A stretch of 64,000 nt of DNA from NCBI RefSeq assembly GCF_024298845.1, contig NZ_CP101156.1:2542001-2606000 (forward strand), written 5' to 3'. The DNA is from Natronosalvus amylolyticus. Its GTDB lineage: Archaea > Halobacteriota > Halobacteria > Halobacteriales > Natrialbaceae. Both the position numbers and the translations under genes were made by a program. This document shows, piece after piece, positions 1 to 64,000 of this stretch. The first letter of the stretch is position 1. Each line of letters opens with the position of its first letter. A model generated the notes under the pieces. That model worked only from the letters and a program-made list of their open reading frames with translations. It had not been told where the DNA came from and searched no databases.

Positions 1-569
1 CGATCGACGACCGGGCCACGCCAGGCGATTGGATTCGAGTCGTCGACCATGAAGCCGACACTCAAAACCCGTATGCCGTGTGTTTCGACCGGTAAGATCG
101 TATTTTCGCCTCCGGGTTGGACCATCTCGTCAGTGACACCGAGCATACGCGGAATGTTCGGGCCGTAGACGTCAGCGTCGAACAGCCCAACCGCCGCCCC
201 CCGGTCGGCAATGCCCGCGGCTAGATTCGTCGAGATGGTGCTTTTTCCAACGCCACCCTTGCCGGAGGAGACGGCGATCACGATCGGCCCCTCGGACGCG
301 GGGGTTTTATCATCGATGTCGACCGTCACTGTCGGCTCGTAGCCTGCGTCCGCGATCACTTCGCGGACCGACTCGACGAGTTCGGTCTCGGCTGGCGAGT
401 GAGGCGCCCCCAGAGCGAGTTCGATATGTGCGGTGACGTCGGTAACCGTGATGTCGCCAACGAGTCCCTGTGACACGATGTTGTCTGCCAGTTCGGTTCC
501 ATCAGGCCGTGTCGTGAGTGGGGTGGGTGCCGAAACCGTGCGTAGCTCCTCGCGAAGTGTTTCAGTCAT
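1..569 (-). CDS. Mrp/NBP35-family Fe-S carrier ATPase, N-terminal part (cut by window edge)
   Basis: The gene runs off the left edge; about 189 N-terminal residues are visible from the ATG at 569. Residues 1-85 look like a MIP18/DUF59 domain. A deviant Walker A (SSGKGGVGKST) lies at about 101-111, followed by FDADVYGPNIPRMLG, a segment typical of Mrp/ApbC/NBP35 P-loop ATPases. Family members bind a [4Fe-4S] cluster at a C-terminal CxxC and pass it to apo-proteins in the cytosol; that motif would lie outside the window. It is the last visible gene downstream of the Fe-S-rich respiratory module on the same strand, so a role in maturing that module is possible but only inferred from position. 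Confidence 0.93.
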   Translation of the reverse strand, partial: MTETLREELRTVSAPTPLTTRPDGTELADNIVSQGLVGDITVTDVTAHIELALGAPHSPAETELVESVREVIADAGYEPTVTVDIDDKTPASEGPIVIAVSSGKGGVGKSTISTNLAAGIADRGAAVGLFDADVYGPNIPRMLGVTDEMVQPGGENTILPVETHGIRVLSVGFMVDDSNPIAWRGPVVD

Positions 570-702
570 GAGCGGTTGCGTGAGCGGATGGCTGGGACGC
601 TGATAATGATGGTGTTTCCATCTCCGTCAACTGCGTCATCGATGAACCTGCGGGTTCGTCTCGTCTGTACACAGCCGAAACACCGCGCACCCACGGATTC
701 CT

Positions 703-1074
703 TCACTGATCGACAGCGGTTGTCGACTGTTCACCATCGCCGTCGACAGCTGCGAGCTCAAACAGCGAGGCAATTCGTTCGCATTGCTCCCCGTCTGGGT
801 GTTCGAACGGACCGCTGTCGAGTTCGCCACTGACCGCCAACCGAACCCGTTCCGTAATCAACTCGGCCGCGATTGCGTCGGCCAGTGCTCTGATAACGAT
901 AGCCTCCTCCTCTGTCAGCGTCGACTGTGCGGCCAACGTTTGCTCTGCAGTTGCGACCTCTCGGGCAACGATCTCGTCGACGTACCGCTGTACGTGGGCC
1001 TGCAACTCGAGTGCAGACCCCTCGTCTGCTGCTGGTGCAACCGTCATCTTCGGGTTAGCTGAGTGTCGAGCCAT
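703..1074 (-). CDS. small acidic helical protein of unknown function
   Basis: About 123 residues, very acidic and almost all helical. No confident family. The segment with LTEEEAIVIRALADAI followed by a short basic stretch resembles the C-terminal dimerisation helices of glutamyl-tRNA reductase (HemA), but the match is by eye and weak. Alternative starts are GTG 1107 and ATG 1047; none has a clear Shine-Dalgarno, and I chose ATG 1074. It lies 54 bases after the small membrane protein of the respiratory module on the same strand, so it may be an accessory factor of that operon. Confidence 0.6.
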   Translation of the reverse strand: MARHSANPKMTVAPAADEGSALELQAHVQRYVDEIVAREVATAEQTLAAQSTLTEEEAIVIRALADAIAAELITERVRLAVSGELDSGPFEHPDGEQCERIASLFELAAVDGDGEQSTTAVDQ

Positions 1075-1128
1075 GCGATGGTGAGCGACGCTGAACCGAG
1101 ACGGCACGGACGATACGGGGGGTGTTGG

Positions 1129-1332
1129 TCAAAACGGTGTGATACGGCCGAAGACGACCCCCATCATCGCGGTCGAGGCGATCATGAAGATCGCCATCGC
1201 CAGCATCACGCCGAGGCCGATGCCTGCGGTTCTGAAATCCCGCGGCTCGCCGAGCAGAAAGCCGGCGACGACGGTGTAGATCGGCAACAGCAGGATTCCA
1301 AGCAGAATGGGGATCCCGATTGCGGTTGTCAT
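1129..1332 (-). CDS. 67-residue two-helix membrane protein of the respiratory module
   Basis: The ATG at 1332 overlaps the stop codon of the NrfD-like gene in an ATGA arrangement, and a GGAGGTG ribosome site sits just upstream inside that gene, so translation is probably coupled. The protein has two hydrophobic segments (about residues 3-25 and 36-62) joined by the polar stretch GEPRDFRTAG, and almost no soluble part. No family is recognised. Its position suggests a small structural or assembly subunit of the NrfD-containing membrane complex; this is inference. Confidence 0.75.
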   Translation of the reverse strand: MTTAIGIPILLGILLLPIYTVVAGFLLGEPRDFRTAGIGLGVMLAMAIFMIASTAMMGVVFGRITPF

Positions 1333-2639
1333 TGTTCGTTCACCTCCGTTGTCGACTGTTGGCCACCTGTTGGGCCACCCATCGGCAAGATCTTTGTTGC
1401 GATCACGAACAACAGGATTGCGATCAGGATCGCCCCAATCGTGATCACCCACTCGACGAGCGTGGGGACGTAGCTGCCGACCTCGTACGGGAGCCCCGAG
1501 GGGTACATGAGCGGTTCAATGACCGTCAGCTGCTTTTTGACGAACACCCCCCAGAGCATGATGACGCTTGCGACTGCTAGCCCGGTTCCGCTGATGAGCA
1601 TCCGCTCGCGGAACACCGCTAGCGCGACGACCGGAATCGCAATGGCCGCCATTGCGAGCCAGAAGTCGGCCGCAAAGTGGCCGTATAACATTGCCTCCCC
1701 GACACGCGATTCCGCAAGCGGGGCCATCGGGAAGATGCTCGGGAGGAGCTCGTTGAACAGGATCACGAGGTAGACGAACCCGAACAGTGTGAGTGCCTTT
1801 CCGAGCCCGATGAGGACGTCGGTCGGCAGCACTGTTTCCCAATCGTAGACGTAGCGCATGACACCGGCGATGAGGGCGATGACCGCAACGCCGCTCAACA
1901 GCCCGCCGGCGAGGAACGACACCCCAGCGATGCCGCCGTACCAGCCAGCCTGCGCGCCGACGACGCCAAGCAGCCAGCCGGGCACCATCCCGCCTGTGAA
2001 GGCGAGAATCAACAGCGCCAATCCGAGCCAGCGAAGCATCGAATCGAGCTTTTCGCGTTCGGCCGGGCGGTAACCGGCTGTCAGCACCTCACCGATGAGG
2101 GCGGTGTAAACCGGGAGGCTGTCGCGGTCCATCTCGCTGAAATCACGACGCAACGAGAGGATGAGCATCGTCGAGGTCATCACCAACAGCGCAGTGACGA
2201 ACGTCACGTCCCACGCCAGCGGCGAGTACTGGACGGTGACGAACCACGCAGTCAGAATGTTGAGTACGCGGTCCGGTCGACCCAGATCGATCACGATCAG
2301 GTAGGCCGCCGAGAGCCCCGAGATGAGCCCCCACAGCTCGCCGATTCGCGCTATGACGTCGTAGCGGGTCAGCTCGCGGTACCGGACGTACCCGACGACC
2401 GCAATCGAGCCGACGGCCATCCCGGCAAACCACTCGAAGGTACCGATGTACAGTCCCCAGGTGACACCCTCCTGGGTGCCCCAGCTGGCCAGGTCCGTGA
2501 CGGCAAGCCCGTGTCGCAACTGGTGGATGATCGCTTCAACCGTTATCAGTGCGGCGATACCGAGCACGGCGACCAGCGCGAGGAACTTCGTGCCAATCGT
2601 CCGCATTGGGTCGAGAACGTCATCTGTTTTTGTTGCCAT
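1329..2639 (-). CDS. NrfD/PsrC-family membrane subunit of a respiratory oxidoreductase
   Basis: 436 residues with about ten predicted membrane segments. The N-terminal part, with IHQLRHGLAVT and the FEWFAGMAVGSIAVVGYVRYRE region, fits the NrfD/polysulfide-reductase membrane subunit family, which exchanges electrons between the quinone pool and an Fe-S partner, often moving protons. It follows the Fe-S subunit gene directly (the ATG of this gene and the stop of that one meet at 2639) and overlaps the next small membrane gene, so the three form one transcription unit. The substrate of the complex cannot be told from this subunit. Confidence 0.92.
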   Translation of the reverse strand: MATKTDDVLDPMRTIGTKFLALVAVLGIAALITVEAIIHQLRHGLAVTDLASWGTQEGVTWGLYIGTFEWFAGMAVGSIAVVGYVRYRELTRYDVIARIGELWGLISGLSAAYLIVIDLGRPDRVLNILTAWFVTVQYSPLAWDVTFVTALLVMTSTMLILSLRRDFSEMDRDSLPVYTALIGEVLTAGYRPAEREKLDSMLRWLGLALLILAFTGGMVPGWLLGVVGAQAGWYGGIAGVSFLAGGLLSGVAVIALIAGVMRYVYDWETVLPTDVLIGLGKALTLFGFVYLVILFNELLPSIFPMAPLAESRVGEAMLYGHFAADFWLAMAAIAIPVVALAVFRERMLISGTGLAVASVIMLWGVFVKKQLTVIEPLMYPSGLPYEVGSYVPTLVEWVITIGAILIAILLFVIATKILPMGGPTGGQQSTTEVNEQ

Positions 2640-3802
2640 CAGTCATCATCCTCGTTGCTGCCGAGGTCGATCTCGTTTCGTCCGTGTCGTTCACGTACGA
2701 GGTCGAACTCGTCTTCGCCGGTCGGCCCGTCTACCTGCGTTGCCGTCGCCGAGGGCTCGTTGCCGACGTACACGATGTTCGGTTCCGTTCCCTTCTCCTC
2801 GAGCAGTTTGTAGGTCGGCTGGCCGTCGATGTCGTTGGCCAGGTGCTGTCGTGGCGCGCTCGATTCGTCGTTCATGTCGCCGAAGTGGATGGCATCCACC
2901 GGACAGACATCCTCACAGGCGGTCGTCCCCTGGAGCGCCTCGTCGTCGCTGTCCTGGCGGTGGGCACAGAACGTACATTTGCCCATCGTCCCCTGTGGGG
3001 CCGAGCCGGCGGCGGTCCGATCGCCGACCTGGGTGTCCCCCTCGAAGCTGTTGGCCTCGTCGGGTTCGGCCCACTCGAGGTAGTTGACGCCGTACGGACA
3101 GGCCACTTCACAGTACCGACAGCCGGTACACTGGTCGTAATCGGTGAGCACGATCCCGTCTTTCTCGCGGGTGTAGCGCGCGTTGGTCGGACAGGCCGTT
3201 TCACACGGGGCGTCCGAACAGTGCTGGCAGGGGCGAGTGAGGTACTCCTCGTTGTCGGTGTAGTCGTCTTCCTCGTACCGGAGGACGGCCATCCACAGCG
3301 ACTCCGCAGGGTTACCGTTTTCCTCGTTACAGGCGTCCATACACTGCAGACAGGCGATACAGCGATCGGTGTTGATCGCCATCCCCATCTGGACGTCCGA
3401 CGCCGACTCGTCATCACCGGTCTGGGTGGCGGCGGATCGGGTCGACTGCTGGACTGCGCTCAGTCCGAGTGCACCCAGTCCAACTGCACCGGCCGTTTTC
3501 ATCACGGAGCGTCGGGATCGCTCGCCGTTGCCAGTGCCGGGCACGCCGGGCAGTGGCGAGCCGTCGGCGGCTTGTGGCTCCGGTGCCGTTGGCCGGTCGT
3601 CGACACCGAACTCCTCGAGAACGTCGTCGTGGTATTTGGCCTGGTATTCGGTTTCGCTCATCTCGCCTCTGGCGACACGCTGGGCGTCACGGGCGAGGCC
3701 AACGCCGAGGTCCGCATCGAATCCGGTGCCCTCGACGACATCTGTCGCCCACTGCTCCCAGGCTTCACTCTCGATATCGTCTGGGGGATCTGATGTGCTC
3801 AT
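2639..3802 (-). CDS. Tat-exported 4x[4Fe-4S] electron-transfer subunit (PsrB/TtrB/DmsB-like)
   Basis: 387 residues. Four cysteine clusters typical of DMSO-reductase-family Fe-S subunits are seen: CIACLQCMDAC, then CQHCSDAPCETAC, CTGCRYCEVAC and CTFCAH with a later CEDVCP. They would relay electrons between a catalytic subunit and the NrfD partner. Unusually, the twin-arginine signal (SRRSVMKTAG plus a hydrophobic run) begins near residue 97, after a long acidic N-terminal extension. Haloarchaeal relatives may share such an N-terminal domain, but here the motif is clearly internal. It stands between the EB_dh lipoprotein gene and the NrfD gene. Confidence 0.92.
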   Translation of the reverse strand: MSTSDPPDDIESEAWEQWATDVVEGTGFDADLGVGLARDAQRVARGEMSETEYQAKYHDDVLEEFGVDDRPTAPEPQAADGSPLPGVPGTGNGERSRRSVMKTAGAVGLGALGLSAVQQSTRSAATQTGDDESASDVQMGMAINTDRCIACLQCMDACNEENGNPAESLWMAVLRYEEDDYTDNEEYLTRPCQHCSDAPCETACPTNARYTREKDGIVLTDYDQCTGCRYCEVACPYGVNYLEWAEPDEANSFEGDTQVGDRTAAGSAPQGTMGKCTFCAHRQDSDDEALQGTTACEDVCPVDAIHFGDMNDESSAPRQHLANDIDGQPTYKLLEEKGTEPNIVYVGNEPSATATQVDGPTGEDEFDLVRERHGRNEIDLGSNEDDD

Positions 3803-3973
3803 ACATCTAGATGCTCACGCAACCTGCCTATCACCCCCGCTGTATAATTCAGCAATTTATATAGTGACCGTCCGATTCCAGTCCCTTCCTGATCGATCGC
3901 TTCCCCGAGAGGGAGGCTCTTTGTACCGGTAACTTGGCTGTGCATCCTCGAAAAAAGGAGTCGCGTCGGAGTG

Positions 3974-5575
3974 TTACTTCCGGGCGGCCATCGCTTCCTC
4001 GAGGTCGATCATCCGCTGGGCGAACGCCTCGGGGTCTTCGTCGTGGTACTCCCAGATGTTGATCTCGTTGTTGCGAATTTCGTCGACGCGAGGGTGTTCA
4101 TCGCTCACGAGCCATGTCCAGTCGGTCTGTCCGGGATACATCAGCGGAATGGTATACGTCTCGACTTCATCCCAGTCAGGTCGGCCGTCGACCTCTTGGG
4201 CGACGAGACCTGCATCCTCGTGGACAGGGTCTTCTGGTTCAACGCCGAGGCCGAGTTTGTATGGATACCCAACCCAGTGCCATCGTTGAGCGCCGCCGCC
4301 GTGGACTGCTGGGGAGAAATCATACACTTCGCCTGGTTCGAACTCTTTTTCGCCGAGGAAATCAACCGATAGATCCCGCCACATCTCCATGGTCCACGTG
4401 CCGTTTTCATACGTCGCATCTACCTGCCAGATTGCACCAGGGCCTTCGACCGCATCCGGGCGGTTGTACCGACGTGGGATCACGGCGCCCTCATAGACAT
4501 CGGCTTCATCCTCGTCGAATGGAACCATGTTTTCGCCTTCAATAAGCCCGTGTGTGTCGGTTTGCGGAACGTTGCCCTCATAGATTTCATCGAGATCAAG
4601 TGTTCCACCGTCGACCACCTCAGGGTCAAACATGAACTCCGGGTTGCCGTCGACGATATCTTGGCTGTCACGAATCCGCGTCGATGGTTCGTCCATCGCA
4701 CCGTGTCGGTGATCGAGAATGCAGTGGGTCGTTGCGTACCCACCAGGGGCACCTCGGGCTGCTCGCAACATCGGCATATCGAGGAACTCGCCGTTTTCCA
4801 GCATCTCGTCGAGTTCTTCTTGATCTTTGACGTCGTCCCAGTCGTTTTCCCACCACTCACCGTTTCGAGACTGTGGAATGTACTTGCGAACGTCGTCGTT
4901 TTCGAGAATGTCGCCGTGGTGTGGGTGATCTTCGACTTCTTCACCCTCGACTGCACCGGGCAATGTCCGCGTCCCTTCGTGAATAGTTAGCCATCCACCG
5001 AAATTTTCGAACCCTTCGACGCTCCCGTCGTCGATCATAAACGAGAGCCGATCTTCAGTGAAGCCGCTGAAGATATCACCGACTCCGTAATCGGGGTCTG
5101 CGACTCCAGGATTTGGCTCGCCGTATCGAACCCACTCATCATCTTCGTAGACGAATAGATCATGGAACCAACCGTTTGGCACGTCCCACTCCCACGTGAA
5201 ATTGAAAAAGATCTGCTCGTCGTTGTACGCGATCTGGGTATCGAGCGGGATGACGAGATCCTTCATTACCCAGTCCGGCATCATCGTATCGATTTCGGTA
5301 TAATCCGGTCGTTCGGTTATCTCATCATCGTCGTCCGCGGGCTCGTCATCGTCAGCTCCGGGATCGTCGGTCTCTTCTCGACCATCCGGCTCCTGGAACA
5401 GTCCCAGACAGCCAGCCACGGCGACCGTCCCAGCGCCGGCAATCGCGCCGAGCAGGCGTCGGCGATGCGTCTCGGAACTGCCGCGGGGCATAGTGAATGT
5501 CCCGTTTAGCTCCTCCTCGATTTCGGCTACCTCCTCGTCGTCGAGTGGTAGCGCTTCGTCGCTATCGTTAGCCAT
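3974..5575 (-). CDS. Tat lipoprotein with ethylbenzene-dehydrogenase-type heme-binding (EB_dh) domain
   Basis: 533 residues from the ATG at 5575; an upstream TTG start (5605) is possible but less likely. The N-terminus carries RRRLLGAIAGAG and a lipobox ending AVAGC, indicating Tat export and lipid anchoring, followed by a long Asp/Glu-rich linker. The body, with tracts such as FNFTWEWDVPNGWFHD and GAIWQVDATYENGTWTMEMWR, matches the EB_dh fold of heme b gamma subunits of type II DMSO-reductase-family enzymes (ethylbenzene, selenate, chlorate and DMS dehydrogenases). It is the first gene of the module. A second, enzyme-independent heme role cannot be excluded. Confidence 0.8.
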   Translation of the reverse strand: MANDSDEALPLDDEEVAEIEEELNGTFTMPRGSSETHRRRLLGAIAGAGTVAVAGCLGLFQEPDGREETDDPGADDDEPADDDDEITERPDYTEIDTMMPDWVMKDLVIPLDTQIAYNDEQIFFNFTWEWDVPNGWFHDLFVYEDDEWVRYGEPNPGVADPDYGVGDIFSGFTEDRLSFMIDDGSVEGFENFGGWLTIHEGTRTLPGAVEGEEVEDHPHHGDILENDDVRKYIPQSRNGEWWENDWDDVKDQEELDEMLENGEFLDMPMLRAARGAPGGYATTHCILDHRHGAMDEPSTRIRDSQDIVDGNPEFMFDPEVVDGGTLDLDEIYEGNVPQTDTHGLIEGENMVPFDEDEADVYEGAVIPRRYNRPDAVEGPGAIWQVDATYENGTWTMEMWRDLSVDFLGEKEFEPGEVYDFSPAVHGGGAQRWHWVGYPYKLGLGVEPEDPVHEDAGLVAQEVDGRPDWDEVETYTIPLMYPGQTDWTWLVSDEHPRVDEIRNNEINIWEYHDEDPEAFAQRMIDLEEAMAARK

Positions 5576-5629
5576 AACAGGTGAACGTAGCCACTCCCAT
5601 CGCAATTAATCATTTCTTCACAATACAGG

Positions 5630-5641
5630 TATTTATATTAC
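5630..5641 (-). promoter_or_regulatory. TATA-like box upstream of the EB_dh gene
   Basis: On the minus strand an AT-rich stretch (taatataaatacc) ends the otherwise GC-rich intergenic DNA about 60 bases before ATG 5575 and about 30 bases before the possible TTG 5605. It fits the archaeal TATA consensus and probably drives the respiratory module. Confidence 0.45.
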
Positions 5642-5711
5642 TGAGCACGGTTTACATTGGTCAGTTCGGGGGTGACGAACAGGTTCCCAAAGCCGTCCGC
5701 CCGGTCGGCGT

Positions 5712-8231
5712 TCACCGCCAGTGTCGATCCCAGAGCGTTAACAGCGCTGGAAGCACGACGAGCGTCGCGAGGAGTGCATAGCTGGTCACGACTGCAGTCA
5801 CGAAGCCGAACCGTTGTAACGAGGGGATGACCGTCAACATGAGTAACCCGAAGCCAGCGATCGTCGTCAGCCCGCTGGCGAGCACGGCCCCACCCGTTTC
5901 GGTGATTGCCAAGTGCAGTGCCCGGCGACGGCCATGCTCCCGGCGTTCGGTCGCGAACCGCTCGGTGAGATGAACCGTATAGTCGGTTCCCAACCCGATT
6001 GCGATGGCAACGATGAGTGCAGTCTCGGCATTGAACGGGATCGACAGCAACGAGAGCGTCCCAAAGAGCCACGCGATGGCCAACAGCACCGGCATGATCG
6101 CCACCAGTCCAAGCACCCACGAGCGGTGGCGGAGGCGGAACACGCCGACCAGTAGCACGGTAATTACCGCAAGTGCGAGCACGAACGTGGTGAGCACGGT
6201 CTCGAGGATCGCCCGCTGTTCGACGGCCTCGATCACTGGTTCGCCGGTCGGCGTGGCCCGAAGATTCGGGTCCGAATCGACGAGTGCTGCCGTGGACTCG
6301 GCGTCAGCATGGACGTCGGCAGCGTCGGCAGTGTCGTCCACCACGATGGTCAGCCGAACGGCATCGTACTCGCCCTGGTCGGTGCGGTGGATCGTTTCGC
6401 TCGCCGCGGCTTCGTCAGCGGCGTAGGCGGCGTCGAACAGGGCCGTCAGGTTCTGATCGGGCACACCATCACCCGTGCTGTCGCTTTCGTTGGACAGGGT
6501 GGCGACGGTTTCGTTGCCGGCGGCGACTCGCTCGATAGTCGTGAGCGGCGTCTCGATTCGCGGTTCGTCCGTGGGTGATCGGACGGTTGTGGGCTGGTCG
6601 GCTGCCTGCTCGTGTGCCCCGTCGAGTGTCGGACCGACGGAGTCGGCTGTGACATTCCCCTCGATCAGTATCTCGACCTGCCGATCCGACGACGGCTCGA
6701 ACGTCGTCTCCAAAAACTGTGCGTGCTCCCTGACCCCGGCGGATTCCGGCTGGAGTGCCTCCGGAAGCGGTTCCATCCAGGCGGCCCCTTCTTCGGGTAA
6801 GAACTCGGTTCGGTCGGTCGACGTCTCGACGGCAGTTACACCCATCATGCCGCCGGTTGCCACCAGCATTGCCACCCCAACGATGAGCAGCGGTTGCCGA
6901 ATTCCAACGGACCCGACAGCGTTGAGCAGCCGACGAATATTGGCGAGTGAGCCAACGGTGGCTGGCGGCTGTGCCGGCCGCTCGGACCGACCGAGTAGCG
7001 TCTCGATTTCGATTCTGAGTGCCGGAATAAACAGCGCAAACACGACAAACGACGATCCGATGCCGATAGCCGCAGCCAGCCCGAACACGCGCAGGATCTC
7101 GATTGGGCTGACAACGCCCACTACAAATCCGGTCGCAGTCGTCAGTGTCGTCGTTCCGAGCGCGATTACCACGCCGGTGATCCCGGCAGCCATTGCCATC
7201 TCGGAAGGCCACTCCGGGTGGGCCGATCGGGACTCCCGGTATCGCATCACCACGTGGAGCGCGTAATCGACGCCCAGTCCGACCAACAGACACGGGACGG
7301 CTATCAACAACTGGTTGAACGACTGCCCGAGCCAGGCCATCGAACCGCCCAACCAGACGAAGACGATGCCGATTCCCATACACCCCAGGACCACATCGAG
7401 TGGATCCCGGTAGCTCAACGCCAACAGGCCGACCACGACGAGCACGATCAGTGGGCCGACAAGCAGCATGCTCTCCGCGGTCGCCTGGCCGCTCCGATCG
7501 AAAACAAGCTGCTCGCTGAATACGAATGAGTCGACGTCGAACGCCTCCATGTGCGATTCCGTGGTCGATTCGATCGCCTGTTGGGCTGCCAGCAACTCCG
7601 TGTCGGTTGCTTCGCTGTCGTGAACCACGACGATCAGTTGCGCGTCGGCGTGCTCGCCGGCCTCGTACCCCCGCGGGAGCAGTGCGGATACTGGTGGCTG
7701 ACCGGGCGGCGACAGATCGTCGCTTCTGAGGGCGACCCCGAGTGCGGCTTCGACCTGCTCGTCGGTACGTCCCTCGAGCGTTCGATACTTCGTTTCAGCG
7801 TCTGTTTCATCACCGAACGCCATCCGCGGATCCGACGCCAGCGCGACCGCATTCCCAACTCCGACTGTCGGTTGGCTCTCTACGAGTGTCTCGTTCACAG
7901 TCGGGTCTGTGCGGAGTTCCTGTTGGAGTCTGAGCGTCTCCAACAGCACTGGTTTCGAGGCTGTATCGGTCGACTCGGACCGAATAACGACCTGTGAGAC
8001 TGGCCGTGTCTCCCGGTCGAACCGGTCACTGCTCGACTCGAGTGCCTGGTGTTCCGGGGACGTAACCCCGAACGTTGCAACCTCAAAGCCGCCCCCCGAG
8101 CCGAACACGAGACCACTACCGACGACGATGGTTACGACAACTAACAGCGCCAGTAGCAGTCGGCGTCGCCGCTCGAACAGCACGGAGACCCGCGTGGGTT
8201 GGGCCCGGTCACCTGCAGTTGGCGGTGTCAT
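5712..8231 (-). CDS. RND/MMPL superfamily exporter, 839 residues
   Basis: A signal-anchor helix (about 23-42) is followed by a large extracytoplasmic loop, a six-helix bundle (about 255-415), a second membrane helix and large loop (about 450-690) and a second helical bundle to the C-terminus: the duplicated 12-helix plan of the hydrophobe/amphiphile or MMPL/Patched-like RND families. GLGVDYALHVVMRYRE in the first half and GLGTDYTVHLTERFATE in the second are the duplicated helix-4 signatures, each with the Asp used in proton coupling. The cargo is unknown. It is separated from the respiratory module by about 140 bases and has its own upstream region. Confidence 0.93.
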   Translation of the reverse strand: MTPPTAGDRAQPTRVSVLFERRRRLLLALLVVVTIVVGSGLVFGSGGGFEVATFGVTSPEHQALESSSDRFDRETRPVSQVVIRSESTDTASKPVLLETLRLQQELRTDPTVNETLVESQPTVGVGNAVALASDPRMAFGDETDAETKYRTLEGRTDEQVEAALGVALRSDDLSPPGQPPVSALLPRGYEAGEHADAQLIVVVHDSEATDTELLAAQQAIESTTESHMEAFDVDSFVFSEQLVFDRSGQATAESMLLVGPLIVLVVVGLLALSYRDPLDVVLGCMGIGIVFVWLGGSMAWLGQSFNQLLIAVPCLLVGLGVDYALHVVMRYRESRSAHPEWPSEMAMAAGITGVVIALGTTTLTTATGFVVGVVSPIEILRVFGLAAAIGIGSSFVVFALFIPALRIEIETLLGRSERPAQPPATVGSLANIRRLLNAVGSVGIRQPLLIVGVAMLVATGGMMGVTAVETSTDRTEFLPEEGAAWMEPLPEALQPESAGVREHAQFLETTFEPSSDRQVEILIEGNVTADSVGPTLDGAHEQAADQPTTVRSPTDEPRIETPLTTIERVAAGNETVATLSNESDSTGDGVPDQNLTALFDAAYAADEAAASETIHRTDQGEYDAVRLTIVVDDTADAADVHADAESTAALVDSDPNLRATPTGEPVIEAVEQRAILETVLTTFVLALAVITVLLVGVFRLRHRSWVLGLVAIMPVLLAIAWLFGTLSLLSIPFNAETALIVAIAIGLGTDYTVHLTERFATERREHGRRRALHLAITETGGAVLASGLTTIAGFGLLMLTVIPSLQRFGFVTAVVTSYALLATLVVLPALLTLWDRHWR

Positions 8232-8540
8232 ACTGGGGTCGGTGGTATCGCAGCGAGCGGCCTCGACAACACGTATTTACTCGAGACGTATGTAAGCGCG
8301 ACGTTCAATCCCACGATGATGCGTCGACAGTGTAACTCCGAAACACCCCCTCTGGGATAGGTTTCACCCACGTCGCAGGCCGAAAACCCCGACCTCGGCA
8401 GTGAGTCCTTCCGTTATCCCAGCCGTCTCCGTCACTGAGGTTGCTCTGCGTCAGGTCCCCTGTTGTAGCGACCTCATCCATTCTTACAGACCAGTATAGA
8501 GGCCCAACAGCTATGTAGACGTGGCGTGAAACGACACGAT
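8232..8540. other. divergent intergenic region between the RND exporter and HTH_10 regulator genes
   Basis: About 310 bases with no plausible gene. It must hold the promoters of both divergent neighbours. AT-richer patches are seen near 8270-8300 on the exporter side and around 8480-8515 on the regulator side. No clear operator repeat was found. Confidence 0.6.
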
Positions 8541-9167
8541 ATGGGCGATATGAGTGATGACCAGCCGAGTAGAGCGGTCGAAACTCATCGGCTATACGCC
8601 GAATTCGAGATCACTCCTGCAGACTCGGTGAGTTGCCCAATCGACGACCTCGATGGCAGCGTCGAATCCATCAACCAACAGTTGGTTGGTGACGATTGTC
8701 ATACGGACACGACCGTCCAGAACGACGACGAAACCGATATCGTTCACTCGAAGAAGGCACTCGATGCGAGCTGTCACTGTCCGGTGTTCGTCGAGTTCGA
8801 CTGTATCCCCCATATTACCGAGTACGGTGCCGATTCCCTCATTGTCGAGACCTATCTCCCCAACCGAGAGCGACTCACCGCACTGATCGATGGCCTCAAA
8901 CACGCGACTGCGGGTGTCTCACTGCGTCGACTCACCCGCATCGACGGCGACGGAACCGAACGGTCGAACAAAGTTGTTCTCGAGCTGTATGACTTAACTG
9001 ACAAACAACGTGAAGCCGCGGCCAACGCCGTCGCCGCTGGCTACTACGAAACGCCTCGGGAGGCAACCGTGGGTGAACTCGCGGCTGCGGCTGGAATCTC
9101 GAAATCGGCCATGTCACAGCGCCTTTCTGCTGTCGAATCGAAACTCGCTGTCTCGGCATTTCGGTGA
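8541..9167 (+). CDS. HTH_10 (bacterio-opsin activator-like) transcriptional regulator
   Basis: About 208 residues from ATG 8541 (alternatives GTG 8526 and ATG 8550). The C-terminal 55 residues, starting LTDKQREAAANAVAAGYYETPRE and continuing through TVGELAAAAGISKSAMSQRL, are the HTH_10 domain found in Bat, DmsR and many other haloarchaeal regulators. The N-terminal half is the alpha/beta domain common in this class and holds several cysteines (SC, DDC, SCHC, DC) that could sense redox or metal. It faces away from the RND exporter and the respiratory module; control of either is plausible, since DmsR of this family activates DMSO respiration in Halobacterium, but is not shown here. Confidence 0.9.
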   Translation: MGDMSDDQPSRAVETHRLYAEFEITPADSVSCPIDDLDGSVESINQQLVGDDCHTDTTVQNDDETDIVHSKKALDASCHCPVFVEFDCIPHITEYGADSLIVETYLPNRERLTALIDGLKHATAGVSLRRLTRIDGDGTERSNKVVLELYDLTDKQREAAANAVAAGYYETPREATVGELAAAAGISKSAMSQRLSAVESKLAVSAFR

Positions 9168-9290
9168 CGGGTGCATTTAAAATACTGAACTATTGAGCTA
9201 CACACCGAAGTCGGAGATGTGCGTATACCTATCACACGCAGCACCGACTGTGGGGTCACCTCTGCAAAAGCCACGCAAACGGAGTTCAAT

Positions 9291-9653
9291 ATGGACACAG
9301 AATACACGTACGAAATCGAATTCGACATCGTTCGGTCGTCTCGAGCGGCCTACGAGCGCTGGCTCTCACGGAACGCCATCCAGTGGGTAAGCCATCAGGC
9401 TGTGGGATCGTTTACCGTCCAGCACAACCGAAACGGCCTGTCGCCAGAGATCAGGTTCCGGTTCGGGTTTCAGTCGCTCGAGGAGTGGTCGAGGTTTATC
9501 GAAAGCGAAGTGCATACCAAAGCCACCCAGACGCTCCACGAGGTGAGCACGGGGCTATCGGGGACGCTCTGGGAACAGAGCGCAATTCCGCTCGACGGCG
9601 ACCACTCGGCTGCGCAGGGACAACATTTAGACCCAGTCGTTGATAAGTCGTGA
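9291..9653 (+). CDS. conserved small protein of unknown function
   Basis: 120 residues from ATG 9291, preceded by a GGAG ribosome site; in-frame upstream starts exist (9219). The alternating beta/alpha pattern and the phrase FRFGFQSLEEWSRFIESEV suggest a ferredoxin-like or dimeric alpha-beta barrel fold (NIPSNAP/ABM-like), but I do not recognise a family. No catalytic motif is evident. It follows the HTH_10 regulator by 120 bases on the same strand. Confidence 0.65.
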   Translation: MDTEYTYEIEFDIVRSSRAAYERWLSRNAIQWVSHQAVGSFTVQHNRNGLSPEIRFRFGFQSLEEWSRFIESEVHTKATQTLHEVSTGLSGTLWEQSAIPLDGDHSAAQGQHLDPVVDKS

Positions 9654-10011
9654 ACTCCCCCGCCCTGTTCGCCCTGCACTCTCGGTGAGGACGGAGCTGT
9701 CTGTGTCGTCGACGGTCTCCGATTCCGGTTAGTGGTCTGTTGAGGTTCGCTCGCAAACCGCGTTGCGGGATCCGAATCGATTCGCCCGTCGTCACACCTG
9801 CAACCAGTGACACACCGATGGCCGACTCGGCTACCTGCCAGTTGCTCAAGAAGCTGTGGTGGGTTCTATGGTAACCAAGCAACCTACGTAGTTGAGCGGA
9901 CTGTCTTTCGAAGCGTGGAGCTCGTCCACCTTCGACACGGTCTCACCCGTTAGATCGGTGACGTCACCGGAACCACGACGCTCTTACCGCGGGCCCAAGA
10001 AGTGTACGGGT
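9654..10011. other. intergenic region without a credible gene
   Basis: 358 bases. Short ORFs on both strands have haphazard composition unlike the acidic genes nearby. The last 40 bases carry the promoter and leader of the first M32 carboxypeptidase. No repeat or hairpin stands out. Confidence 0.5.
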
Positions 10012-11538
10012 ATGGCAACTGGACAGGAAACCGAGGCCGATCTCGAGGCCTACGACGAACTCGAGACGCGGATCGAACGCATCGCGAACGTGGGTAACGC
10101 CGCCGGCATCCTCCGCTGGGACCAGGAGGTCATCATGCCCGAGGGTGGGACGCCCGCCCGGGCGAAACAGCTCTCGACACTCTCCTCGCTCAGCCACGAA
10201 CTGCTGACCGACGAACGGACGGGTGAACTGCTCGACGAACTCGAGGCGGCCGACCTCGAGGGCGAACAGGCCGCCGTCGTCCGCGAAGTTCGTCGCCAGT
10301 ACGACCGCGCAACGAGCGTCCCTCAGGACCTCGTCGAGGAGATCTCGGAGACGACCTCGAACGCCCACCCGACCTGGATGGAGGCCCGCGAGGCGGACGA
10401 CTTCTCGATCTTCGAGCCCACCCTCGAGAAACTGGTCGAGCTCAAGCGCGAGTACGCAACCCACGTCGACCCCGACGCCGACCCCTACGCGGTCCTCTTT
10501 GCGGAGTACGAACCCTACCTCGACCTCGAGACGGCCGAGCGCGTCCTCGAGCGACTGCGCGACGAACTCGTCCCCCTGATCGAGGCCATCGACGAGAGCG
10601 ACGCGGAGATCGAGACGGACGCCTTCGCCGGCGAGTTCGACGACGACGACCAGGAGGCACTCGCCCGCGACGTCCTCGACTCGCTGGGCTACGACTGGGA
10701 TCGCGGCCGTCTCGACACCGCGCCCCATCCGTTCTCCTCTGGCACGCAGTTCGACGCCCGGGTGACCACCCGCTTCGACGAGTCCGATCTGCTGGGGTCG
10801 ATCACCTCGACCATCCACGAGTTCGGCCACGCGAACTACACCCTCGGCCTCCCAGACGAGGGCTACGGCACCCCGCTGGGTGAGGCCCGAGACCTGACGG
10901 TACACGAATCCCAATCGCGGCTCTGGGAGAACCACGTCGGCCGGTCCCGACCCTTCTGGGAGCACTTCTTGCCCATCGCTCGCGAGCGATTCCCCGAACT
11001 CGAGGACGTGACAGCCGAGGAGGCCTACCAGTCGGCCAATCAGGTGTACGACGACAACCTGATTCGCGTCGAGGCGGACGAACTCACCTACCACCTCCAC
11101 ATCGTCGTTCGGTTCGAGATCGAACGGGACCTCATCGCGGGCGACCTCGAGGTGTCGGACGTTCCCGAAGCCTGGAACGACAAGTACGAGGAGTACCTGG
11201 GCGTTCGCCCCGAAACCGACGCTGAGGGCTGTCTGCAGGACATTCACTGGTCCCACGGCTCTTTCGGCTACTTCCCGACGTACTCGCTCGGCTCGGTACT
11301 GGCGGCACAATTCTACGCGGCCGCCGAGGCCGAACTTGGCGACCTCGAGGAACGCACTCGAGCCGGCGAGTTCGAGGATCTGAATAGCTGGCTGCGCGAG
11401 GCGATTCACGCCCACGGCAAACGCTACACGACGCCCGAACTGGTCGAACACGCCACCGGTGAAGCCTATACGGCCGAGTACTTCATCGACTACGCGACAA
11501 CGAAATACGGCGAGCTGTACGACCTCGAGGCGTACTGA
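10012..11538 (+). CDS. M32-family (Taq-type) metallocarboxypeptidase, copy 1
   Basis: 508 residues, the normal M32 length, from ATG 10012. The zinc motif HEFGH (in TIHEFGHANYTLGL), the HPF stretch in DTAPHPFSSG, DARVTTRF and HESQSRLWENHVGRS are all M32 signatures. The helical N-terminal part includes ILRWDQEVIMPEGG. These cytosolic zinc enzymes remove C-terminal residues from peptides (not proline). A second paralogue follows 184 bases downstream on the same strand, a tandem duplication. Confidence 0.97.
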   Translation: MATGQETEADLEAYDELETRIERIANVGNAAGILRWDQEVIMPEGGTPARAKQLSTLSSLSHELLTDERTGELLDELEAADLEGEQAAVVREVRRQYDRATSVPQDLVEEISETTSNAHPTWMEAREADDFSIFEPTLEKLVELKREYATHVDPDADPYAVLFAEYEPYLDLETAERVLERLRDELVPLIEAIDESDAEIETDAFAGEFDDDDQEALARDVLDSLGYDWDRGRLDTAPHPFSSGTQFDARVTTRFDESDLLGSITSTIHEFGHANYTLGLPDEGYGTPLGEARDLTVHESQSRLWENHVGRSRPFWEHFLPIARERFPELEDVTAEEAYQSANQVYDDNLIRVEADELTYHLHIVVRFEIERDLIAGDLEVSDVPEAWNDKYEEYLGVRPETDAEGCLQDIHWSHGSFGYFPTYSLGSVLAAQFYAAAEAELGDLEERTRAGEFEDLNSWLREAIHAHGKRYTTPELVEHATGEAYTAEYFIDYATTKYGELYDLEAY

Positions 11539-11722
11539 GCCGAGCAGCGGCTCCTTCTTTTCGACGGTTCGTGACTCGAGGACCTGCTGATTGTACGTCT
11601 CGTCGGCGGCCATCGTTCCCGAACGCCGATCGAGCATCGCGCCCCAGGTTCGACAGCACTCCGAGAGAGCTGTCGGTGGCCCAAACATTTAGGACGGTTC
11701 CGTGGGCATTTCGAGACGAAAC

Positions 11723-13276
11723 ATGGCAACTGTTGACGAGGCTGCCACTGACGTTCCGGACGCTTACGAGCGGCTGATCGAGCGGTCGGAGAAGCTGACG
11801 AACGTCCGGATGGCGTCGATGGTACTGGGGTGGGACCAGCGCGTGATGATGCCCGAAGGGGGAACGCCGGCTCGAGCCGGTCAGCTATCGACGTTATCGT
11901 CGATGGCCCACGAACTGTTGGTCGACGACGACGTCGGTGCGTGGCTCGAGACACTCGAGACGGGTGGTGTCGGGGGGCCGGAAACGGCTTCTAGCCACGA
12001 ACTGACCGACGAACAGGCGGCGGTCGTCAGGGAGCTTCGTCACGAGTACTCCCGGGCAGTCGACGTTCCAGCCGAACTGGTCGAACGGCTGACGGCCCAC
12101 CAGACCCAGACCCAACAGACCTGGCAGGAAGCGAAAGCGGCCGACGATTTCTCGCAATTTGCCCCGGCGCTCGAGGAACTGATCGACCTCCATCGCGAAC
12201 GGGCGGCCGCCATCGACCCGGCCGAGAACCCCTATCGCGTGCTGTACGAGGACAGCCAGCCGTATCTGCCTCTCGAGACGGTCGAACGAATTTTCGACGA
12301 GTTGCGCGACCATCTGGTGCCGCTCATTACCGAAATTCAGGAACACGGCCGCGACCTCCCGACCCCGTTTTCGGGCCACACCTACGACGAGGAAACGCAG
12401 ATGGAGCTCTCGGAGGCCGCACTCGACGTGCTTGGATACGACCGAGCACACGGCCGTCTCGATACGGCTCCCCATCCGTTCATGTCGGGCAACCAGTTCG
12501 ACGCCCGGATCACGACGCGGTTCAGGGAGGACGACCCGCTGGATGCGCTCACGGCCACCATTCACGAGTTCGGCCACGCCACCTACCAGCTCGGCCTCCG
12601 AAAAGACCAGTACGGCACGCCACTCGGAGCCTCTCGCTCCTCTGGAGTCCACGAGTCCCAGTCGCGCTTCTGGGAGAATCACGTCGGCCGAACGAAGGCG
12701 TTCTGGGAACTGTTCTTACCGACGGTCAAAACACACTTCCCCCACCTCGAGGACGTGACCGTCGAGGAGGCGTACGCGGCGGCCAACCGGATCTACCCCG
12801 ACAACCGCATTCGAGTCGAGGCGGACGAACTCACCTACCACCTCCACATTATCCTCCGGTGTGAGATCGACCGGGCGTTCGTCGAAGGCGACCTCGAGGT
12901 TTCGGAGATTCCGCAGGTGTGGAACGACAAGATGGAGTCCTACCTCGGCGTCCGCCCGGAGACGGACACCGACGGCTGTCTACAGGACACCCACTGGTCG
13001 TACGGTTTCGCCGGGTTCCAGGGGTACACCGTCGGCAGCGTACTCGCGGCCCAACTCGATGCGGCGATGCGTGAGGATCTCGACGCCGACGTGGACGACC
13101 TCATCCGCGAAGGCGAGTTCGACCCGCTTCGCGAGTGGATGACCGAGAACGTCCACCGTCACGGCCAGCGCTATCCAACCGAGGAACTGATCGAAGTTGC
13201 GACGGGCGAACCGCTGACTGCGAAGTACTTCCTCGAGTACGTCGACGAGAAGTTTACCGACCTGTACAGCCTCTAG
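11723..13276 (+). CDS. M32-family metallocarboxypeptidase, copy 2
   Basis: 517 residues from ATG 11723. All M32 motifs are present: HEFGH in TIHEFGHATYQLGL, DTAPHPFMSG, DARITTRF and HESQSRFWENHVGRT. It is a paralogue of the upstream copy, clearly alignable along its whole length yet diverged in the N-terminal helices and the surface (LETGGVGGPETASSHE insertion near residue 80). Both copies keep catalytic residues, so both are probably active; different substrate range or expression may explain retention. It probably has its own promoter in the 184-base gap. Confidence 0.97.
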   Translation: MATVDEAATDVPDAYERLIERSEKLTNVRMASMVLGWDQRVMMPEGGTPARAGQLSTLSSMAHELLVDDDVGAWLETLETGGVGGPETASSHELTDEQAAVVRELRHEYSRAVDVPAELVERLTAHQTQTQQTWQEAKAADDFSQFAPALEELIDLHRERAAAIDPAENPYRVLYEDSQPYLPLETVERIFDELRDHLVPLITEIQEHGRDLPTPFSGHTYDEETQMELSEAALDVLGYDRAHGRLDTAPHPFMSGNQFDARITTRFREDDPLDALTATIHEFGHATYQLGLRKDQYGTPLGASRSSGVHESQSRFWENHVGRTKAFWELFLPTVKTHFPHLEDVTVEEAYAAANRIYPDNRIRVEADELTYHLHIILRCEIDRAFVEGDLEVSEIPQVWNDKMESYLGVRPETDTDGCLQDTHWSYGFAGFQGYTVGSVLAAQLDAAMREDLDADVDDLIREGEFDPLREWMTENVHRHGQRYPTEELIEVATGEPLTAKYFLEYVDEKFTDLYSL

Positions 13277-13473
13277 TGGCTTCCCAAACCTGAACGGATG
13301 AATGAAATCGATTGCGGGTGTCCGGTTTCCCGCATCAATCGACGCTGGCCGGAGTACTAATCCGTCCACTCGAGTGACTGTACTGTGTCCGCTGACGAAT
13401 CATCACTCGAGTGTCGAACTGCTCGATTTTGTCCAGTGACCGGTGCAGGCTCGAGGCTGGCCACGGCACCCGC

Positions 13474-13869
13474 TCACTCGGTCGGTCGATACAGCCCTGG
13501 ATTCCGCCACCAGAAGAGGAGCCAACCGGCGAGGAAGCCGCCGATCATTGCGATAATGTCACGGACGATTCGCGTCCCGATAAGGTCGAGCGTTAGCGCG
13601 ATAGCGATACCCGAACCGATCGCTGCTCCAGTGAGTAAAAACAGGAGGTCGCCGACGATTTTCGCTCGTGCTTGCTCCCAGTAGTGTTGGCGTTCTTCTT
13701 CGTACCAGACACCCACGTAGATGAGCACGGGCGACATGACCGTGACGACGACGGCGATCTGCCAGTCTTCGGAGACACCGAACCCTAGTGCGATTGCGTT
13801 GGCGAACACGGCAGCGGCCATGAGCGAGAGCAACAACCACGCCCACTGAGGCAACGAATCTTTGTCCAT
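13474..13869 (-). CDS. four-helix membrane protein of unknown function
   Basis: 131 residues with four hydrophobic segments (about 8-28, 37-55, 72-95, 100-120) and a charged EEERQHYWEQARAK loop between the second and third. No family is recognised. The 197 bases between it and the convergent M32 gene hold no other gene. Confidence 0.75.
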   Translation of the reverse strand: MDKDSLPQWAWLLLSLMAAAVFANAIALGFGVSEDWQIAVVVTVMSPVLIYVGVWYEEERQHYWEQARAKIVGDLLFLLTGAAIGSGIAIALTLDLIGTRIVRDIIAMIGGFLAGWLLFWWRNPGLYRPTE

Positions 13870-14118
13870 ACAGACAGTGGGTCACCCCGGCAAAATACAG
13901 TTTCGACTGACTCTCGAGGTGTCTGAAACCGATTTCGAAGGGGTGTCCCGATGCCGTGTCGTCGTCTTAGCAAGAATAATTCCAGTTGGTGTGTGGGTGT
14001 GCTGTCGTTTCTGTCTCGAGTGCTCACTACGGAGTCGACCCTCGGCGAAGCGTGGCGAGAATAGTCCCGATGAATCGTGAGAATCGTCTACGACTCGAAC
14101 CGTGTCACTCGAGCGAGT

Positions 14119-14403
14119 TCACTCCGCACAGCAGGCGTCTTTGTTCCCGCCCTTTCCGCCGTCTGCAGCAACCGGTTCTCGGATGCGATACAGGCTCTGG
14201 CGCGCGTCAGCGAAGTAGATGTCTTCGTCGACGATGCCGATGTCGTTCAGTCGCTCGAGGGCGTATCGGACCGTTCGGGCCGAGAGCATGGATTCTTCGA
14301 CGATCTGTTTCTGGGTGAGCGGGCCGTCGTACTCGAGTACCTTGAAGACGAGTTTCGCGCTTGGGGGCAAGTCAGTGATTTCTTCCCCGTCAGTCTCTAC
14401 CAT
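14119..14403 (-). CDS. winged-helix transcriptional regulator with C-terminal double cysteine
   Basis: 94 residues from ATG 14403. The sequence from SAKLVFKVLEYDGPLTQKQI through SARTVRYALERLNDIGIV is a MarR/Lrs14-like winged helix, ending with ARQSLYRI (wing strand). The tail is glycine and charge rich and ends KDACCAE; the vicinal cysteines could bind metal or sense redox. It is the gene downstream of the surface-protein operon on the same strand but is separated from it by 327 bases holding a strong inverted repeat. Confidence 0.85.
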   Translation of the reverse strand: MVETDGEEITDLPPSAKLVFKVLEYDGPLTQKQIVEESMLSARTVRYALERLNDIGIVDEDIYFADARQSLYRIREPVAADGGKGGNKDACCAE

Positions 14404-14526
14404 ATTACGAAACGAAAGCCGCCAGGGGTATAAAAGTTGAGCCTTACTGGGTTGCCAATCGCGACTTTGATCCGCGAACGTTGTGTTGTAAATTGTCGAT
14501 AGGAGGCCACTGGCTACCGTGAAGCA

Positions 14527-14552
14527 AAAAATTGACTGGTCAGTCAGTTTTT
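14527..14552 (-). terminator. inverted repeat with flanking A/T runs (terminator or operator)
   Basis: Two 12-base arms (14527-14538 and 14541-14552) pair at 11 positions plus one G-T, around a 2-base centre, with TGACTG/CAGTCA at the core and runs of A and T at the outer ends. It sits in the 327-base gap between the DUF5305 gene and the winged-helix gene, both on the minus strand. It could end transcription of the upstream operon or be the operator of the winged-helix regulator, whose start is about 125 bases away. The rest of the gap holds no gene. Confidence 0.5.
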
Positions 14553-14730
14553 GTACAGCTTGTCGTTGGCCGGAGCTGCATTCGACCATAACGGGCGGAT
14601 TTTTCCATGTCAATACCCAACCCGGGACGCGACTCCACCACATCGTCACGTGCTCGTCAATCGGCGAGGCGGTCGGTGGGAGTCGATTACCACAATTCCC
14701 GGAGAAAGTTCCACGCCCCTACGGTGGCCC

Positions 14731-15906
14731 TCAAAGATTTTGCCAGGCGTCGTCGTCTTCCGGGTCCGGCAAGTCATCGAGCTTCGGCGGTTGTTCACTC
14801 GCCTCTTCAGCGGTTGGCGGTGCTGTCGTTGCGTCGTCCGGTGGGGTTGTCTCGCTCGAGGAATCCGTCTCGAGCGATTGTCGCTCGAGGTCGAAGTCGG
14901 GCCAGGCCGTCTCCTCCCAGAGGCCTCGGTCGCTGTAGTAGTACACGACTCCGTCGCTGACGACGGCGAACAGTCCACGGCTTCGGTCCTGTATCACCCG
15001 TTCGTTCGTATCGATAGCAACGTCGACGACGTCTTCCAGGGTATCGAGGGAAACCTGTTCGTCACCGATCCACATCGGGAGCGACCCCTGTGAAATCCAC
15101 TCTGCGTACCGCTGTTCGTGAATCCGCTGTCTGGCGTGTTCGACGTCGACGTCCGAACGCGCGTTGACGAACGCGGCTCCGCCGAACGAACCGAGCGCGA
15201 CCAGGACGAGTGCGCCGAGAAGAGCCGAACTCGGACTCTCGGTTTGCTCGGACGTCTGTGTCAACGGGTGGGTGTCACTCGACGATGGGTGCTCCTCGAG
15301 GTAGTACGTCTCGCCGGTGAGGACGAACGGTGTCGACGCCGTCTGGGTACCCTCGTGGGTGCCCGTATCGTAACTCGTGACGACGACGAGTTCGATGTCG
15401 ACGGTACTGATGCCGGCCAGTTCGTCCTCGAGTTCGGTGACGCGTTCGGCGACGGCTTCCACATCGATGGTCGTCTGTGTCACCGCCCGTTGATTCGTCG
15501 CGAAGGCCTCCGTGGGCTCGAGGGTAACGGTGTCGTCCCAGAACGCCTGGCCGTCACGGCTCGCCTCGTATCTGAGTTGAATCGCATGACTGACTCGAGT
15601 GTCGTCGGTCGGCATGCTGGTTTCCGCAGTGACCTGCAACTCGGGGGTTGCGTTGGTGATGTAGGCAGGGTTGTTCTCGAGGTGGGTGCCTTCCTCCCAG
15701 AGGCCGGATTCGACGACCCTGGCACTCGTCTCGACTTCGGTTTCGACTGTTTGCTGGCCAATCTCTTCGGTTACCGTCGTGGTTCCGGGGGTCGCGATGA
15801 CCCAGCCGGTTGCGAGCAGTGCAACCGCTCCGAGGACGAGTAAGGCGATCAGTATCGAACGCCCGTGCTGGGCGATGAGCAGGTCAAGTCGTGGTGTTTC
15901 GGTCAC
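14731..15906 (-). CDS. DUF5305 membrane protein of the surface-protein locus
   Basis: 391 residues from GTG 15906, which has a GGAGG ribosome site seven bases upstream. A signal-anchor helix (about 17-36) is followed by an extracytoplasmic beta-rich domain (about 40-245) and a second helix (about 250-270, SALLGALVLVALGSFGGAAF), then a cytosolic tail with an acidic, proline-rich end. This plan, with DUF5305 sequence features such as WVIATPGTTTVTEE and YLEEHPSSSDTHPL, is common in haloarchaea next to ER-type signal peptidases and secreted surface proteins, as here. Function unknown; a membrane partner in secretion or fibre assembly is an inference from the company it keeps. Confidence 0.82.
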   Translation of the reverse strand: MTETPRLDLLIAQHGRSILIALLVLGAVALLATGWVIATPGTTTVTEEIGQQTVETEVETSARVVESGLWEEGTHLENNPAYITNATPELQVTAETSMPTDDTRVSHAIQLRYEASRDGQAFWDDTVTLEPTEAFATNQRAVTQTTIDVEAVAERVTELEDELAGISTVDIELVVVTSYDTGTHEGTQTASTPFVLTGETYYLEEHPSSSDTHPLTQTSEQTESPSSALLGALVLVALGSFGGAAFVNARSDVDVEHARQRIHEQRYAEWISQGSLPMWIGDEQVSLDTLEDVVDVAIDTNERVIQDRSRGLFAVVSDGVVYYYSDRGLWEETAWPDFDLERQSLETDSSSETTPPDDATTAPPTAEEASEQPPKLDDLPDPEDDDAWQNL

Positions 15907-16057
15907 AACGTCCTCCAGTCAGGCCCCACCTGACGTCTCTTCAGGTGCAATCATCCGCGTTTTGCTGATTGAACCGATTGCTGATAACTCAGGTGTCGAA
16001 TGGTATAACAGTAGTGGCTCTGTTGTTGCCTTCGAACACTGCACTACAGTGACGCCA

Positions 16058-17227
16058 CTACAGCCACCTGTCAATCAGTCGGTCGAGTCGCGTCGAAAGC
16101 GAGACGTTTCGCCCGGTCGAACGCAGTCGAAAGTCGCTGCGACCGAAGAGCGCCAGAATCAACCCGACCGCGACGCCGACGACGACGACGTTGACGGCGG
16201 CGATGGCGACGAAGGGGTGGATTCCGTGGAGCCAGACCAGCATCGAGGGGGGCAACACGAGCAGATACCGGTTTTCGTACACCGTCATCGTTGCCCGACC
16301 CTCGGTGTCCGGTGCCGTCATCAAAACGGTCACTTCGCCCGTATCCTGAAGCGAGACGGTCGTCGACCGCGGGTCTGCGGAAACCCCCTCTCCCGGGGTA
16401 TCGAGCACTGCTACGATGGGCACGTAGCCGCTGTTGTCGATCGTCCGCGTCACCGTTGCCACCTCTCCGGGGGCGACTGTCTGTGGGTCAGCCGTCGGAT
16501 TTTCGGTGGCCAGCACTTCGTAGGTCGCCCCACCTGCGGGGATAACCATCGCTGCGGTTGCGAACACGGCGAGCAACAGGACGACGACCGAAATCGCCGA
16601 CCAGAGTCCGATGACGTTTTCACGGTTCGTCTTTCGCTCCGTATCCCGCTCGGTCGCCCCGGTTCGCTCGAGGAGCAACCCCACACCGAGCAGTGCGATG
16701 CCGATGGCGACGAGCAGCGCACCGGCGCCGTCGGCGTCGAACGCGGCCGCGATGCCGAGTGGGGCGGCGAGCAGCCCGAAAATCGCGGCGACCACGCTGT
16801 GGACGCTCATGATGAGGGTGCCGAGATGGGGGAGCCGGACCACCGCCCCGTTCACCTGCCAGGCGACGGCGACGATCTGGCCATCGGTGACCGGGGGCTC
16901 ACCCCCGTCCTGGTCGGTAAACGGATTCGCATCGCCTTTGGTTACGTACCCCTCGTCGGTCTCCTCGACGACGCGGTGTGTGGTCAGGCCACCCTCGTGT
17001 AAGGTCTGGGCGTCGAAGACGACGACGTCGCCGGGTTCTGGATCGTCCGCAACGATGCTCGGGACGGCGACGAACCCGTCGCCGGCGTTCAGCGCCGGTT
17101 CCATGCTCCCCGTCGCGACGTAGCCGAGCAACACCGGCTGGCCCAGCAGTTGGCCCACGATGAGCAAGACGAGCGCGAGGCCGACGACGAAGCTCACCCC
17201 TCCCTTGAGCGCTGTCGTCACCTGCAT
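16058..17227 (-). CDS. ER/SipW-type signal peptidase I with a long C-terminal extension
   Basis: 389 residues from ATG 17227 (GTG 17242 is possible). After a membrane helix, GSMEP carries catalytic Ser41; THRVV carries His84; TKGDAN carries Asp99. This Ser-His-Asp set marks the archaeal/ER type, the class to which Bacillus SipW belongs, rather than the bacterial Ser-Lys type. Typical archaeal enzymes have about 170-250 residues; here further helices (about 130-170, 195-215, 345-370) flank a beta-rich extracytoplasmic insert (about 220-330). It stands between DUF5305 and CARDB/TasA-like genes on the same strand, so a dedicated role in processing those secreted proteins is likely. GC content is high as in neighbours. 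Confidence 0.93.
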   Translation of the reverse strand: MQVTTALKGGVSFVVGLALVLLIVGQLLGQPVLLGYVATGSMEPALNAGDGFVAVPSIVADDPEPGDVVVFDAQTLHEGGLTTHRVVEETDEGYVTKGDANPFTDQDGGEPPVTDGQIVAVAWQVNGAVVRLPHLGTLIMSVHSVVAAIFGLLAAPLGIAAAFDADGAGALLVAIGIALLGVGLLLERTGATERDTERKTNRENVIGLWSAISVVVLLLAVFATAAMVIPAGGATYEVLATENPTADPQTVAPGEVATVTRTIDNSGYVPIVAVLDTPGEGVSADPRSTTVSLQDTGEVTVLMTAPDTEGRATMTVYENRYLLVLPPSMLVWLHGIHPFVAIAAVNVVVVGVAVGLILALFGRSDFRLRSTGRNVSLSTRLDRLIDRWL

Positions 17228-17347
17228 CTCCCGTTCACCCACTCGAGCCCGTTCACAGTCGTTCCTCTCTCGAGGCCGAAGAATCTTAATTGGTCCGACA
17301 AGCGGGTCGGGGTGTCCTCGTGTTTGCTTCTAGCCATCGGAGCCACG

Positions 17348-18523
17348 TCACAGCCAGCCCATGCGTCTCGAGTACAGCAGTCCGAAGCCAAACAGTATCG
17401 GAACCGTCAGGGCAACGCCTGTCTGTCCGGGGAGTTCGGTCACCGAGGCCGAGACGAGCGTTGGCTCGACGACGGCGACGCTGCCAGCATCGACGCCACC
17501 GAACGCGAGGCTGTAGCTCCCGGCGTTCTCGAACGTGCGCTCGAGGGTCACCGTCTCCGATTCGCCCGGCTCGAGGTCGACGGTCACCGTATCGACGACG
17601 AAGCCGCCGACGACGACGTCGAAGGTGCGTTCGCCGGCGAGTTCGCCCGCGTTGGTTACATTCGCGGTCAGCGTCACCGACTCTCCGGGCTGAATCTGTC
17701 CGGTGTTCAGGGAGACGCTCGAGACGGTAATGTTCGCGGCTGGTTCGCCCGTTTCGTCCGCGGACACCTCGACGTCTCTCGTTTCGTCTCCGATACCGAC
17801 CGGAACCGTCCCGGGGTCCTCGAGCGTCTGCTCGAACGTGACGGTGGCGGTCGAATCCGCGGGCACGGACACCGTTTGCTGGCTGACGACGACCCCATCG
17901 ACGGTGAGCCGGGCGGTCACGTCCTCGTCGCTGTCACCGCCTTCGTAGGTCCCGGTGATGGTGACCGACTCGCCGGCGGTTAGCTCGAGTGGGGTGACCT
18001 CGAGGTCGACCAGTGACGGTCCGGCGGGTGGTTCGTCGTCATCTGCTGGTGGGTCCGGCGATGGCATCATCGGCGGGGCTGGTGGTGGCGTGCCGTCCCC
18101 GTCGTCGTAGGCCACCGCGAGGGTGATGTTGCTCGAGCCTTCCATCGTCCGCTCGGTATCGATGGAAATTCCGACACCGGTCGGGTCGTCAGTCTCGAGG
18201 GTTAGCGGCTCATTCTCGTTGATTTCGTCGCTTCGGTCGCCGGTCCCATAGAAGCTGAGGCCATCGCTTTCGGGCTCAATCCACAGATGAGCAACGCGGT
18301 CGTCACCGGCCTCGACGGTAAACAGTTCGTCGACGCTCGTGACCGCGTCCTCGTTCAGTCCCTCGAAGTCGAGCACCAGCTTACCGTCCTCGATGTCGGC
18401 GTATTCGCTCGTGGCATCAAATCGGATGTCGCCGGAGGCATCGTCCTCGAGTGAGATTGCGGCTGTGGGCACGGCTAGCGTTAAGACGAATACTACCGCG
18501 ATTGCCACGAGTTTGGTTTGCAT
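17348..18523 (-). CDS. secreted TasA/DUF1102-like protein with two CARDB repeats
   Basis: 391 residues. Sec signal peptide 1-24 (cleavage near PTAAIS). Residues 25-140 resemble the DUF1102 protein encoded next door: DFEGLNEDAVTSVDELFTVE mirrors its DLDGDVNENAVTRFDDVLTI stretch. A proline-rich linker (about 143-170) follows, then two CARDB-type beta-sandwich repeats (about 172-258 and 262-345, both with TAGESVTITG/QPGESVTLTA and PADSTATVTFEQTLEDPG/EPGESETVTLERTFENAG pairs) and a C-terminal hydrophobic segment ending SRRMGWL, probably a membrane anchor. Likely a cell-surface structural or adhesion protein and a substrate of the adjacent signal peptidase; the latter is inference. Confidence 0.85.
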   Translation of the reverse strand: MQTKLVAIAVVFVLTLAVPTAAISLEDDASGDIRFDATSEYADIEDGKLVLDFEGLNEDAVTSVDELFTVEAGDDRVAHLWIEPESDGLSFYGTGDRSDEINENEPLTLETDDPTGVGISIDTERTMEGSSNITLAVAYDDGDGTPPPAPPMMPSPDPPADDDEPPAGPSLVDLEVTPLELTAGESVTITGTYEGGDSDEDVTARLTVDGVVVSQQTVSVPADSTATVTFEQTLEDPGTVPVGIGDETRDVEVSADETGEPAANITVSSVSLNTGQIQPGESVTLTANVTNAGELAGERTFDVVVGGFVVDTVTVDLEPGESETVTLERTFENAGSYSLAFGGVDAGSVAVVEPTLVSASVTELPGQTGVALTVPILFGFGLLYSRRMGWL

Positions 18524-18579
18524 TTATAATCTCAGAGTCATCACTACGTACCGAGGCCAATCCAAACGGCAGTTCGCAG

Positions 18580-19122
18580 TTATGCGCTATTTGCTATGAT
18601 GGTGATCCCATTTTCCGGTATGTCACTGGGTGAACTCGTATCCTGGTAACCAAATACCACATTAAATTCAACCTTTCCTCCAGCTCCATCCAACTGCTTA
18701 ACCTCGTTATCGTCAACGCTGTCGTAATCGCCGCCACTGATTACTTCAAATTGGAATCCGCCGTCATCTCCAGCATTTGATGTGATATAGGTATTAGATG
18801 CTTCATTAGCATCTTGGATCTCGATATCTACTTTGTCCTCCTCGTTTTCGCGGTGGTTGGTGATGGTGAGAACGTCATCAAACCTAGTTACTGCATTTTC
18901 ATTTACGTCACCGTCTAGATCTAATTCAATTTGGTCAGCGTCCCCACCAGCTAAGTCTCCACTGACATCAAACCGAATCAGTGCAGCGTCGTCACCTGCA
19001 GTATCAATGTCCACGTCTCGAGTCGCTTCCACACTGCTAAACGCACCCGTTCCGAGTGCGGCACCGCCGCCAGCGACAATCGTTCCCAGTCCAATCAACA
19101 CGTTGCGTCTGTTTGCTCTCAT
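18580..19122 (-). CDS. DUF1102 secreted protein, TasA/camelysin-like
   Basis: 180 residues. The N-terminus ANRRNVLIGLGTIVAGGGAA followed by GTGAFSSVEATRDVDI is the standard DUF1102 export signal and start of the mature beta domain. The acidic body with a regular strand pattern recalls the TasA/camelysin group whose bacterial members are cut by SipW and form surface fibres. The DNA is much AT-richer than its neighbours: a hand count over three sequence lines (18601-18720 and 18781-18840) gives 77 G/C of 180, about 43 percent. It is the promoter-proximal gene of the minus-strand surface operon. Confidence 0.85.
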   Translation of the reverse strand: MRANRRNVLIGLGTIVAGGGAALGTGAFSSVEATRDVDIDTAGDDAALIRFDVSGDLAGGDADQIELDLDGDVNENAVTRFDDVLTITNHRENEEDKVDIEIQDANEASNTYITSNAGDDGGFQFEVISGGDYDSVDDNEVKQLDGAGGKVEFNVVFGYQDTSSPSDIPENGITIIANSA

Positions 19123-19258
19123 TGGTAATGTCTCCGTACGACCTGCCCGAGTAACCGTAACCGCCAGTTACTCGAGGCAGTTCTTATCCATACCTACACA
19201 CACCTACCCACTTTGTATTGGGGTGCCCGAACCCGTTCACACCGACTGATACCGCCGT

Positions 19259-19315
19259 TCAAGCCCGGCCTGAAGCCGCTGCTCGAGTCAGCGATAGGCT
19301 ACAGGCCGGGCTTGA
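19259..19315. promoter_or_regulatory. long inverted repeat in the divergent promoter region of the surface locus
   Basis: A perfect 14-base inverted repeat, tcaagcccggcctg at 19259-19272 and its complement at 19302-19315, with a 29-base spacer. If a two-base bulge is allowed the arms extend to about 22 bases (outer arms near 19249-19258 and 19316-19325). It lies between the divergent DUF1102 gene (start 19122) and the winged-helix membrane protein gene (start 19406), where an operator for both would be expected. A cruciform or RNA hairpin is the alternative. Confidence 0.6.
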
Positions 19316-19405
19316 GAACGCCGTCGTGAGAGTCACGCTCACGCACGTTGGCCAACAGAGATATATGTCCCAATCGGCAATCTATCACTACGAGCGACAC
19401 GTTTC

Positions 19406-19945
19406 ATGGGTGTACAGCACACGTCCGGGGGGACCAGCCGTGGTGATGTCTTTAGCCTGCTGAGCAATCAGCGCCGGCGCTATACGATTCACTATCTCAA
19501 ACGCGAGGAAGACCCCGTCGAACTCGGGGAACTCGCCGAACACGTCGCCGCCTGGGAACTCGAGAAAGACGTCGCCGAACTCACCTCGACGGAGCGAAAG
19601 CGGATTTACACCTCGCTCCAGCAGACCCATCTGCCGACGCTCGAGCGCGCGGAGATGGTCACCTTCGACGATCGGACGATCGAACTCACCGAAAACGCCC
19701 GCGACCTCGAGGTGTATCTCGACGTCGTCCCCGAGGACTCGGTCCCGTGGGGGGTGTACTACCTCGGCCTGTCCGCACTGGCTGGGGTCGTGCTGGCTGG
19801 ATTATGGCTCGAGGTAGTCCCAACCGAAACCGTCCCACTGCTCGGCTGGGCGACGATACTGGTCGGCCTGTTCGCCGTTTCTGCTGTGGTGCACGTCCTC
19901 GAGAACCGCCGGATGCGGCTGGGGCAGGGGGAACGCCCACCGTGA
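19406..19945 (+). CDS. winged-helix (DUF7344-type) protein with two membrane helices
   Basis: 179 residues. Residues 13-100 form the haloarchaeal DUF7344-like winged helix (DVFSLLSNQRRRYTIHYL, VELGELAEHVAAWE, ERKRIYTSLQQTHLPTLE, MVTFDDRTIELTENA). Two hydrophobic helices follow (about 112-132 and 138-160), so the DNA-binding part is probably tethered to the membrane. It is divergent from the secreted DUF1102 gene across a long inverted repeat and is followed after 10 bases by a secreted protein gene, so it is a good candidate regulator of the locus, perhaps sensing envelope state. Confidence 0.88.
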   Translation: MGVQHTSGGTSRGDVFSLLSNQRRRYTIHYLKREEDPVELGELAEHVAAWELEKDVAELTSTERKRIYTSLQQTHLPTLERAEMVTFDDRTIELTENARDLEVYLDVVPEDSVPWGVYYLGLSALAGVVLAGLWLEVVPTETVPLLGWATILVGLFAVSAVVHVLENRRMRLGQGERPP

Positions 19946-19955
19946 GGGAAAGCCG

Positions 19956-21002
19956 ATGAACGTGGTTTCCAAAGTCGCGATGGTTCTGGTGGTCGTCGGT
20001 ATCCTGTTACTTTCGGGTCCAGTGTTTGGCTTTACGACGTTTAGCGCCGACCGCGGTGTCACCGCCGAAACCGCCGAAACCGAGCAGGCGTTGCTCGCCA
20101 TTTCGGGAACGGATGCGACGCCGACGAATCAGAACGATGCAGTGATACTCGAGATTACGAACAATGCGAATGTCGATTTCACCTCACTCGAGACTTCGGT
20201 GACGATCGAGGGCGATAACGATCGAATCAGCGTGAGCGACCCGTTCGACGACCAACTTGCTTCGGACGAGCAGACCGGACTCGAGGTTACGTGTGAACGC
20301 GGTGGTGGCGGTGAGGCCACTGTTAGGGTCGACGCTGACGCCTTCGGTAGCGAACTCGCTATCGAGGGAGTGACGTACGAACACACGTTCGCTTACACCT
20401 GCACTGGACAGGGCGATCCTGGCGGTGGGTTTACGACCGTTCAGGCGGGCGATGTTGACGGGCCGGGTCCGACTACACAGACGCTCTCGTTTACGCCTGA
20501 CGGGTCTATCGGTAACGGTGACACCGTGACGATTGCGGTGAGTGCAACCCAGGGTGGGTGGTTCATCGGGGCCGATTACACCGACGCATCCGCCGACATC
20601 GTTGGACAGGCGAACGATGACGTCGAAATCGTCGCTGCTGATGGCGGCGAGATCGTCCTCGAGGTAACTGCACAAGGTCAAATTAAAGATGGTGATGAGC
20701 TCGTCGTCGAACTCTCGAACGTCGAAACGGTCTCGAGCTTTTGGTTCGACTTCGGATTCGGATCCGCCGAATTTACGCGAAGTGATTCCGGCGAGTCGGG
20801 TACGGATTCGTTCTGGATAACGGAATCGGCTGCTACTGGAACGATGACAACGCAACACGCCGATGGACTTGGATCGACCACAGTCACCGAATCCGAACTC
20901 GAGCAGGTCGATATCGACGAACTCGATGCGTTCGACACTCACGAAGAACTCATCGCTGAACTCCGCGAGCGCGATGGTGTCGAGGTTATCGACGACACCT
21001 AA
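19956..21002 (+). CDS. secreted SipW-signal-like beta-rich protein of unknown function
   Basis: 348 residues. The N-terminal hydrophobic segment (about 7-26) is followed directly by FGFTTFSADRGVTAETA, a layout like that of SipW-dependent TasA-type precursors. The mature part has two beta-rich, acidic halves (about 40-150 with one Cys pair, C-terminal of GLEVTCERGG and FAYTCTGQG, and about 160-300) and a C-terminal charged helical tail (EELIAELRERDGVEV). There is no C-terminal anchor. It lies 10 bases after the membrane-tethered winged-helix gene and is probably co-transcribed with it. Likely surface exposed; function not known. Confidence 0.78.
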   Translation: MNVVSKVAMVLVVVGILLLSGPVFGFTTFSADRGVTAETAETEQALLAISGTDATPTNQNDAVILEITNNANVDFTSLETSVTIEGDNDRISVSDPFDDQLASDEQTGLEVTCERGGGGEATVRVDADAFGSELAIEGVTYEHTFAYTCTGQGDPGGGFTTVQAGDVDGPGPTTQTLSFTPDGSIGNGDTVTIAVSATQGGWFIGADYTDASADIVGQANDDVEIVAADGGEIVLEVTAQGQIKDGDELVVELSNVETVSSFWFDFGFGSAEFTRSDSGESGTDSFWITESAATGTMTTQHADGLGSTTVTESELEQVDIDELDAFDTHEELIAELRERDGVEVIDDT

Positions 21003-21038
21003 CCCGAGGCAAACCGCCACTCGAGCAATGCGAACGGC

Positions 21039-21047
21039 TTTTTAACA
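21039..21047 (+). promoter_or_regulatory. TATA-like box for the EMC6-like/ABCE1 operon
   Basis: The run ctttttaac lies about 25 bases before ATG 21068, the spacing expected for a near-leaderless haloarchaeal transcript. The preceding surface protein gene ends at 21002, so this is the likely promoter of the operon. Confidence 0.55.
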
Positions 21048-21067
21048 CCGGAAACAGAGGTACGCCT

Positions 21068-21391
21068 ATGTCGACCGAAACGATGAGCCCGCGGCGCGAA
21101 CACATACGCTCGATCAGCGTGACGGCCTTTGCCTGTCTCGCTGGCGTCGGCGTCGCGATCGGCTCAGCGATACTCACTGCTGGTGAGGCCGCCAACGACG
21201 CGGCGGCCGACCCGCTCACCTATCTCCTCGTCTTCGGGGTGATCGTCGCCCAGCTCGTCCTGTTGCCGGCCCTCGGCATCTACGACGAGGACGAGTTCGG
21301 AATCAAACACTACCTGTTTATCACGCTGATGACGTTCTCGTTCTGGTTCATCACGTGGGGTATTATTCTGTCAACCGGGGCATCGTTCTAA
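21068..21391 (+). CDS. EMC6-like three-helix membrane protein
   Basis: 107 residues with three hydrophobic segments (about 17-40, 52-70, 82-104) and short polar ends. The pattern, including YDEDEFGIKHYLF and TFSFWFITWGIILSTG near the C-terminus, fits the small archaeal proteins annotated as EMC6-like, relatives of a subunit of the eukaryotic ER membrane insertase complex. It ends one base before the ABCE1 start codon, so both are co-transcribed. A link between ribosome recycling and membrane protein insertion is suggested by this order, not proved. Confidence 0.65.
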   Translation: MSTETMSPRREHIRSISVTAFACLAGVGVAIGSAILTAGEAANDAAADPLTYLLVFGVIVAQLVLLPALGIYDEDEFGIKHYLFITLMTFSFWFITWGIILSTGASF

Positions 21392-21392
21392 C

Positions 21393-23207
21393 ATGGCCAA
21401 AGACAGTATCGCTGTCGTCGACCTCGATCGCTGTCAACCGGACCGGTGTAACTACGAGTGCCAGAACTACTGTCCACCGAACCGGACCGGCAAGGAGTGT
21501 ATCACACTTCGAGGCGAGGACGCAGACGAGGGCCAACCGGAGCAGGTTCGTATCTCCGAAGAGATCTGTCTGGGTGAAACCTGCGGTATCTGCGTCGAGA
21601 AGTGCCCCTTCGATGCGATCGAGATCATCAACTTGCCCCAGGAACTGCAGGACGATCCGGCTCACCGGTACGGCGAAAACGCGTTCTCGCTGTACGGCCT
21701 GCCAGCCCCACAGGAAGGGAAAGTGACGGGGATTCTCGGACCGAACGGCATCGGGAAAACGACGGCCGTTCGCATTCTGGCGGGCGAACTCGAGCCGAAC
21801 CTCGGTCGATTCGAAGAGCCACCGGACTGGGACGACGTCCTCGAGGCCTACCGCGGGACGGAACTGCAGGACTACATCGCCGACGTTCGCGACGGCGACG
21901 TGACGGTCGCGCGGAAACCGCAGTACGTCGATCAGATTCCGAACCAGTTCGACGGCAACACGCGCGAACTCCTCGAGCGGACGAACGAACGGGACGCACT
22001 GGAGTATCTCGTCGAGCGACTCTCCATCGGTCCCGTCATGGACCAGGCGATCGACGACCTCTCTGGCGGGGAACTCCAGCGGGTTGCCATCGCTGCCACC
22101 CTGGCTCGAGACACGGACTTCTACTTCCTCGACGAGATCACGCCCTACCTCGACATCGGCCAGCGCGTGACGGCCGCACGGTTGATCCGGGAACTCGCCG
22201 AAGACGACGGCAAGTCGATGCTCGTGGTCGAACACGACCTGGCAGTCCTCGATTTACTCGCCGATACGCTTCACGTCGCCTACGGTGAGCCCGGCGCCTA
22301 CGGTGTCATCACGACACCGAAATCGGTCCGCAACGGGATCAACGAGTACCTCGCGGGCTACCTCGAGAACGAGAACATGCGGATTCGACCGAATCCCATC
22401 GAGTTCGAAGAGCACGCCCCACGGACGATTTCGCGTGCCGACACGCTCGTCGAATACCCCGACCTCACGAAGTCGTACGGCGACGGCGAGTTCAGACTCG
22501 AGGTCGAGGGCGGGCGGATTCGACAGAACGAGGTGCTCGGCATCGTCGGTCCGAACGGCATCGGGAAGTCGACGTTCGCGAAGCTGTTGACCGGCGCACT
22601 CGAGCCGGATTCGGGCGATGCGGACCTCGATCTGGACATCTCGTACAAACCCCAGTACGTCACCATCGACCAGCACATGCGCGTCGACGTGTTCCTCTCG
22701 TCGATCACTGACCAGTTCGGCTCGTCGTACTGGAACACCGAAATCGCCCAGCCGTTGCAACTCGAGCGAATTATGGAACAAAATCTCTCTGACCTTTCCG
22801 GTGGTGAGCGCCAGCGGGTGGCGATTGCGGCCTGTCTCTCCGATTCAGCTGATCTGTACCTGCTCGACGAACCGTCGGCACATCTGGACGTCGAACAGCG
22901 AGTGCAGGCGACGCGGGCGATTCGTCGCTATGCCGAACAGCAGGACGCCACCGTCCTGGTTATCGACCACGACATCTACATGATCGACCTGCTCGCTGAC
23001 CGCCTGATGGTGTTCGATGGCGAACCGGCCGTTCACGGTCGTGCGGGCACTCCACAGTCGATGCGCGGTGGGATGAACGAGTTCCTGGCAAACCTCGAGG
23101 TCACGTTCCGGCGGGACGAGCGAACCTCGAGGCCGCGTATCAACAAGCCCGAGTCACAACTCGACCGGCAACAAAAACGGGAAGGCGAATACTACTATGC
23201 GCCGTAA
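21393..23207 (+). CDS. ABCE1/RLI ribosome-recycling ATPase
   Basis: 604 residues, normal for the family. The N-terminal ferredoxin-like domain carries two [4Fe-4S] motifs, including CGICVEKCPFDAI near residues 70-82. Nucleotide-binding domain 1 has Walker A GPNGIGKTT (about 116), signature LSGGELQRVAIA (about 221) and Walker B FYFLDEITPYLD (about 243); domain 2 has GPNGIGKST (about 386), LSGGERQRVAIA (about 467) and LYLLDEPSAHLD (about 488). The C-terminal hinge tail is present. With aRF1 and Pelota, ABCE1 splits archaeal ribosomes after termination. Essential in archaea. Confidence 0.98.
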   Translation: MAKDSIAVVDLDRCQPDRCNYECQNYCPPNRTGKECITLRGEDADEGQPEQVRISEEICLGETCGICVEKCPFDAIEIINLPQELQDDPAHRYGENAFSLYGLPAPQEGKVTGILGPNGIGKTTAVRILAGELEPNLGRFEEPPDWDDVLEAYRGTELQDYIADVRDGDVTVARKPQYVDQIPNQFDGNTRELLERTNERDALEYLVERLSIGPVMDQAIDDLSGGELQRVAIAATLARDTDFYFLDEITPYLDIGQRVTAARLIRELAEDDGKSMLVVEHDLAVLDLLADTLHVAYGEPGAYGVITTPKSVRNGINEYLAGYLENENMRIRPNPIEFEEHAPRTISRADTLVEYPDLTKSYGDGEFRLEVEGGRIRQNEVLGIVGPNGIGKSTFAKLLTGALEPDSGDADLDLDISYKPQYVTIDQHMRVDVFLSSITDQFGSSYWNTEIAQPLQLERIMEQNLSDLSGGERQRVAIAACLSDSADLYLLDEPSAHLDVEQRVQATRAIRRYAEQQDATVLVIDHDIYMIDLLADRLMVFDGEPAVHGRAGTPQSMRGGMNEFLANLEVTFRRDERTSRPRINKPESQLDRQQKREGEYYYAP

Positions 23208-23463
23208 CTGTTGTTGGCAACTCGGTTTACTTTCTTTGAATCAGAACGCACAAACTGGCGTTCCAGGCCCACGTAGTGCTGATTCGCATATGAATGTCAG
23301 TCATATTGCCAACCACTGGTACGGTGCTCTCGGTGCTGAACGATCGGGGGTTCGTTGATTTTCGGTCCGCCTGAGGTTCACGCTACAAGTGTCCGCTCGA
23401 GCGGCGTTTCGACTGACTCGAGCGTCGTTACGCTGTTCGAGAACGGAGTGCTGTCACAAAGGG

Positions 23464-23712
23464 CTATTCGGCCGACTCGGACCCCGATCGAAGCCCTTTG
23501 ATGTTCTCCTCGCCCCGATTTTTCAGCTCGCCAAAGCGCTGTTCGGCGTCGGGTCGACGCTCGCCGATCACGGCACCGGCCAGAGCACCCACGGCGGCAC
23601 CGGAGCTCGCAAGGTTCTTGTTGAATAGTCCACCGAGGAAGCCGCCGATAGCGGCACCGATGGCTGCGTAGCGTGCACGGCTCAGCATACGGTTGATTCG
23701 TTGTTTCACCAT
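23464..23712 (-). CDS. small glycine-zipper protein
   Basis: 82 residues. A basic N-terminus (VKQRINRMLSRARYA) precedes a glycine-zipper segment (AIGAAIGGFLGGLF and GAAVGALAGAVIG, about 17-50), which can pack as a pair of membrane helices, and a charged C-terminal helix. Similar small haloarchaeal proteins are of unknown role; stress or membrane association is a guess. The 256 bases between it and the ABCE1 stop hold nothing recognisable. Confidence 0.75.
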   Translation of the reverse strand: MVKQRINRMLSRARYAAIGAAIGGFLGGLFNKNLASSGAAVGALAGAVIGERRPDAEQRFGELKNRGEENIKGLRSGSESAE

Positions 23713-23844
23713 GTGGACCCCTTTGTCGGTCAGGGAAATAAACGTGTCCCCGGCTGCGGGACAGAAACCGTGCCCGTGCGATTTCGAAGGGGAGGGTGGG
23801 AACGAGTGCCGTCTGTCGCCGTGTGCAGTTGACCTGCCGTGTGA

Positions 23845-26835
23845 TTACCGTTCCTCGAGTCGCCAGTGCTGGTTGTCGCCGCCGACGTACTCCCACTGGT
23901 GGACGTTCGCCCCGTCGTCGCTCGAGACGCCTTCGACGTCGAGGACCTTGCCACTGTGGACGGCCGTGATCGTGTACAGAGTATCGGCGTCGTCGACCGG
24001 CTCGACGAACCAGCGCTGGTTGTCGGCGCCGACGTCTTCCCACTGGTGGACGTTCGCACCGTCCTCGCCCGAGGCGTTTTCGACGTCCAGTACCTTGCCG
24101 CTGTGGTCGGCGACGATGCGGTACTCGTTGTCGCCGACGGCCTCGAGCGTCCAGTGCTGATTGTCGCCGCCGACGTACTCCCACTGGTGGACGTTCGCGC
24201 CGTCATCGGTGGAGACGTCAGCAACGTCCAGGGCCTTCCCGCTGTGATCGGCGAGGATACGGTACGTTCCCTCGAGACTTTCGTCTTCCTCGTCGTCAGC
24301 CGGCAGGACGATGAGGTCGCCGACCTCAACCGTGATGGTGTCGCCGTGGTCCTCGAGGAGGACGTCTTCGTCCTTGAACAGGTCGTAGCCTTCGTATTTG
24401 GCGTCGATTTCGACTTCGGTATCGCCGTCGCCGAAGTTGACTATGGCGGCGACAGTCGACGGTCCATCGATGTCTTCCCGTCGGCTGACGCGACGCTCAC
24501 AGAGCAGCAGTTCGGCGTCGTCATCGGCCTCGAAGGGGATGCCGTCGAACTCGGCATCCGGGTGCAATGCTTCGACCTCGTCGTACAGCGTCGAGAGATT
24601 CTCGAAGAAGTTCGTGTGGTACTCGTCTGGGCCGTCATCCCAGTTCATGAACGCTCGCTGGCGGCCACCTTCGCGGACGTCGGCAGCAACGTTGATGTTT
24701 CCGTCGTCGTCGTAGCCGCGGTGATCGTCTTCGCCCAGGTGGCGACCCTCTCCATACCGGCTGATCTGGCGCTCGATGCCGTAGTATAGCTGTGGCACGC
24801 CGGGGAGGACGAACGCCGCGGCCGCACAGCACCGAACCCGGTTGGCGTAGTACGCCCACGTGCCGTCGTCGATGTCGTCGTGGTTCGGGTCGTGGAGGTC
24901 GACTGCGGCCTGGTTGAGGATGCGATGTTCGTCGTGGTTCTCGAGAGCGTTCACGACGAGGGAGTGGTCGGGGAGCCCGATCTGGCTCCGCTCGTCGATC
25001 GTGTCGAACAGGCTGCCACCGTGGGCGTCGTCGGCAGCGACTTGTTGTGCCTGATTGAGGAACCCAGCTGTGTCGTGGTGCATGTCGAACTCGCTTTCGG
25101 TGTAGCTGGCGTCCCGCGGGATGGTCTCGTCGAACATGAGGAACTCCTCGTTGTTGTACCGACCGATCTCGCGAATTTCTTTCCAGACGGATTTGGGTAC
25201 GCCGTAGGCGATGTCCGCGCGGAAGCCGTCGACGCCCATGCCACCCGCAGACTGTGGCCGCGACCAGAAGTCGGCCACGCCCATTATGTACTCGCGCAGG
25301 GAGAGGCTCTCGAAGTTGAGGTTGGGCATCACCTGCAGATCGGCGAAGCCGGTTGGTCGTGGTTCGGCCTCGAGCAACTCGCCGTCCTCGTTCCGTCGGG
25401 GAACCTCGGCGCGATCCCACCAGTCGAACGCCCGGTGGTCCTCGTCCCACTCGGTGACGGTGTCCCACGGGCCGGGGCCGTCCGCACGCTCGCCGATGGT
25501 ATCCTCGAATAGCGGATTCGTACGACCTGCGTGGTTGATGACGATGTCGAAGACGACCTTGATGTTCCGGTCGTGACACTCATTGACGAACCGGCGGTAG
25601 ACCTCGAGCGGGTCCTCGCCGTCGGGGACGAGATCCTCGGAGACGCCGGTGTAGTCTGCCGTATCGTAGCCGTGGGGACCGCCGCCGGACAGTTCGCCGT
25701 CGAGTTGCCGTTCGACGCTCGTCGCCGGGACGGTAGGGGTGAGCCAGATGGCGTCGACGCCCATCTCGTCGAGATAGTCGAGACCGGGTGCTCCCGTGTC
25801 GTCGTCGCCGGAGATCAGGGTCTCGAGCGTGGTCGCCTCGCGTTCGCCCGCCCACGAGCGGGGGAAGAGCTGGTACATGATGCCGTCGGCCATCCATTCT
25901 GGCGGCCGGTTCGGCAGGTCGACGCTCCCGTCGGGGTCGAGTACTACGAGGTCCTGTGCACTCTTTGTCGCCGCCCCGTCGTCGTAAACCGCCGCGTGAA
26001 CACGGGCGGATTCTCCCTCGAGAGCGTCAACGGGAATCGTCGCCCGCAGACCGCCGTCTGCCTCTTCGATCGCTGCGCTCGAGAGGGCGTCCCGGTCGTC
26101 GGCCCGGAAGACGCCCCACAGGTCGTCGCTCGAGGAGTCGGCGAAGGGAGCGGGCTGGGCGTTGGTCTCGAGCCGAAACTCCTCGGCCTCGTCGTCGTAG
26201 GTCGCTTCGAGTTCGAGACGTGGGGCGTTATCGGGGTCGCCATTGTAGACCGCCGCGCCGCCGTCGCCCCTGGGGAATGCGTGGAGCGTGAGTTCGTGGG
26301 TACCGTCAGGCGCCTCGAGCTCGAGGATGTAGTCGCCGGGTGCGTCCGCGCGGAACTCCGCGACGGTGTCCTGGCCTTCGTCGTATCGTCCGAGGTCGTC
26401 CCCGGTGGCGGTCGCGAAAGAGACGACGTCGGGGCCGTCGCTCGCCTCGGGCCAGTCGACGAGGGTCCACGTGAAGTCGCTTGCGTCGTAGTCGTGTGGG
26501 TCGGCCCGAAGATCGGGCAGGCGGGGTGCGAGGTTGTCACGGCCCTTATCCCAGAGAGCCCAGGCCGGGGGTTCGTCGGCCTCGAGGCCGCGGGTGTCGG
26601 CTCCGAGTGTCCAGACAGGATTCACGATCGGTTCGTCCACGCTGATGAACCGTGGAGCTCCAGGATGGTGTGACTCCACAGGCGTCTCGGGATCGAAACC
26701 GCTCGGGAACAGTGTGCCCGTACCGGTATCGCCACCGGTTGTTTGACTCCCGAGGGCGGCGACGGCCCCCATTGCGGCCATTCCTCGAAGCACTGAACGC
26801 CGCGAGAGCTCGGCTTCAGGCTGGTATTCGCTCAT
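23845..26835 (-). CDS. secreted GH13 alpha-amylase-family enzyme with ricin-type carbohydrate-binding trefoil
   Basis: 996 residues. Tat signal SRRSVLRGMAAMGAVAALG at the N-terminus. After an N-terminal beta region (about 60-300) the GH13 barrel shows the four conserved regions: DIVINHAG (about 429), GFRADIAYG with the nucleophile Asp (about 538), DETI with the acid/base Glu (about 571) and NHDEHR (about 631). A beta domain is followed by three repeats of about 47 residues (about 860-996), each with HSGKxLDV, DGANVHQWE and a closing QHW or QRW: a complete ricin B/CBM13-like trefoil. It should cut alpha-glucans outside the cell; exact specificity is not visible. The gene stands alone behind an AT-rich upstream region. 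Confidence 0.95.
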   Translation of the reverse strand: MSEYQPEAELSRRSVLRGMAAMGAVAALGSQTTGGDTGTGTLFPSGFDPETPVESHHPGAPRFISVDEPIVNPVWTLGADTRGLEADEPPAWALWDKGRDNLAPRLPDLRADPHDYDASDFTWTLVDWPEASDGPDVVSFATATGDDLGRYDEGQDTVAEFRADAPGDYILELEAPDGTHELTLHAFPRGDGGAAVYNGDPDNAPRLELEATYDDEAEEFRLETNAQPAPFADSSSDDLWGVFRADDRDALSSAAIEEADGGLRATIPVDALEGESARVHAAVYDDGAATKSAQDLVVLDPDGSVDLPNRPPEWMADGIMYQLFPRSWAGEREATTLETLISGDDDTGAPGLDYLDEMGVDAIWLTPTVPATSVERQLDGELSGGGPHGYDTADYTGVSEDLVPDGEDPLEVYRRFVNECHDRNIKVVFDIVINHAGRTNPLFEDTIGERADGPGPWDTVTEWDEDHRAFDWWDRAEVPRRNEDGELLEAEPRPTGFADLQVMPNLNFESLSLREYIMGVADFWSRPQSAGGMGVDGFRADIAYGVPKSVWKEIREIGRYNNEEFLMFDETIPRDASYTESEFDMHHDTAGFLNQAQQVAADDAHGGSLFDTIDERSQIGLPDHSLVVNALENHDEHRILNQAAVDLHDPNHDDIDDGTWAYYANRVRCCAAAAFVLPGVPQLYYGIERQISRYGEGRHLGEDDHRGYDDDGNINVAADVREGGRQRAFMNWDDGPDEYHTNFFENLSTLYDEVEALHPDAEFDGIPFEADDDAELLLCERRVSRREDIDGPSTVAAIVNFGDGDTEVEIDAKYEGYDLFKDEDVLLEDHGDTITVEVGDLIVLPADDEEDESLEGTYRILADHSGKALDVADVSTDDGANVHQWEYVGGDNQHWTLEAVGDNEYRIVADHSGKVLDVENASGEDGANVHQWEDVGADNQRWFVEPVDDADTLYTITAVHSGKVLDVEGVSSDDGANVHQWEYVGGDNQHWRLEER

Positions 26836-27061
26836 CGCGGTCCCTCCGGCGTGCGGTCACTGGTGGCGAGTGGCGTGCTGGATGTTCGCATAGACAATTA
26901 TGATGTAATTGTTTTTCACACATAAATATTATTTCTACACACAACCATAAACGAACAAATATAACTCGGTTTCAAAATAAACGAACGTTCCCTTGAGTGG
27001 ACGTTCTGACTGCTGAGCGGACGTTCGTCGATTTCTCGAGTGTGAACCACTCCCCTGACGC
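26836..27061. promoter_or_regulatory. AT-rich control region upstream of the GH13 gene with repeated GGACGTTC motifs
   Basis: Bases about 26890-26985 are strikingly AT-rich for this genome (aattatgatgtaattg, ataaatattatttc, aaatataac) and probably include the TATA box of the GH13 gene. Three related nonamers, gaacgttcc at 26983, ggacgttct at 26999 and ggacgttcg at 27019, follow at 16- and 20-base spacing, a possible operator array. The minus-strand ion-pump operon ends at 27062. Confidence 0.5.
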
Positions 27062-28528
27062 TCACTCGACGGGGGCCGCCACGAGCCCCTCGATCGCTTC
27101 CCTGAGGAACGCCTCGAAGGTCACCGAGGCGAGGCCGATAGCCAGTGAGAGCAGCGCTGCGAGGACGACCACAGCCACCATCGTGGCGGTGATCGACTGA
27201 GACCCGTTATCGACCCCATCGAACGTACCGAAGTAAATCCGGTCGACGAACGGGATGACGTATCCGAGCGTCAAGAGCGTCGAGAACACGACGAAGGCAG
27301 TGACGACCCAGAGTCCCTGTTCGAGGGCGCCCACTGCGATGTACCACTTACCGACGAAACCGACCGTCGGCGGGAGGCCGATCATGGCGATGGCGAGGCC
27401 GGCGAAGGCGGCGGCGACGAGCGGAGCGCGGTTGGCGAGGCCGCCGAACTCGTCGATGGTGCGGGCATCGAAGCGGATAGCGATGAGCCCGGCGACGAGA
27501 CAGAACGCGCCCTTGACGATGCCGTGGCCGAAAAGCTGGATGACCGAACCGAAGACGGCCGTCTCGGTGGCGACGAGCAATCCGGCGACGATCAGCCCGA
27601 ACTGAGAGATCGTCGAGTATGCGAGCATGCCCTTGATGTCCCGCTGGCCGTAGGCCAGGAGGTTTCCGACGAGCAGACTCCCGATTGCCCCGTAGATGAT
27701 GCCGTTCGTGACGGCCGGATTCGCCGTCAGGAACTCGAGCGTGAACACGTCGAAGAGGACCCGAAAGAAGGCGTACACTGCGGCTGCCGGGAGTACTCCC
27801 GAGATCAGTGCACTGACGGGATCTGTCGCCCTCGCGTGGGTCTCGATGAGCCAGCCGTGTAGGGGAACGAGCGCGACGAGCAGGGCGAGTCCGACGGTCA
27901 TGAACACGAAAGACGTGACGACGAGCGAGTCGGTGTAGCCCACTTCTGCCAGTGCGAATCCGAGGCGTTGTCCGTCACTCGAGCCGCCGAGCCACACCGC
28001 GAGGAGGACGCCGACGAGGTAGACGCTCGCACCCAGCGTAGCCGTCCGACGGTAGCCCCGTGCCGTCGCTTCGACGCCGGCTTTCTCGCTACACTCGACG
28101 AGCCGGCCCGTGGCCCAGATCAACAGCACGAGAAAGGCGTAGATGCCGAGGAGGTCTCCTGAGAGAACCACGCCGAAGACGGCCGTCGTAAAGAGCAGGT
28201 AGGGGACGTAGAACTCGCGGCCGTGCGGGCCAGCTGTTCGGGTGTAGCCGAGGATCCCGAGGGTCAACACCACGTCCAGCAATCCGACCGTCACCGAGAG
28301 AGCGTCCGAGCGGAAGACGAGCCCCGGACCGCCCTGGATTCCCAGGCGATAGACGGTTGCTCCGTCGAGGATCAAGAGCGTCGCGAGCAGCGTCGAGGTG
28401 ACGGCGGTCAGGCCCAGCGAAACGGTCGCGACGGCCCAGGGCGTTCGCTTCGAGTCGAGACACACGGCGAGGACACCGATCGTGGGAATCAACAAAACGG
28501 CGAACAGCAGGACGACGGCGAGGCTCAT
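27062..28528 (-). CDS. MrpD/NuoN-like proton-conducting membrane subunit, third gene of three
   Basis: 488 residues with about 13-14 membrane helices and the proton_antipo_M core: VPLHGWLIETHARATDPVSALISGVLPAAA region, QRDIKGMLAYSTISQFGLI and LFGHGIVKGAFCLVAG, which carry the key Lys and His residues of complex I/Mrp antiporter subunits. Its ATG overlaps the stop of the upstream gene (28525-28528). It would move protons or sodium ions as part of a larger membrane assembly. Confidence 0.9.
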   Translation of the reverse strand: MSLAVVLLFAVLLIPTIGVLAVCLDSKRTPWAVATVSLGLTAVTSTLLATLLILDGATVYRLGIQGGPGLVFRSDALSVTVGLLDVVLTLGILGYTRTAGPHGREFYVPYLLFTTAVFGVVLSGDLLGIYAFLVLLIWATGRLVECSEKAGVEATARGYRRTATLGASVYLVGVLLAVWLGGSSDGQRLGFALAEVGYTDSLVVTSFVFMTVGLALLVALVPLHGWLIETHARATDPVSALISGVLPAAAVYAFFRVLFDVFTLEFLTANPAVTNGIIYGAIGSLLVGNLLAYGQRDIKGMLAYSTISQFGLIVAGLLVATETAVFGSVIQLFGHGIVKGAFCLVAGLIAIRFDARTIDEFGGLANRAPLVAAAFAGLAIAMIGLPPTVGFVGKWYIAVGALEQGLWVVTAFVVFSTLLTLGYVIPFVDRIYFGTFDGVDNGSQSITATMVAVVVLAALLSLAIGLASVTFEAFLREAIEGLVAAPVE

Positions 28529-30285
28529 CTGGGACCAACTCCGATCAGCAGGGCGACGGCAAGACAGACCACGAGCGCGGCGTATCGGTACCGGCGGTTG
28601 GGGCCGATCCCGATCGTCCCGGCGATCTCGCGCGACCGCTCGCGGTACCGTTCACCTGCCTCGTCCGGCAGGCGACGGGCGATCACGTGGACGGGGTCGG
28701 TCGCGGCGGCGAACGCCCGTCGCCGGAGACCATGGTCGGCGGCACTCACTGCACTGAAGACGAGGGCGACGCCGGCCGCGAGCGTTCGCGTCCCCTCGAA
28801 GATCAGCGGATCACGGACCGCGTCGACGTCGACCCCACCCTCCAGGCGCTCGAGCAGGGGCCGGCCGATGACGAACGCGATTACACCGACGGCAAAGAGG
28901 GCGACCTTCTCGAGGAGGTGACGCTGTGAGTAGGGGTCGGTCGACCAGTCGCCCCTCGCGGGGAGCAAGTCGAAGAACGGGTCGTACCAGAGTCCGATGG
29001 CGAGACAGGCGACGGCGATGGGGATCATCGTGATGGCCTGAGCCGGGGTTGCGTCCGACAGCAGGTGGTCCTCGCCCCGGCGACTGGCGTAGTAGCCGAA
29101 CTTACAAAACGAGACGATAGTGCCGACGGCCCCGATCAGCAGGAGCCACCGCAGTGGCGTGTGGCCACCCTCGAGAGCGGCGTCGAGCACCATACCCTTG
29201 CTAACGAAGCCGTTGGTGCCCGGGACGGCGGTGATCGAGGCGGCCGCGACGAGGAACGCCCCAACGAGGAGGGGGCTCGAGCGACCCAGCCGTCCACCAG
29301 AGTCGAGTTTGCCGGTGCCCGCCCGGATGACGATGAGCCCGGCGACCATGAATAACAGCCCCTTGAACAGGACGTTGTTGAACAGGTGAGCGAACGCGCC
29401 CGCGATCCCGAGGGCCGAACCGATGCCGATACCTGCGAGGATGTAGCCCACCTGGGCCTGGATGTGATAGGCGAGTAGCCGACGGGCGTCCTTCTGGGCC
29501 AGGGCGTAGCTCGCGCCGAACACAGCCATGACGCCGCCGACGTAGGCGAGCGCGAGGTTTCCCTCGGGGAACGCCCGGTAGGCGGCGTAGACGGCGAGTT
29601 TCGTGGTGTACGCCGAGAGGACGACCGACGCGCCGACGTGGGGGCTGGCGTAGGTGTCGGGCAACCAGACGTGCACGCCGATCAGCGCAGCGTTGATCCC
29701 GACGCCGGCGGCGACGGTGAGCGCAGGGAGCCCACCCGCGATTCCGTCGCCAAAGTGAAGGGCGTCTGCGCCACCCTGCGCCACGACGTGCATCGCGAGG
29801 CCGGCTGCGAGCAGTGCACCGCCGATGGCGTGGACCAGCGCGTACCGAAACCCGACCCGCACGGCGTCGCCCCCGTGGAGCCAGACCAGGAGGGTGCTCG
29901 CGAGCGCCATCAGTTCCCAGCCGACGAGCAGGCCGAGCCAGTCGCCGGCGAAGACGGCCCAGAGCGCGGCTCCGGCGTACGTCAGGGCGGCCGTGAGATG
30001 CCAGCAGTCGGCTCCCGTCACCGAGAGGTAGCCCACCGCCACGACACCGAATGCCACGAAGGCTAGTCCCGTCACCCGCGAGGCAGGGTCGACCGCGACG
30101 GGGATTATCGCGAACTCGAGGAACGTCCACTCCCCAGAGGTGCCCGCGGGCACAGTCAGTACCCACCAGGTGGCGACCCCGCAGGCGGTGATCCCGGCCA
30201 CGGCACCGACACGCCGACCCAGCAGGGCGAGGGCGGCCGCGAGCCAGACGACGAACGCCGGCGAGATCGTGGCAGGATCGATCAC
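28525..30285 (-). CDS. MrpD/NuoM-like proton-conducting membrane subunit, second gene of three
   Basis: 586 residues. Core motifs include VHVWLPDTYASPHVGASVVL, AQKDARRLLAYHIQAQVGYI and LFNNVLFKGLLFMVAG. The C-terminal part is longer than in MrpD, with extra helices and a basic juxtamembrane stretch (HGLRRRAFAAATDPVHVIARR), recalling subunits that carry a lateral or piston helix. It overlaps both neighbours by four bases, so the three genes are translated in a coupled series. Confidence 0.9.
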   Translation of the reverse strand: MIDPATISPAFVVWLAAALALLGRRVGAVAGITACGVATWWVLTVPAGTSGEWTFLEFAIIPVAVDPASRVTGLAFVAFGVVAVGYLSVTGADCWHLTAALTYAGAALWAVFAGDWLGLLVGWELMALASTLLVWLHGGDAVRVGFRYALVHAIGGALLAAGLAMHVVAQGGADALHFGDGIAGGLPALTVAAGVGINAALIGVHVWLPDTYASPHVGASVVLSAYTTKLAVYAAYRAFPEGNLALAYVGGVMAVFGASYALAQKDARRLLAYHIQAQVGYILAGIGIGSALGIAGAFAHLFNNVLFKGLLFMVAGLIVIRAGTGKLDSGGRLGRSSPLLVGAFLVAAASITAVPGTNGFVSKGMVLDAALEGGHTPLRWLLLIGAVGTIVSFCKFGYYASRRGEDHLLSDATPAQAITMIPIAVACLAIGLWYDPFFDLLPARGDWSTDPYSQRHLLEKVALFAVGVIAFVIGRPLLERLEGGVDVDAVRDPLIFEGTRTLAAGVALVFSAVSAADHGLRRRAFAAATDPVHVIARRLPDEAGERYRERSREIAGTIGIGPNRRYRYAALVVCLAVALLIGVGPR

Positions 30286-31883
30286 CGGACGATCACCCCG
30301 AAACTCGCGTCGGCAGCCGCTCGCGCCAGCTCGAGGACGACCAGGTGGTCGGCCCAGATACCAAGCGCGATGATCGCGAGGGCGAGGGCGAGCAGGGGGA
30401 CCACGAGCGCTGGACTTGCTTCGACACCGGTGGGCGGGAGGCGTTTCCAGCGCCGGTCCGTCGTAACGTTAGCCTGCTCGTCCAGCCTGTCGCTACTTGA
30501 AGTGCCACCCATCGGCCCCTCGAGCAACGGCTTCGGATCTGCTCTCTCGGGCGTCTCGAAGAACGCACCGTAGACGATGGGCCAGAAGTAAGCGACGTTG
30601 AGAGCCCCCGAGACCACGAGTACGGCCGGCACAATGGGACTGAGTTCCGCACCGCCCACGAGGAGGTACCACTTGCTCGCGAAACCGACGAAGAGCGGAA
30701 GGCCGGCCAGCGAGCAGGCGCCGACGGCGAAGACGGCCATGGTGAGTGGCATTCGTCGACCGACGCCGGCGATCTCGGACACCTTCTTCACGTCGGTTTC
30801 GATGGCGAGCGCGCCGACGCAGAAGAACAGCGCGAGCTTGGCGACGGCGTGGGCCGCGATGTGAAACAGGCCGCCGACGACGGCCGCGGGAACGAGGACG
30901 GCGATCCCGAGGACGACGTACGAGAGGTGGGCTACCGTCGAGTAGGCCAACCGGCGCTTGAGATCGTCCTGTCGAAGCGCGAGGAGGCTTCCCAGCAGGA
31001 TCGTCGCGGCCGCGATGATGGCGAGCGGTGTCCCAACACCCAGATCGGCCGTCGTTTCGGGGCCGAATACCTCGAGGACAGTGCGCGCAATCCCGAAGAC
31101 GCCCGATTTTACGACGATCACGGCGTGGAGCACTCCGGAGACGGTTGTCGGGGCAACCATCGCTCGCGGGAGCCAGGCGTGCAGGGGCATGATGGCTCCC
31201 TTGACGGCGAATCCCGCGAGCATGGCGACGATGGCGACACGTGCGGCCGTTGGGGCGCCGGCGGCCGCGTCGGCCAGACCCGGAATTCCGCCGGGAGCGA
31301 ACGTCACGCTCCCCGCGAGGGTGTGGACGATCACTGCGCCGCCGACGACGAGCGTCCCGCCGCCGATGACGTAGGCGACGTACTCGTAGCCGACTTCCCG
31401 GGCGCGCTCGGTTCCCCTGTGGGCGACCAGCGGATAGGTCCCCACGGTGGTCAACTCGTAGAATATGACGAGCACCAGCAGGTTGGAGGCGAATGCGACG
31501 CCGATCCCGGAGCCGACCGAGAGACACAGTGCGGCCGTATACCGGGTACGATGGTCGAGTCCTTTCCCCCGGACGTACCCGACGCTGTACACCGCGGTGA
31601 CGGCCCAGAGGCAACTGGCAACCAGGGCAAAGATCGTTCCGAGGGGATCGGCCTGTACCGAGAAATCGATGCCCGCCACGAGTGCCCCGAGGTTCGTCGT
31701 CGGCTGCCGACCCGCGAGAACCTCTGGGACCATGCTTGCGACGACCGCGACGGTCAGCAGGCTCGCGACGATCGGTGTCCCGTCACGAACCGCTGGACGA
31801 CGCCGGCCGGCGACGATGACGGCGATCGCGAGAAACGCGATGGCGATAGCGGCGAGCGGACGCGGGTCGGTCATCGCCACCAC
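30282..31883 (-). CDS. MrpD/NuoM-like proton-conducting membrane subunit, first gene of three
   Basis: 533 residues, about 14 membrane helices. FYELTTVGTYPLVAH, MPLHAWLPRAMVAPTTVSG, RQDDLKRRLAYSTVAHLSYV and HIAAHAVAKLALFFCVG are the ion-channel core motifs of the complex I/Mrp antiporter family. It opens the three-gene run. No MnhB, C, E, F or G and no NADH or hydrogenase module is found on either side, so the partner subunits must be encoded elsewhere or the trio works as a unit. Confidence 0.9.
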   Translation of the reverse strand: MVAMTDPRPLAAIAIAFLAIAVIVAGRRRPAVRDGTPIVASLLTVAVVASMVPEVLAGRQPTTNLGALVAGIDFSVQADPLGTIFALVASCLWAVTAVYSVGYVRGKGLDHRTRYTAALCLSVGSGIGVAFASNLLVLVIFYELTTVGTYPLVAHRGTERAREVGYEYVAYVIGGGTLVVGGAVIVHTLAGSVTFAPGGIPGLADAAAGAPTAARVAIVAMLAGFAVKGAIMPLHAWLPRAMVAPTTVSGVLHAVIVVKSGVFGIARTVLEVFGPETTADLGVGTPLAIIAAATILLGSLLALRQDDLKRRLAYSTVAHLSYVVLGIAVLVPAAVVGGLFHIAAHAVAKLALFFCVGALAIETDVKKVSEIAGVGRRMPLTMAVFAVGACSLAGLPLFVGFASKWYLLVGGAELSPIVPAVLVVSGALNVAYFWPIVYGAFFETPERADPKPLLEGPMGGTSSSDRLDEQANVTTDRRWKRLPPTGVEASPALVVPLLALALAIIALGIWADHLVVLELARAAADASFGVIVR

Positions 31884-31908
31884 CCCAGGCGTGGCCTGGA
31901 TAGGTCGC

Positions 31909-31930
31909 CACTCGAGGTGCCCCTCGAGTG
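31909..31930. promoter_or_regulatory. inverted repeat just upstream of the ion-pump operon
   Basis: Perfect nine-base arms, cactcgagg (31909-31917) and its complement (31922-31930), with a four-base spacer, begin 26 bases before the first gene's ATG at 31883. This is where the core promoter should be, so an operator is plausible. CTCGAG is very common in this genome, which weakens the case. Confidence 0.35.
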
Positions 31931-32076
31931 ACGGCGCGCACGACCCCGTCGACGCGAACTCGTCGCTCGAGCCATCGGGATCCGGGGGCAGTGAGACGAC
32001 GATGTCACGGTTGTTGACACGGTTGTGAACCGAACCGGTTAGTTCGTGCTGGTCTCTATAGGCGGTGCAGGACGAG

Positions 32077-32101
32077 AACCCCGACCCTTGCGGTCGGGGT
32101 T
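32077..32101. repeat. strong GC hairpin in a 320-base gap; terminator or IS200/IS605-type end remnant
   Basis: A perfect 10-base stem, aaccccgacc (32077-32086) and ggtcggggtt (32092-32101), with a five-base loop, followed by ttgacttcag. Similar hairpins occur at the ends of haloarchaeal IS200/IS605 elements, as I recall, but no TnpA or TnpB coding sequence remains here. It lies between the ion-pump operon start (31883) and the end of the next minus-strand gene (32204), so it could also terminate that gene. The rest of the gap has no gene. Confidence 0.45.
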
Positions 32102-32203
32102 GTTGACTTCAGTGCGTCCCATAGCAGGGCCTCGGAGGGAGCGACCCGCACGGGGAAATCGATACCCGATGGGCTCGATTTCGTCGCTTGTTCCTTCTGT
32201 CGG

Positions 32204-33079
32204 TCACGCTTGCCGACGCAGCCAGTAACTCCCGAGAACGACGAGCACAAGGCCGGGGAGTACGGCGGCGACCAGGGTGGGTGCAATCGTCGTGACACCG
32301 GCAGCAACGAGACCGCCGACGATAGCGGAGAGAGCGCCAAAGACGACGATCAGCGCAGCAATCCTCCCTCCTTCGGTGTCTTCGCTGGGAGCCGTTTCGC
32401 GCTCGAGCGGGTCGACGAGTCGCCATTCAGGTGTCTGTCGTTCCTCGAGGCGAAACCGACCGCCGAGAGCGGTGAGCAGTGCGTCCCCACTCGTGCGAAC
32501 GATTCCGTCGCGCCACTCGGCCCACCCCCAGCTATCTTCTTGGGTCGCTTCGAGGCGATCGATTCGCTCGACGTAGACCGACTCGCCCACGATGTACTCT
32601 ATCGAGGCTGCCTCGTAGCCGACGTCCTCGACGATGCGGGCCAGCAGGAACTCTCGAGACCAGGGGATCGGCTTCTCGAGTCGAAACTCGGTCGTCGTTC
32701 CGTGTGGAAGGGTAACCTCGAGGGTGACCGTCGTTTCGTCGACCGACCGCAGATCAGTCACGGTGGCTTCGACGTACCCTTCCGGCGTCGTACGCAGGTC
32801 GAGTCGCCCCAGTTCGTCGCCCACGGCTGCCGGTCCGTCGGTTGGTCCGGTCGCGGTGGCTGTTTTGGTCCCATCCGCCTCGGTTGCAGTGGCCGACTCC
32901 GTCTCGTTTGTCGTCTCCGTGCGGTTTCGCGCCCCAGTCCCACTGCCGGTCTTCTCGTGTGGTTGCGATTCGTGCCGATCACTCGAATCCGGGCCGTCTT
33001 CCGCTCCTCTGGACGATTCCCTGTCGTGGTCGGCGTTCACGTCGTCGACGACCTCGACATCGATCTCTCGGTCGCTCAC
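32204..33079 (-). CDS. acidic protein with C-terminal membrane hairpin, unknown function
   Basis: 291 residues. The first 85 are low-complexity, rich in Glu, Thr, Asp and Ser. A globular beta-rich part (about 90-215) holds EATVTDLRSVDETTVTLEV and WGWAEWRDGIVRTSG. Two hydrophobic helices (about 238-257 and 262-283) end the protein with a basic cap (YWLRRQA). No family is recognised. It precedes the ion-pump trio on the same strand but is 320 bases away with a hairpin between. Confidence 0.72.
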   Translation of the reverse strand: MSDREIDVEVVDDVNADHDRESSRGAEDGPDSSDRHESQPHEKTGSGTGARNRTETTNETESATATEADGTKTATATGPTDGPAAVGDELGRLDLRTTPEGYVEATVTDLRSVDETTVTLEVTLPHGTTTEFRLEKPIPWSREFLLARIVEDVGYEAASIEYIVGESVYVERIDRLEATQEDSWGWAEWRDGIVRTSGDALLTALGGRFRLEERQTPEWRLVDPLERETAPSEDTEGGRIAALIVVFGALSAIVGGLVAAGVTTIAPTLVAAVLPGLVLVVLGSYWLRRQA

Positions 33080-33383
33080 GGACGCTCACCTCGCCGGCCT
33101 CGGTTGCCCATTGATATGCCGTTCACGGTACAGTCGACTAACAGCGCCGTCGCTCCGATTGCAGATTGGGCGTTCGAGTGGCGTTCACGACGTGGCACGC
33201 TCGAGTGGGACACGAGTTGTACGGTACCTACCGTTTCCGGCGGATTAAATCGTTCTCTTGTAGCGATCCGTGGAAGTCCTGTGATACTCGATCCCCGGCT
33301 CACTCGAGTGTCTCGATCGTTCAACGGTCACTACCGGTTTCGTAACCGACTGCTCGAGTAGGCGGTGTTGGTTCGCTTCGCCA

Positions 33384-33905
33384 TCAGTCGATCAGCCGCT
33401 GACAACTCCCACAGAGGTGTTCTTCTTTGATGTCGACCTCCCGGACCGTGGGCGAGAAGTTCATCACACAGCGCTGGTTGTCACAGTGCTCGAGGCCGTA
33501 GGTGTGGCCGATCTCGTGGACGATTTCCTTGCGGACACGATCCTCGAAGATATCGCTCGCGGACTTGTTCGAGAAGCCGCCGTCGCTCGAGGTCTGGAGC
33601 CGATAGGTTGAGACGACGCTGCCGCTGCCATCGAGATAGGCGAGGCCAAAGACGTAGTTTCGTCGGCGATAAAAGAGATCGTGAGGGGTGATGGCAATAT
33701 TTTTGTCGCCGCGTCCGACGCGCTCGGCCAGCTGGATGAACGTCTCCGCACAGTACTGGTTGCGCCCGGAGTCGTACGCGCCGTTGGGGATTGACTGGGC
33801 GTCGTTGACCGTGACGTCACAGTCGTATACCGATCGCAGTGCCGCGGAGGCCTCCCGCTTGACTGTTGCGGAGACGGACCCAACCGGCACGATGTCGACG
33901 AGCAT
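33384..33905 (-). CDS. amzA: archaemetzincin zinc metalloprotease
   Basis: 173 residues from ATG 33905, the usual size; two further in-frame ATGs lie at 33929 and 33932. The family signature is complete: HEIGHTYGLEHC with three zinc-binding His, a Cys five residues on, the Met turn (VMNFS) and a closing CGSC that together form a second zinc site. Archaemetzincins are cytosolic metzincin-clan peptidases of largely unknown substrate. It is divergent from the UPF0146 gene with about 39 bases or fewer between starts. Confidence 0.95.
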   Translation of the reverse strand: MLVDIVPVGSVSATVKREASAALRSVYDCDVTVNDAQSIPNGAYDSGRNQYCAETFIQLAERVGRGDKNIAITPHDLFYRRRNYVFGLAYLDGSGSVVSTYRLQTSSDGGFSNKSASDIFEDRVRKEIVHEIGHTYGLEHCDNQRCVMNFSPTVREVDIKEEHLCGSCQRLID

Positions 33906-33944
33906 GACAACGTCTATGCCCGCCCACATCATAAACGTCCCGCC

Positions 33945-34358
33945 GTGGCACACTCTCGTCGGAACACCGCCGCTCTGGTCGACGCTCTCTCGAGTGCGAA
34001 CCACCTCGTCGAGATCGGGATCGGTCGCCGAACGGACGTCGCCGAAGGGCTTGCTGACCGAGGCTGTCGGGTCGTCGCGACCGACATCAGCCCGCGAGAC
34101 GTTCCGGACACCGTCACGTTTGTCGAAGACGACGTTCTCGAGCCGAGCCTCGAGGTGTATACCGACGCAGACACCCTTTATGCCCTGAATCTCCCGCCCG
34201 AACTCCACCGTCCAGTCTGGGACCTCGCTCGGGAGGTCGACGCCGGGTTCCGTTTTACCACGCTGGGCGGTGACTCGCCCCTGGTCCCCGTCCGTCGGCT
34301 CTCGCTGCCTCGAGAGACGCTGTTCGTCGCCGAAGCAGGGATCGACACCTCGCGATAG
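33945..34358 (+). CDS. UPF0146 family protein (truncated methyltransferase-like fold)
   Basis: 137 residues from GTG 33945. The sequence VEIGIGRRTDVAEGLADRGC, VVATDISP and FVEDDVLEPSLEVY follows the first strands of a Rossmann methyltransferase; the protein is too short for a full catalytic fold, as is normal for UPF0146. Function is unknown. It shares a very short divergent promoter with archaemetzincin. Confidence 0.88.
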   Translation: MAHSRRNTAALVDALSSANHLVEIGIGRRTDVAEGLADRGCRVVATDISPRDVPDTVTFVEDDVLEPSLEVYTDADTLYALNLPPELHRPVWDLAREVDAGFRFTTLGGDSPLVPVRRLSLPRETLFVAEAGIDTSR

Positions 34359-34410
34359 CCATTCGTCGACCGTGCTGTTCAGGTCACGCGGTCACCCTGG
34401 TCACGTCACG

Positions 34411-34476
34411 CAACTGTACTATTCACATCATTCAACTGTACTGTCCATGTCATGTCACCGTACTGTCTACCTCTTC
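34411..34476 (+). repeat. three imperfect 22-23 base tandem repeats upstream of the HEFAH protein gene
   Basis: Units start at 34411 (caactgtactattcacatca), 34433 (caactgtactgtccatgtca) and about 34456 (caccgtactgtctacctc). The first two share CAACTGTACT exactly. They end about 55 bases before the downstream ATG at 34529 and could bind a regulator along one face of the helix. No function is known. Confidence 0.5.
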
Positions 34477-34528
34477 GAACCTTCTCGTGAACGAATACGC
34501 TTACAACGCCTCCCTCGAGAGTCCGGCT

Positions 34529-35098
34529 ATGGGCCATCTCTCGAGTTTGCTCACTGCGCCGGGTGTCGTCGTCCACGAGTTCGCCCACAAAGTGGTCTGT
34601 GACCTGACGGGCGTTCCCGTCGTCGACGTGTCGTACTTCCGGTTCGGGGACCCTGCCGGCTACGTCAGACACCAGGAGCCCTCGACGTACCGAACCTCGT
34701 TTCTGATCAGCGTCGCGCCGTTTTTCGTCAACACCATCCTCGCGCTGGTGTTGTTCACGGGCTTTTGGCACCTGCTCGGAACGCTCGGCCCGCTCGAGTT
34801 CGAGCGCGTCCTCCTCGAGGGTGTTATCGACGCTCCACTCGAAACGCAGGCCGGACTCGTGGTTCTCGCCTGGCTCGGCTTCGTCATCGGATTGCAGGCG
34901 TTCCCGAGTACGGGTGACGCGAACACGCTCTGGACACGCACTCGAGGCGAGTGGCGGTCGGCCCCCCTCGTCCTCGCCGGGCTCCCGTTCGTGTTCCTGA
35001 TCTATCTCGTCAACCTGCTCTCGTGGGCGTATCTGCACGTCTTTTACGCGGCGGCGCTGGCCGTCGGCGCGTTCGTCGGTGTCGTGACGCTCGTTTGA
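34529..35098 (+). CDS. membrane protein with HEFAH zinc-protease-like motif
   Basis: 189 residues from ATG 34529; ATG 34487 is an alternative. HEFAH at about 15-19 fits HExxH, and four to five hydrophobic segments follow (about 55-75, 95-115, 130-150, 155-185). An FPSTGDANTLW stretch lies in a loop. The plan resembles DUF3267/M50-like integral membrane metalloprotease-fold proteins. Whether it is an active protease cannot be judged; no clear third zinc ligand was identified, unless it is the Asp of STGDANTLW. Confidence 0.8.
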   Translation: MGHLSSLLTAPGVVVHEFAHKVVCDLTGVPVVDVSYFRFGDPAGYVRHQEPSTYRTSFLISVAPFFVNTILALVLFTGFWHLLGTLGPLEFERVLLEGVIDAPLETQAGLVVLAWLGFVIGLQAFPSTGDANTLWTRTRGEWRSAPLVLAGLPFVFLIYLVNLLSWAYLHVFYAAALAVGAFVGVVTLV

Positions 35099-35119
35099 TT
35101 TTCGTTCTTCGTTCGCCGA

Positions 35120-35351
35120 CTCTCGTCCCACCATCCACGCCTACCCCGCTCCCACCTCTCGCCCCAGCACCCACGCCTAATCCACTCCCACCTCTCGCCC
35201 CAGCACCCACGCCTAATCCACTCCCACCTCTCGCCCCAGCACCCACGCCTAATCCACTCCCACCTCTCGCCCCAGCACCCACGCCTAATCCACTCCCACC
35301 TCTCGCCCCAGCACCCACGCCTAATCCACTCCCACCTCTCGTCCCGCGACC
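35120..35351. repeat. 36-base minisatellite, five perfect copies plus partial ends
   Basis: Perfect head-to-tail copies start at 35151, 35187, 35223, 35259 and 35295 (unit begins cccacctctcgc, ends ctaatccact). A partial sixth copy starts at 35331 (to about 35341), and a degenerate copy precedes the array (35120-35150). One strand is nearly pure C/A/T, the other G/A/T. The array lies between a membrane protein gene and a HAD gene. Because 36 is divisible by three, it is open in several frames on both strands, but none of these has coding character. There are no spacers, so it is not a CRISPR array. Confidence 0.9.
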
Positions 35352-35443
35352 CCCTCGAGTGGGCTCGAGGAATCTCCGTGGTTGGTACTCGAGGTTCCAC
35401 GCGAGTCGATACGCCCATACCGACGGCCCCCCAGGGCTCGCGT

Positions 35444-36325
35444 ATGAACGCAGATGCGGTCGTCCTCGACATCGACGGCGTGCTCGTCGACGTGGCCGAC
35501 TCCTATCGTCGCGCAATCGTCGACTCGATCGAATACGTCTACGGCCGGACCATCCGCCGCGAAGACATCCAACTGTTCAAAAACGCTGGCGGGTTCAACA
35601 ACGACTGGGAACTCACCTACGCCGGGGCGCTCTACGTGTTGGCCGCCGGCGAGGGCTTCGATCGCTCGCTCGAGGCGTTCACCGATGCCATCGCGGCCGA
35701 AGGCGGCGGACTCGAGGCGGCGGAGTCGGTCGTCATGGACGAACTCGGCGGGCAGGCCACTCAGCGGGTTCGCGGCAAGTGGGACACCGAGCGGCTTCGC
35801 GACGTCTTCCAGCAACTGTACCTCGGGAGTGAGCGGTACGCCGTCCTCGAGGACGCCGACCCGGACGCCGAACTGGAAGGGGCCGGATACATCGAGGCCG
35901 AACCCGTCCTGCTGGAGGATGAGACGCGCGAGGCGCTCCTCGAGCGTTACGACGTCGGAATCGTCACCGGACGACCGGCGGCCGAAGCCGAAATCGCGCT
36001 CGCTCGCGTCGGCCTCGAGATTCCGCTCGAACACCGGTTCACGATGGACGACTGGGCCGAAGGCAAACCACACCCTCGCGCCCTGACGACGCTCGGTGAG
36101 CGCTTCGACGCCGAGTCGGTCGTCTTCGTTGGGGACACGCTCGACGACGTCCAGACGGCGGTCAACGCCGAGGCGGCCGACGACGAGCGAACCTATCACG
36201 GCGTCGGGGTCCTTACCGGTGGCTTGACCGGGGGATCGGGGCGAGAACTGTTCGAGGAGGCCGGTGCGAGTGCGGTCCTCGAGTTGATCAACGAGTTGCC
36301 GGACGTCCTCGAGCTACCGTACTGA
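35444..36325 (+). CDS. HAD-superfamily phosphatase (TIGR01548-like)
   Basis: 293 residues from ATG 35444. HAD motif [18 protein letters not shown] (Asp nucleophile and general acid), motif II VTGRP, a Lys in EGKPHPRAL (motif III) and motif [14 protein letters not shown] are present, with a helical cap between motifs I and II. The sequence fits the TIGR01548 group of haloarchaeal and cyanobacterial HAD enzymes of uncertain substrate. The start is just after the minisatellite; an upstream in-frame extension reads non-coding DNA and was rejected. Confidence 0.92.
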
Positions 36326-36368
36326 CCACTGAAGCCCGCGGTTACCGTGCTGACCACTGGAGCCCGCG
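36315..36368. repeat. 26-base direct duplication spanning the HAD gene stop codon
   Basis: Units 36315-36340 and 36343-36368 match at 24 of 26 positions and both hold the ctga of the stop codon region. The second copy lies in the 76-base gap before the FAD-Rieske gene. Confidence 0.75.
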
Positions 36369-36401
36369 TCCTTTTTTGTCGCTCCGACCCAATCTCGAGC
36401 T

Positions 36402-37934
36402 ATGTCCGGGTCGTTCATCCGCCATACCGACGACCTGCCTGGCGACCCTGTTTCCCCGTGGCTGGCAAGCACCTTCGAGGGACACTATCCCAGACTCGAA
36501 GGGCGCGTGTCGGCCGACGTCTGTATCGTGGGGGCGGGGATCACCGGGCTATCGACGGCTATCGAGTGCCTCGAGCGCGGGCTCTCGGTCGTCGTCCTCG
36601 AGCGTGATCGCGTGGGGTCGGGGACGACGGGAAAATCTGCCGGCGTCCTCACCAGCCAGCACGGGCTGTGTTATGCAAATCTGGAACGTCGGTTCGGCTC
36701 CGAGGCGGCCACAACGTATGCCACGCTCGCCGAGGCTGCTATCGATACCGTCGAGACTCGTCTCGAGTCGCTGTCTATCGATGCCGGATTCGAACGCCGG
36801 CCAGCCTACTGCTACGGCGACGACCCGAACCCGTTTCAACGGGAACTCGAGGCGGCTCGATCGGCGGGGCTCTCGGCCTCTCTCGTCCGGTCTGTCCCGC
36901 CGTTCGAACGAGCCAGTGCGGCAATTCGCTTCGACGAGCAGGCCGTCTTCCACCCACAGCGATACCTCCTCGGGATCGCCGAGACACTGCACGACGACGG
37001 ACGGGCGGCCGTCTTCGAACGCTCTCGCGTGACCGACGTCCATCCCGGTACCGACCCGACTGTCGAAACGGACGAGGGAACCGTTTCGGCCGACCACGTC
37101 GTCCTCGCCACTGGCTTTCCCCTCCTCGATCGGGCCGGGTACACGACACGACTGTACCCGCGACGCTCGCTCGTTCTCGGCATTCGCCTCGATGGCGACC
37201 CGCCCAGGGGCACGTATTACCATCACGACGACGGCCGATTCGTCCGCACGTCCCACGACGCACACGGACCACTCGTCTTCGTCGGCGGCGAGCGCCACAA
37301 GACTGGCCAGGGCGGGTCGATTGCCGACCGGTATCGTCGCCTCGAGCGTTGGACACGAACTCACTTCCCGCTCGAGTGGATCGCGTTTCGCTGGGCGGCA
37401 CAGGACTACGTCTCCGTCGACGGACTGCCGTTCATCGGCCCCGTTGGCCCGGCCACGCCGAACGTCCACGTCGCGACCGGCTTTAGCGGCTGGGGGCTGA
37501 CAATGGGGACGGTGGCCGGCCAATTGCTGGCACGGTCGTTGGGCCGCGAGCGACCATCCGAACTCGAGTTGTTCGACCCGACCCGATTCACGCCGATCGC
37601 GTCTGCGCCGAAAGCAGCGGCCGAGAACGCCGACGCGGCGAGCCAGTTTGCGACCGACTGGCTTCGGACGCTGTTCGAGCGAGACGAGCGGCCGATTCGC
37701 CCAGGTGAGGGCCGGATTCGTCGCCGGGGAATCTCACCGGTCGCCGTCGCTCGAGACGACGTGGGCGACCTGCACACGGTCTCGGGGCGGTGTCCCCACT
37801 GCCATGCCCTGCTGGCCTGGAACGACGCCGAATGCTCTTGGGACTGTCCCTGCCACGGCTCCCGATTCACCCCAGACGGAACGGTGATCGAGGGGCCTGC
37901 TGGAACCGATCTCCCGCCGCGCTCGCTCGAGTGA
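36402..37934 (+). CDS. FAD-dependent oxidoreductase (DAO family) with C-terminal Rieske domain
   Basis: 510 residues. The N-terminal dinucleotide motif VCIVGAGITGLSTAIECLERG and ERDRVGSGTTGKSAG are typical of D-amino-acid/glycine-oxidase-like flavoenzymes; the second FAD contact GFSGWGLTMGTVAGQLLA lies near residue 365. The last 70 residues form a Rieske [2Fe-2S] domain with CPH (in SGRCPHCHALLAW) and CPCHGSRF as ligand pairs. Such fusions probably pass substrate electrons from FAD to the Fe-S cluster and on to an outside acceptor. Substrate not known. Confidence 0.93.
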   Translation: MSGSFIRHTDDLPGDPVSPWLASTFEGHYPRLEGRVSADVCIVGAGITGLSTAIECLERGLSVVVLERDRVGSGTTGKSAGVLTSQHGLCYANLERRFGSEAATTYATLAEAAIDTVETRLESLSIDAGFERRPAYCYGDDPNPFQRELEAARSAGLSASLVRSVPPFERASAAIRFDEQAVFHPQRYLLGIAETLHDDGRAAVFERSRVTDVHPGTDPTVETDEGTVSADHVVLATGFPLLDRAGYTTRLYPRRSLVLGIRLDGDPPRGTYYHHDDGRFVRTSHDAHGPLVFVGGERHKTGQGGSIADRYRRLERWTRTHFPLEWIAFRWAAQDYVSVDGLPFIGPVGPATPNVHVATGFSGWGLTMGTVAGQLLARSLGRERPSELELFDPTRFTPIASAPKAAAENADAASQFATDWLRTLFERDERPIRPGEGRIRRRGISPVAVARDDVGDLHTVSGRCPHCHALLAWNDAECSWDCPCHGSRFTPDGTVIEGPAGTDLPPRSLE

Positions 37935-38031
37935 ACCTGTTTAGGGGTGAGTATCCGTGAACGACCGCTTGCCCGCCTGGTGACCGAACGCGGTACGTTT
38001 TTGCCGTCGAGGGTCCGACTTCCCGCCGAGT

Positions 38032-38628
38032 ATGGAAGCACGGGACCTCGCGCGAGCGGCCGAAGCGATACAGGACGGCGACGCCGTCGTCTATCCGACC
38101 GAAACCGTCTACGGGCTGGGGGCCGACGCCCTCGACCCCGAGGCCATCGAACGGGTCTTCGAGATCAAAGGCCGCGACCGAACGAATCCGCTTTCGTTTG
38201 CGGTCCCGTCGGTGCCGGCGGCCCTCGAGTACGTCCGAGCGAGCTCGGCCGAACGACAGTTCATGGCGCGATTCCTTCCCGGCCCCGTAACGGTGCTCTG
38301 TCGCCGACGTGAGGCGGTTCCCGAGGAACTGACGGCTGGCCGCGACCGCGTCGGCGTTCGCATCCCTGACCAGCCAGTTGCACTCAGACTCTGTGAACGG
38401 GCCGGCACGCCCATCACGGCGACCAGTGCAAACCGTAGCGGGCATGGCTCTGTTACACGAGTCGGGGACCTGGACGCGAGCGTTCGCGACGCCGTCGCGG
38501 TCGTGCTCGACGATGGAGAGACGCCAGGGACCGAAAGCACGGTCGTCGACGTGGAGTCGGCCACGGTCGTTCGGCGCGGGGCGATGGCCGACGAAATCGA
38601 ACACTGGCTCGAGGAACAGGTTCGCTGA
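38032..38628 (+). CDS. L-threonylcarbamoyladenylate synthase (Sua5/YrdC family)
   Basis: 198 residues, the length of a YrdC domain without the Sua5 C-terminal domain. VVYPTETVYGLGADA, KGRDRTNPLSF, RFLPGPVTVL, VGVRIPDQPVAL, PITATSANRSG and STVVDV are family signatures. It makes threonylcarbamoyl-AMP from threonine, bicarbonate and ATP for the tRNA t6A37 modification. A TATA-like ttttt run lies about 30 bases before the ATG. Confidence 0.96.
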   Translation: MEARDLARAAEAIQDGDAVVYPTETVYGLGADALDPEAIERVFEIKGRDRTNPLSFAVPSVPAALEYVRASSAERQFMARFLPGPVTVLCRRREAVPEELTAGRDRVGVRIPDQPVALRLCERAGTPITATSANRSGHGSVTRVGDLDASVRDAVAVVLDDGETPGTESTVVDVESATVVRRGAMADEIEHWLEEQVR

Positions 38629-38640
38629 TGGCGGCTCAGC

Positions 38641-38723
38641 TATAGTAGCCAGTGAACGTCAGTGCACCCCGCTCGCAAGCGGGTGTCGCGGTCGGTGTGC
38701 ACATTGTTTCACTGGCCACTATA
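38641..38723. repeat. palindromic element filling the gap between convergent Sua5 and Cas4-like genes
   Basis: The ends tatagtagccagtgaa (38641-38656) and ttcactggccactata (38708-38723) are inverted repeats matching at 15 of 16 positions. Inside lie two gtgcac hexamers and a CCCGCT-CGCA-AGCGGG hairpin. The whole 83-base unit lies between two stop codons. It may be a MITE-like insertion, a remnant of an insertion sequence end, or a two-way terminator. Confidence 0.6.
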
Positions 38724-38724
38724 A

Positions 38725-39558
38725 TCACCCAAAGCCGAGCAACGACCGCAGGCTCCGCGTTCTGACGCCACATCGGTCGACGTACTCGCAGGGCTCGCAT
38801 TTGTCCCGATTCTTGAGCCGTGCTGGCGGCCCGTCGAGGTCGGCGATCGTTCGGATCGACCGGCGATAGGCTGCTCTGCGTCGGGTCGTCATCGGGACGT
38901 GCCGAATCACGCCGTACGCTGGATACTCGAGCCAGGTCCCGCCCACTGGTTCTTCGAACTCCCAGGCGACGGCCTTGGCCGCAGCGACGGCGTGAACTTG
39001 TTGGGGCTTCCAGACACCGTTTTTCGGTGGCTTCCCGGTGGCGACGAGCACCGGCTCGAGCGGGTCGGTCACGAGTTTGTGGACGACACCCCGGCACTCG
39101 CGGCCGGTCACCAGCAGGTCGGTTTCGGCGGGTGCACAGAGGGCTGCCCAGCGATCGCGTGCATGGGTGGTTGCGGCGGTAGCGTCGCTGGCGTGAGTAG
39201 CCTGGCCGCCGTGGCTGGCGTGCGTAGCCTGGCCGCTGTCTCGAGCGTGTCCGGTTCCCTCCGTGTTTTCACCACTCGAGTCGGCGGTTTCCGTACGGTC
39301 CCCCCGGTCGTCACACCAGCACCGGAGTCGGTCGCGCGCCCGCGCCAATCTGGCGCGGTAGGCTGCTGGCTCGAGTCCGATGGGTTCGGCCTCGAGCGCG
39401 CTGTCGCTCATGGCGAGGAGGGCGTCGTATCGAAACGCCAGGTTTCGGATATCGCCGACGTGTGGCGGTGGCTCCCGGTCGTCTTCCTGCCGGGCGTAGT
39501 ACAGCTTCCGGGGGCAGTAGGTCGCCATCCGGAGATCGCTGAACGGAACGAGTGCCAT
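38725..39558 (-). CDS. stand-alone Cas4-like PD-(D/E)XK nuclease
   Basis: 277 residues. SDLRMATYCPRKLYYAR at the N-terminus gives the first Fe-S cysteine; the C-terminus KCEPCEYVDRC gives the other three of the Cas4/AddB-type [4Fe-4S] site. Nuclease-core candidates are VHKLVTDPLEPVLVATGKPP and WKPQQVHAVAAAKA. A low-complexity insert with two 9-residue repeats (GQATHAS) lies at about 108-140. No cas1, cas2 or CRISPR array is present, so this is probably a Cas4-like enzyme used in DNA repair or as a solo family member, as seen widely in haloarchaea. Confidence 0.85.
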   Translation of the reverse strand: MALVPFSDLRMATYCPRKLYYARQEDDREPPPHVGDIRNLAFRYDALLAMSDSALEAEPIGLEPAAYRARLARARDRLRCWCDDRGDRTETADSSGENTEGTGHARDSGQATHASHGGQATHASDATAATTHARDRWAALCAPAETDLLVTGRECRGVVHKLVTDPLEPVLVATGKPPKNGVWKPQQVHAVAAAKAVAWEFEEPVGGTWLEYPAYGVIRHVPMTTRRRAAYRRSIRTIADLDGPPARLKNRDKCEPCEYVDRCGVRTRSLRSLLGFG

Positions 39559-39626
39559 GGGCGCTCTGGCCGCACCATGGTATATAAAAATCGACCTCGG
39601 TCCGGTTTTCGTGCGTTCTGTGGGTC

Positions 39627-40217
39627 CTACAGCGAGACGTCCGTCTCCATCCCTTCGGTGGCGTCCTCGAGGCCATCCTCGCGAACGTCACTGGCCATTC
39701 GCGCGGAGAGTTCAGAGTCGCCGAGGATGCTGTCGAACTCGTCGCGGTAGCGATCGTTGGCTGCTCGCGATTCGGCTTTCCCGGCAGCAACCTGCCGAGC
39801 CCGGCGGATGGTCGCCTCGTCGACGTCGTACTCGGCGGCCAGCGTCGCGTCGTCTTCTTCACGGTCACGAATCGCCACGAGGTCGACGGTCTCGGCGTCC
39901 TCGTCGTCGACCAGGTGCAACTCGACGCGGGCCTCGAAGACGACGGTTTCGTCGACCTCGAGGTCGTCGGCGAGTTCCCCGTCGCTTTTGTCGTCGTAGT
40001 ACCCTTTCGCGACGGTCAGGAGTTCGTCCTCCGACAGCGGGGTCTCGAAGCCGTAGCGCTCTTGCATTTGGCCGACGACGGTCTTCAAACGCTGTTCGAC
40101 CGTGCGTTCGTCTTTCTCGAGGGACCCTCGTGTGTCCTCCTGTGATTCCGTGACGGTATCCTCGCCGTCGGTGACACTGGTGAAGATATCTCGAAGCTCC
40201 GCGGTTTTTTCGTTCAT
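39627..40217 (-). CDS. haloarchaeal helix-rich acidic protein, probable conditioned medium-induced protein 4
   Basis: 196 residues, strongly acidic. The N-terminus (KTAELRDIFTSVTDGEDTVT) matches my memory of the haloarchaeal family annotated as conditioned medium-induced protein 4. Two helix-turn-helix-like stretches (about 80-105, SDGELADDLEVDETVVFEAR; about 120-140, DATLAAEYDVDEATIRRAR) suggest nucleic acid binding. Role unknown; a growth-phase or cell-density link is implied only by the family name. Confidence 0.7.
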   Translation of the reverse strand: MNEKTAELRDIFTSVTDGEDTVTESQEDTRGSLEKDERTVEQRLKTVVGQMQERYGFETPLSEDELLTVAKGYYDDKSDGELADDLEVDETVVFEARVELHLVDDEDAETVDLVAIRDREEDDATLAAEYDVDEATIRRARQVAAGKAESRAANDRYRDEFDSILGDSELSARMASDVREDGLEDATEGMETDVSL

Positions 40218-40381
40218 GACTGCACACTGGCGGTGGGTGAGTATTTAATTCTGTTGCCAGCCATCGATGCCTGACTGTTACGATAAACTTTCAACCACAT
40301 ATAAATTCTTGCGTGACTGCGCAGGGGTCGATATTGCGTGGTGTGACAAGAGTTAAGTGATCACCTTCCCCGACATAGAAC

Positions 40382-42526
40382 ATGATAAATCCAGTCCAGA
40401 CGGAGGTGACGCGGGAAACGTACTACGGCATCTCCTCGGTGGAGAAGGTCCTATTTTACTTCCTCGCTGCCGTCGCCATCCTGGTTTTCCTGTACGGTCT
40501 GTACGCGCGGTTCGCCCGTTACACGGAGGGTGACGAGGATTCGTTCCCCCGCGTCGACGAGCTCCCCGGACGCGTGGTGAGCGCCGCCAAAATCGTGCTG
40601 ACGAACGAGAAGCAGTTCAATCGCGACCTGTACGGCGGATTGATGCACTCGTTTATTTTCTGGGGCTTTCTCTCGCTGTTCATCGCGACCTCGATTCTCG
40701 CGTTCGACGAATACGCCTACGGCATCGTCATGGACGCCTCGTTCTGGTACGGTGATTTCTATCTGGCCTACCAGTTCATGGTCGACGCGATGGGGCTGTT
40801 GTTCGTCGTGGGTATCGGCATGGCGATGTATCGGCGCTACTGGGTTCGTAACCAGCGACTCTGGGGACGACACACTTCGTTCGAGGACAACCTGTTCATC
40901 TGGCTGCTGTTCATCCTCGGCGTCGGCGGCTTCGCTCTCGAGGGGATCCGGATTTACGCGACCGGAATGCCCGAGTTCGAGGTCGTGAGTTTCGTCGGCT
41001 ACGGGATTGCGATGGCGCTCGTGGCGCTCGAGCCCATGGGTATGAGCGAGTCGCTCGCGGACTCGATGCACTGGTGGGCGTGGTGGTCACACTCGCTGTT
41101 CGCGCTGTTTTTCATCGCCTGGATTCCCTACGCGAAACCGTTCCACATGCTCTCGTCGTTCGCCAACGTCGTCACCCGTGACGAGAAGGCCGGTGCGCGA
41201 CTGCCAGGCATTCCGGCTGATCTGGACGCGACGAACGCCGAATCCATCGACGACTTCACCTGGAAGGAGATGCTCGACCAGGACGCCTGTACGAAGTGTG
41301 GTCGGTGTTCGTCGGTCTGCCCAGCGAAGGCGTCGAAACGGCCGCTCGATCCGCGTGACGTTATCCTCGACCTGAAAACGTACCGTGAGGGACTGGATGC
41401 CGGAGAGGAACCCAAACCGCTGGTCGCCGACGGTGGCGGCGTGATTCACACGGAAACCATGGAGTCCTGTATGGCCTGTATGGCCTGTATGGACGCCTGT
41501 CCAGTCGAAATCGAGCACCTGAACTCGTTCACCCGACTCAACCGCCAGATGGTCGACCAGGGTGACGTCGACTCGAACATGCAGGACGTCTTCCAGAACG
41601 TGATGCAAAACGGCAACACGTTCGGTGACTCCCCGCGCAACCGCGCCGATTGGACCGAAGACGTCGACGTCGAGGTCGCCGACGCCCGCGAAGAGGAAGT
41701 CGACTATCTCTGGTACGTCGGTGACTACCCGAGTTACGACGAGCGAAACAAGCAGGTTGCGCGCTCGCTCGCGACCATCCTCGACGAGGCCGACGTCACC
41801 TTCGGTATCCTCTTCGAGGACGAGAAGTACGACGGCAACGACATCCGCCGGATCGGCGAGGAGTTCCTCTACCTCGAGTTGGCGGGCCACCACGTCGAAT
41901 CGTTCGAGGCCTGTGAGTTCGAGAAGATCGTCTGTACGGACCCACACAGCTACAACACGTTCAAAAACGAGTATCCGGAGGTCGATTTCGAGGAGTTCGC
42001 CGACGACCCGATGATGCCCTTCGAGTACGACGAGTACTGGAACGCCGACGACGAGGTCGAGGTCCTCCACTGGACCCAGGCCGTCGAGGAACTGGTCCAG
42101 GACGGCAAGTTGGCACTCTCGGGTACCGAACTCGAGTACACCGTCACCTACCATGACCCATGTCACCTCGGTCGGTACAACGACGAGTACGAGGCACCGC
42201 GTGAACTCGTGAAAGTCACCGGCTGTGAGCTGTACGAAATGCCGCGCAACCGTGCCGACTCGTTCTGTTGTGGTGGCGGTGGTGGCGGGCTCTGGATGGA
42301 CTTCGAGGAGGAGCCCAAACCCAGCGAAGAACGGCTTCGGGAGGCACTCGAGGACACCGACGCCGGCGCTTCGGTCGAAAAGTTCGTCGTCGCCTGCCCG
42401 ATGTGTATGACGATGTACGAAGACGGTCGCAAGACGGGTGATTTCGAGGACGACATCGAAATCGTCGACATCGCCGAACTCATCGTCGAGGCGCTCGGCA
42501 AGAAGGAGACGGCCGGCCTCGAATAG
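40382..42526 (+). CDS. EtfD-like membrane Fe-S oxidoreductase (heterodisulfide-reductase-related)
   Basis: 714 residues. The N-terminal 240 residues contain about six membrane helices with His residues suited to heme b (GLMHSFIFWGF, MHWWAWWSHS). Two [4Fe-4S] motifs follow, CTKCGRCSSVCP (about 302) and CMACMACMDACP (about 362), then two CCG domains (CHLGRY at about 593, FCCGGGGGG at about 627, ACPMCMTMYED near 670). This order is that of EtfD, which takes electrons from electron-transfer flavoprotein to menaquinone. It is convergent with the Lut genes and is likely a central electron entry point; the donor is inferred. Confidence 0.9.
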   Translation: MINPVQTEVTRETYYGISSVEKVLFYFLAAVAILVFLYGLYARFARYTEGDEDSFPRVDELPGRVVSAAKIVLTNEKQFNRDLYGGLMHSFIFWGFLSLFIATSILAFDEYAYGIVMDASFWYGDFYLAYQFMVDAMGLLFVVGIGMAMYRRYWVRNQRLWGRHTSFEDNLFIWLLFILGVGGFALEGIRIYATGMPEFEVVSFVGYGIAMALVALEPMGMSESLADSMHWWAWWSHSLFALFFIAWIPYAKPFHMLSSFANVVTRDEKAGARLPGIPADLDATNAESIDDFTWKEMLDQDACTKCGRCSSVCPAKASKRPLDPRDVILDLKTYREGLDAGEEPKPLVADGGGVIHTETMESCMACMACMDACPVEIEHLNSFTRLNRQMVDQGDVDSNMQDVFQNVMQNGNTFGDSPRNRADWTEDVDVEVADAREEEVDYLWYVGDYPSYDERNKQVARSLATILDEADVTFGILFEDEKYDGNDIRRIGEEFLYLELAGHHVESFEACEFEKIVCTDPHSYNTFKNEYPEVDFEEFADDPMMPFEYDEYWNADDEVEVLHWTQAVEELVQDGKLALSGTELEYTVTYHDPCHLGRYNDEYEAPRELVKVTGCELYEMPRNRADSFCCGGGGGGLWMDFEEEPKPSEERLREALEDTDAGASVEKFVVACPMCMTMYEDGRKTGDFEDDIEIVDIAELIVEALGKKETAGLE

Positions 42527-42659
42527 ACGGCGATCCCCGAGTAGACGGCTGGTCTCGAACAGATCCTTTTTCGACGCTGGAAGCTCGTTTTTCGTTGCCA
42601 GATCTCTTTCCGGGACGTCTGCTTTTACCTGGGGAGCCGCGAGTTCGTCTCGAGGGCCT

Positions 42660-44885
42660 TCAGCGGGGAAGTCGCGTGTTCGGATCCAGTACCTCCACCG
42701 GATGTGTGGCTTCTCGAGCGAGCAGATCTTCGAGTTGATCCTCACAGGAGGTGCCACTGGCCACCACGACGCGGTCGTGTGCCTCGGGGGTGCTGAACTG
42801 CTCGGCGAGTCGGTCACCGACGTCCATGCTCAGTTCGTAGTACTGTGATTTATAGCCGAAACTGCCGGCCATGCCACAGCACTCGACGTCGCTCTCGAGG
42901 ACGTCGTATCCGAGGTCGTCGAAGACCGCACGTGTGTACCGGTCGAGACCGAGGGTCCGCTGTTGGCAGTGAGCGTGATAAGCGATAGGCGGTCCGTCCG
43001 TCCGAAGGGCCGCCGGGTCGGCTCCGTTCTCGAGGCAGCCGTAGACGTACTCGAGGATCTCGTAGCTGCTGTCCCGAAGCCTTTCGAACGAGCGTTCGGG
43101 GAGCAGTTTCTCGTATTCGCCACGGAACATCGCGAGGTCGCTCGGCTCGATGACGACGACGTCCCGGTCAGCGTCGATGTGCTCGGCCAGGCCAGCGTAC
43201 ACGCGGCTGGCTTTCGCGTCGGCGGTGTCGATCATACCCTGGGAGAGCGGGGCACGACCGCTGCCGGGGACCGGCGGAATCTTGACGTGGACCGAGAGGG
43301 ACTCGAGGACGCGGACCGCTGCTTTCCCCCGCTCGACGTCGACGTAATTGGTGTAGGTGTCGGGGTAGAGGACGACCTCCCGGTCGGCGTCAGCTGCCGA
43401 AACTCGGGGGCCGCGAGCGTCGAACCAGTCGACGAGCGTCTCGCGCTGGAACGAGGGCAGGGGTCGTCGGCTGTCGATGCCGACGAATCGGTCGACGAGC
43501 GAGCGAACGGGCTCGAGACCACCGACCCAGTTCGAGAAGGGTGCGGTCGCCGAGCCGAGTTTCGCCAGCGTCTCGTAGTTCCCGAACAGCCGTTTTTGCC
43601 GGTCGATGGTTCCCGTTGCTTCCTCGTCGGGGACGAGCTCGTCGTAGAGGAAGTCGAATCGGCTGGCCTCCCCGTCGCGGTTGAGCCGGTCGCGAACGAC
43701 GGTGTTGATCCAGGGGATATCGATTTTCACGGGGCAGGCTTCGACACACCGTGAACAGCCGGTACAGAGGTCGTTGAACTCGGCGGCCGAATCGTAGCCG
43801 TGAACGCCGGCTTCCCAGCCCGTGGCGATGCCGCCGGTGTAGGTCTCACCGCCGAAGGCGTGGCCGCCGACGGACTGGAAGTTCCCGCAGGTGTTGGCAC
43901 ACGCCGAACACCGGATGCAGTACAGCGTCTCCCGAAGTTGGTCGTCCTCGCGCATGGCCATGCGGCCGTTGTCGATCAACACGAGGTGGAACTCGCGGCC
44001 GTCGTCGCGATCGGCAAACGGCGTCTCGGGGTCGTCGGGGTCGACGATCGGGGAATCGACTGGTGGCGTCAAAAGCGAGACGTACGAGGTGATATCCTGC
44101 CCAGTACCGGACCGCCCGATCAGTTCGATAAACGGTGCCAGGTCCTCGACGGTGGGAACGATTTTCTCGACGCCAGCGACGGCGATATGTGTATCGGGCA
44201 CGACGGCCGTCTTCCGGGCGTTCCCTTCACTCGTCACGAGCATGAGCGACCCCGAGTCGGCCGTAATGAAGTTCGCCCCTGTCATGCCGATATCGGCTCC
44301 AGCGATCTGTTCGCCCAGTCGATCGCGGGCGAACATCGTGAGTTCCTCGGCCGTCTCGAGGGGTTCGGCCGGGTCGAACTGACTGTTGAACAGGCGGGCT
44401 ATCTCTTCACGAGATTTGTGAATCGCCGGCGCGACGATGTGGGAGGGAGCTTCCTCGGCGACCTGTAAGACCCACTCGCCGAGATCGGTTTCGACGACGT
44501 CGACACCGTCGCGCTCGAGCGCTTCGTTGACCTCGAGTTCCTCGCTGGTCATCGACTTCGACTTGACGAGTCGTTCGGCGTCGTTCTCGCTCGCGATCTC
44601 ACTGATGTAGCGGTTGGCGTCGGCGGCGTCTTCGGCCAGATAGACCGTCCCGCCGTTTTCCTCGACGGTCTCGGTTACCGCGTCGATCAGTTCTGGGAGG
44701 CGCTCGATCGCCCCTTCTTTGATCGTCCGCGCCTCGTCTTTCAACCGCTCGTAGTCCTCGAGGTCCGCGACCGAGTCGTATCGTCCCTGATTGAACCCCA
44801 GGGTGTTCGCCTCGACGGCGGGACCTTCGGTCTCGAGAAGGTGGCGAATGTGGTCGGCTTTCGTCTCACGGTCGGTTTTACTCAT
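42660..44885 (-). CDS. LutB-LutA fusion: LUD-domain Fe-S protein of L-lactate oxidation
   Basis: 741 residues from ATG 44885; longer in-frame extensions overlap LutC out of frame and were rejected. A LUD domain (about 60-300) is followed by two ferredoxin motifs, CIRCSACANTCG (about 320) and CTGCSRCVEACP (about 370), then, after a LutB-like helical part, a CCG region with HAHCQQRTLG (about 637) and ECCGMAGSFGY (about 668), which in bacteria belongs to the separate LutA. The fused protein should carry lactate-derived electrons to the chain. It overlaps the upstream LutC gene by eight bases. Confidence 0.9.
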   Translation of the reverse strand: MSKTDRETKADHIRHLLETEGPAVEANTLGFNQGRYDSVADLEDYERLKDEARTIKEGAIERLPELIDAVTETVEENGGTVYLAEDAADANRYISEIASENDAERLVKSKSMTSEELEVNEALERDGVDVVETDLGEWVLQVAEEAPSHIVAPAIHKSREEIARLFNSQFDPAEPLETAEELTMFARDRLGEQIAGADIGMTGANFITADSGSLMLVTSEGNARKTAVVPDTHIAVAGVEKIVPTVEDLAPFIELIGRSGTGQDITSYVSLLTPPVDSPIVDPDDPETPFADRDDGREFHLVLIDNGRMAMREDDQLRETLYCIRCSACANTCGNFQSVGGHAFGGETYTGGIATGWEAGVHGYDSAAEFNDLCTGCSRCVEACPVKIDIPWINTVVRDRLNRDGEASRFDFLYDELVPDEEATGTIDRQKRLFGNYETLAKLGSATAPFSNWVGGLEPVRSLVDRFVGIDSRRPLPSFQRETLVDWFDARGPRVSAADADREVVLYPDTYTNYVDVERGKAAVRVLESLSVHVKIPPVPGSGRAPLSQGMIDTADAKASRVYAGLAEHIDADRDVVVIEPSDLAMFRGEYEKLLPERSFERLRDSSYEILEYVYGCLENGADPAALRTDGPPIAYHAHCQQRTLGLDRYTRAVFDDLGYDVLESDVECCGMAGSFGYKSQYYELSMDVGDRLAEQFSTPEAHDRVVVASGTSCEDQLEDLLAREATHPVEVLDPNTRLPR

Positions 44886-45429
44886 CGTCCTCACCCATCT
44901 CCTCACGTTCGAGCGCTCCGTCGTCCTCGAGGACGACGACGTGGACGTCTTTCGGCCCGTGTGCGCCTTTGACGAGCGCGCCCATGTCCGCGGTCGCGCT
45001 CGGGCCGGTTGCGATGATCGCGCTCGCGCCGTTTCGAAGGGTCGGCCCGAGGCGCTCGATTGCGCTCGGCATGTCCGGGACGATATCGGACGCCCGGAGC
45101 ACGGGTACGTGGAGATCACAAAAGAGGCTCACCTGCTCTGCGCCTTCGGGCGTCGAAGGCAGGACGACGCTGCCGTAGTCGGCAATGGCGAACGAGGCGG
45201 CAGTAACTCCCGTTGTCGCCGTTTCGAGGGTTGCTGGTGTCGGTTCCTGGTCCACCCAGTCGGGGAGCGACACGCCTTCGAACGGGAGCGGTGTTCCCAC
45301 AACTGGCTGGTCGACGATGGACTCGAGGGTACTGTCGAACGTGGCCGGGTCGGTCGCCGTCACGGGAACTTCGAGGTTCTCGAGTGCGGCCTCGAACCGA
45401 CCTCTATCCGTGGCTGTCTCGACGCTCAT
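44878..45429 (-). CDS. lutC: LutC-like LUD-domain protein
   Basis: 183 residues. The LUD-domain C-terminal part is clear: TGVTAASFAIADYGSVVL, and TGPSATADMGALVKGAHGPKDVHVVVLED, which ends LutC proteins. It is first in the two-gene operon and its stop overlaps the start of the LutB-LutA fusion. Together they would oxidise L-lactate to pyruvate. The start ATG 45429 faces the 600-base control region shared with lactate permease 1. Confidence 0.92.
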   Translation of the reverse strand: MSVETATDRGRFEAALENLEVPVTATDPATFDSTLESIVDQPVVGTPLPFEGVSLPDWVDQEPTPATLETATTGVTAASFAIADYGSVVLPSTPEGAEQVSLFCDLHVPVLRASDIVPDMPSAIERLGPTLRNGASAIIATGPSATADMGALVKGAHGPKDVHVVVLEDDGALEREEMGEDDE

Positions 45430-45668
45430 GGTCCGATGCTACGACCGTCTCTATTTACCTGTTCTGTTCGTTCACATGCGAAAACCGAGGTCCGACACGG
45501 TTCGGCAATCGAGAAACAGTGTTTCCACTCGAGGAACTGTTCGGAGAGACGCCGCTGCGCCGCCTGCGGAACCGACTGTACGGCCGATATCGAGTTTTCG
45601 TTCAGAACCGTCTCGTTGAATCCCGTCGTTTGGAACCGCGCACCAGACCCGGACACCAGTTCACACGA

Positions 45669-45686
45669 AGATACTGGCCAGTATCT
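45669..45686. promoter_or_regulatory. perfect 18-base palindrome, candidate lactate-regulon operator
   Basis: The sequence agatactggccagtatct equals its own reverse complement. It is 240 bases upstream of the LutC start and 442 upstream of lactate permease 1, within the only gene-free stretch between them. A dimeric regulator site is the simplest reading. Confidence 0.55.
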
Positions 45687-45999
45687 ACGACTGTACTCCC
45701 TGTAAATACGTCTGCACTGGGAACGATCTCGGTCAGTTTCCTGTGCCTTGCTGTCGGTGGTGCGGCTTGGGCGCCAGCGATCTTCGTCGAGCAGGAACCA
45801 AAACCCCGTGCAGTAGTCCAGAATACACGAGTGCACTGGACCCATCACCAGTCAGACAGCATGCTATACTCCGGTGTGAGTGGCCGTATCGTGGGGTAAT
45901 CCGTTGATTTAGGTTTATCTCGAGAATTCCTGCCTGTGATAATCCTTCGTGGAAGTCGAACGTGTCGTTCGAGCGGATAGAAAATACAAACGGTCGACA

Positions 46000-46010
46000 A
46001 TTATATATAC
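46000..46010 (+). promoter_or_regulatory. TATA box of the lactate permease 1 transcript
   Basis: The run attatatatac is centred about 27 bases before the ATG at 46032, the exact distance for a leaderless transcript beginning at that ATG rather than at the permease ATG 46111. This spacing supports the small upstream ORF. Confidence 0.6.
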
Positions 46011-46031
46011 ACGTTTGATAATTCTCGACCC

Positions 46032-46118
46032 ATGCCACCGTTGATTCCACATGGCATCGGCACCGGTCACTCGTTGGGCACCCTGAGCGGGTCACGACGA
46101 GGTGAAAGACATGGTTAG
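46032..46118 (+). CDS. 28-residue leader ORF overlapping the start of lactate permease 1
   Basis: ATG 46032 opens a 28-codon frame (MPPLIPHGIGTGHSLG then a basic tail) whose TAG at 46116-46118 lies inside the permease gene, just after its ATG at 46111. The TATA box 27 bases upstream would make this ATG the first base of the message. Ribosomes finishing here would be placed on the GAGGTG site and ATG of the permease. No similarity known; could be a leader peptide or chance. Confidence 0.4.
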   Translation: MPPLIPHGIGTGHSLGTLSGSRRGERHG

Positions 46119-47880
46119 TACACTCGAGTTGTTGCTCGCAGCGACGCCACTGCTTCTCGCTGGCGTTCTGCTGGTCGGCTTCCTCTGGCCTGCGACGCGG
46201 GCAATGCCGCTTGCGTGGATTGTAGCGGTCCTGGTCGGCTTTTTCGTCTGGGGGATGCCCGTCGAATGGATCGCGGCGGCGTCCATAGTCGGCGTCATGA
46301 CGGCGATACAGATCCTCTGGATCGTCTTCGGTGCGCTGTTGTTACTGTATACGTTGATGCAGGCGGGTGCCTTCGACCGGATTAACGAAGGATTCGCGAA
46401 GATCAGCGACGACCGCCGCGTGCAGGTGATTCTGGTCGGCTTCTTCCTCGCAACGTTCATCGAGGGAGCGGCCGGCTTCGGGACACCCGCCGCGGTCGTC
46501 GCCCCGCTGTTGTTGGCGCTTGGATTCCCGGCACTGGCCGCGGTGATTGCCGCGTTGATCGGCCACATTATCGCCGTTACCTACGGCGCGGTCGGGACGC
46601 CGATCATTATCGGAATCGAGAACCCGCTTGCGGATACGGCGGCCACGAATCAGGCGATTACCGACGCCGGATTCACCGTGCAGGATTACTCGGTCGAGGT
46701 CGCAGTCTGGGCGGCGACCTACCACGCCCTCATCGGCTTTGTCATGCCGCTGTTCGCGGTGGGGATGGTCGTCTACTTCTTTGGCGACCCGGATGAGCGC
46801 AGTCTCCAGCCGGCGTGGGACGTTGCGCCCCTGGCGCTGTTCTCCGGAATCGCGTTCGTGATTCCCTACTGGCTATCTGCACAGATCAGCGCGGAGTTCC
46901 CTGCCCTCATGGGCGCGATGGTCGGCGGGGCTATCGTCGTCGGAGCCCTGAAAGCTGGCTACTTCGTTCCGGACGAGGAGTGGGACTTCCCGGACCAGGA
47001 GGAGTGGCCGGATCACTGGGTTGGTACGATCGAACCCGGACAGACGAACAACGCGAGCGTAGAGTCGGGAACGGGCGACGGGCCAGCAGTTGCTGACGGG
47101 GGTCCTGCCCAGGAACTGTCCTTGCTCCGTGCCTGGACGCCGTACATCCTGCTGGTCGTCTTGCTGGTCGTCACGCGCGTGCTCGATCCGCTGCCGGAAC
47201 TCCTGCAGGAGGAACTAATTGGAATTGGCCAGTTTTCGCTCCTGTTCGACACCTCTTGGCCGAACATCTTCGGCACCACCCTCAGTGGCGGCATTAGCTG
47301 GGTCTACGTTCCCGGCTTCTGGCTCGTCATCTGTGCGCTGATCGCGATTCCGCTCTACAATATGGACGGAACGCAAGTTCGTGCAGCCTGGAACGAAACG
47401 GTCGAGAAACTCGTCGCGCCGCTGATCGCGCTCGTGTTCGTCATTGCGATGGTGCAGGTGATGCTCCAGTCCGGTGCCCACGCCGAGGGGACCGAGAGCA
47501 TGATCTTCGTCCTCGCACAGGCGACCGCCGACGCCGCCGGCCCAGCGTATCCGTTCATCGCCGCACTCATCGGTGCACTCGGAGCAGCAATGGCCGGTTC
47601 GAACACCGTCTCGAACATCACGTTCGGCGGATTCCAGTTCGAAGCCGCGAGCCAGCTCGGCTTGCCCACGCAAATTATCGTGGGTGCGCAGGCCGTTGGC
47701 GGGGCTATCGGTAACCTCGTCGCGATCCACAACGTCGTCGCCGCACTCGCCACGGTCGGTCTCGTCGGCCAGGAAGGTCGCGTGATGCGGTTGAACCTGA
47801 TCCCGCTGCTGTACTACGCAGTCGGCGTCGGAATCGTCGTGACACTGTTCAGCTACGTCCTCTTCCCGGGCCTGTTCTGA
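46111..47880 (+). CDS. lctP: LctP-family lactate permease, copy 1
   Basis: 589 residues from ATG 46111, which has the ribosome site GAGGTG six bases upstream; GTG 46102 is less likely. About 12-14 membrane helices. LctP signatures include FIEGAAGFGTPAAVVAPLL, LIGHIIAVTYGAVGTP, MVQVMLQSGAHAEG, ALIGALGAAMAGSNTVSNI and GGAIGNLVAIHNVVAALATVG. Family members take up L- and D-lactate or glycolate with protons. It lies across the control region from the L-lactate oxidation genes and is probably their uptake system. Confidence 0.95.
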   Translation: MVSTLELLLAATPLLLAGVLLVGFLWPATRAMPLAWIVAVLVGFFVWGMPVEWIAAASIVGVMTAIQILWIVFGALLLLYTLMQAGAFDRINEGFAKISDDRRVQVILVGFFLATFIEGAAGFGTPAAVVAPLLLALGFPALAAVIAALIGHIIAVTYGAVGTPIIIGIENPLADTAATNQAITDAGFTVQDYSVEVAVWAATYHALIGFVMPLFAVGMVVYFFGDPDERSLQPAWDVAPLALFSGIAFVIPYWLSAQISAEFPALMGAMVGGAIVVGALKAGYFVPDEEWDFPDQEEWPDHWVGTIEPGQTNNASVESGTGDGPAVADGGPAQELSLLRAWTPYILLVVLLVVTRVLDPLPELLQEELIGIGQFSLLFDTSWPNIFGTTLSGGISWVYVPGFWLVICALIAIPLYNMDGTQVRAAWNETVEKLVAPLIALVFVIAMVQVMLQSGAHAEGTESMIFVLAQATADAAGPAYPFIAALIGALGAAMAGSNTVSNITFGGFQFEAASQLGLPTQIIVGAQAVGGAIGNLVAIHNVVAALATVGLVGQEGRVMRLNLIPLLYYAVGVGIVVTLFSYVLFPGLF

Positions 47881-47928
47881 GGTCCGAAGGGCGCGTTTCG
47901 ATCCAATGACGACTGACAATCTGGGCAT

Positions 47929-48060
47929 TTACATACCGATCGAAGACCACATCGCCTGTGACCGCAGTGACGAGGGCGTGCCAGCCGTCGCTACAGCGCC
48001 CTCGTTGCTGACGCCAATCCGGTCACAGATGGCTTCGAGGTGCTCGAGGCACTCGTCCAT
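47929..48060 (-). pseudogene. 43-residue ORF, possible remnant of a larger gene
   Basis: In the 414-base gap between lactate permease 1 and the winged-helix gene, the frame from ATG 48060 reads MDECLEHLEAICDRIGVSNEG, with codon use and acidity like true haloarchaeal genes, and stays open with similar composition upstream to about 48130 before a stop. It looks like the C-terminal end of a protein whose 5' part is lost. No family recognised; the remaining gap sequence (48130-48294) shows nothing clear. Confidence 0.3.
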
Positions 48061-48294
48061 GGTCGTCGGCTCGAACGCCACGATCGGCCGTGTACGTACT
48101 CGTCCGGAACGGATCGGACGTGAACGTGTCTACGTCGAACGTATCGAACTTTCGCTCGAGCCCGTTACCGACGCTCTCGAGGGAGTGGGCGACACGAACA
48201 CATCAGGAGATTGTGGCTCGGCCGCGGCCGAGGGGGAACCGTCCGTGGGGGGCTGTCCGAACCTGTGAGTGTGGGCCCTGCAACCCCGCTGGCG

Positions 48295-48903
48295 TCACCC
48301 GAGCGTCGGCGTGAACCGATCGCTGCCGAGGAAGTTCCAGATGTGCCCGCGTTCTTCGGGCGGGTCGACGCCGGGCAACTCCTTCAGCGCTGGCTGTATC
48401 GCGTTCCACCAGCCTTCGTCGGTCTCGAACGCCGCCGGGTTGTCCGGATACACGTTCTCGAGGAAGTCCGATTTCTTTGCGCTTGGGTGTTCGATGAGGT
48501 ACTGATAGGACGCGAGCAAGGCCTCCCGTCGGGCCTCGAGTGCCGATCCCGAACCGGGGAGGTCGACGTCCCGAATCGCCTGCTGTACGGCCGGTGGTGT
48601 CCGTTCGGTCGGCTCTCTCGTCTCTCGTCCCGTCGCCGTTCGCTCCTCCGGTTCCGTTTCGATCGGTACCCACCAGACGCGACCCCGTGCGCCGATTTTG
48701 CGCGTCTCGAGAACGCCCTCGTCGACGAGGTCGGTGAGCTTGTTGTGTGCGGTCCGGCGCGAACACTCCAGGTGGTCCATGACGTCGTCCGCGGTGAGTG
48801 GGCGGCCGAGATCATCCCGCTCGTCGAACGCCTCGAGGGCGGCCTCCGGCGGGATGCGATCCGTGTACTGGCCGTGGCTGTTTCGCTCACGATCGTTCGC
48901 CAT
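48295..48903 (-). CDS. winged-helix transcriptional regulator between the two lactate permeases
   Basis: 202 residues. The N-terminal winged helix includes ALEAFDERDDLGRPLTADDVMDHL, CSRRTAHNKLTDLVDEGVL and RKIGARGRVWWVP. The middle is Arg/Glu-rich and probably flexible; the C-terminal part (about 120-202) holds ASYQYLIEHPSAKKSDFLENVYP and an aromatic WWNAIQP region, seen in many haloarchaeal regulators. A leaderless promoter (actatac on the minus strand about 25 bases before ATG) overlaps an inverted repeat. Its place makes control of the lactate genes plausible; this is inference. Confidence 0.85.
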   Translation of the reverse strand: MANDRERNSHGQYTDRIPPEAALEAFDERDDLGRPLTADDVMDHLECSRRTAHNKLTDLVDEGVLETRKIGARGRVWWVPIETEPEERTATGRETREPTERTPPAVQQAIRDVDLPGSGSALEARREALLASYQYLIEHPSAKKSDFLENVYPDNPAAFETDEGWWNAIQPALKELPGVDPPEERGHIWNFLGSDRFTPTLG

Positions 48904-48932
48904 AGTCTATGGCAGTGCAAAGCACCGTATAG

Positions 48933-48956
48933 TCCTTTACACTCGTCTGTGAAGGA
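48933..48956. promoter_or_regulatory. inverted repeat upstream of the winged-helix regulator gene
   Basis: Nine-base arms tcctttaca (48933-48941) and tgtgaagga (48948-48956) match at eight positions with a six-base spacer, adjacent to the TATA-like tatagt (48928-48933) of the minus-strand gene that starts at 48903. A second small palindrome, ccatag-t-ctatgg, covers the start codon (48900-48912). Autoregulation is a likely use. Confidence 0.45.
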
Positions 48957-49076
48957 TCGGTGTGTCAGGTCGAGAACGGAAGAAAGTATCACCTCGTTGG
49001 TAGCCTCCTGCGATGGCTCCCGGGCGGTACACAAGGTTATTAAAGGGGACACTAACTATACACCGTCAATCTACCC

Positions 49077-49142
49077 ATGGTGTATCGTGACAGGGTTGTG
49101 GCGGGGGAACGCTCGAGGACGGGAGAGTGGCGGGGTCAATGA
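49077..49142 (+). CDS. 21-residue leader ORF overlapping the start of lactate permease 2
   Basis: ATG 49077 opens MVYRDRVVAGERSRTGEWRGQ and stops at TGA 49140-49142, overlapping the permease ATG 49139 in an ATGA pattern. AT-rich promoter-like DNA (ggttattaaag, aactatac) lies just upstream. It parallels the leader ORF of permease 1 in place, size and overlap but not in sequence. Coding nature is not proved. Confidence 0.4.
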   Translation: MVYRDRVVAGERSRTGEWRGQ

Positions 49143-50923
49143 TGGGTGATGTGGCGACCGTGGCCTTCGCTGCGATACCGTTGCTCGTCGTGAGCGTCTT
49201 ACTCGTGGGCTTTCTCTGGCCGGCAACGCGAGCGATGCCAATCGCGTGGCTTTCGGCACTCCTCGTCGCGTTCGTTGTCTGGGGGATGCCAGTTAGATGG
49301 TTGGCCGCGGCGACCATCGAAGGTATCGTTATCGCGATTCAGATTCTCTTTATCGTCTTCGGGGCGCTCGTCTTGCTGTATACGATGTTGCGTGCGGGCG
49401 CATTCGACGTTCTCAATAGCGGTTTTGCGATGATTAGCGAGGACCGCCGCGTACAGGTCGTGTTGATTGCGTTCTTCCTCTCGACATTTATCGAAGGCGC
49501 GGCCGGTTTCGGCGCGCCCGCCGCGGTCGTCGCGCCGCTGTTGCTCGGCCTCGGCTTTCCGGCGCTGGCCGCCGTGGTCGCTGCGTTGATCGGACACATC
49601 ATCGCCGTCACCTACGGTGCGGTCGGGACGCCGATCATCGTCGGCATCAGAGAACCCATGGCAAGCGTCTTCGAGATCAATCAGGCGATCGAAGCGGAAG
49701 GCCTGACTGCCACCGAGTTCGCGGTCAACGTCGCCGCGTGGGCCGCGACCTATCACCTGCTCGTCGGCTTCGTCATGCCGTTGTTCGCGGTGGGGATGGT
49801 CGTCTACTTCTTCGGTGATCCGGCCGATCGATCGATACAACCGGCCCTCGCAGTGGTGCCGCTTTGTCTGTTCGCTGGGCTCAGTTTCGTGGTGCCGTAC
49901 TGGCTGTCGGCCTGGTTTATCAGCGCGGAGTTTCCGTCGCTGGTGGGGTCGATGGTCGGCGCAGGAATTACCGTGGCTGCACTGCGGGCTGGCTACTTCC
50001 TGCCCGATGACGAGTGGACGTTCCCCGACCAGGACGAGTGGCCCGACCACTGGCTGGGATCGATTCAGCCGAGCGACGTCAACACGGTCCTGACCCGGAA
50101 CCACGACATCTCCCTGGCCCGTGCCTGGTCGCCGTACGTCTTGCTGGTCGTGCTGTTGTTGTTGACTCGCGTCTACGACCCGTTTTCGGCGCTGCTTCGC
50201 GGCGAACAGGTGTCGCTGCTCGGACGGCAGGTTTCGCTCGTTCTAGGGACGGTCGCAACCGGGGCCGGCGAGTTCACCGTCGGTCTGTTCCTCTTCGAGT
50301 GGACGAACATCCTCGGAACGAGTCTCGAGACTGGCGTCAATTTCACCTACGTTCCCGGCACCTGGCTGCTGGTGAGTGCGATAGCAGCCGTCGGCGTGTT
50401 CGGGATGAACCGTCGACAGGTCGGCGAAGCCTGGGTGGGCGCCGGTTCGAAGCTGCTCGCCCCGCTGATCGCGCTCGTGTTCGTCCTCGCGATGGCGCAG
50501 GTGATGTTGCAGTCGGGCTCACACGCCGACGGTCTGGACAGCATGATCGTCGTCCTCGGAACTGCCACGGCGAACGCGTTCGGCCCGGCCTATCCGATGG
50601 TTGCGGCGCTCATCGGTGCCCTGGGGGCCGCACTGGTCGGTTCGAACACCGTCTCGAACATCACCTTCGGTCCGTTCCAGTTCGTCGCGGCCGAACGACT
50701 CGGCCTGTCACGCGAACTCATCGTCGGTGCCCAGACTGTCGGCGGAGCAATCGGCAACCTCGTCGCGATCCACAACGTCGTCGCCGCGCTCGCCACCGTC
50801 GGCCTCATCGGCGAAGAGGGTCGCGTTATTCGGCTCAATCTCATTCCGCTCGTCTACTACACGGTGTTCGTCGGGGTGTGGACAGTCCTCTTTACGTACG
50901 TGTTCTTCCCCGACGTGTTTTGA
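49139..50923 (+). CDS. lctP: LctP-family lactate permease, copy 2
   Basis: 594 residues from ATG 49139 (ATG 49142 and GTG 49127 are alternatives). It aligns along its length with copy 1 and keeps FIEGAAGFGAPAAVVAPLL, LIGHIIAVTYGAVGTP, MAQVMLQSGSHADG, ALVGSNTVSNI and GGAIGNLVAIHNVVAALATVG. It differs mainly in the central loop and lacks the Gly/Ala insert of copy 1 near residues 310-335. The D-lactate dehydrogenase gene follows after 52 bases, so this copy probably serves D-lactate (or glycolate) use. Confidence 0.95.
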   Translation: MMGDVATVAFAAIPLLVVSVLLVGFLWPATRAMPIAWLSALLVAFVVWGMPVRWLAAATIEGIVIAIQILFIVFGALVLLYTMLRAGAFDVLNSGFAMISEDRRVQVVLIAFFLSTFIEGAAGFGAPAAVVAPLLLGLGFPALAAVVAALIGHIIAVTYGAVGTPIIVGIREPMASVFEINQAIEAEGLTATEFAVNVAAWAATYHLLVGFVMPLFAVGMVVYFFGDPADRSIQPALAVVPLCLFAGLSFVVPYWLSAWFISAEFPSLVGSMVGAGITVAALRAGYFLPDDEWTFPDQDEWPDHWLGSIQPSDVNTVLTRNHDISLARAWSPYVLLVVLLLLTRVYDPFSALLRGEQVSLLGRQVSLVLGTVATGAGEFTVGLFLFEWTNILGTSLETGVNFTYVPGTWLLVSAIAAVGVFGMNRRQVGEAWVGAGSKLLAPLIALVFVLAMAQVMLQSGSHADGLDSMIVVLGTATANAFGPAYPMVAALIGALGAALVGSNTVSNITFGPFQFVAAERLGLSRELIVGAQTVGGAIGNLVAIHNVVAALATVGLIGEEGRVIRLNLIPLVYYTVFVGVWTVLFTYVFFPDVF

Positions 50924-50975
50924 GTATCGAGAGAGTACAGACAGACAACCAAACTGCGGCGAATTCCGAAATCCA

Positions 50976-53900
50976 ATGGCAACCGATCCAACCGACTCAC
51001 GGTCACGAACGACACTCACACCGGACCCTGCAACCGACTCGCAGGCGAACTACGACTATCGGAGCGACGACGTCGAGCAACCGAGCCTCGTCACTGCACT
51101 CGAGGCACGGATAGCGGGCGAAGTCCGCGGTGACGGTTACTCGAGACAGCTGTACGCGACCGATGCGAGCATCTACGAGATGACGCCGATCGCGGTCGTC
51201 TTCCCGAAATCGACCGACGACGTCGCTGCGGTCGTCACCTACTGTGCCGACCACGAGATTCCCGTCTTACCTCGCGGCGGCGGCACGAGCCTCGCCGGCC
51301 AGACGGTCAACGAGGCTGTCGTCCTGGATTTCACGAAGCACATGGACGGCGTCCTCGAGGTCGACCCCGAGGGTCGACGGGCCAGCGTCCAGTCGGGAAT
51401 CTACCTCGGTTCGCTCAACGAGGCGCTCGCGCCACACGACCTGAAGTTCGCGCCCGACCCCGCCTGGGGTGATAAGAGTGCACTCGGCGGTGCAATCGGC
51501 AACAACTCGACGGGTGCACACTCCCTGCAGTACGGCAAGACCGACGCGTACGTCGAATCCGTCGAAGTCGTCCTCGCCGACGGTACCGTCACTACCTTCG
51601 GCGAAGTCACCCTCGAGGATCTCCCGGAACTCGCCGATGGCGACGACCTCGAGGCGGCGATCTACGCCGAGGTAGCTCGCATTCTCGAGGAACAGGGTGA
51701 CCTGATCGAAGCACAGTACCCCGACCTGAAGCGCAACGTTTCCGGCTACAATCTCGATTGGCTCGTTGACGATGCCCGGGGCGTCGAGCGCGGCATCGGC
51801 GAACCCAACGCGGAGGGCGGAACGATCAACCTCGCGAAACTGCTCTGTGGGAGCGAAGGAACCCTCGCCATCGTCACCGAAGCGACGGTCGGACTCGAAC
51901 CGGTGCCGGCCGAGAAGAGTATGGTCTTGCTCGCTTACGAGTCCGTACTCGAGGCAATGGACGACGTTCAGGCGATCGTCGAGCACGATCCGGCCGCCGT
52001 CGAGGTGATCGACGACGTGATGATCGATCTCGCACGGGATACAGCGGAGTTCGCCCCGACGACCGAACTGCTGCCCGACGGAACGGCCGCCGTGTTGATC
52101 GTCGAGTTCTACGCTGATGACGTGGCCGAAGGGAAACAAAAGGTGGCGAACCTGGTGGCAGACCGCTGTCCGACCGTCGATACCGAGCAGGCCCCTGCCG
52201 CCGAGGAGAAACGGACCGTGACCGGCGCGGACGTCTTCGCGTTCGACGCGGTCGAGGCCTACGACGACGCCGAACGGGCGAAGATCTGGAAACTCCGCAA
52301 GTCGGGGCTCCCGATCTTGCTCTCGCGAACGACCGACGAGAAACACGTTGCTTTCATCGAGGATACCGGTATCCCGCCCGAGAACCTGCGGGCGTTCGTC
52401 GCCGACTTCCAGGAAATCCTCGAGGACCACGATACCTACGCCAGTTTCTACGCTCACGCCGGGCCCGGTGTCCTCCACATCCGACCGCTGGTGAACACGA
52501 AAACCGAGGCGGGCCTCGATGCTATGGAGTCTATCGCGGACGCCGTCACCGACCTCGTCGTCGAGTACGACGGCTCCGTCTCGGGCGAACACGGCGACGG
52601 TCGGGCGAGAACCCAGTGGAACCGTAAACTCTACGGCGAGACGCTCTGGGAGACCTTCCAGGAACTCAAGACCGCTTTCGACCCGGATTGGCTCTTGAAT
52701 CCCGGCCAGGTCGTCTTCCGGGACGACGACCCGACCGACATGACCGAGAACCACCGCTTCGGTCCTGACTACGCGTTCGACGCCGGCTTCGACCCCGTCC
52801 TCGAGTGGGACGAGGACAACGGCTTCCAGGGTATGGCCGAACTCTGTCACGGTTGTGGCGGTTGCCGGGGCGAACAGTCGACGACCGGCGGCGTGATGTG
52901 TCCGACCTTCCGTGCCAGCCACGAGGAGATCCTTTCGACGCGCGGGCGGGCGAACGCGCTCCGGGGGGCCATGAGCGGCGAGCTAGACCCGGAGAGCCAG
53001 TTCGACGACGAGTTCGTCGAGGAGGTGCTCGACCTCTGTATCGGCTGTAAGGGGTGTAAACACGACTGCCCGAGCGGGGTCGACATGGCGAAGCTGAAAG
53101 CCGAGGTCGTCCACGAGTACCACGAACGAAACGGCATTTCGCTTCGGGACCGGGTGTTCGCGAACTTCGATCGGCTGGCGGCCCTCGGCAGCGCGACCGC
53201 GCCGGTTTCGAACTGGTTGTCGGCGCTACCGGGTGCTGACCTGCTCGCGGAGAAGGCTCTCGGGATTTCCGCCGAACGCGACCTCCCGGAATTCCAGGGC
53301 CGAACGTTCGCCAAGCGCACTGCCGACCACGAGCCGGCCGTTCCGGAAAGCGAGGCCGTCCGCCGAGCGTTGTTGATTCCCGACGTTTACACCAACCACG
53401 AGTATCCCGAGGCCGGCGAGGCGGCGCTGGCCGTCCTCGAGGCCGCAGGCGTCCACGTGCAGGTTGCCACTCCTCGCGACGTCGGTCGGCCCGCCTTCTC
53501 GAAGGGGATGCTCGACGTGGCGGGTGACAAGGCTCGAGGGACCGTCGACGGCCTCGAACCGTACGTCGAGAACGGCTGGGACGTGATCTTGCTCGAGCCC
53601 TCCGACGCGGTCATGGTACAGTCGGATTACCGCGACTTGCTCGTCGGGGACGACGTCGACGCCGTCGCCGACAGCACCTACGGAATCTGTGAGTATCTGG
53701 ACCGATTCGACCTCGATGCCGAGATCGACTTCGACGCACCCGAGGAGCATCTCGTCTATCACGGCCACTGCCACCAGAAGGCCCACGCGAAAGACCACCA
53801 CGCAGTTGGCGTCCTCCGCCGGGCGGGCTATCGGGTCGACCCGCTCGACTCGAGTTGCTGTGGGATGGCCGGCAGTTTCGGCTACGAGGCCGAACACTAC

Positions 53901-54071
53901 TCGATGAGCAAAGCCATCGCCGACGTGCTGTACGATCAGGTCTCAGCGAGCGACGGCGACCGCGTCGTCACCCCCGGCGCGTCCTGTCGAACCCAACTCG
54001 GCGACCGACCCGGAGCGACAGAGGAACCGCCGACGCCGATAGAAGTGCTGGCAGACGCGCTCGAGGAGTAA
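50976..54071 (+). CDS. fused FAD/Fe-S D-lactate (or glycolate-type) dehydrogenase
   Basis: 1031 residues from ATG 50976; the open frame runs further upstream through the permease gene in another frame and was trimmed. FAD_binding_4 domain at about 65-235 with PRGGGTSLAGQ and GNNSTGAHSLQYGKT; the FAD-oxidase C domain follows to about 580, with SGEHGDGRARTQW. Fe-S motifs CHGCGGCRGEQ (about 624) and CIGCKGCKHDCP (about 687), then CCG motifs CHQKAHAKD (about 930) and SCCGMAGSFGYE (about 960). This is a GlcD-GlcF type fusion that oxidises D-2-hydroxyacids and passes electrons to the chain. Translationally close to lactate permease 2. Confidence 0.95.
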   Translation: MATDPTDSRSRTTLTPDPATDSQANYDYRSDDVEQPSLVTALEARIAGEVRGDGYSRQLYATDASIYEMTPIAVVFPKSTDDVAAVVTYCADHEIPVLPRGGGTSLAGQTVNEAVVLDFTKHMDGVLEVDPEGRRASVQSGIYLGSLNEALAPHDLKFAPDPAWGDKSALGGAIGNNSTGAHSLQYGKTDAYVESVEVVLADGTVTTFGEVTLEDLPELADGDDLEAAIYAEVARILEEQGDLIEAQYPDLKRNVSGYNLDWLVDDARGVERGIGEPNAEGGTINLAKLLCGSEGTLAIVTEATVGLEPVPAEKSMVLLAYESVLEAMDDVQAIVEHDPAAVEVIDDVMIDLARDTAEFAPTTELLPDGTAAVLIVEFYADDVAEGKQKVANLVADRCPTVDTEQAPAAEEKRTVTGADVFAFDAVEAYDDAERAKIWKLRKSGLPILLSRTTDEKHVAFIEDTGIPPENLRAFVADFQEILEDHDTYASFYAHAGPGVLHIRPLVNTKTEAGLDAMESIADAVTDLVVEYDGSVSGEHGDGRARTQWNRKLYGETLWETFQELKTAFDPDWLLNPGQVVFRDDDPTDMTENHRFGPDYAFDAGFDPVLEWDEDNGFQGMAELCHGCGGCRGEQSTTGGVMCPTFRASHEEILSTRGRANALRGAMSGELDPESQFDDEFVEEVLDLCIGCKGCKHDCPSGVDMAKLKAEVVHEYHERNGISLRDRVFANFDRLAALGSATAPVSNWLSALPGADLLAEKALGISAERDLPEFQGRTFAKRTADHEPAVPESEAVRRALLIPDVYTNHEYPEAGEAALAVLEAAGVHVQVATPRDVGRPAFSKGMLDVAGDKARGTVDGLEPYVENGWDVILLEPSDAVMVQSDYRDLLVGDDVDAVADSTYGICEYLDRFDLDAEIDFDAPEEHLVYHGHCHQKAHAKDHHAVGVLRRAGYRVDPLDSSCCGMAGSFGYEAEHYSMSKAIADVLYDQVSASDGDRVVTPGASCRTQLGDRPGATEEPPTPIEVLADALEE

Positions 54072-54110
54072 AGGTAGCTCTTTCGCTCGAGGGGTAAGGG
54101 TAGCTCTTTC
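54059..54110. repeat. 26-base tandem duplication spanning the dehydrogenase stop codon
   Basis: Units 54059-54084 and 54085-54110 match at 24 of 26 positions and each contains the gag-taa or ggg-taa stop region followed by ggtagctctttc. Exactly head to tail. Confidence 0.8.
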
Positions 54111-54155
54111 ACTCGGCTGGCGTGGTCCGCTCGAGCACCGTCAGGTTCGAGGTCG

Positions 54156-54299
54156 TCACGAAGGCTCGCTCTCCGTCGTTTTCGAGTCCGATCCGTGATG
54201 CTCGAGGTGACTGCCACAGTCGGGGCACGTCTCGTCGACTATCGTGACGATAGCGGCACACGATTGACAGCTAGTCCGGTAACAGGCTCGTTCGCCCAT
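54156..54299 (-). CDS. 47-residue zinc-ribbon protein
   Basis: The frame from ATG 54299 reads MGERACYRTSCQSCAAIV, then DETCPDCGSHLEHHG and an acidic tail. Two knuckles, CQSC and CPDC, 12 residues apart, form a typical four-cysteine zinc ribbon, a class of very small proteins that is common and partly functional in haloarchaea. It lies between the convergent dehydrogenase gene and the multicopper oxidase gene, 70 bases downstream of the latter on the same strand. Function unknown. Confidence 0.72.
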   Translation of the reverse strand: MGERACYRTSCQSCAAIVTIVDETCPDCGSHLEHHGSDSKTTESEPS

Positions 54300-54368
54300 A
54301 GCATCGCTTGGACGTCTCGAAACAAATACTTCGGGTCGGGTTGGCTCGAGGATGCCGTTTTCGCTCGC

Positions 54369-55547
54369 TTATCCCTCGTAGCCGGCGTTCGCCATCAGGT
54401 CGGCGAACTGCTCGGTCTCGAGGGCGTCCTCGTAAACGATACCGGTGAGCATTCCGCCGGGATAGCGGTCACCGTTCATCACGTGGTTCACTTTGTGACA
54501 GTGCATGGCGTAGATGCCGGGGTCGGCGTCGGCGGTGAACTCGATGGTCTTGCGTTCGGCGGGTGAGACCGGGATGACGTCCTCTTTGTATCGAGCGCCG
54601 TCGGGGATGACGCTCCCGTCTTTTTCCACCATTTCGAACCGGTGGTTGTGGGTGTGCATCGAGTGCGATTCGTACCCGTTGTTGGTGAGGTGAACGCGGA
54701 CGCGGTCGCCCTGTTCGACGATCATCGGGGAGCCTTCTTCGGGGTGGAGGCTGTACGGTGCTGCCCGGCCGTTGACGGTGAACACGTCCGGATTGCGGTC
54801 GCGGTGACTGAAGTCGACGTCGCCGCCGGCCATCGAGGCCGAGAGGCGGCTATCCCAGTCTTTGACCGTCATGAAGAACTCCTTGTCCGGCGGCTCGTAA
54901 TCGACCGGGTCGACGCGGAGGATGCCGTACATCCCCATATCGAGGTGATTCTGGGTCTGGAAGTGACAGTGATAGAGGTGGGTTCCCGGCACGTTCGCGG
55001 TGATCTCGTAGGTTCCAGTCTCGCCGCCGGCAATCTGCTGGCCGGTTGTCGTCGGCGCGCCGTCGTCCATCCAGCTCTTCTCGAGGGCGTGAACGTGGAA
55101 CGTGTGTGGCCGGGTGTGGTTGGTGTTGTCGTAGGTAATCTCCATCTCCGTCCCTTCGGTCACGCGGAGGACCGGGCCAGGTACGCTTGGCTCGCCGTCG
55201 GCGGTTTTCCACGCCCATACCTCGGGGAGTTCCCAGGGGCCGCCACTCGTTTCGTCGCCGAGCAACTGGTGGCGCGCGGCTACCGTCGAGAGGGTGACGT
55301 CACCGTTCGTTTCGTCGAGGTCGAAAACTTCTGGTGGTGAGGTGTATGGGTGGTCGGTTTCGACGTCCGTGGCGTCGCTTCCCTGCCAGTTGCTTCCTGT
55401 GGACTGTGTCGACGTCTCCTCTCCAGTATCTGGTTGCGGCGTCGGGGACGTACAGCCAGCGAGTGCAGCCAGTCCGGTGACGCCAACAGTCGACAACAAG
55501 CGCCGACGGGAAACCATGCCTTCGTCGCTCGAGCGATAATGCTTCAT
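54369..55547 (-). CDS. two-domain multicopper oxidase with two type-1 copper motifs, Tat lipoprotein
   Basis: 392 residues. VSRRRLLSTVGVTGLAALAGC gives a Tat signal plus lipobox; cleavage would leave Cys32. Domain 1 has HTFHVHAL and YHCHFQTQNHLDMGM; domain 2 has HSMHTHNHRFE and MHCHKVNHVMNG with a later GGM. Each domain thus carries its own HCH...H...M type-1 site, and the HxH pairs would form the inter-subunit trinuclear site of a two-domain laccase-like enzyme (possibly trimeric). A TATA-like gtttagaat lies about 28 bases before ATG 55547, supporting that start. Substrate unknown; nitrite reductase activity is a weaker alternative. Confidence 0.9.
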   Translation of the reverse strand: MKHYRSSDEGMVSRRRLLSTVGVTGLAALAGCTSPTPQPDTGEETSTQSTGSNWQGSDATDVETDHPYTSPPEVFDLDETNGDVTLSTVAARHQLLGDETSGGPWELPEVWAWKTADGEPSVPGPVLRVTEGTEMEITYDNTNHTRPHTFHVHALEKSWMDDGAPTTTGQQIAGGETGTYEITANVPGTHLYHCHFQTQNHLDMGMYGILRVDPVDYEPPDKEFFMTVKDWDSRLSASMAGGDVDFSHRDRNPDVFTVNGRAAPYSLHPEEGSPMIVEQGDRVRVHLTNNGYESHSMHTHNHRFEMVEKDGSVIPDGARYKEDVIPVSPAERKTIEFTADADPGIYAMHCHKVNHVMNGDRYPGGMLTGIVYEDALETEQFADLMANAGYEG

Positions 55548-55677
55548 TACGTTCCCAGCTATGGGGGACCTATTCTAAACGACCGCGCAGAATCTAAGGG
55601 GTTGGGAATTGCGTGAATATGTTCGGGCAAAACGGGTCGTTACGGAGGAAGATGGATCGAAATAGGGACACAGGTCG

Positions 55678-56391
55678 TTAGGCCGAAACGTCTCGCGGCT
55701 CCGAATTCCTGGCCGCTTGCAGTTCTCGCACGTACTCGGTGAAGTTCTCGAACACGAGGCTCGAGGGTCGCGTTTTTGCGTGGTTTTCGTCGGTTAGTTC
55801 GGCGAGTAATCGTTCGCGTGTCTCTGCTTCGAGCTCTTTGTTCGTGAGCAGTTTGTGCATCGTCGCCTGATCGAACTCGGGGTGAAACTGGACGCCAAAG
55901 ACGTGTTCGAGACGGTAGCCGTGGTTCGAGTAGGCGTTTTCGGCAATCGGGGTCGCACCGGGCGGAAGCTCGAAGACCGCGTCAGAGTGGCTCGTGTAGG
56001 CGGTGAACCGACGGTCAATTCCCTCGAACAGTCGGGAGTCACCGGTGTGTTCGATCTCGCTGTAGCCGACTTCGTACTCGCCCATGTCGTCGACGGTGCC
56101 GCCGAGGACGTCGGCGAGGAACTGGTGACCCCAACAGATGCCGAGACACGGCAGTCCACGGTCGATAGCCTTTCTCGCCCAATCCTTCGCCGGTTCAATC
56201 CAGTCTTCGTCCCAGTACACCGAAGCGCGAGAACCGGTGACGACGACGCCGTCGTAGGCGAAGGTCTCGGGTAACTCGCCGTCAGTAATATCGAATTCCG
56301 CCAGCGAGGCGTCGAGTTCGCGTCGAAAGTTCCGCCGGGTTTCCTCGCCGTCGTACGCGGCGTTCAACAATGCGATCCGCATCTGTGTCAT
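55678..56391 (-). CDS. class I glutamine amidotransferase-like protein
   Basis: 237 residues from ATG 56391 (ATG 56382 is also good). PCLGICWGHQFLADVLGG carries the catalytic Cys; VFGVQFHPEFD gives the His and Glu of the triad. DGVVVTGSRASVYWDEDWI is the oxyanion-side region. It resembles GuaA-like single-domain amidotransferases of uncertain acceptor. It could act on gamma-glutamyl compounds or as a free glutaminase subunit. The gene is flanked by an unrelated oxidase gene and a divergent unknown gene. Confidence 0.9.
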   Translation of the reverse strand: MTQMRIALLNAAYDGEETRRNFRRELDASLAEFDITDGELPETFAYDGVVVTGSRASVYWDEDWIEPAKDWARKAIDRGLPCLGICWGHQFLADVLGGTVDDMGEYEVGYSEIEHTGDSRLFEGIDRRFTAYTSHSDAVFELPPGATPIAENAYSNHGYRLEHVFGVQFHPEFDQATMHKLLTNKELEAETRERLLAELTDENHAKTRPSSLVFENFTEYVRELQAARNSEPRDVSA

Positions 56392-56519
56392 TACCACAGT
56401 CCAGGCCCTCGAGGCAGTAAATCCTTGCGCTCCAGACGGTTCGAACGGGTCGTTTGTCGGCCGGAAGGGGCTGCCAACCGATCGGTAATCGGATCGTAAC
56501 CATAGTGGTAGCCGTTAAC

Positions 56520-57020
56520 ATGGCGGGTATGGGAGACGACACTGACACGACAGCGGACCTGTTTCCGGAGATCGAGCCGGACCCGGACGCCGTACTCGAT
56601 GCGTTCGGTATCGAGACGCCAGAAGACGTGATTACACAGGCGGAGTCCGACACGCCCGTCGAACCGGACCACACGCCGACCACTGATCCTGCAGTCGACG
56701 GCGATGACACCCTCGCCAGCGACCTGTTCGCCGATCTCGCGGACGCCGCTCGAGCGCTCGAGAGTGAGCCCGTCGAACCGGTCGAAGCGACGCCGACCAC
56801 GGACGAGGAACCGTCCGACTGGACCGAACTGGACGTCTCGTTCGCGGTCGACGAGCCGTCGCCATCGACGTCCGAGGCAGCCGATACGGGCGGCGTACAA
56901 CTGGTCTTCGCCGACCTCGAGGCGCGCACGGAGGGCCGTCCATCGTTCGAGCTACGCGGCTCGGGCCCGACGTCGGTTCGATTGCCCAACGACGTGTTCG
57001 GGACCGAGGGGATGAACTAA
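56520..57020 (+). CDS. highly acidic, probably disordered haloarchaeal protein
   Basis: 166 residues from ATG 56520 (ATG 56529 possible). Low complexity, rich in Asp, Glu, Thr and Pro, with short repeated patterns such as DLFPEIEPD, DLFADLADAARALE and a more ordered C-terminus (GGVQLVFADLEARTEG, SVRLPNDVFGT). No family recognised. It lies head to head with the amidotransferase gene, 130 bases apart. Confidence 0.65.
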   Translation: MAGMGDDTDTTADLFPEIEPDPDAVLDAFGIETPEDVITQAESDTPVEPDHTPTTDPAVDGDDTLASDLFADLADAARALESEPVEPVEATPTTDEEPSDWTELDVSFAVDEPSPSTSEAADTGGVQLVFADLEARTEGRPSFELRGSGPTSVRLPNDVFGTEGMN

Positions 57021-57096
57021 CGGTCTCGAGGCGGTACAACGGGAACTGAGGCGCCACGATGCGTTCCTGACCGAAGGGGCGTTTCGCCAACCGCGG

Positions 57097-58980
57097 TTAT
57101 TCGCCGCTCACGCGTCGCTCGAGGAAGTCAGCGAGCAGTTCGAACATCCGGAGTTTCTGTTCCTGATCCGAGGAGGCGTGACCTTCCTCGCCGAGTTCTT
57201 CGTACTCGAACTCGTCGCCTGTTTTCCCTTCCTCGTAGCCCGCCTCGAGCATGGCCTCTCGGAAGATTCGAGCCTGTGAGACGGGAACCCGGCGGTCGTT
57301 GACGCCGTGGACCATGAACAGGGGCGCGTCGACGTTGTCGACGTGGGTGACAGGACTCCGTTCGCCATAGAGGTCGGGGTTCTCTTGGGGCGTTCCCAGG
57401 TAGGTCTCCATCAACTCGGTGCGGAAGTGTGGCATCGTATTCTCGAACATGTCCTCGAGGTCGGTGAGCCCGATCCAGGCGACGCCGGCGTCGTACAATT
57501 CGGGGTACTGGACCATCTGCCAGTACGCCGAGTAGCCGCCGTAGGAGCCCCCGAAGACGACGACGCGATCCTCGTCGAGCCAGTCGTATCGCTCGAGGAC
57601 GGCTTCGGTGGCGACGGCGACGTCGCCCTGTTCGGCTCCGCCCCAGTCGTCGTACAGTTCGCGGACGAACTCGCGGCCGCGGCCGGTCGAACCGCGGTAG
57701 TTGATCTGAAGCACCGAAAAGCCCTGTGAGACCAGTACCTGCGTGTAGAGATTGAAGCGCTTGACGTCCCGCGCTCGCGGGCCACCGTGAGGGTTCACGA
57801 TGAGCGGCGACGGTCGTTCACCCGAATCGTAAAACAGGGCTCCGATCTCGAGTTCGTCGTAGGGGTCGTGTTCGACGGCGCGTTGTGGCGTTTCCGGAAT
57901 CCCGTCGGAGTCGACACGCAGATACTCGGCGTCGGCGAAGTCCTCGGGATCGAACGGGCCGTACTCGGCCTCGAGCAGTGTCTCGTAGCTGTCGGTTTCG
58001 AGGTCGTAAACGAGCAGTTCGGATCGGCTCGTCGGCGTCGTGTGTTGGAGGAGCACGCGGTCGTCGTCGATGACGACGGTGCCGGGGCCGTAGCCGCCGA
58101 GGGAGGCGACGCCGTCCGGAACGTCGAACTCGCGTCCCTCGCCGGTCTCGAGGTCGTAGACGACGGGGACGGCGACCGCGTCGCGGCTTCGCATCACCAG
58201 GATTCGCTTGCCGTCGGGGAGGAACGCGCTGGCGCTCTCCTCGAACTCGCCGGTGCCGTACCACTCGACCGTCTCGCTCTCGAGGTCGTAGACCCCGGCA
58301 CGGCCGAGGTCGGCCGAGTTGTCGCTCACCAGCAATCGTTCGCCATCCGGGCTCCAGTCGTCCGCGCCGGCCTCTGCACCGTCGTCACCGATCTCGAGGT
58401 TCCGCGGGTTCGAACCATCGACATCCATCACGTAGACGTCCTTGTTGTTGTAGTCATCCGATTCGTTGGTCGTGAACGCCACGCGTTCGCCGTCGGGGGA
58501 GATGGTCGCTCCGCCGGCGGCACGTTCGTAGTTCGTGATCTTCGTCGTCTCACCGGTCGGCAGGTCGTGGCGATACAGGTTCATCTGGCCGTCTCTCGAG
58601 GAGCCGAGGACGAGGGTTTCGCCGTCGTCCCCAACGTCCTGAATCGCTACCTGTCCGTCCATCTCGACGACCGATTCGACGTCACCGTCTCGAGACAGCG
58701 CGTAAATATCGTTTTGCTCGTTGCCGTCGTCGTCGAGGTGGAAGAATACGCGGTCGCCGTCGGCACCCCAGGAGACGTACCAGCGGGCGTTTCGCGGCAC
58801 CTCGCCAGCCGACCACTGCTCGAGGTCACCGCTCTCGATATCGAGGACGTGGAGTTCGTTGCGACCCGAAATGTCGTAGTAGAGGGCAACTTCGTCGCCG
58901 TCGGGGCTCACCGTGGGGTGTGCCATCGTCGGCAATCGTGCCAGTTCCTCGAGGACGTCGGTCTCGATAGACTCGCTCAT
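57097..58980 (-). CDS. S9 family prolyl oligopeptidase/acylaminoacyl-peptidase
   Basis: 627 residues. The N-terminal half is a beta-propeller with repeated TISPDGERVAFTT, DDWSPDGERLLVS-type PD40 blades. The C-terminal alpha/beta hydrolase has VVFGGSYGGYSAYWQ (nucleophile Ser), LFMVHGVNDRRVPVSQ (Asp) and LGEEGHASS (His). Such cytosolic enzymes cut short peptides or remove acylated N-terminal residues. No signal peptide. Single gene. Confidence 0.95.
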   Translation of the reverse strand: MSESIETDVLEELARLPTMAHPTVSPDGDEVALYYDISGRNELHVLDIESGDLEQWSAGEVPRNARWYVSWGADGDRVFFHLDDDGNEQNDIYALSRDGDVESVVEMDGQVAIQDVGDDGETLVLGSSRDGQMNLYRHDLPTGETTKITNYERAAGGATISPDGERVAFTTNESDDYNNKDVYVMDVDGSNPRNLEIGDDGAEAGADDWSPDGERLLVSDNSADLGRAGVYDLESETVEWYGTGEFEESASAFLPDGKRILVMRSRDAVAVPVVYDLETGEGREFDVPDGVASLGGYGPGTVVIDDDRVLLQHTTPTSRSELLVYDLETDSYETLLEAEYGPFDPEDFADAEYLRVDSDGIPETPQRAVEHDPYDELEIGALFYDSGERPSPLIVNPHGGPRARDVKRFNLYTQVLVSQGFSVLQINYRGSTGRGREFVRELYDDWGGAEQGDVAVATEAVLERYDWLDEDRVVVFGGSYGGYSAYWQMVQYPELYDAGVAWIGLTDLEDMFENTMPHFRTELMETYLGTPQENPDLYGERSPVTHVDNVDAPLFMVHGVNDRRVPVSQARIFREAMLEAGYEEGKTGDEFEYEELGEEGHASSDQEQKLRMFELLADFLERRVSGE

Positions 58981-59251
58981 ACCGGCCTCTCATACTACAG
59001 GAATATTAACACTTGGAAACACTGCTCACCTCTCCGGCTTTCGACGGGTCGCTCGTGGGGGTAGAAGGCGTGTGAGAACCTGGTATCGAACTAATACTAA
59101 CCCACTACGGAATAGATACCAATGCGTCCGACGCGTCCGGTGACGACCGAACGACGGCGGGCTATGATAAAATAGATCGGTTCGCTCGAGCGAGGATATT
59201 ACAACTCGAGGGGTCATCACTGCGCGGGTCAATCTCCCACCGGGGCGGTCT
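58981..59251. other. intergenic region with no gene recognised
   Basis: 271 bases. Upstream promoter DNA of the S9 peptidase at its left end. Short AT-rich patches (aactaatactaaccc, gctatgataaaatag) might be promoter remnants. I see no coding, RNA or repeat feature. Confidence 0.4.
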
Positions 59252-59485
59252 CTACGCTTCCTCTTCGGGGGTGGCAAAACCCGTGCTGCCGGCGATGATG
59301 GCGGCCGCTGCGATGATGGAGGCGCTGAGGATGACGTAGTCATCTGCAGGCGAGATATTGCCGATTGCCGCCGCCACGTCGACGATGAACACCATTACGA
59401 ACAGGCTGAGTATCGAGAACGCGAGCATGACAACTGCGGCGATCACGGCGCTTGCGAGCGTGCCAAACGAGTCGAGTACTCCCAT
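59252..59485 (-). CDS. small two-helix membrane protein
   Basis: 77 residues from ATG 59485 (an earlier TTG or similar start at 59512 is less likely). Two hydrophobic helices (about 8-40 and 47-68) joined by a short NISPADDY loop and ended by an acidic TPEEEA tail. Common in haloarchaea; function unknown. Confidence 0.7.
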   Translation of the reverse strand: MGVLDSFGTLASAVIAAVVMLAFSILSLFVMVFIVDVAAAIGNISPADDYVILSASIIAAAAIIAGSTGFATPEEEA

Positions 59486-59622
59486 GTGTACCACGAAAGT
59501 GAGACCTAACACGGATAAAAATGGTGGACTCTCAGCATTCCGGAAACGACCGATTCGTTCGATTTTGCTATCATAGCGCTCGCGACCGCAACGGTCACGT
59601 CACCAGGGTCGAACACTCGAGT

Positions 59623-60015
59623 ATGTCACCCGATTCGGACGCCAGCGACTCGCCGTCGAACGCTTCCAGACCACCGATGGATGTCGAACAGGCGTGTTTC
59701 GAAGCCGGTATCAAATTCGGCTCGCTGTATCACCAGTTCGCCGGGACGCCCCTCAGCCTCGAGAGCGCCGACAGCCTCGAGCGGGCGATCGAGGAGGCCA
59801 TCGAAAACCAGCCCTACTGTCGGTCTGTCACCGTCGAGGTCCAGCGAGACGCTCTCGAGGCGGCCCTCGAGGAATCGACCGCCTCCTACACGGAACTCAC
59901 GGGTCGGTTTCTCGAGGTGGAAATCGTCATCGATTACGAGGAAATCGAGGTCGTCACCCGCATGGAGATGGAAGACGGCTATCCGTTGATGGCCCTCGAG
60001 TCGGTACGTGAGTGA
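59623..60015 (+). CDS. mptD: archaeal MptD-type dihydroneopterin aldolase
   Basis: 130 residues from ATG 59623; the in-frame upstream part reads unlike protein. QACFEAGIKFGSLYHQFAGTPLS is the strong family motif of the DUF372/MptD group, and the C-terminal IVIDYEEIEVVTRMEMEDGYPLM also fits. It cleaves dihydroneopterin to 6-hydroxymethyl-dihydropterin in pterin (folate or methanopterin) biosynthesis. It lies near ArfB, another pterin/flavin pathway enzyme 1.1 kb away, but they are on opposite strands. Confidence 0.88.
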   Translation: MSPDSDASDSPSNASRPPMDVEQACFEAGIKFGSLYHQFAGTPLSLESADSLERAIEEAIENQPYCRSVTVEVQRDALEAALEESTASYTELTGRFLEVEIVIDYEEIEVVTRMEMEDGYPLMALESVRE

Positions 60016-60082
60016 GACGAGTTCCCGTCGTTGCACATCTGGGACAATAGTCTTATCAGTATTGGGGGTATAGAACACAACC

Positions 60083-60436
60083 ATGGTCCAGCAATCACGG
60101 ACAGATGGCGTCGAAACGCTCGGACTCGTCGTCGAAACGAGCGATCCCGAACGGGTCTGGAATGCGTTTCGGCTCGGCATTACCGCCCTCGAGGACGGCA
60201 ACGACGTCTCGGCGTTCCTCCTCGGCGAAGGCGTCGAGGCGGAAGTAATCGAAGACGAGCAGTTCGACGTCCGCGACCGCATGGAGGCGTTCGTGGATGC
60301 AGGCGGTGAACTGCTCGCCTGTGGCACCTGTCTCGAGATTCGAAACGACGATGGGAGCGAACTCTGTCCCATTTCGACGATGACCGATTTGCTCGAGGTC
60401 GTGACGAGTTCGGACCGGGTTCTCACGATCGGGTAG
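60083..60436 (+). CDS. DsrE/DsrF-like protein
   Basis: 117 residues. TLGLVVETSDPERVWNAFRLGITALEDG gives the Rossmann-like N-terminus; FLLGEGVEA and LLACGTCLEIR with two cysteines match the DsrE-fold active site loop that binds sulfur in relay systems. TMTDLLEVVTSSDRVLTIG ends the fold. Probably a soluble sulfur carrier or sulfurtransferase partner; the acceptor is unknown. It follows the MptD gene by 68 bases on the same strand. Confidence 0.87.
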   Translation: MVQQSRTDGVETLGLVVETSDPERVWNAFRLGITALEDGNDVSAFLLGEGVEAEVIEDEQFDVRDRMEAFVDAGGELLACGTCLEIRNDDGSELCPISTMTDLLEVVTSSDRVLTIG

Positions 60437-60664
60437 GGAGACTACTCTCGGAGTTCCCGTCTCGAGTGCGGTTCGCTCGAGCTGTGCTTTTGTAAAATCT
60501 TAACAATACTAACATCCCATCGGGAGCTACGGCTGGCGTTCAACCCACTCGCAATTCGAGTGCCCCGTTCGCACAGTCACCGATCGTGGGAACCTTTCGA
60601 AACGAGGGCGCTATTTTGCTTTTAGAGCGTCCAAATCATAGGATTTCACTTTCACTTTTGGGCT

Positions 60665-60674
60665 ATCTTTTAAC
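60665..60674 (+). promoter_or_regulatory. TATA-like box of the DUF5790 gene
   Basis: The sequence tatcttttaac is centred about 29 bases before ATG 60699, consistent with a very short leader. A gagaggtg ribosome-like site directly abuts the ATG. The 260 bases upstream hold an AT-rich stretch (cttttgtaaaatcttaac near 60490) but no gene. Confidence 0.55.
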
Positions 60675-60698
60675 CCCTGTGCCCGAGAAGAGAGGTGT

Positions 60699-61115
60699 AT
60701 GAGCCAAGCCTCACTGGATGACGACGAACTGTTCGGGGAAGCCGCGAACGAGATGCGTTCTGACGTCGAGTCCTCGCTCGCCGATGCCTGGGATGCGCTG
60801 CCAGCAGCCGATGACATCTGGGAAACCGACGCCGAAAACGTGCTGGGCGTTCTCAACGGCCTCAAATCTGCACTCGACGCGGGTGACGCCGAAGAACACC
60901 TTCGCGACGCCAAAAAGTGGTACACGATGGGCGAGCGCGCAGACGCCTTCGAGGACGCCGACGACCTCGAGGCCGAGATCGAGGCCGTCGAAGACGCGCT
61001 GACCGACATCTCCGGTGCTGGCGAACAGGTCGGCGAACTGGCTTCGACGATTCCCGCCCTGAAAGGCACGCTCGAGGAGGCCTCGAGCGACGACGAGGAA
61101 GCCGACGACGAGTAA
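60699..61115 (+). CDS. DUF5790 family protein
   Basis: 138 residues, almost all helical and very acidic. The start SQASLDDDELFGEAANEMR and the region LRDAKKWYTMGERADAFED fit the haloarchaeal DUF5790 family. It has no membrane part or catalytic motif; a small protein-protein adaptor is possible. Function unknown. Convergent with ArfB, 11 bases apart. Confidence 0.85.
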   Translation: MSQASLDDDELFGEAANEMRSDVESSLADAWDALPAADDIWETDAENVLGVLNGLKSALDAGDAEEHLRDAKKWYTMGERADAFEDADDLEAEIEAVEDALTDISGAGEQVGELASTIPALKGTLEEASSDDEEADDE

Positions 61116-61126
61116 CGTCAGTTCTG

Positions 61127-61882
61127 TCAGTTATCGGTTTCTCCGGACGGCTCTTTCGAAGTCGATATCTCGCGTTCGGCAACCGCCTCGAGCAACCGCT
61201 CGAGCGCCGCAGCCGCCAACTCGAGTAGGACTTCTCCCCGGTCGGCGTCGCCCGCTCCCGGGTCGCCGACGACACCGTTCTCGCTGAATTCGTCTGAATC
61301 GACGGCCAGGTTCGTGTGGCTGACCCACTCACCCCATCGCTCGGCGGCCCCTGCACGTGCGTCCTCGAGTCGGTCCTCGCGAACGAGGTCCGGATGACAG
61401 TGTCGCAAGAGGGCGGTCTCGAGCGGGCCGCCATGGCCCATATCGTCTGCGTGCTCGCCGACGTTGTCGAACCACGTGAACGGGACGGCGTAGGCTTCGT
61501 CGTGGCGGGTTATCGTGGCGGTGACCTCCGCGAGAGCATCGACGTTACCGCCGTGACCGTTGACGACGACCACGCGGTCGAAGCCGTGGTGGGCGAGGCT
61601 GGCGACGCAGTCGCGGACGTACGCCCGGAAGGTATCCGGTGAAACCCACATCGTCCCAGCGAAGTGGCGGTGTTCTTCGGCCACCCCGACTGGAATCGCG
61701 GGAGCGCAGATGACGTCGCCGTCGTATCGCTCGAGGGCGGCATCTGTCACTGCCTCGGCCGCGAGGACGTCAGTGCCGAGGGGCGCGTGCGGGCCGTGCT
61801 GTTCGGTGCTCCCGACCGGAAGGACGGCGAGGTCGGTCTCGCAGTCGTCGACGTCGGTCCAGGTCGCGCCGGTGAGTTCCAT
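61127..61882 (-). CDS. arfB: creatininase-family enzyme, probably ArfB formamide hydrolase of riboflavin/F420 synthesis
   Basis: 251 residues. VLPVGSTEQHGPHAPLGTD supplies Glu, His and Asp metal ligands; GVAEEHRHFAGTMWVSP, VNGHGGNVDAL (His) and DDMGHGGPLETALL (Glu) complete the creatininase site. In archaea the family includes ArfB, which deformylates the first GTP product of the riboflavin/F420 route (FAPy to the diamino form). Start ATG 61882. No other flavin gene in the window. Confidence 0.88.
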   Translation of the reverse strand: MELTGATWTDVDDCETDLAVLPVGSTEQHGPHAPLGTDVLAAEAVTDAALERYDGDVICAPAIPVGVAEEHRHFAGTMWVSPDTFRAYVRDCVASLAHHGFDRVVVVNGHGGNVDALAEVTATITRHDEAYAVPFTWFDNVGEHADDMGHGGPLETALLRHCHPDLVREDRLEDARAGAAERWGEWVSHTNLAVDSDEFSENGVVGDPGAGDADRGEVLLELAAAALERLLEAVAEREISTSKEPSGETDN

Positions 61883-61966
61883 ACCGACTGGTGGGAGGCG
61901 AATCCTCTTGTAGGTGGGTGCAATCGCAGGCTCAAGAACTACCGGCGTTTACAGCAAACGTCAGGT

Positions 61967-62311
61967 ATGAGCAACGAATCGCGCGAACGTGGCGTCGAAC
62001 TCGGATCCCTGAAGGCCGACCTCGAAGATCACGACTATCCGATCTCACAGGACCATCTTCTCGAGGAACATGGCGACATCGAAGTCGAGATGGGAGAAGA
62101 AACGGCGTCGGTGGAAGAACTCATCGCTCCGTTGAACGAGGACGAGTACGCTTCCTACGACGAGGTTGAGGGGTCCGTGATGAACATGGTGAGCGACGAC
62201 GCAATCGGACGGAAAAACTACAGCGACCGGACGCCGCCGGCGCCCGGCGAGGACCGTGATGAAGAAACCCCCTCGGGGGACGATCTCGAGGGCGAGGCCG
62301 AGTCGTTCTGA
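61967..62311 (+). CDS. DUF5789 family protein
   Basis: 114 residues from ATG 61967; the longer in-frame upstream part is antisense to ArfB and was rejected. ELGSLKADLEDHDYPISQDHLL, GEETASVEELIAPLNEDEY and the NMVSDDAIGRKNYSDRTPP end fit the DUF5789 family of small acidic haloarchaeal proteins. Function unknown. Its start faces ArfB across 84 bases. Confidence 0.85.
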   Translation: MSNESRERGVELGSLKADLEDHDYPISQDHLLEEHGDIEVEMGEETASVEELIAPLNEDEYASYDEVEGSVMNMVSDDAIGRKNYSDRTPPAPGEDRDEETPSGDDLEGEAESF

Positions 62312-62347
62312 TCGAAGTCGTTCAGTACTTGCGCTGACTGAAACGGA

Positions 62348-64000
62348 TCAGTCGTCGTCTTGCCGGGCCTGCGTCCGTGCGGTTCGTTGCTGGGCGCGTT
62401 TGATGAACTCCTCGGGTAACTCGTCGATTTCGCCCGCCTGAACGCCCCAGAGGTGAGCGTAGAGCCCGTCGTTTTGCAGTAGTTCCTCGTGAGAGCCGCG
62501 TTCGACGACCTGTCCACCCTCGAGGACGACGATCTTGTCGGCGTCTTTGATCGTCGAGAGTCGGTGGGCAATGGCGAACGTCGTCCGATTCTCGGTGAGT
62601 TTGTCGATCGAGCGCTGGATCAGCATCTCGGTCTCGGTGTCGACGTCACTCGTCGCCTCGTCGAGGATGAGGATGTCCGGATCTTTGAGCACCGCGCGGG
62701 CGATACACAGTCGCTGGCGCTGGCCACCTGAGAGCTTGACGCCGCGCTCGCCGACCATCGTGTCGTAGCCGTCGGGCAGATTCTGGATGAAGTCGTGTGC
62801 TTCGGCAGCTTTCGCTGCTTCGACAATTTCCTCATCGGAGGCCTCGAACGTGCCGTAGGTAACGTTCTCTTTGACGGTCCCGTAGAACAGGTACGATTCC
62901 TGGCCGACATAGCCCATCGACTGGCGCAGGCTCGGCAGTGAGACCTCGCGAATGTCCTGGTCGTCGATTCGAATCGCCCCCTCGTCGACGTCGTGGAGAC
63001 GAAGCAGGAGTTTGAGCACCGTCGACTTTCCGGCACCGGTTGGGCCGACGAGCGCAATCGTGTCACCGCCGGGAACCTCGAAGGTGATATCGTCGACGAT
63101 GGTCTCCTCGTCGTTGTAGCCGAAGGTGACGTGGTCGTACTCGACGCGGCCGTCACGAACCTCGAGTGGTTCAGCGTCGGTATCGGTTTCGATACGGCCC
63201 TGTTCGTCCATCAGGCCGAAGATTCGCTCGCTCGAGGCTTCCGCGCGCTGGTACATATTGATGACCTGGCCGAACTGCGCCATCGGCCAGACGAGTTGCT
63301 GGGTGAGCAGGATGAACGTCACGAACGCGCCTTCGTTGAGCGAACCGGTGAACGGGCCAGGCGCGCCCTGGAACACCCAGTAGCCACCGACCAGGAACGT
63401 CAACACGAAGCCGATGCCGGAGATAATCTGCAGGCCGGGGAAGAACTTGATCCGCAGGCGAATCGCTCCCCAGTTGGTATCGTAGTACTTTCGCGAGACG
63501 TCATCGACGCGGCCGGACTCGTAGTCCTCGGTATTGTCGGCCTTGATGACCTGAATGCCACCGAGGTTGTTCTCCAGGCGCGAGTTGACTTTGCCGACGC
63601 TCGATCGAACGGCGGCGTATTTCGGCTGAATTTTCTTGACGAAGATGTAGGTGAAAACCGCGATCAGTGGGACTGGCGACATCGCCACGAGCGCGAGTTG
63701 TGGATTCAGCCAGAGCAAGATGCCCGCGATAGCGATGACCATCACACCGAGTCGGAACGCCGAGTTCAGCCCGTCGTTGAGAAACCGCTCGAGTTGGTTG
63801 ACGTCGTTCGAGAGGATGGACATCATCTCCCCGGTCTGTTTGTCCGAGAAGAACTCCATATCCAGGCGCTGCATCTTGTCGTAGGTGTCGGTACGCACGT
63901 CGTGCTGGATATCCTGGGCAAAGGAGTTGAACCCCCAGTTTCGTATCCAGTGGAACGCGGCTCCAATCAGGAACGAGAAGGCGATAATCACGACGGTCAA
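62348..64000 (-). CDS. ABC exporter half-transporter (membrane plus ATPase), cut by the right edge
   Basis: The gene runs off the right edge; 550 C-terminal residues are seen. The partial ABC transmembrane domain type 1 (with DIQHDVRTDTYDKMQRLDMEFF) is followed by a nucleotide-binding domain: Walker A GPTGAGKST, Q-loop YVGQESYLFYGT, signature LSGGQRQRLCIARAVL, Walker B DILILDEATSDVD and the switch His in IAHRLSTI. It ends in a charged tail (QQRTARTQARQDDD). MsbA/MDR-like lipid or drug exporter; substrate unknown. Adjacent to DUF5789, convergent. Confidence 0.93.
   Translation of the reverse strand: MTVVIIAFSFLIGAAFHWIRNWGFNSFAQDIQHDVRTDTYDKMQRLDMEFFSDKQTGEMMSILSNDVNQLERFLNDGLNSAFRLGVMVIAIAGILLWLNPQLALVAMSPVPLIAVFTYIFVKKIQPKYAAVRSSVGKVNSRLENNLGGIQVIKADNTEDYESGRVDDVSRKYYDTNWGAIRLRIKFFPGLQIISGIGFVLTFLVGGYWVFQGAPGPFTGSLNEGAFVTFILLTQQLVWPMAQFGQVINMYQRAEASSERIFGLMDEQGRIETDTDAEPLEVRDGRVEYDHVTFGYNDEETIVDDITFEVPGGDTIALVGPTGAGKSTVLKLLLRLHDVDEGAIRIDDQDIREVSLPSLRQSMGYVGQESYLFYGTVKENVTYGTFEASDEEIVEAAKAAEAHDFIQNLPDGYDTMVGERGVKLSGGQRQRLCIARAVLKDPDILILDEATSDVDTETEMLIQRSIDKLTENRTTFAIAHRLSTIKDADKIVVLEGGQVVERGSHEELLQNDGLYAHLWGVQAGEIDELPEEFIKRAQQRTARTQARQDDD

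Follow-up and report, generated by a model that had tools for sequence, protein, structure and literature searches.

A long inverted repeat beside a haloarchaeal DUF7344 gene as a probable helically phased operator pair of a secreted-protein promoter

Introduction

Within the 64-kb stretch of the Natronosalvus amylolyticus genome analysed here (the window; G000:C1:2542001-2606000), a long inverted repeat (19259-19315) occupies the space between two divergent genes, a DUF1102-type secreted-protein gene on the minus strand (18580-19122) and a winged-helix gene on the plus strand (19406-19945). The initial annotation, which placed the repeat correctly between them, offered it either as an operator pair for the winged-helix regulator or as a cruciform switch, and the question is what this repeat is for. 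The explanation that we favour, and regard as reasonably probable, is that it forms a helically phased operator pair serving mainly the DUF1102-type promoter. This pair would probably be bound by membrane-tethered dimers of the DUF7344 winged-helix protein that activate the promoter, and the hairpin would be a by-product.

"DUF1102-type" is a label taken over from the initial annotation, and we called relatives of the gene by an N-terminal signature (RRNVLxGLG...GTGAFS) that its product has in common with theirs. The Pfam DUF1102 model had no match to the 18580-19122 protein at E <= 0.1. A weak sub-threshold DUF1102 match (0.0048) falls on a neighbouring CARDB protein instead. Next to the DUF1102-type gene, likewise on the minus strand, the interval 14731-18523 encodes DUF5305, signal-peptidase-like (S26, below the cut-off) and CARDB proteins, which together with it resemble a surface-protein cluster.

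Structure of the repeat

The perfect 14-base arms (TCAAGCCCGGCCTG; 19259-19272 and 19302-19315) and the spacer of 29 bases were recovered exactly as first described. The arms lengthen to 19 nt with 95% complementarity and, past the two-base bulge that had also been reported, the outermost pairs are 19256-19320. No second inverted repeat (perfect arms of at least 12 bases, loop of 3-60) was detected in the window. In 30 copies generated from it by a first-order Markov model, seeds of 12 averaged 0.7 and seeds of 14 averaged 0.0. The whole element occurs once in the 4.2-Mb genome. Folding of the 96-nt repeat segment as DNA gave -28.7 kcal/mol, compared with -15.35 (sd 2.26) for shuffled sequences (z -5.9), and the two strands folded as RNA gave z -4.4 and -6.2. 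The GC content over the arms is 0.65 and that of the flanking 60-base windows 0.48-0.57, so that the arms are GC-rich as had been noted, while their surround is AT-rich in relative terms only.

Each arm is itself a quasi-palindrome of the type TTCAAG-N5-CTTGAA, a property absent from the initial annotation. The left arm (19258-19274, TTCAAGCCCGGCCTGAA; candidate operator dyad 1) agrees with this type at 11/12 positions and the right arm (19300-19316, TACAGGCCGGGCTTGAG; candidate operator dyad 2) at 9/12. Both dyads are 17 bp long, and their centres lie 42 bp apart, i.e., four helical turns. Because the left arm is near-palindromic, repeating it once is enough to give the appearance of a long inverted repeat.

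The dyads are placed with respect to an octamer, TTTGTATT on the plus strand (19212-19219), which towards the DUF1102-type gene, on the minus strand, reads AATACAAA and is probably the core promoter element, presumably the TATA box, of that gene. Using this octamer as anchor, dyad 1 stands at +46 and the DUF1102-type start codon is 89 bp away; the locus accordingly has the three features by which we define the module, namely TTTGTATT, a DUF1102-type start no more than 100 bp away, and TTCAAG at +45/+46. At +14 there is a degenerate half-site, CCCGAA (19226-19231, plus strand), where most of the Natrialbaceae loci shown have CCAGAA and loci of other families have CTTGAA. On the opposite side, GATATATG (19361-19368, plus strand) may be read from the sequence as a possible TATA box of the winged-helix gene.

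Conservation of the promoter module

We compared 85 loci, comprising the best 80 of 207 winged-helix-relative loci in named genomes, our own locus and four congeneric loci. A divergent DUF1102-type gene, recognized by its N-terminal signature, was present in 34 of the 85 and absent from 51. With our own left arm as query, 20/33 of the other divergent DUF1102-type loci contained a match of at least 13/17 positions (13 of them at least 14/17), where shuffled sequences average ~10/17. None of the 50 winged-helix loci that lack the divergent gene and are long enough to score reached 13/17. The match stood at +45/+46 in 18 of the 20 loci and at +24 in the remaining two (L090 and L091).

A search for TTTGTATTR-N34-39-TTCAAG returned 58 matches in 56/125 genomes of the family, compared with one for the reversed-pattern control. 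We fetched 30 of the 58 matches, and in all of them (30/30) a DUF1102-type start follows 53-93 bp beyond TTTGTATT. Among the 27 fetched loci with similarities below 80%, the dyad's second half (CYTGAA) is kept, as are CCAGAA at +14 and ACCCAC before the TTTGTATT anchor, all of which lie outside the search pattern. This conservation of elements that the search did not demand, along with the 30/30 DUF1102-type starts, indicates that the dyad belongs to the DUF1102-type promoter. When the anchored loci were pooled (n=60; 30 from the winged-helix set and 30 from the pattern search, with some genomes represented twice), the first dyad was found at +45 or +46 from TTTGTATT in 52/60. The eight anchored loci without it (L084, L086 and L088-L093) are from outside the Natrialbaceae, judging by their titles.

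The initial annotation had suggested looking for the arms upstream of related loci, and what turned out to be conserved there was the 17-bp dyad and not the long hairpin. Used as a DNA query, the 96-bp element matched 7/125 genomes of the family and was found whole only in the sister species (93%); the matches in five other genomes were short and partial, one (G063) lying in its module and the rest being L005-L008. Sites resembling the dyad (<=3 mismatches) were not enriched genome-wide (19 vs. 27 for the control), and we rejected a genome-wide dyad regulon in this genome. Taken with the single copy of the element, this identifies it as a local element.

An apparent second pair of sites (C1:2045117 and 2045213) was discarded since it falls within a long coding frame whose product resembles, by eye, a HIT-family protein. 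The same genome contains a paralogous divergent winged-helix/DUF1102-type pair spanning G000:C1:2086807-2088218 (L043, L149), and at pair A (C1:2086807-2087724) a diverged relative of the module can be discerned by eye (GTATTGG...CTTGGAA...CCTGAA). At paralogous pair B (177847-178306), also a winged-helix/DUF1102-type pair, no module was seen.

Recurrence of the second dyad

The second dyad was sought, with a threshold of at least 8/12 positions, in those 32 of the 52 dyad-bearing loci whose similarity beyond the first dyad is below 60%. A second dyad was present 41-42 bp after the first in 7/32 of these non-redundant loci, that is, in our own, L048 (Natribaculum), L074 (Natronococcus pandeyae), L171, L176 and L182 (genus g16), and L156, a doubtful case. 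None of 1000 shuffles reached 7/32 at any spacing. If our own locus and the doubtful L156 are left out, 5/30 remain, and the shuffles reach 4 at most (0/1000). The other 25 of the 32 loci have no second dyad at 41-42 bp, including those of the congeners G111, G114 and G117. The comparison therefore bears out the operator pair that had been proposed, in that the first dyad is fixed relative to the promoter and the second recurs 41-42 bp further on in other genera.

In G117, G111, G114 and L072, inspection by eye shows a short GCCGAAATCGGC-like palindrome after the first dyad (~+62 to +80 from TTTGTATT) and a weak TTTGAG/TCTGAG half-site near +78.

Half-site spacing in other haloarchaea

In loci of other groups, CTTGAA is found at +14 and +35 from TTTGTATT. 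A search for this form yielded 13 matches in 6/392 genomes of the order (control, 0), and in one locus (L195) CTTGAA stands at +14, +35 and +56 as a 21-bp tandem. Across 51 non-redundant loci, our own included, 10/17 half-sites beyond +63 fell within 1 bp of the rungs of a 21-bp ladder, compared with 2.4 expected. The best period was 21.0 among those tested (8-31.5), and 1/173 permuted 6-mers equalled the ladder score of CTTGAA. Kinship among genomes inflates the p-values; counted by hand once per genus, the result was 7/13 (p 0.0009).

A test of the ladder used loci picked by TTTGTATT and the +14 site alone. This search gave 27 matches in 18/392 genomes (control, 0), of which 12 had been seen before and one was redundant, leaving 14 loci. 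In these loci from other families, 11/12 further half-sites stood on rungs; L201 repeats L084, and without it the count is 10/11 (p 3e-8). The DUF1102-type signature lies within 100 bp in 9/15 of the new +14 loci, and L196 and L205, which have no such signature, look like chance matches. At our own locus the rungs are occupied at +14 (CCCGAA, degenerate), +57 (CCTGAA) and +99 (CTTGAG).

For 12 of the 13 loci from the +14/+35 search, a DUF1102-type gene is indicated, by match or by signature, no more than 130 bp away. In genus g87 (family f4), the +14 form of the module is present in 2-5 copies in 4/6 genomes, a possible regulon (loci of the g87 group: L183-L186, L189-L195, L200 and L218).

From these comparisons, the control region looks like one common to many haloarchaea, with sites spaced by two turns of the DNA in front of secreted-protein genes, and it usually appears to lie near a gene for a membrane-anchored regulator. 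As to why the period should be 21 bp, we hypothesize that a regulator anchored in the membrane reads only one face of the DNA along the membrane. A broader generalization can be advanced only tentatively: the secreted-protein promoters of haloarchaea may include a widespread class with CTTGAA half-sites arranged as a 21-bp (two-turn) ladder, which a membrane-anchored regulator reads on one DNA face. The choice of occupied rungs (+14, +35, +57, +78, +99) would then be what evolves, and our own locus would be a two-dyad version.

The candidate regulator

The candidate regulator encoded at 19406-19945 is a DUF7344 winged-helix protein (Pfam, 1e-28) with two predicted C-terminal membrane helices. 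DUF7344 was the sole Pfam match above the cut-off, and no HAMP or sensor domain was found in that search. An AF2 model (pLDDT 82.3, pTM 0.65) consists of a winged helix followed by helices 115-134 and 145-169, whose membrane character was judged from the sequence. Aligned with VIA-align, the model resembled MarR-type structures with Z up to 10.4, and the haloarchaeal RosR structures 6qfd and 6ez1 with Z 9.6 over 83 residues and Z 9.2 over 78 residues, respectively. Foldseek returned no match at E <= 0.001 and a PDB sequence search no useful relative, so the statement about the fold rests on the model and VIA-align. In the sister species (G113) the protein is 97% identical, and our own genome has 19 matches to it at E <= 0.001. 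A protein 51% identical to the regulator is also encoded on a contig of a metagenome-assembled genome named "Mollicutes bacterium" (L118; PULR01000059.1), a label that is probably wrong.

At a cut-off of E <= 1e-60, an orthologue of the winged-helix protein was present in 85/125 genomes of the family and in 55/56 of those with the module (Fisher 3e-12, uncorrected for kinship). The 56th genome (G072) has no orthologue, and its module match, which lacks CCAGAA, is probably due to chance. The orthologue lies within 10 kb of the module in 53/55 genomes and within the 1.5-kb flank in 16/30 of the fetched module loci; 30 of the 85 orthologue-bearing genomes have no strict module match. In other families, a winged-helix homologue was found within 6 kb of the +14 form in 17/19 genomes (the 18 with a TTTGTATT and +14 match plus G366, the nearest copy being taken). 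The two exceptions, G155 and G197, are the genomes of the two chance-like matches. The nearby homologue of G385 matches in part and scores a little below the best one in that genome. Matches at the level of orthologues occurred in 13/19 module genomes vs. 4/27 hand-picked related genomes without a module match, a comparison to which we give little weight because its cut-off (~2e-55) was set afterwards, with three of the 27 just above it.

This co-occurrence and co-location make it plausible that the dyads are sites for the DUF7344 regulator. The comparison of loci further points to the DUF1102-type promoter as the apparent conserved target, and not to the gene of the regulator itself.

Alternative explanations and proposed mechanism

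The hairpin itself might be the selected feature, with the long arms extruding as a cruciform or being transcribed as a stem-loop, and its perfect 14-bp arms and strong DNA and RNA folds would suit such a role. We consider this very improbable. The core arms of the sister species carry three mismatches, and its 66-nt segment folds with -15.6 vs. -26.8 kcal/mol for ours; at z -3.3 the sister-species fold still exceeds its shuffles in stability. Across the other 13 loci with two dyads, which include near-identical relatives, complementarity is found mainly at the dyad positions (mean 8.2/12), with 1.7/5 in the centre and 4.2/12 in the flanks; conservation of the hairpin across relatives was rejected on these two observations. 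The element appears to be upstream of both apparent promoters, and since these point away from the repeat, neither transcript should contain it. A known RNA element was likewise rejected, there being 0 Rfam matches at the gathering score in the window. The sister species and the 13 loci thus do not support the cruciform switch of the initial annotation, and an inversion reading is likewise not supported. Even more remote, in our estimate, is an origin as the end or remnant of a mobile element (an IS200/IS605-type hairpin or a MITE) or as an invertible segment. Such an origin would account for the hairpin shape, and in G112 an apparent IS200-type transposase gene can be seen by eye at the same intergenic place. 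It lies directly upstream of the winged-helix gene (L030, ~901-1300 read in reverse orientation), where congeners have the DUF1102-type gene and dyad. Against this origin, the dyad is kept across genera at a promoter-fixed spacing, the sister species has a collinear spacer, and a search for several copies, as an IS200/IS605 end or MITE would have, found one in the genome.

A more serious contender, possible if rather doubtful, is that the dyads serve the DUF1102-type promoter for another regulator, such as a soluble factor or a protein of the cluster, with the DUF7344 protein a mere neighbour. The module is kept in 14/30 fetched loci without a winged-helix gene in the 1.5-kb flank, and few of the multiple +14-form copies in the four g87 genomes have such a gene flanking them. 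What argues against this alternative is the winged-helix homologue within 10 kb (family genomes) or 6 kb (other families) in nearly all module genomes, as well as the adjacency, at our own locus, of a gene for a predicted DNA-binding protein. Co-location could reflect the whole gene cluster, and another cluster protein may bind. It also counts against the operator-pair explanation that our own +14 site is degenerate (CCCGAA), as do the 25/32 loci with no second dyad at 41-42 bp, the 30 orthologue-bearing genomes with no strict module match, the lack of genome-wide enrichment of the dyad and the paralogous pair B with no module.

Under the explanation that we prefer, the region controlling the DUF1102-type gene would contain, upstream of it, two 17-bp quasi-palindromic operators. 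The membrane-tethered DUF7344 protein would bind both dyads as dimers sitting next to each other along the same DNA face. Together with the half-site beside the core promoter, the bound dimers would activate transcription of the DUF1102-type gene; repression seems less likely because the dyads apparently stand upstream of the core promoter. An effect of the operator pair on the divergent promoter of the regulator gene itself is also possible. The long hairpin would then result from having two near-palindromic sites whose sequences are alike.

Comparison with known systems

An open-access literature search found no paper on DUF7344 or DUF1102, none on haloarchaea with SipW and TasA, and no relevant title on TTCAAG in archaeal promoters. 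Nothing on the site, its ladder, the target or the haloarchaeal protein family came up in that search. Membrane-helix DUF7344 winged-helix proteins are numerous in haloarchaea, and a conserved, position-fixed candidate operator with its target promoter makes the function of DUF7344 directly testable. The 21-bp ladder in turn gives a quantitative prediction for a membrane-bound DNA reader, namely dependence on helical phase.

The winged-helix fold of our model matches that of RosR from Halobacterium salinarum (6qfd, 6ez1), whose chains are not known to contain membrane helices. RosR functions in oxidative stress (PMC3443676). CsmR of Haloferax volcanii is a 13-kDa winged-helix regulator whose semi-palindromic site, TATCA-N4-TGATA, adjoins surface-filament genes (PMC13286277); it shares with our system a haloarchaeal winged helix and a semi-palindromic site and differs in its 13-kDa size and in the site itself. 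EarA of Methanococcus maripaludis is a winged helix-turn-helix activator acting through 6-bp TACATA sites at a surface-filament promoter (PMC6396743, PMC13286277). It is similar in combining several short sites upstream of a promoter with a winged-helix regulator, and different in having TACATA sites and in being described, in the excerpted passages of these sources, without a membrane anchor.

Sulfolobus already provides a known case of inverted-repeat boxes that occur in pairs and are served by a membrane-bound regulator. As described in PMC6396743, ArnR and ArnR1 of Sulfolobus acidocaldarius are membrane-bound one-component regulators with an N-terminal HTH and two C-terminal membrane domains. 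Their box-1 and box-2 are two 15-bp inverted repeats (TCGAC-N5-GTCGA) at -43 to -84 upstream of flaB, from which ArnR is reported to activate, both boxes being needed for binding (PMC6396743). Our system differs in lineage, half-site letters, box spacing and target (DUF1102-type vs. flaB), and a HAMP or sensor domain was not found in our protein. Like ArnR, the candidate regulator has an N-terminal winged helix and two predicted C-terminal membrane helices, and it is accompanied by two 15-bp repeats with an N5 centre (TCAAG-N5-CTTGA type) upstream of a surface-type promoter.
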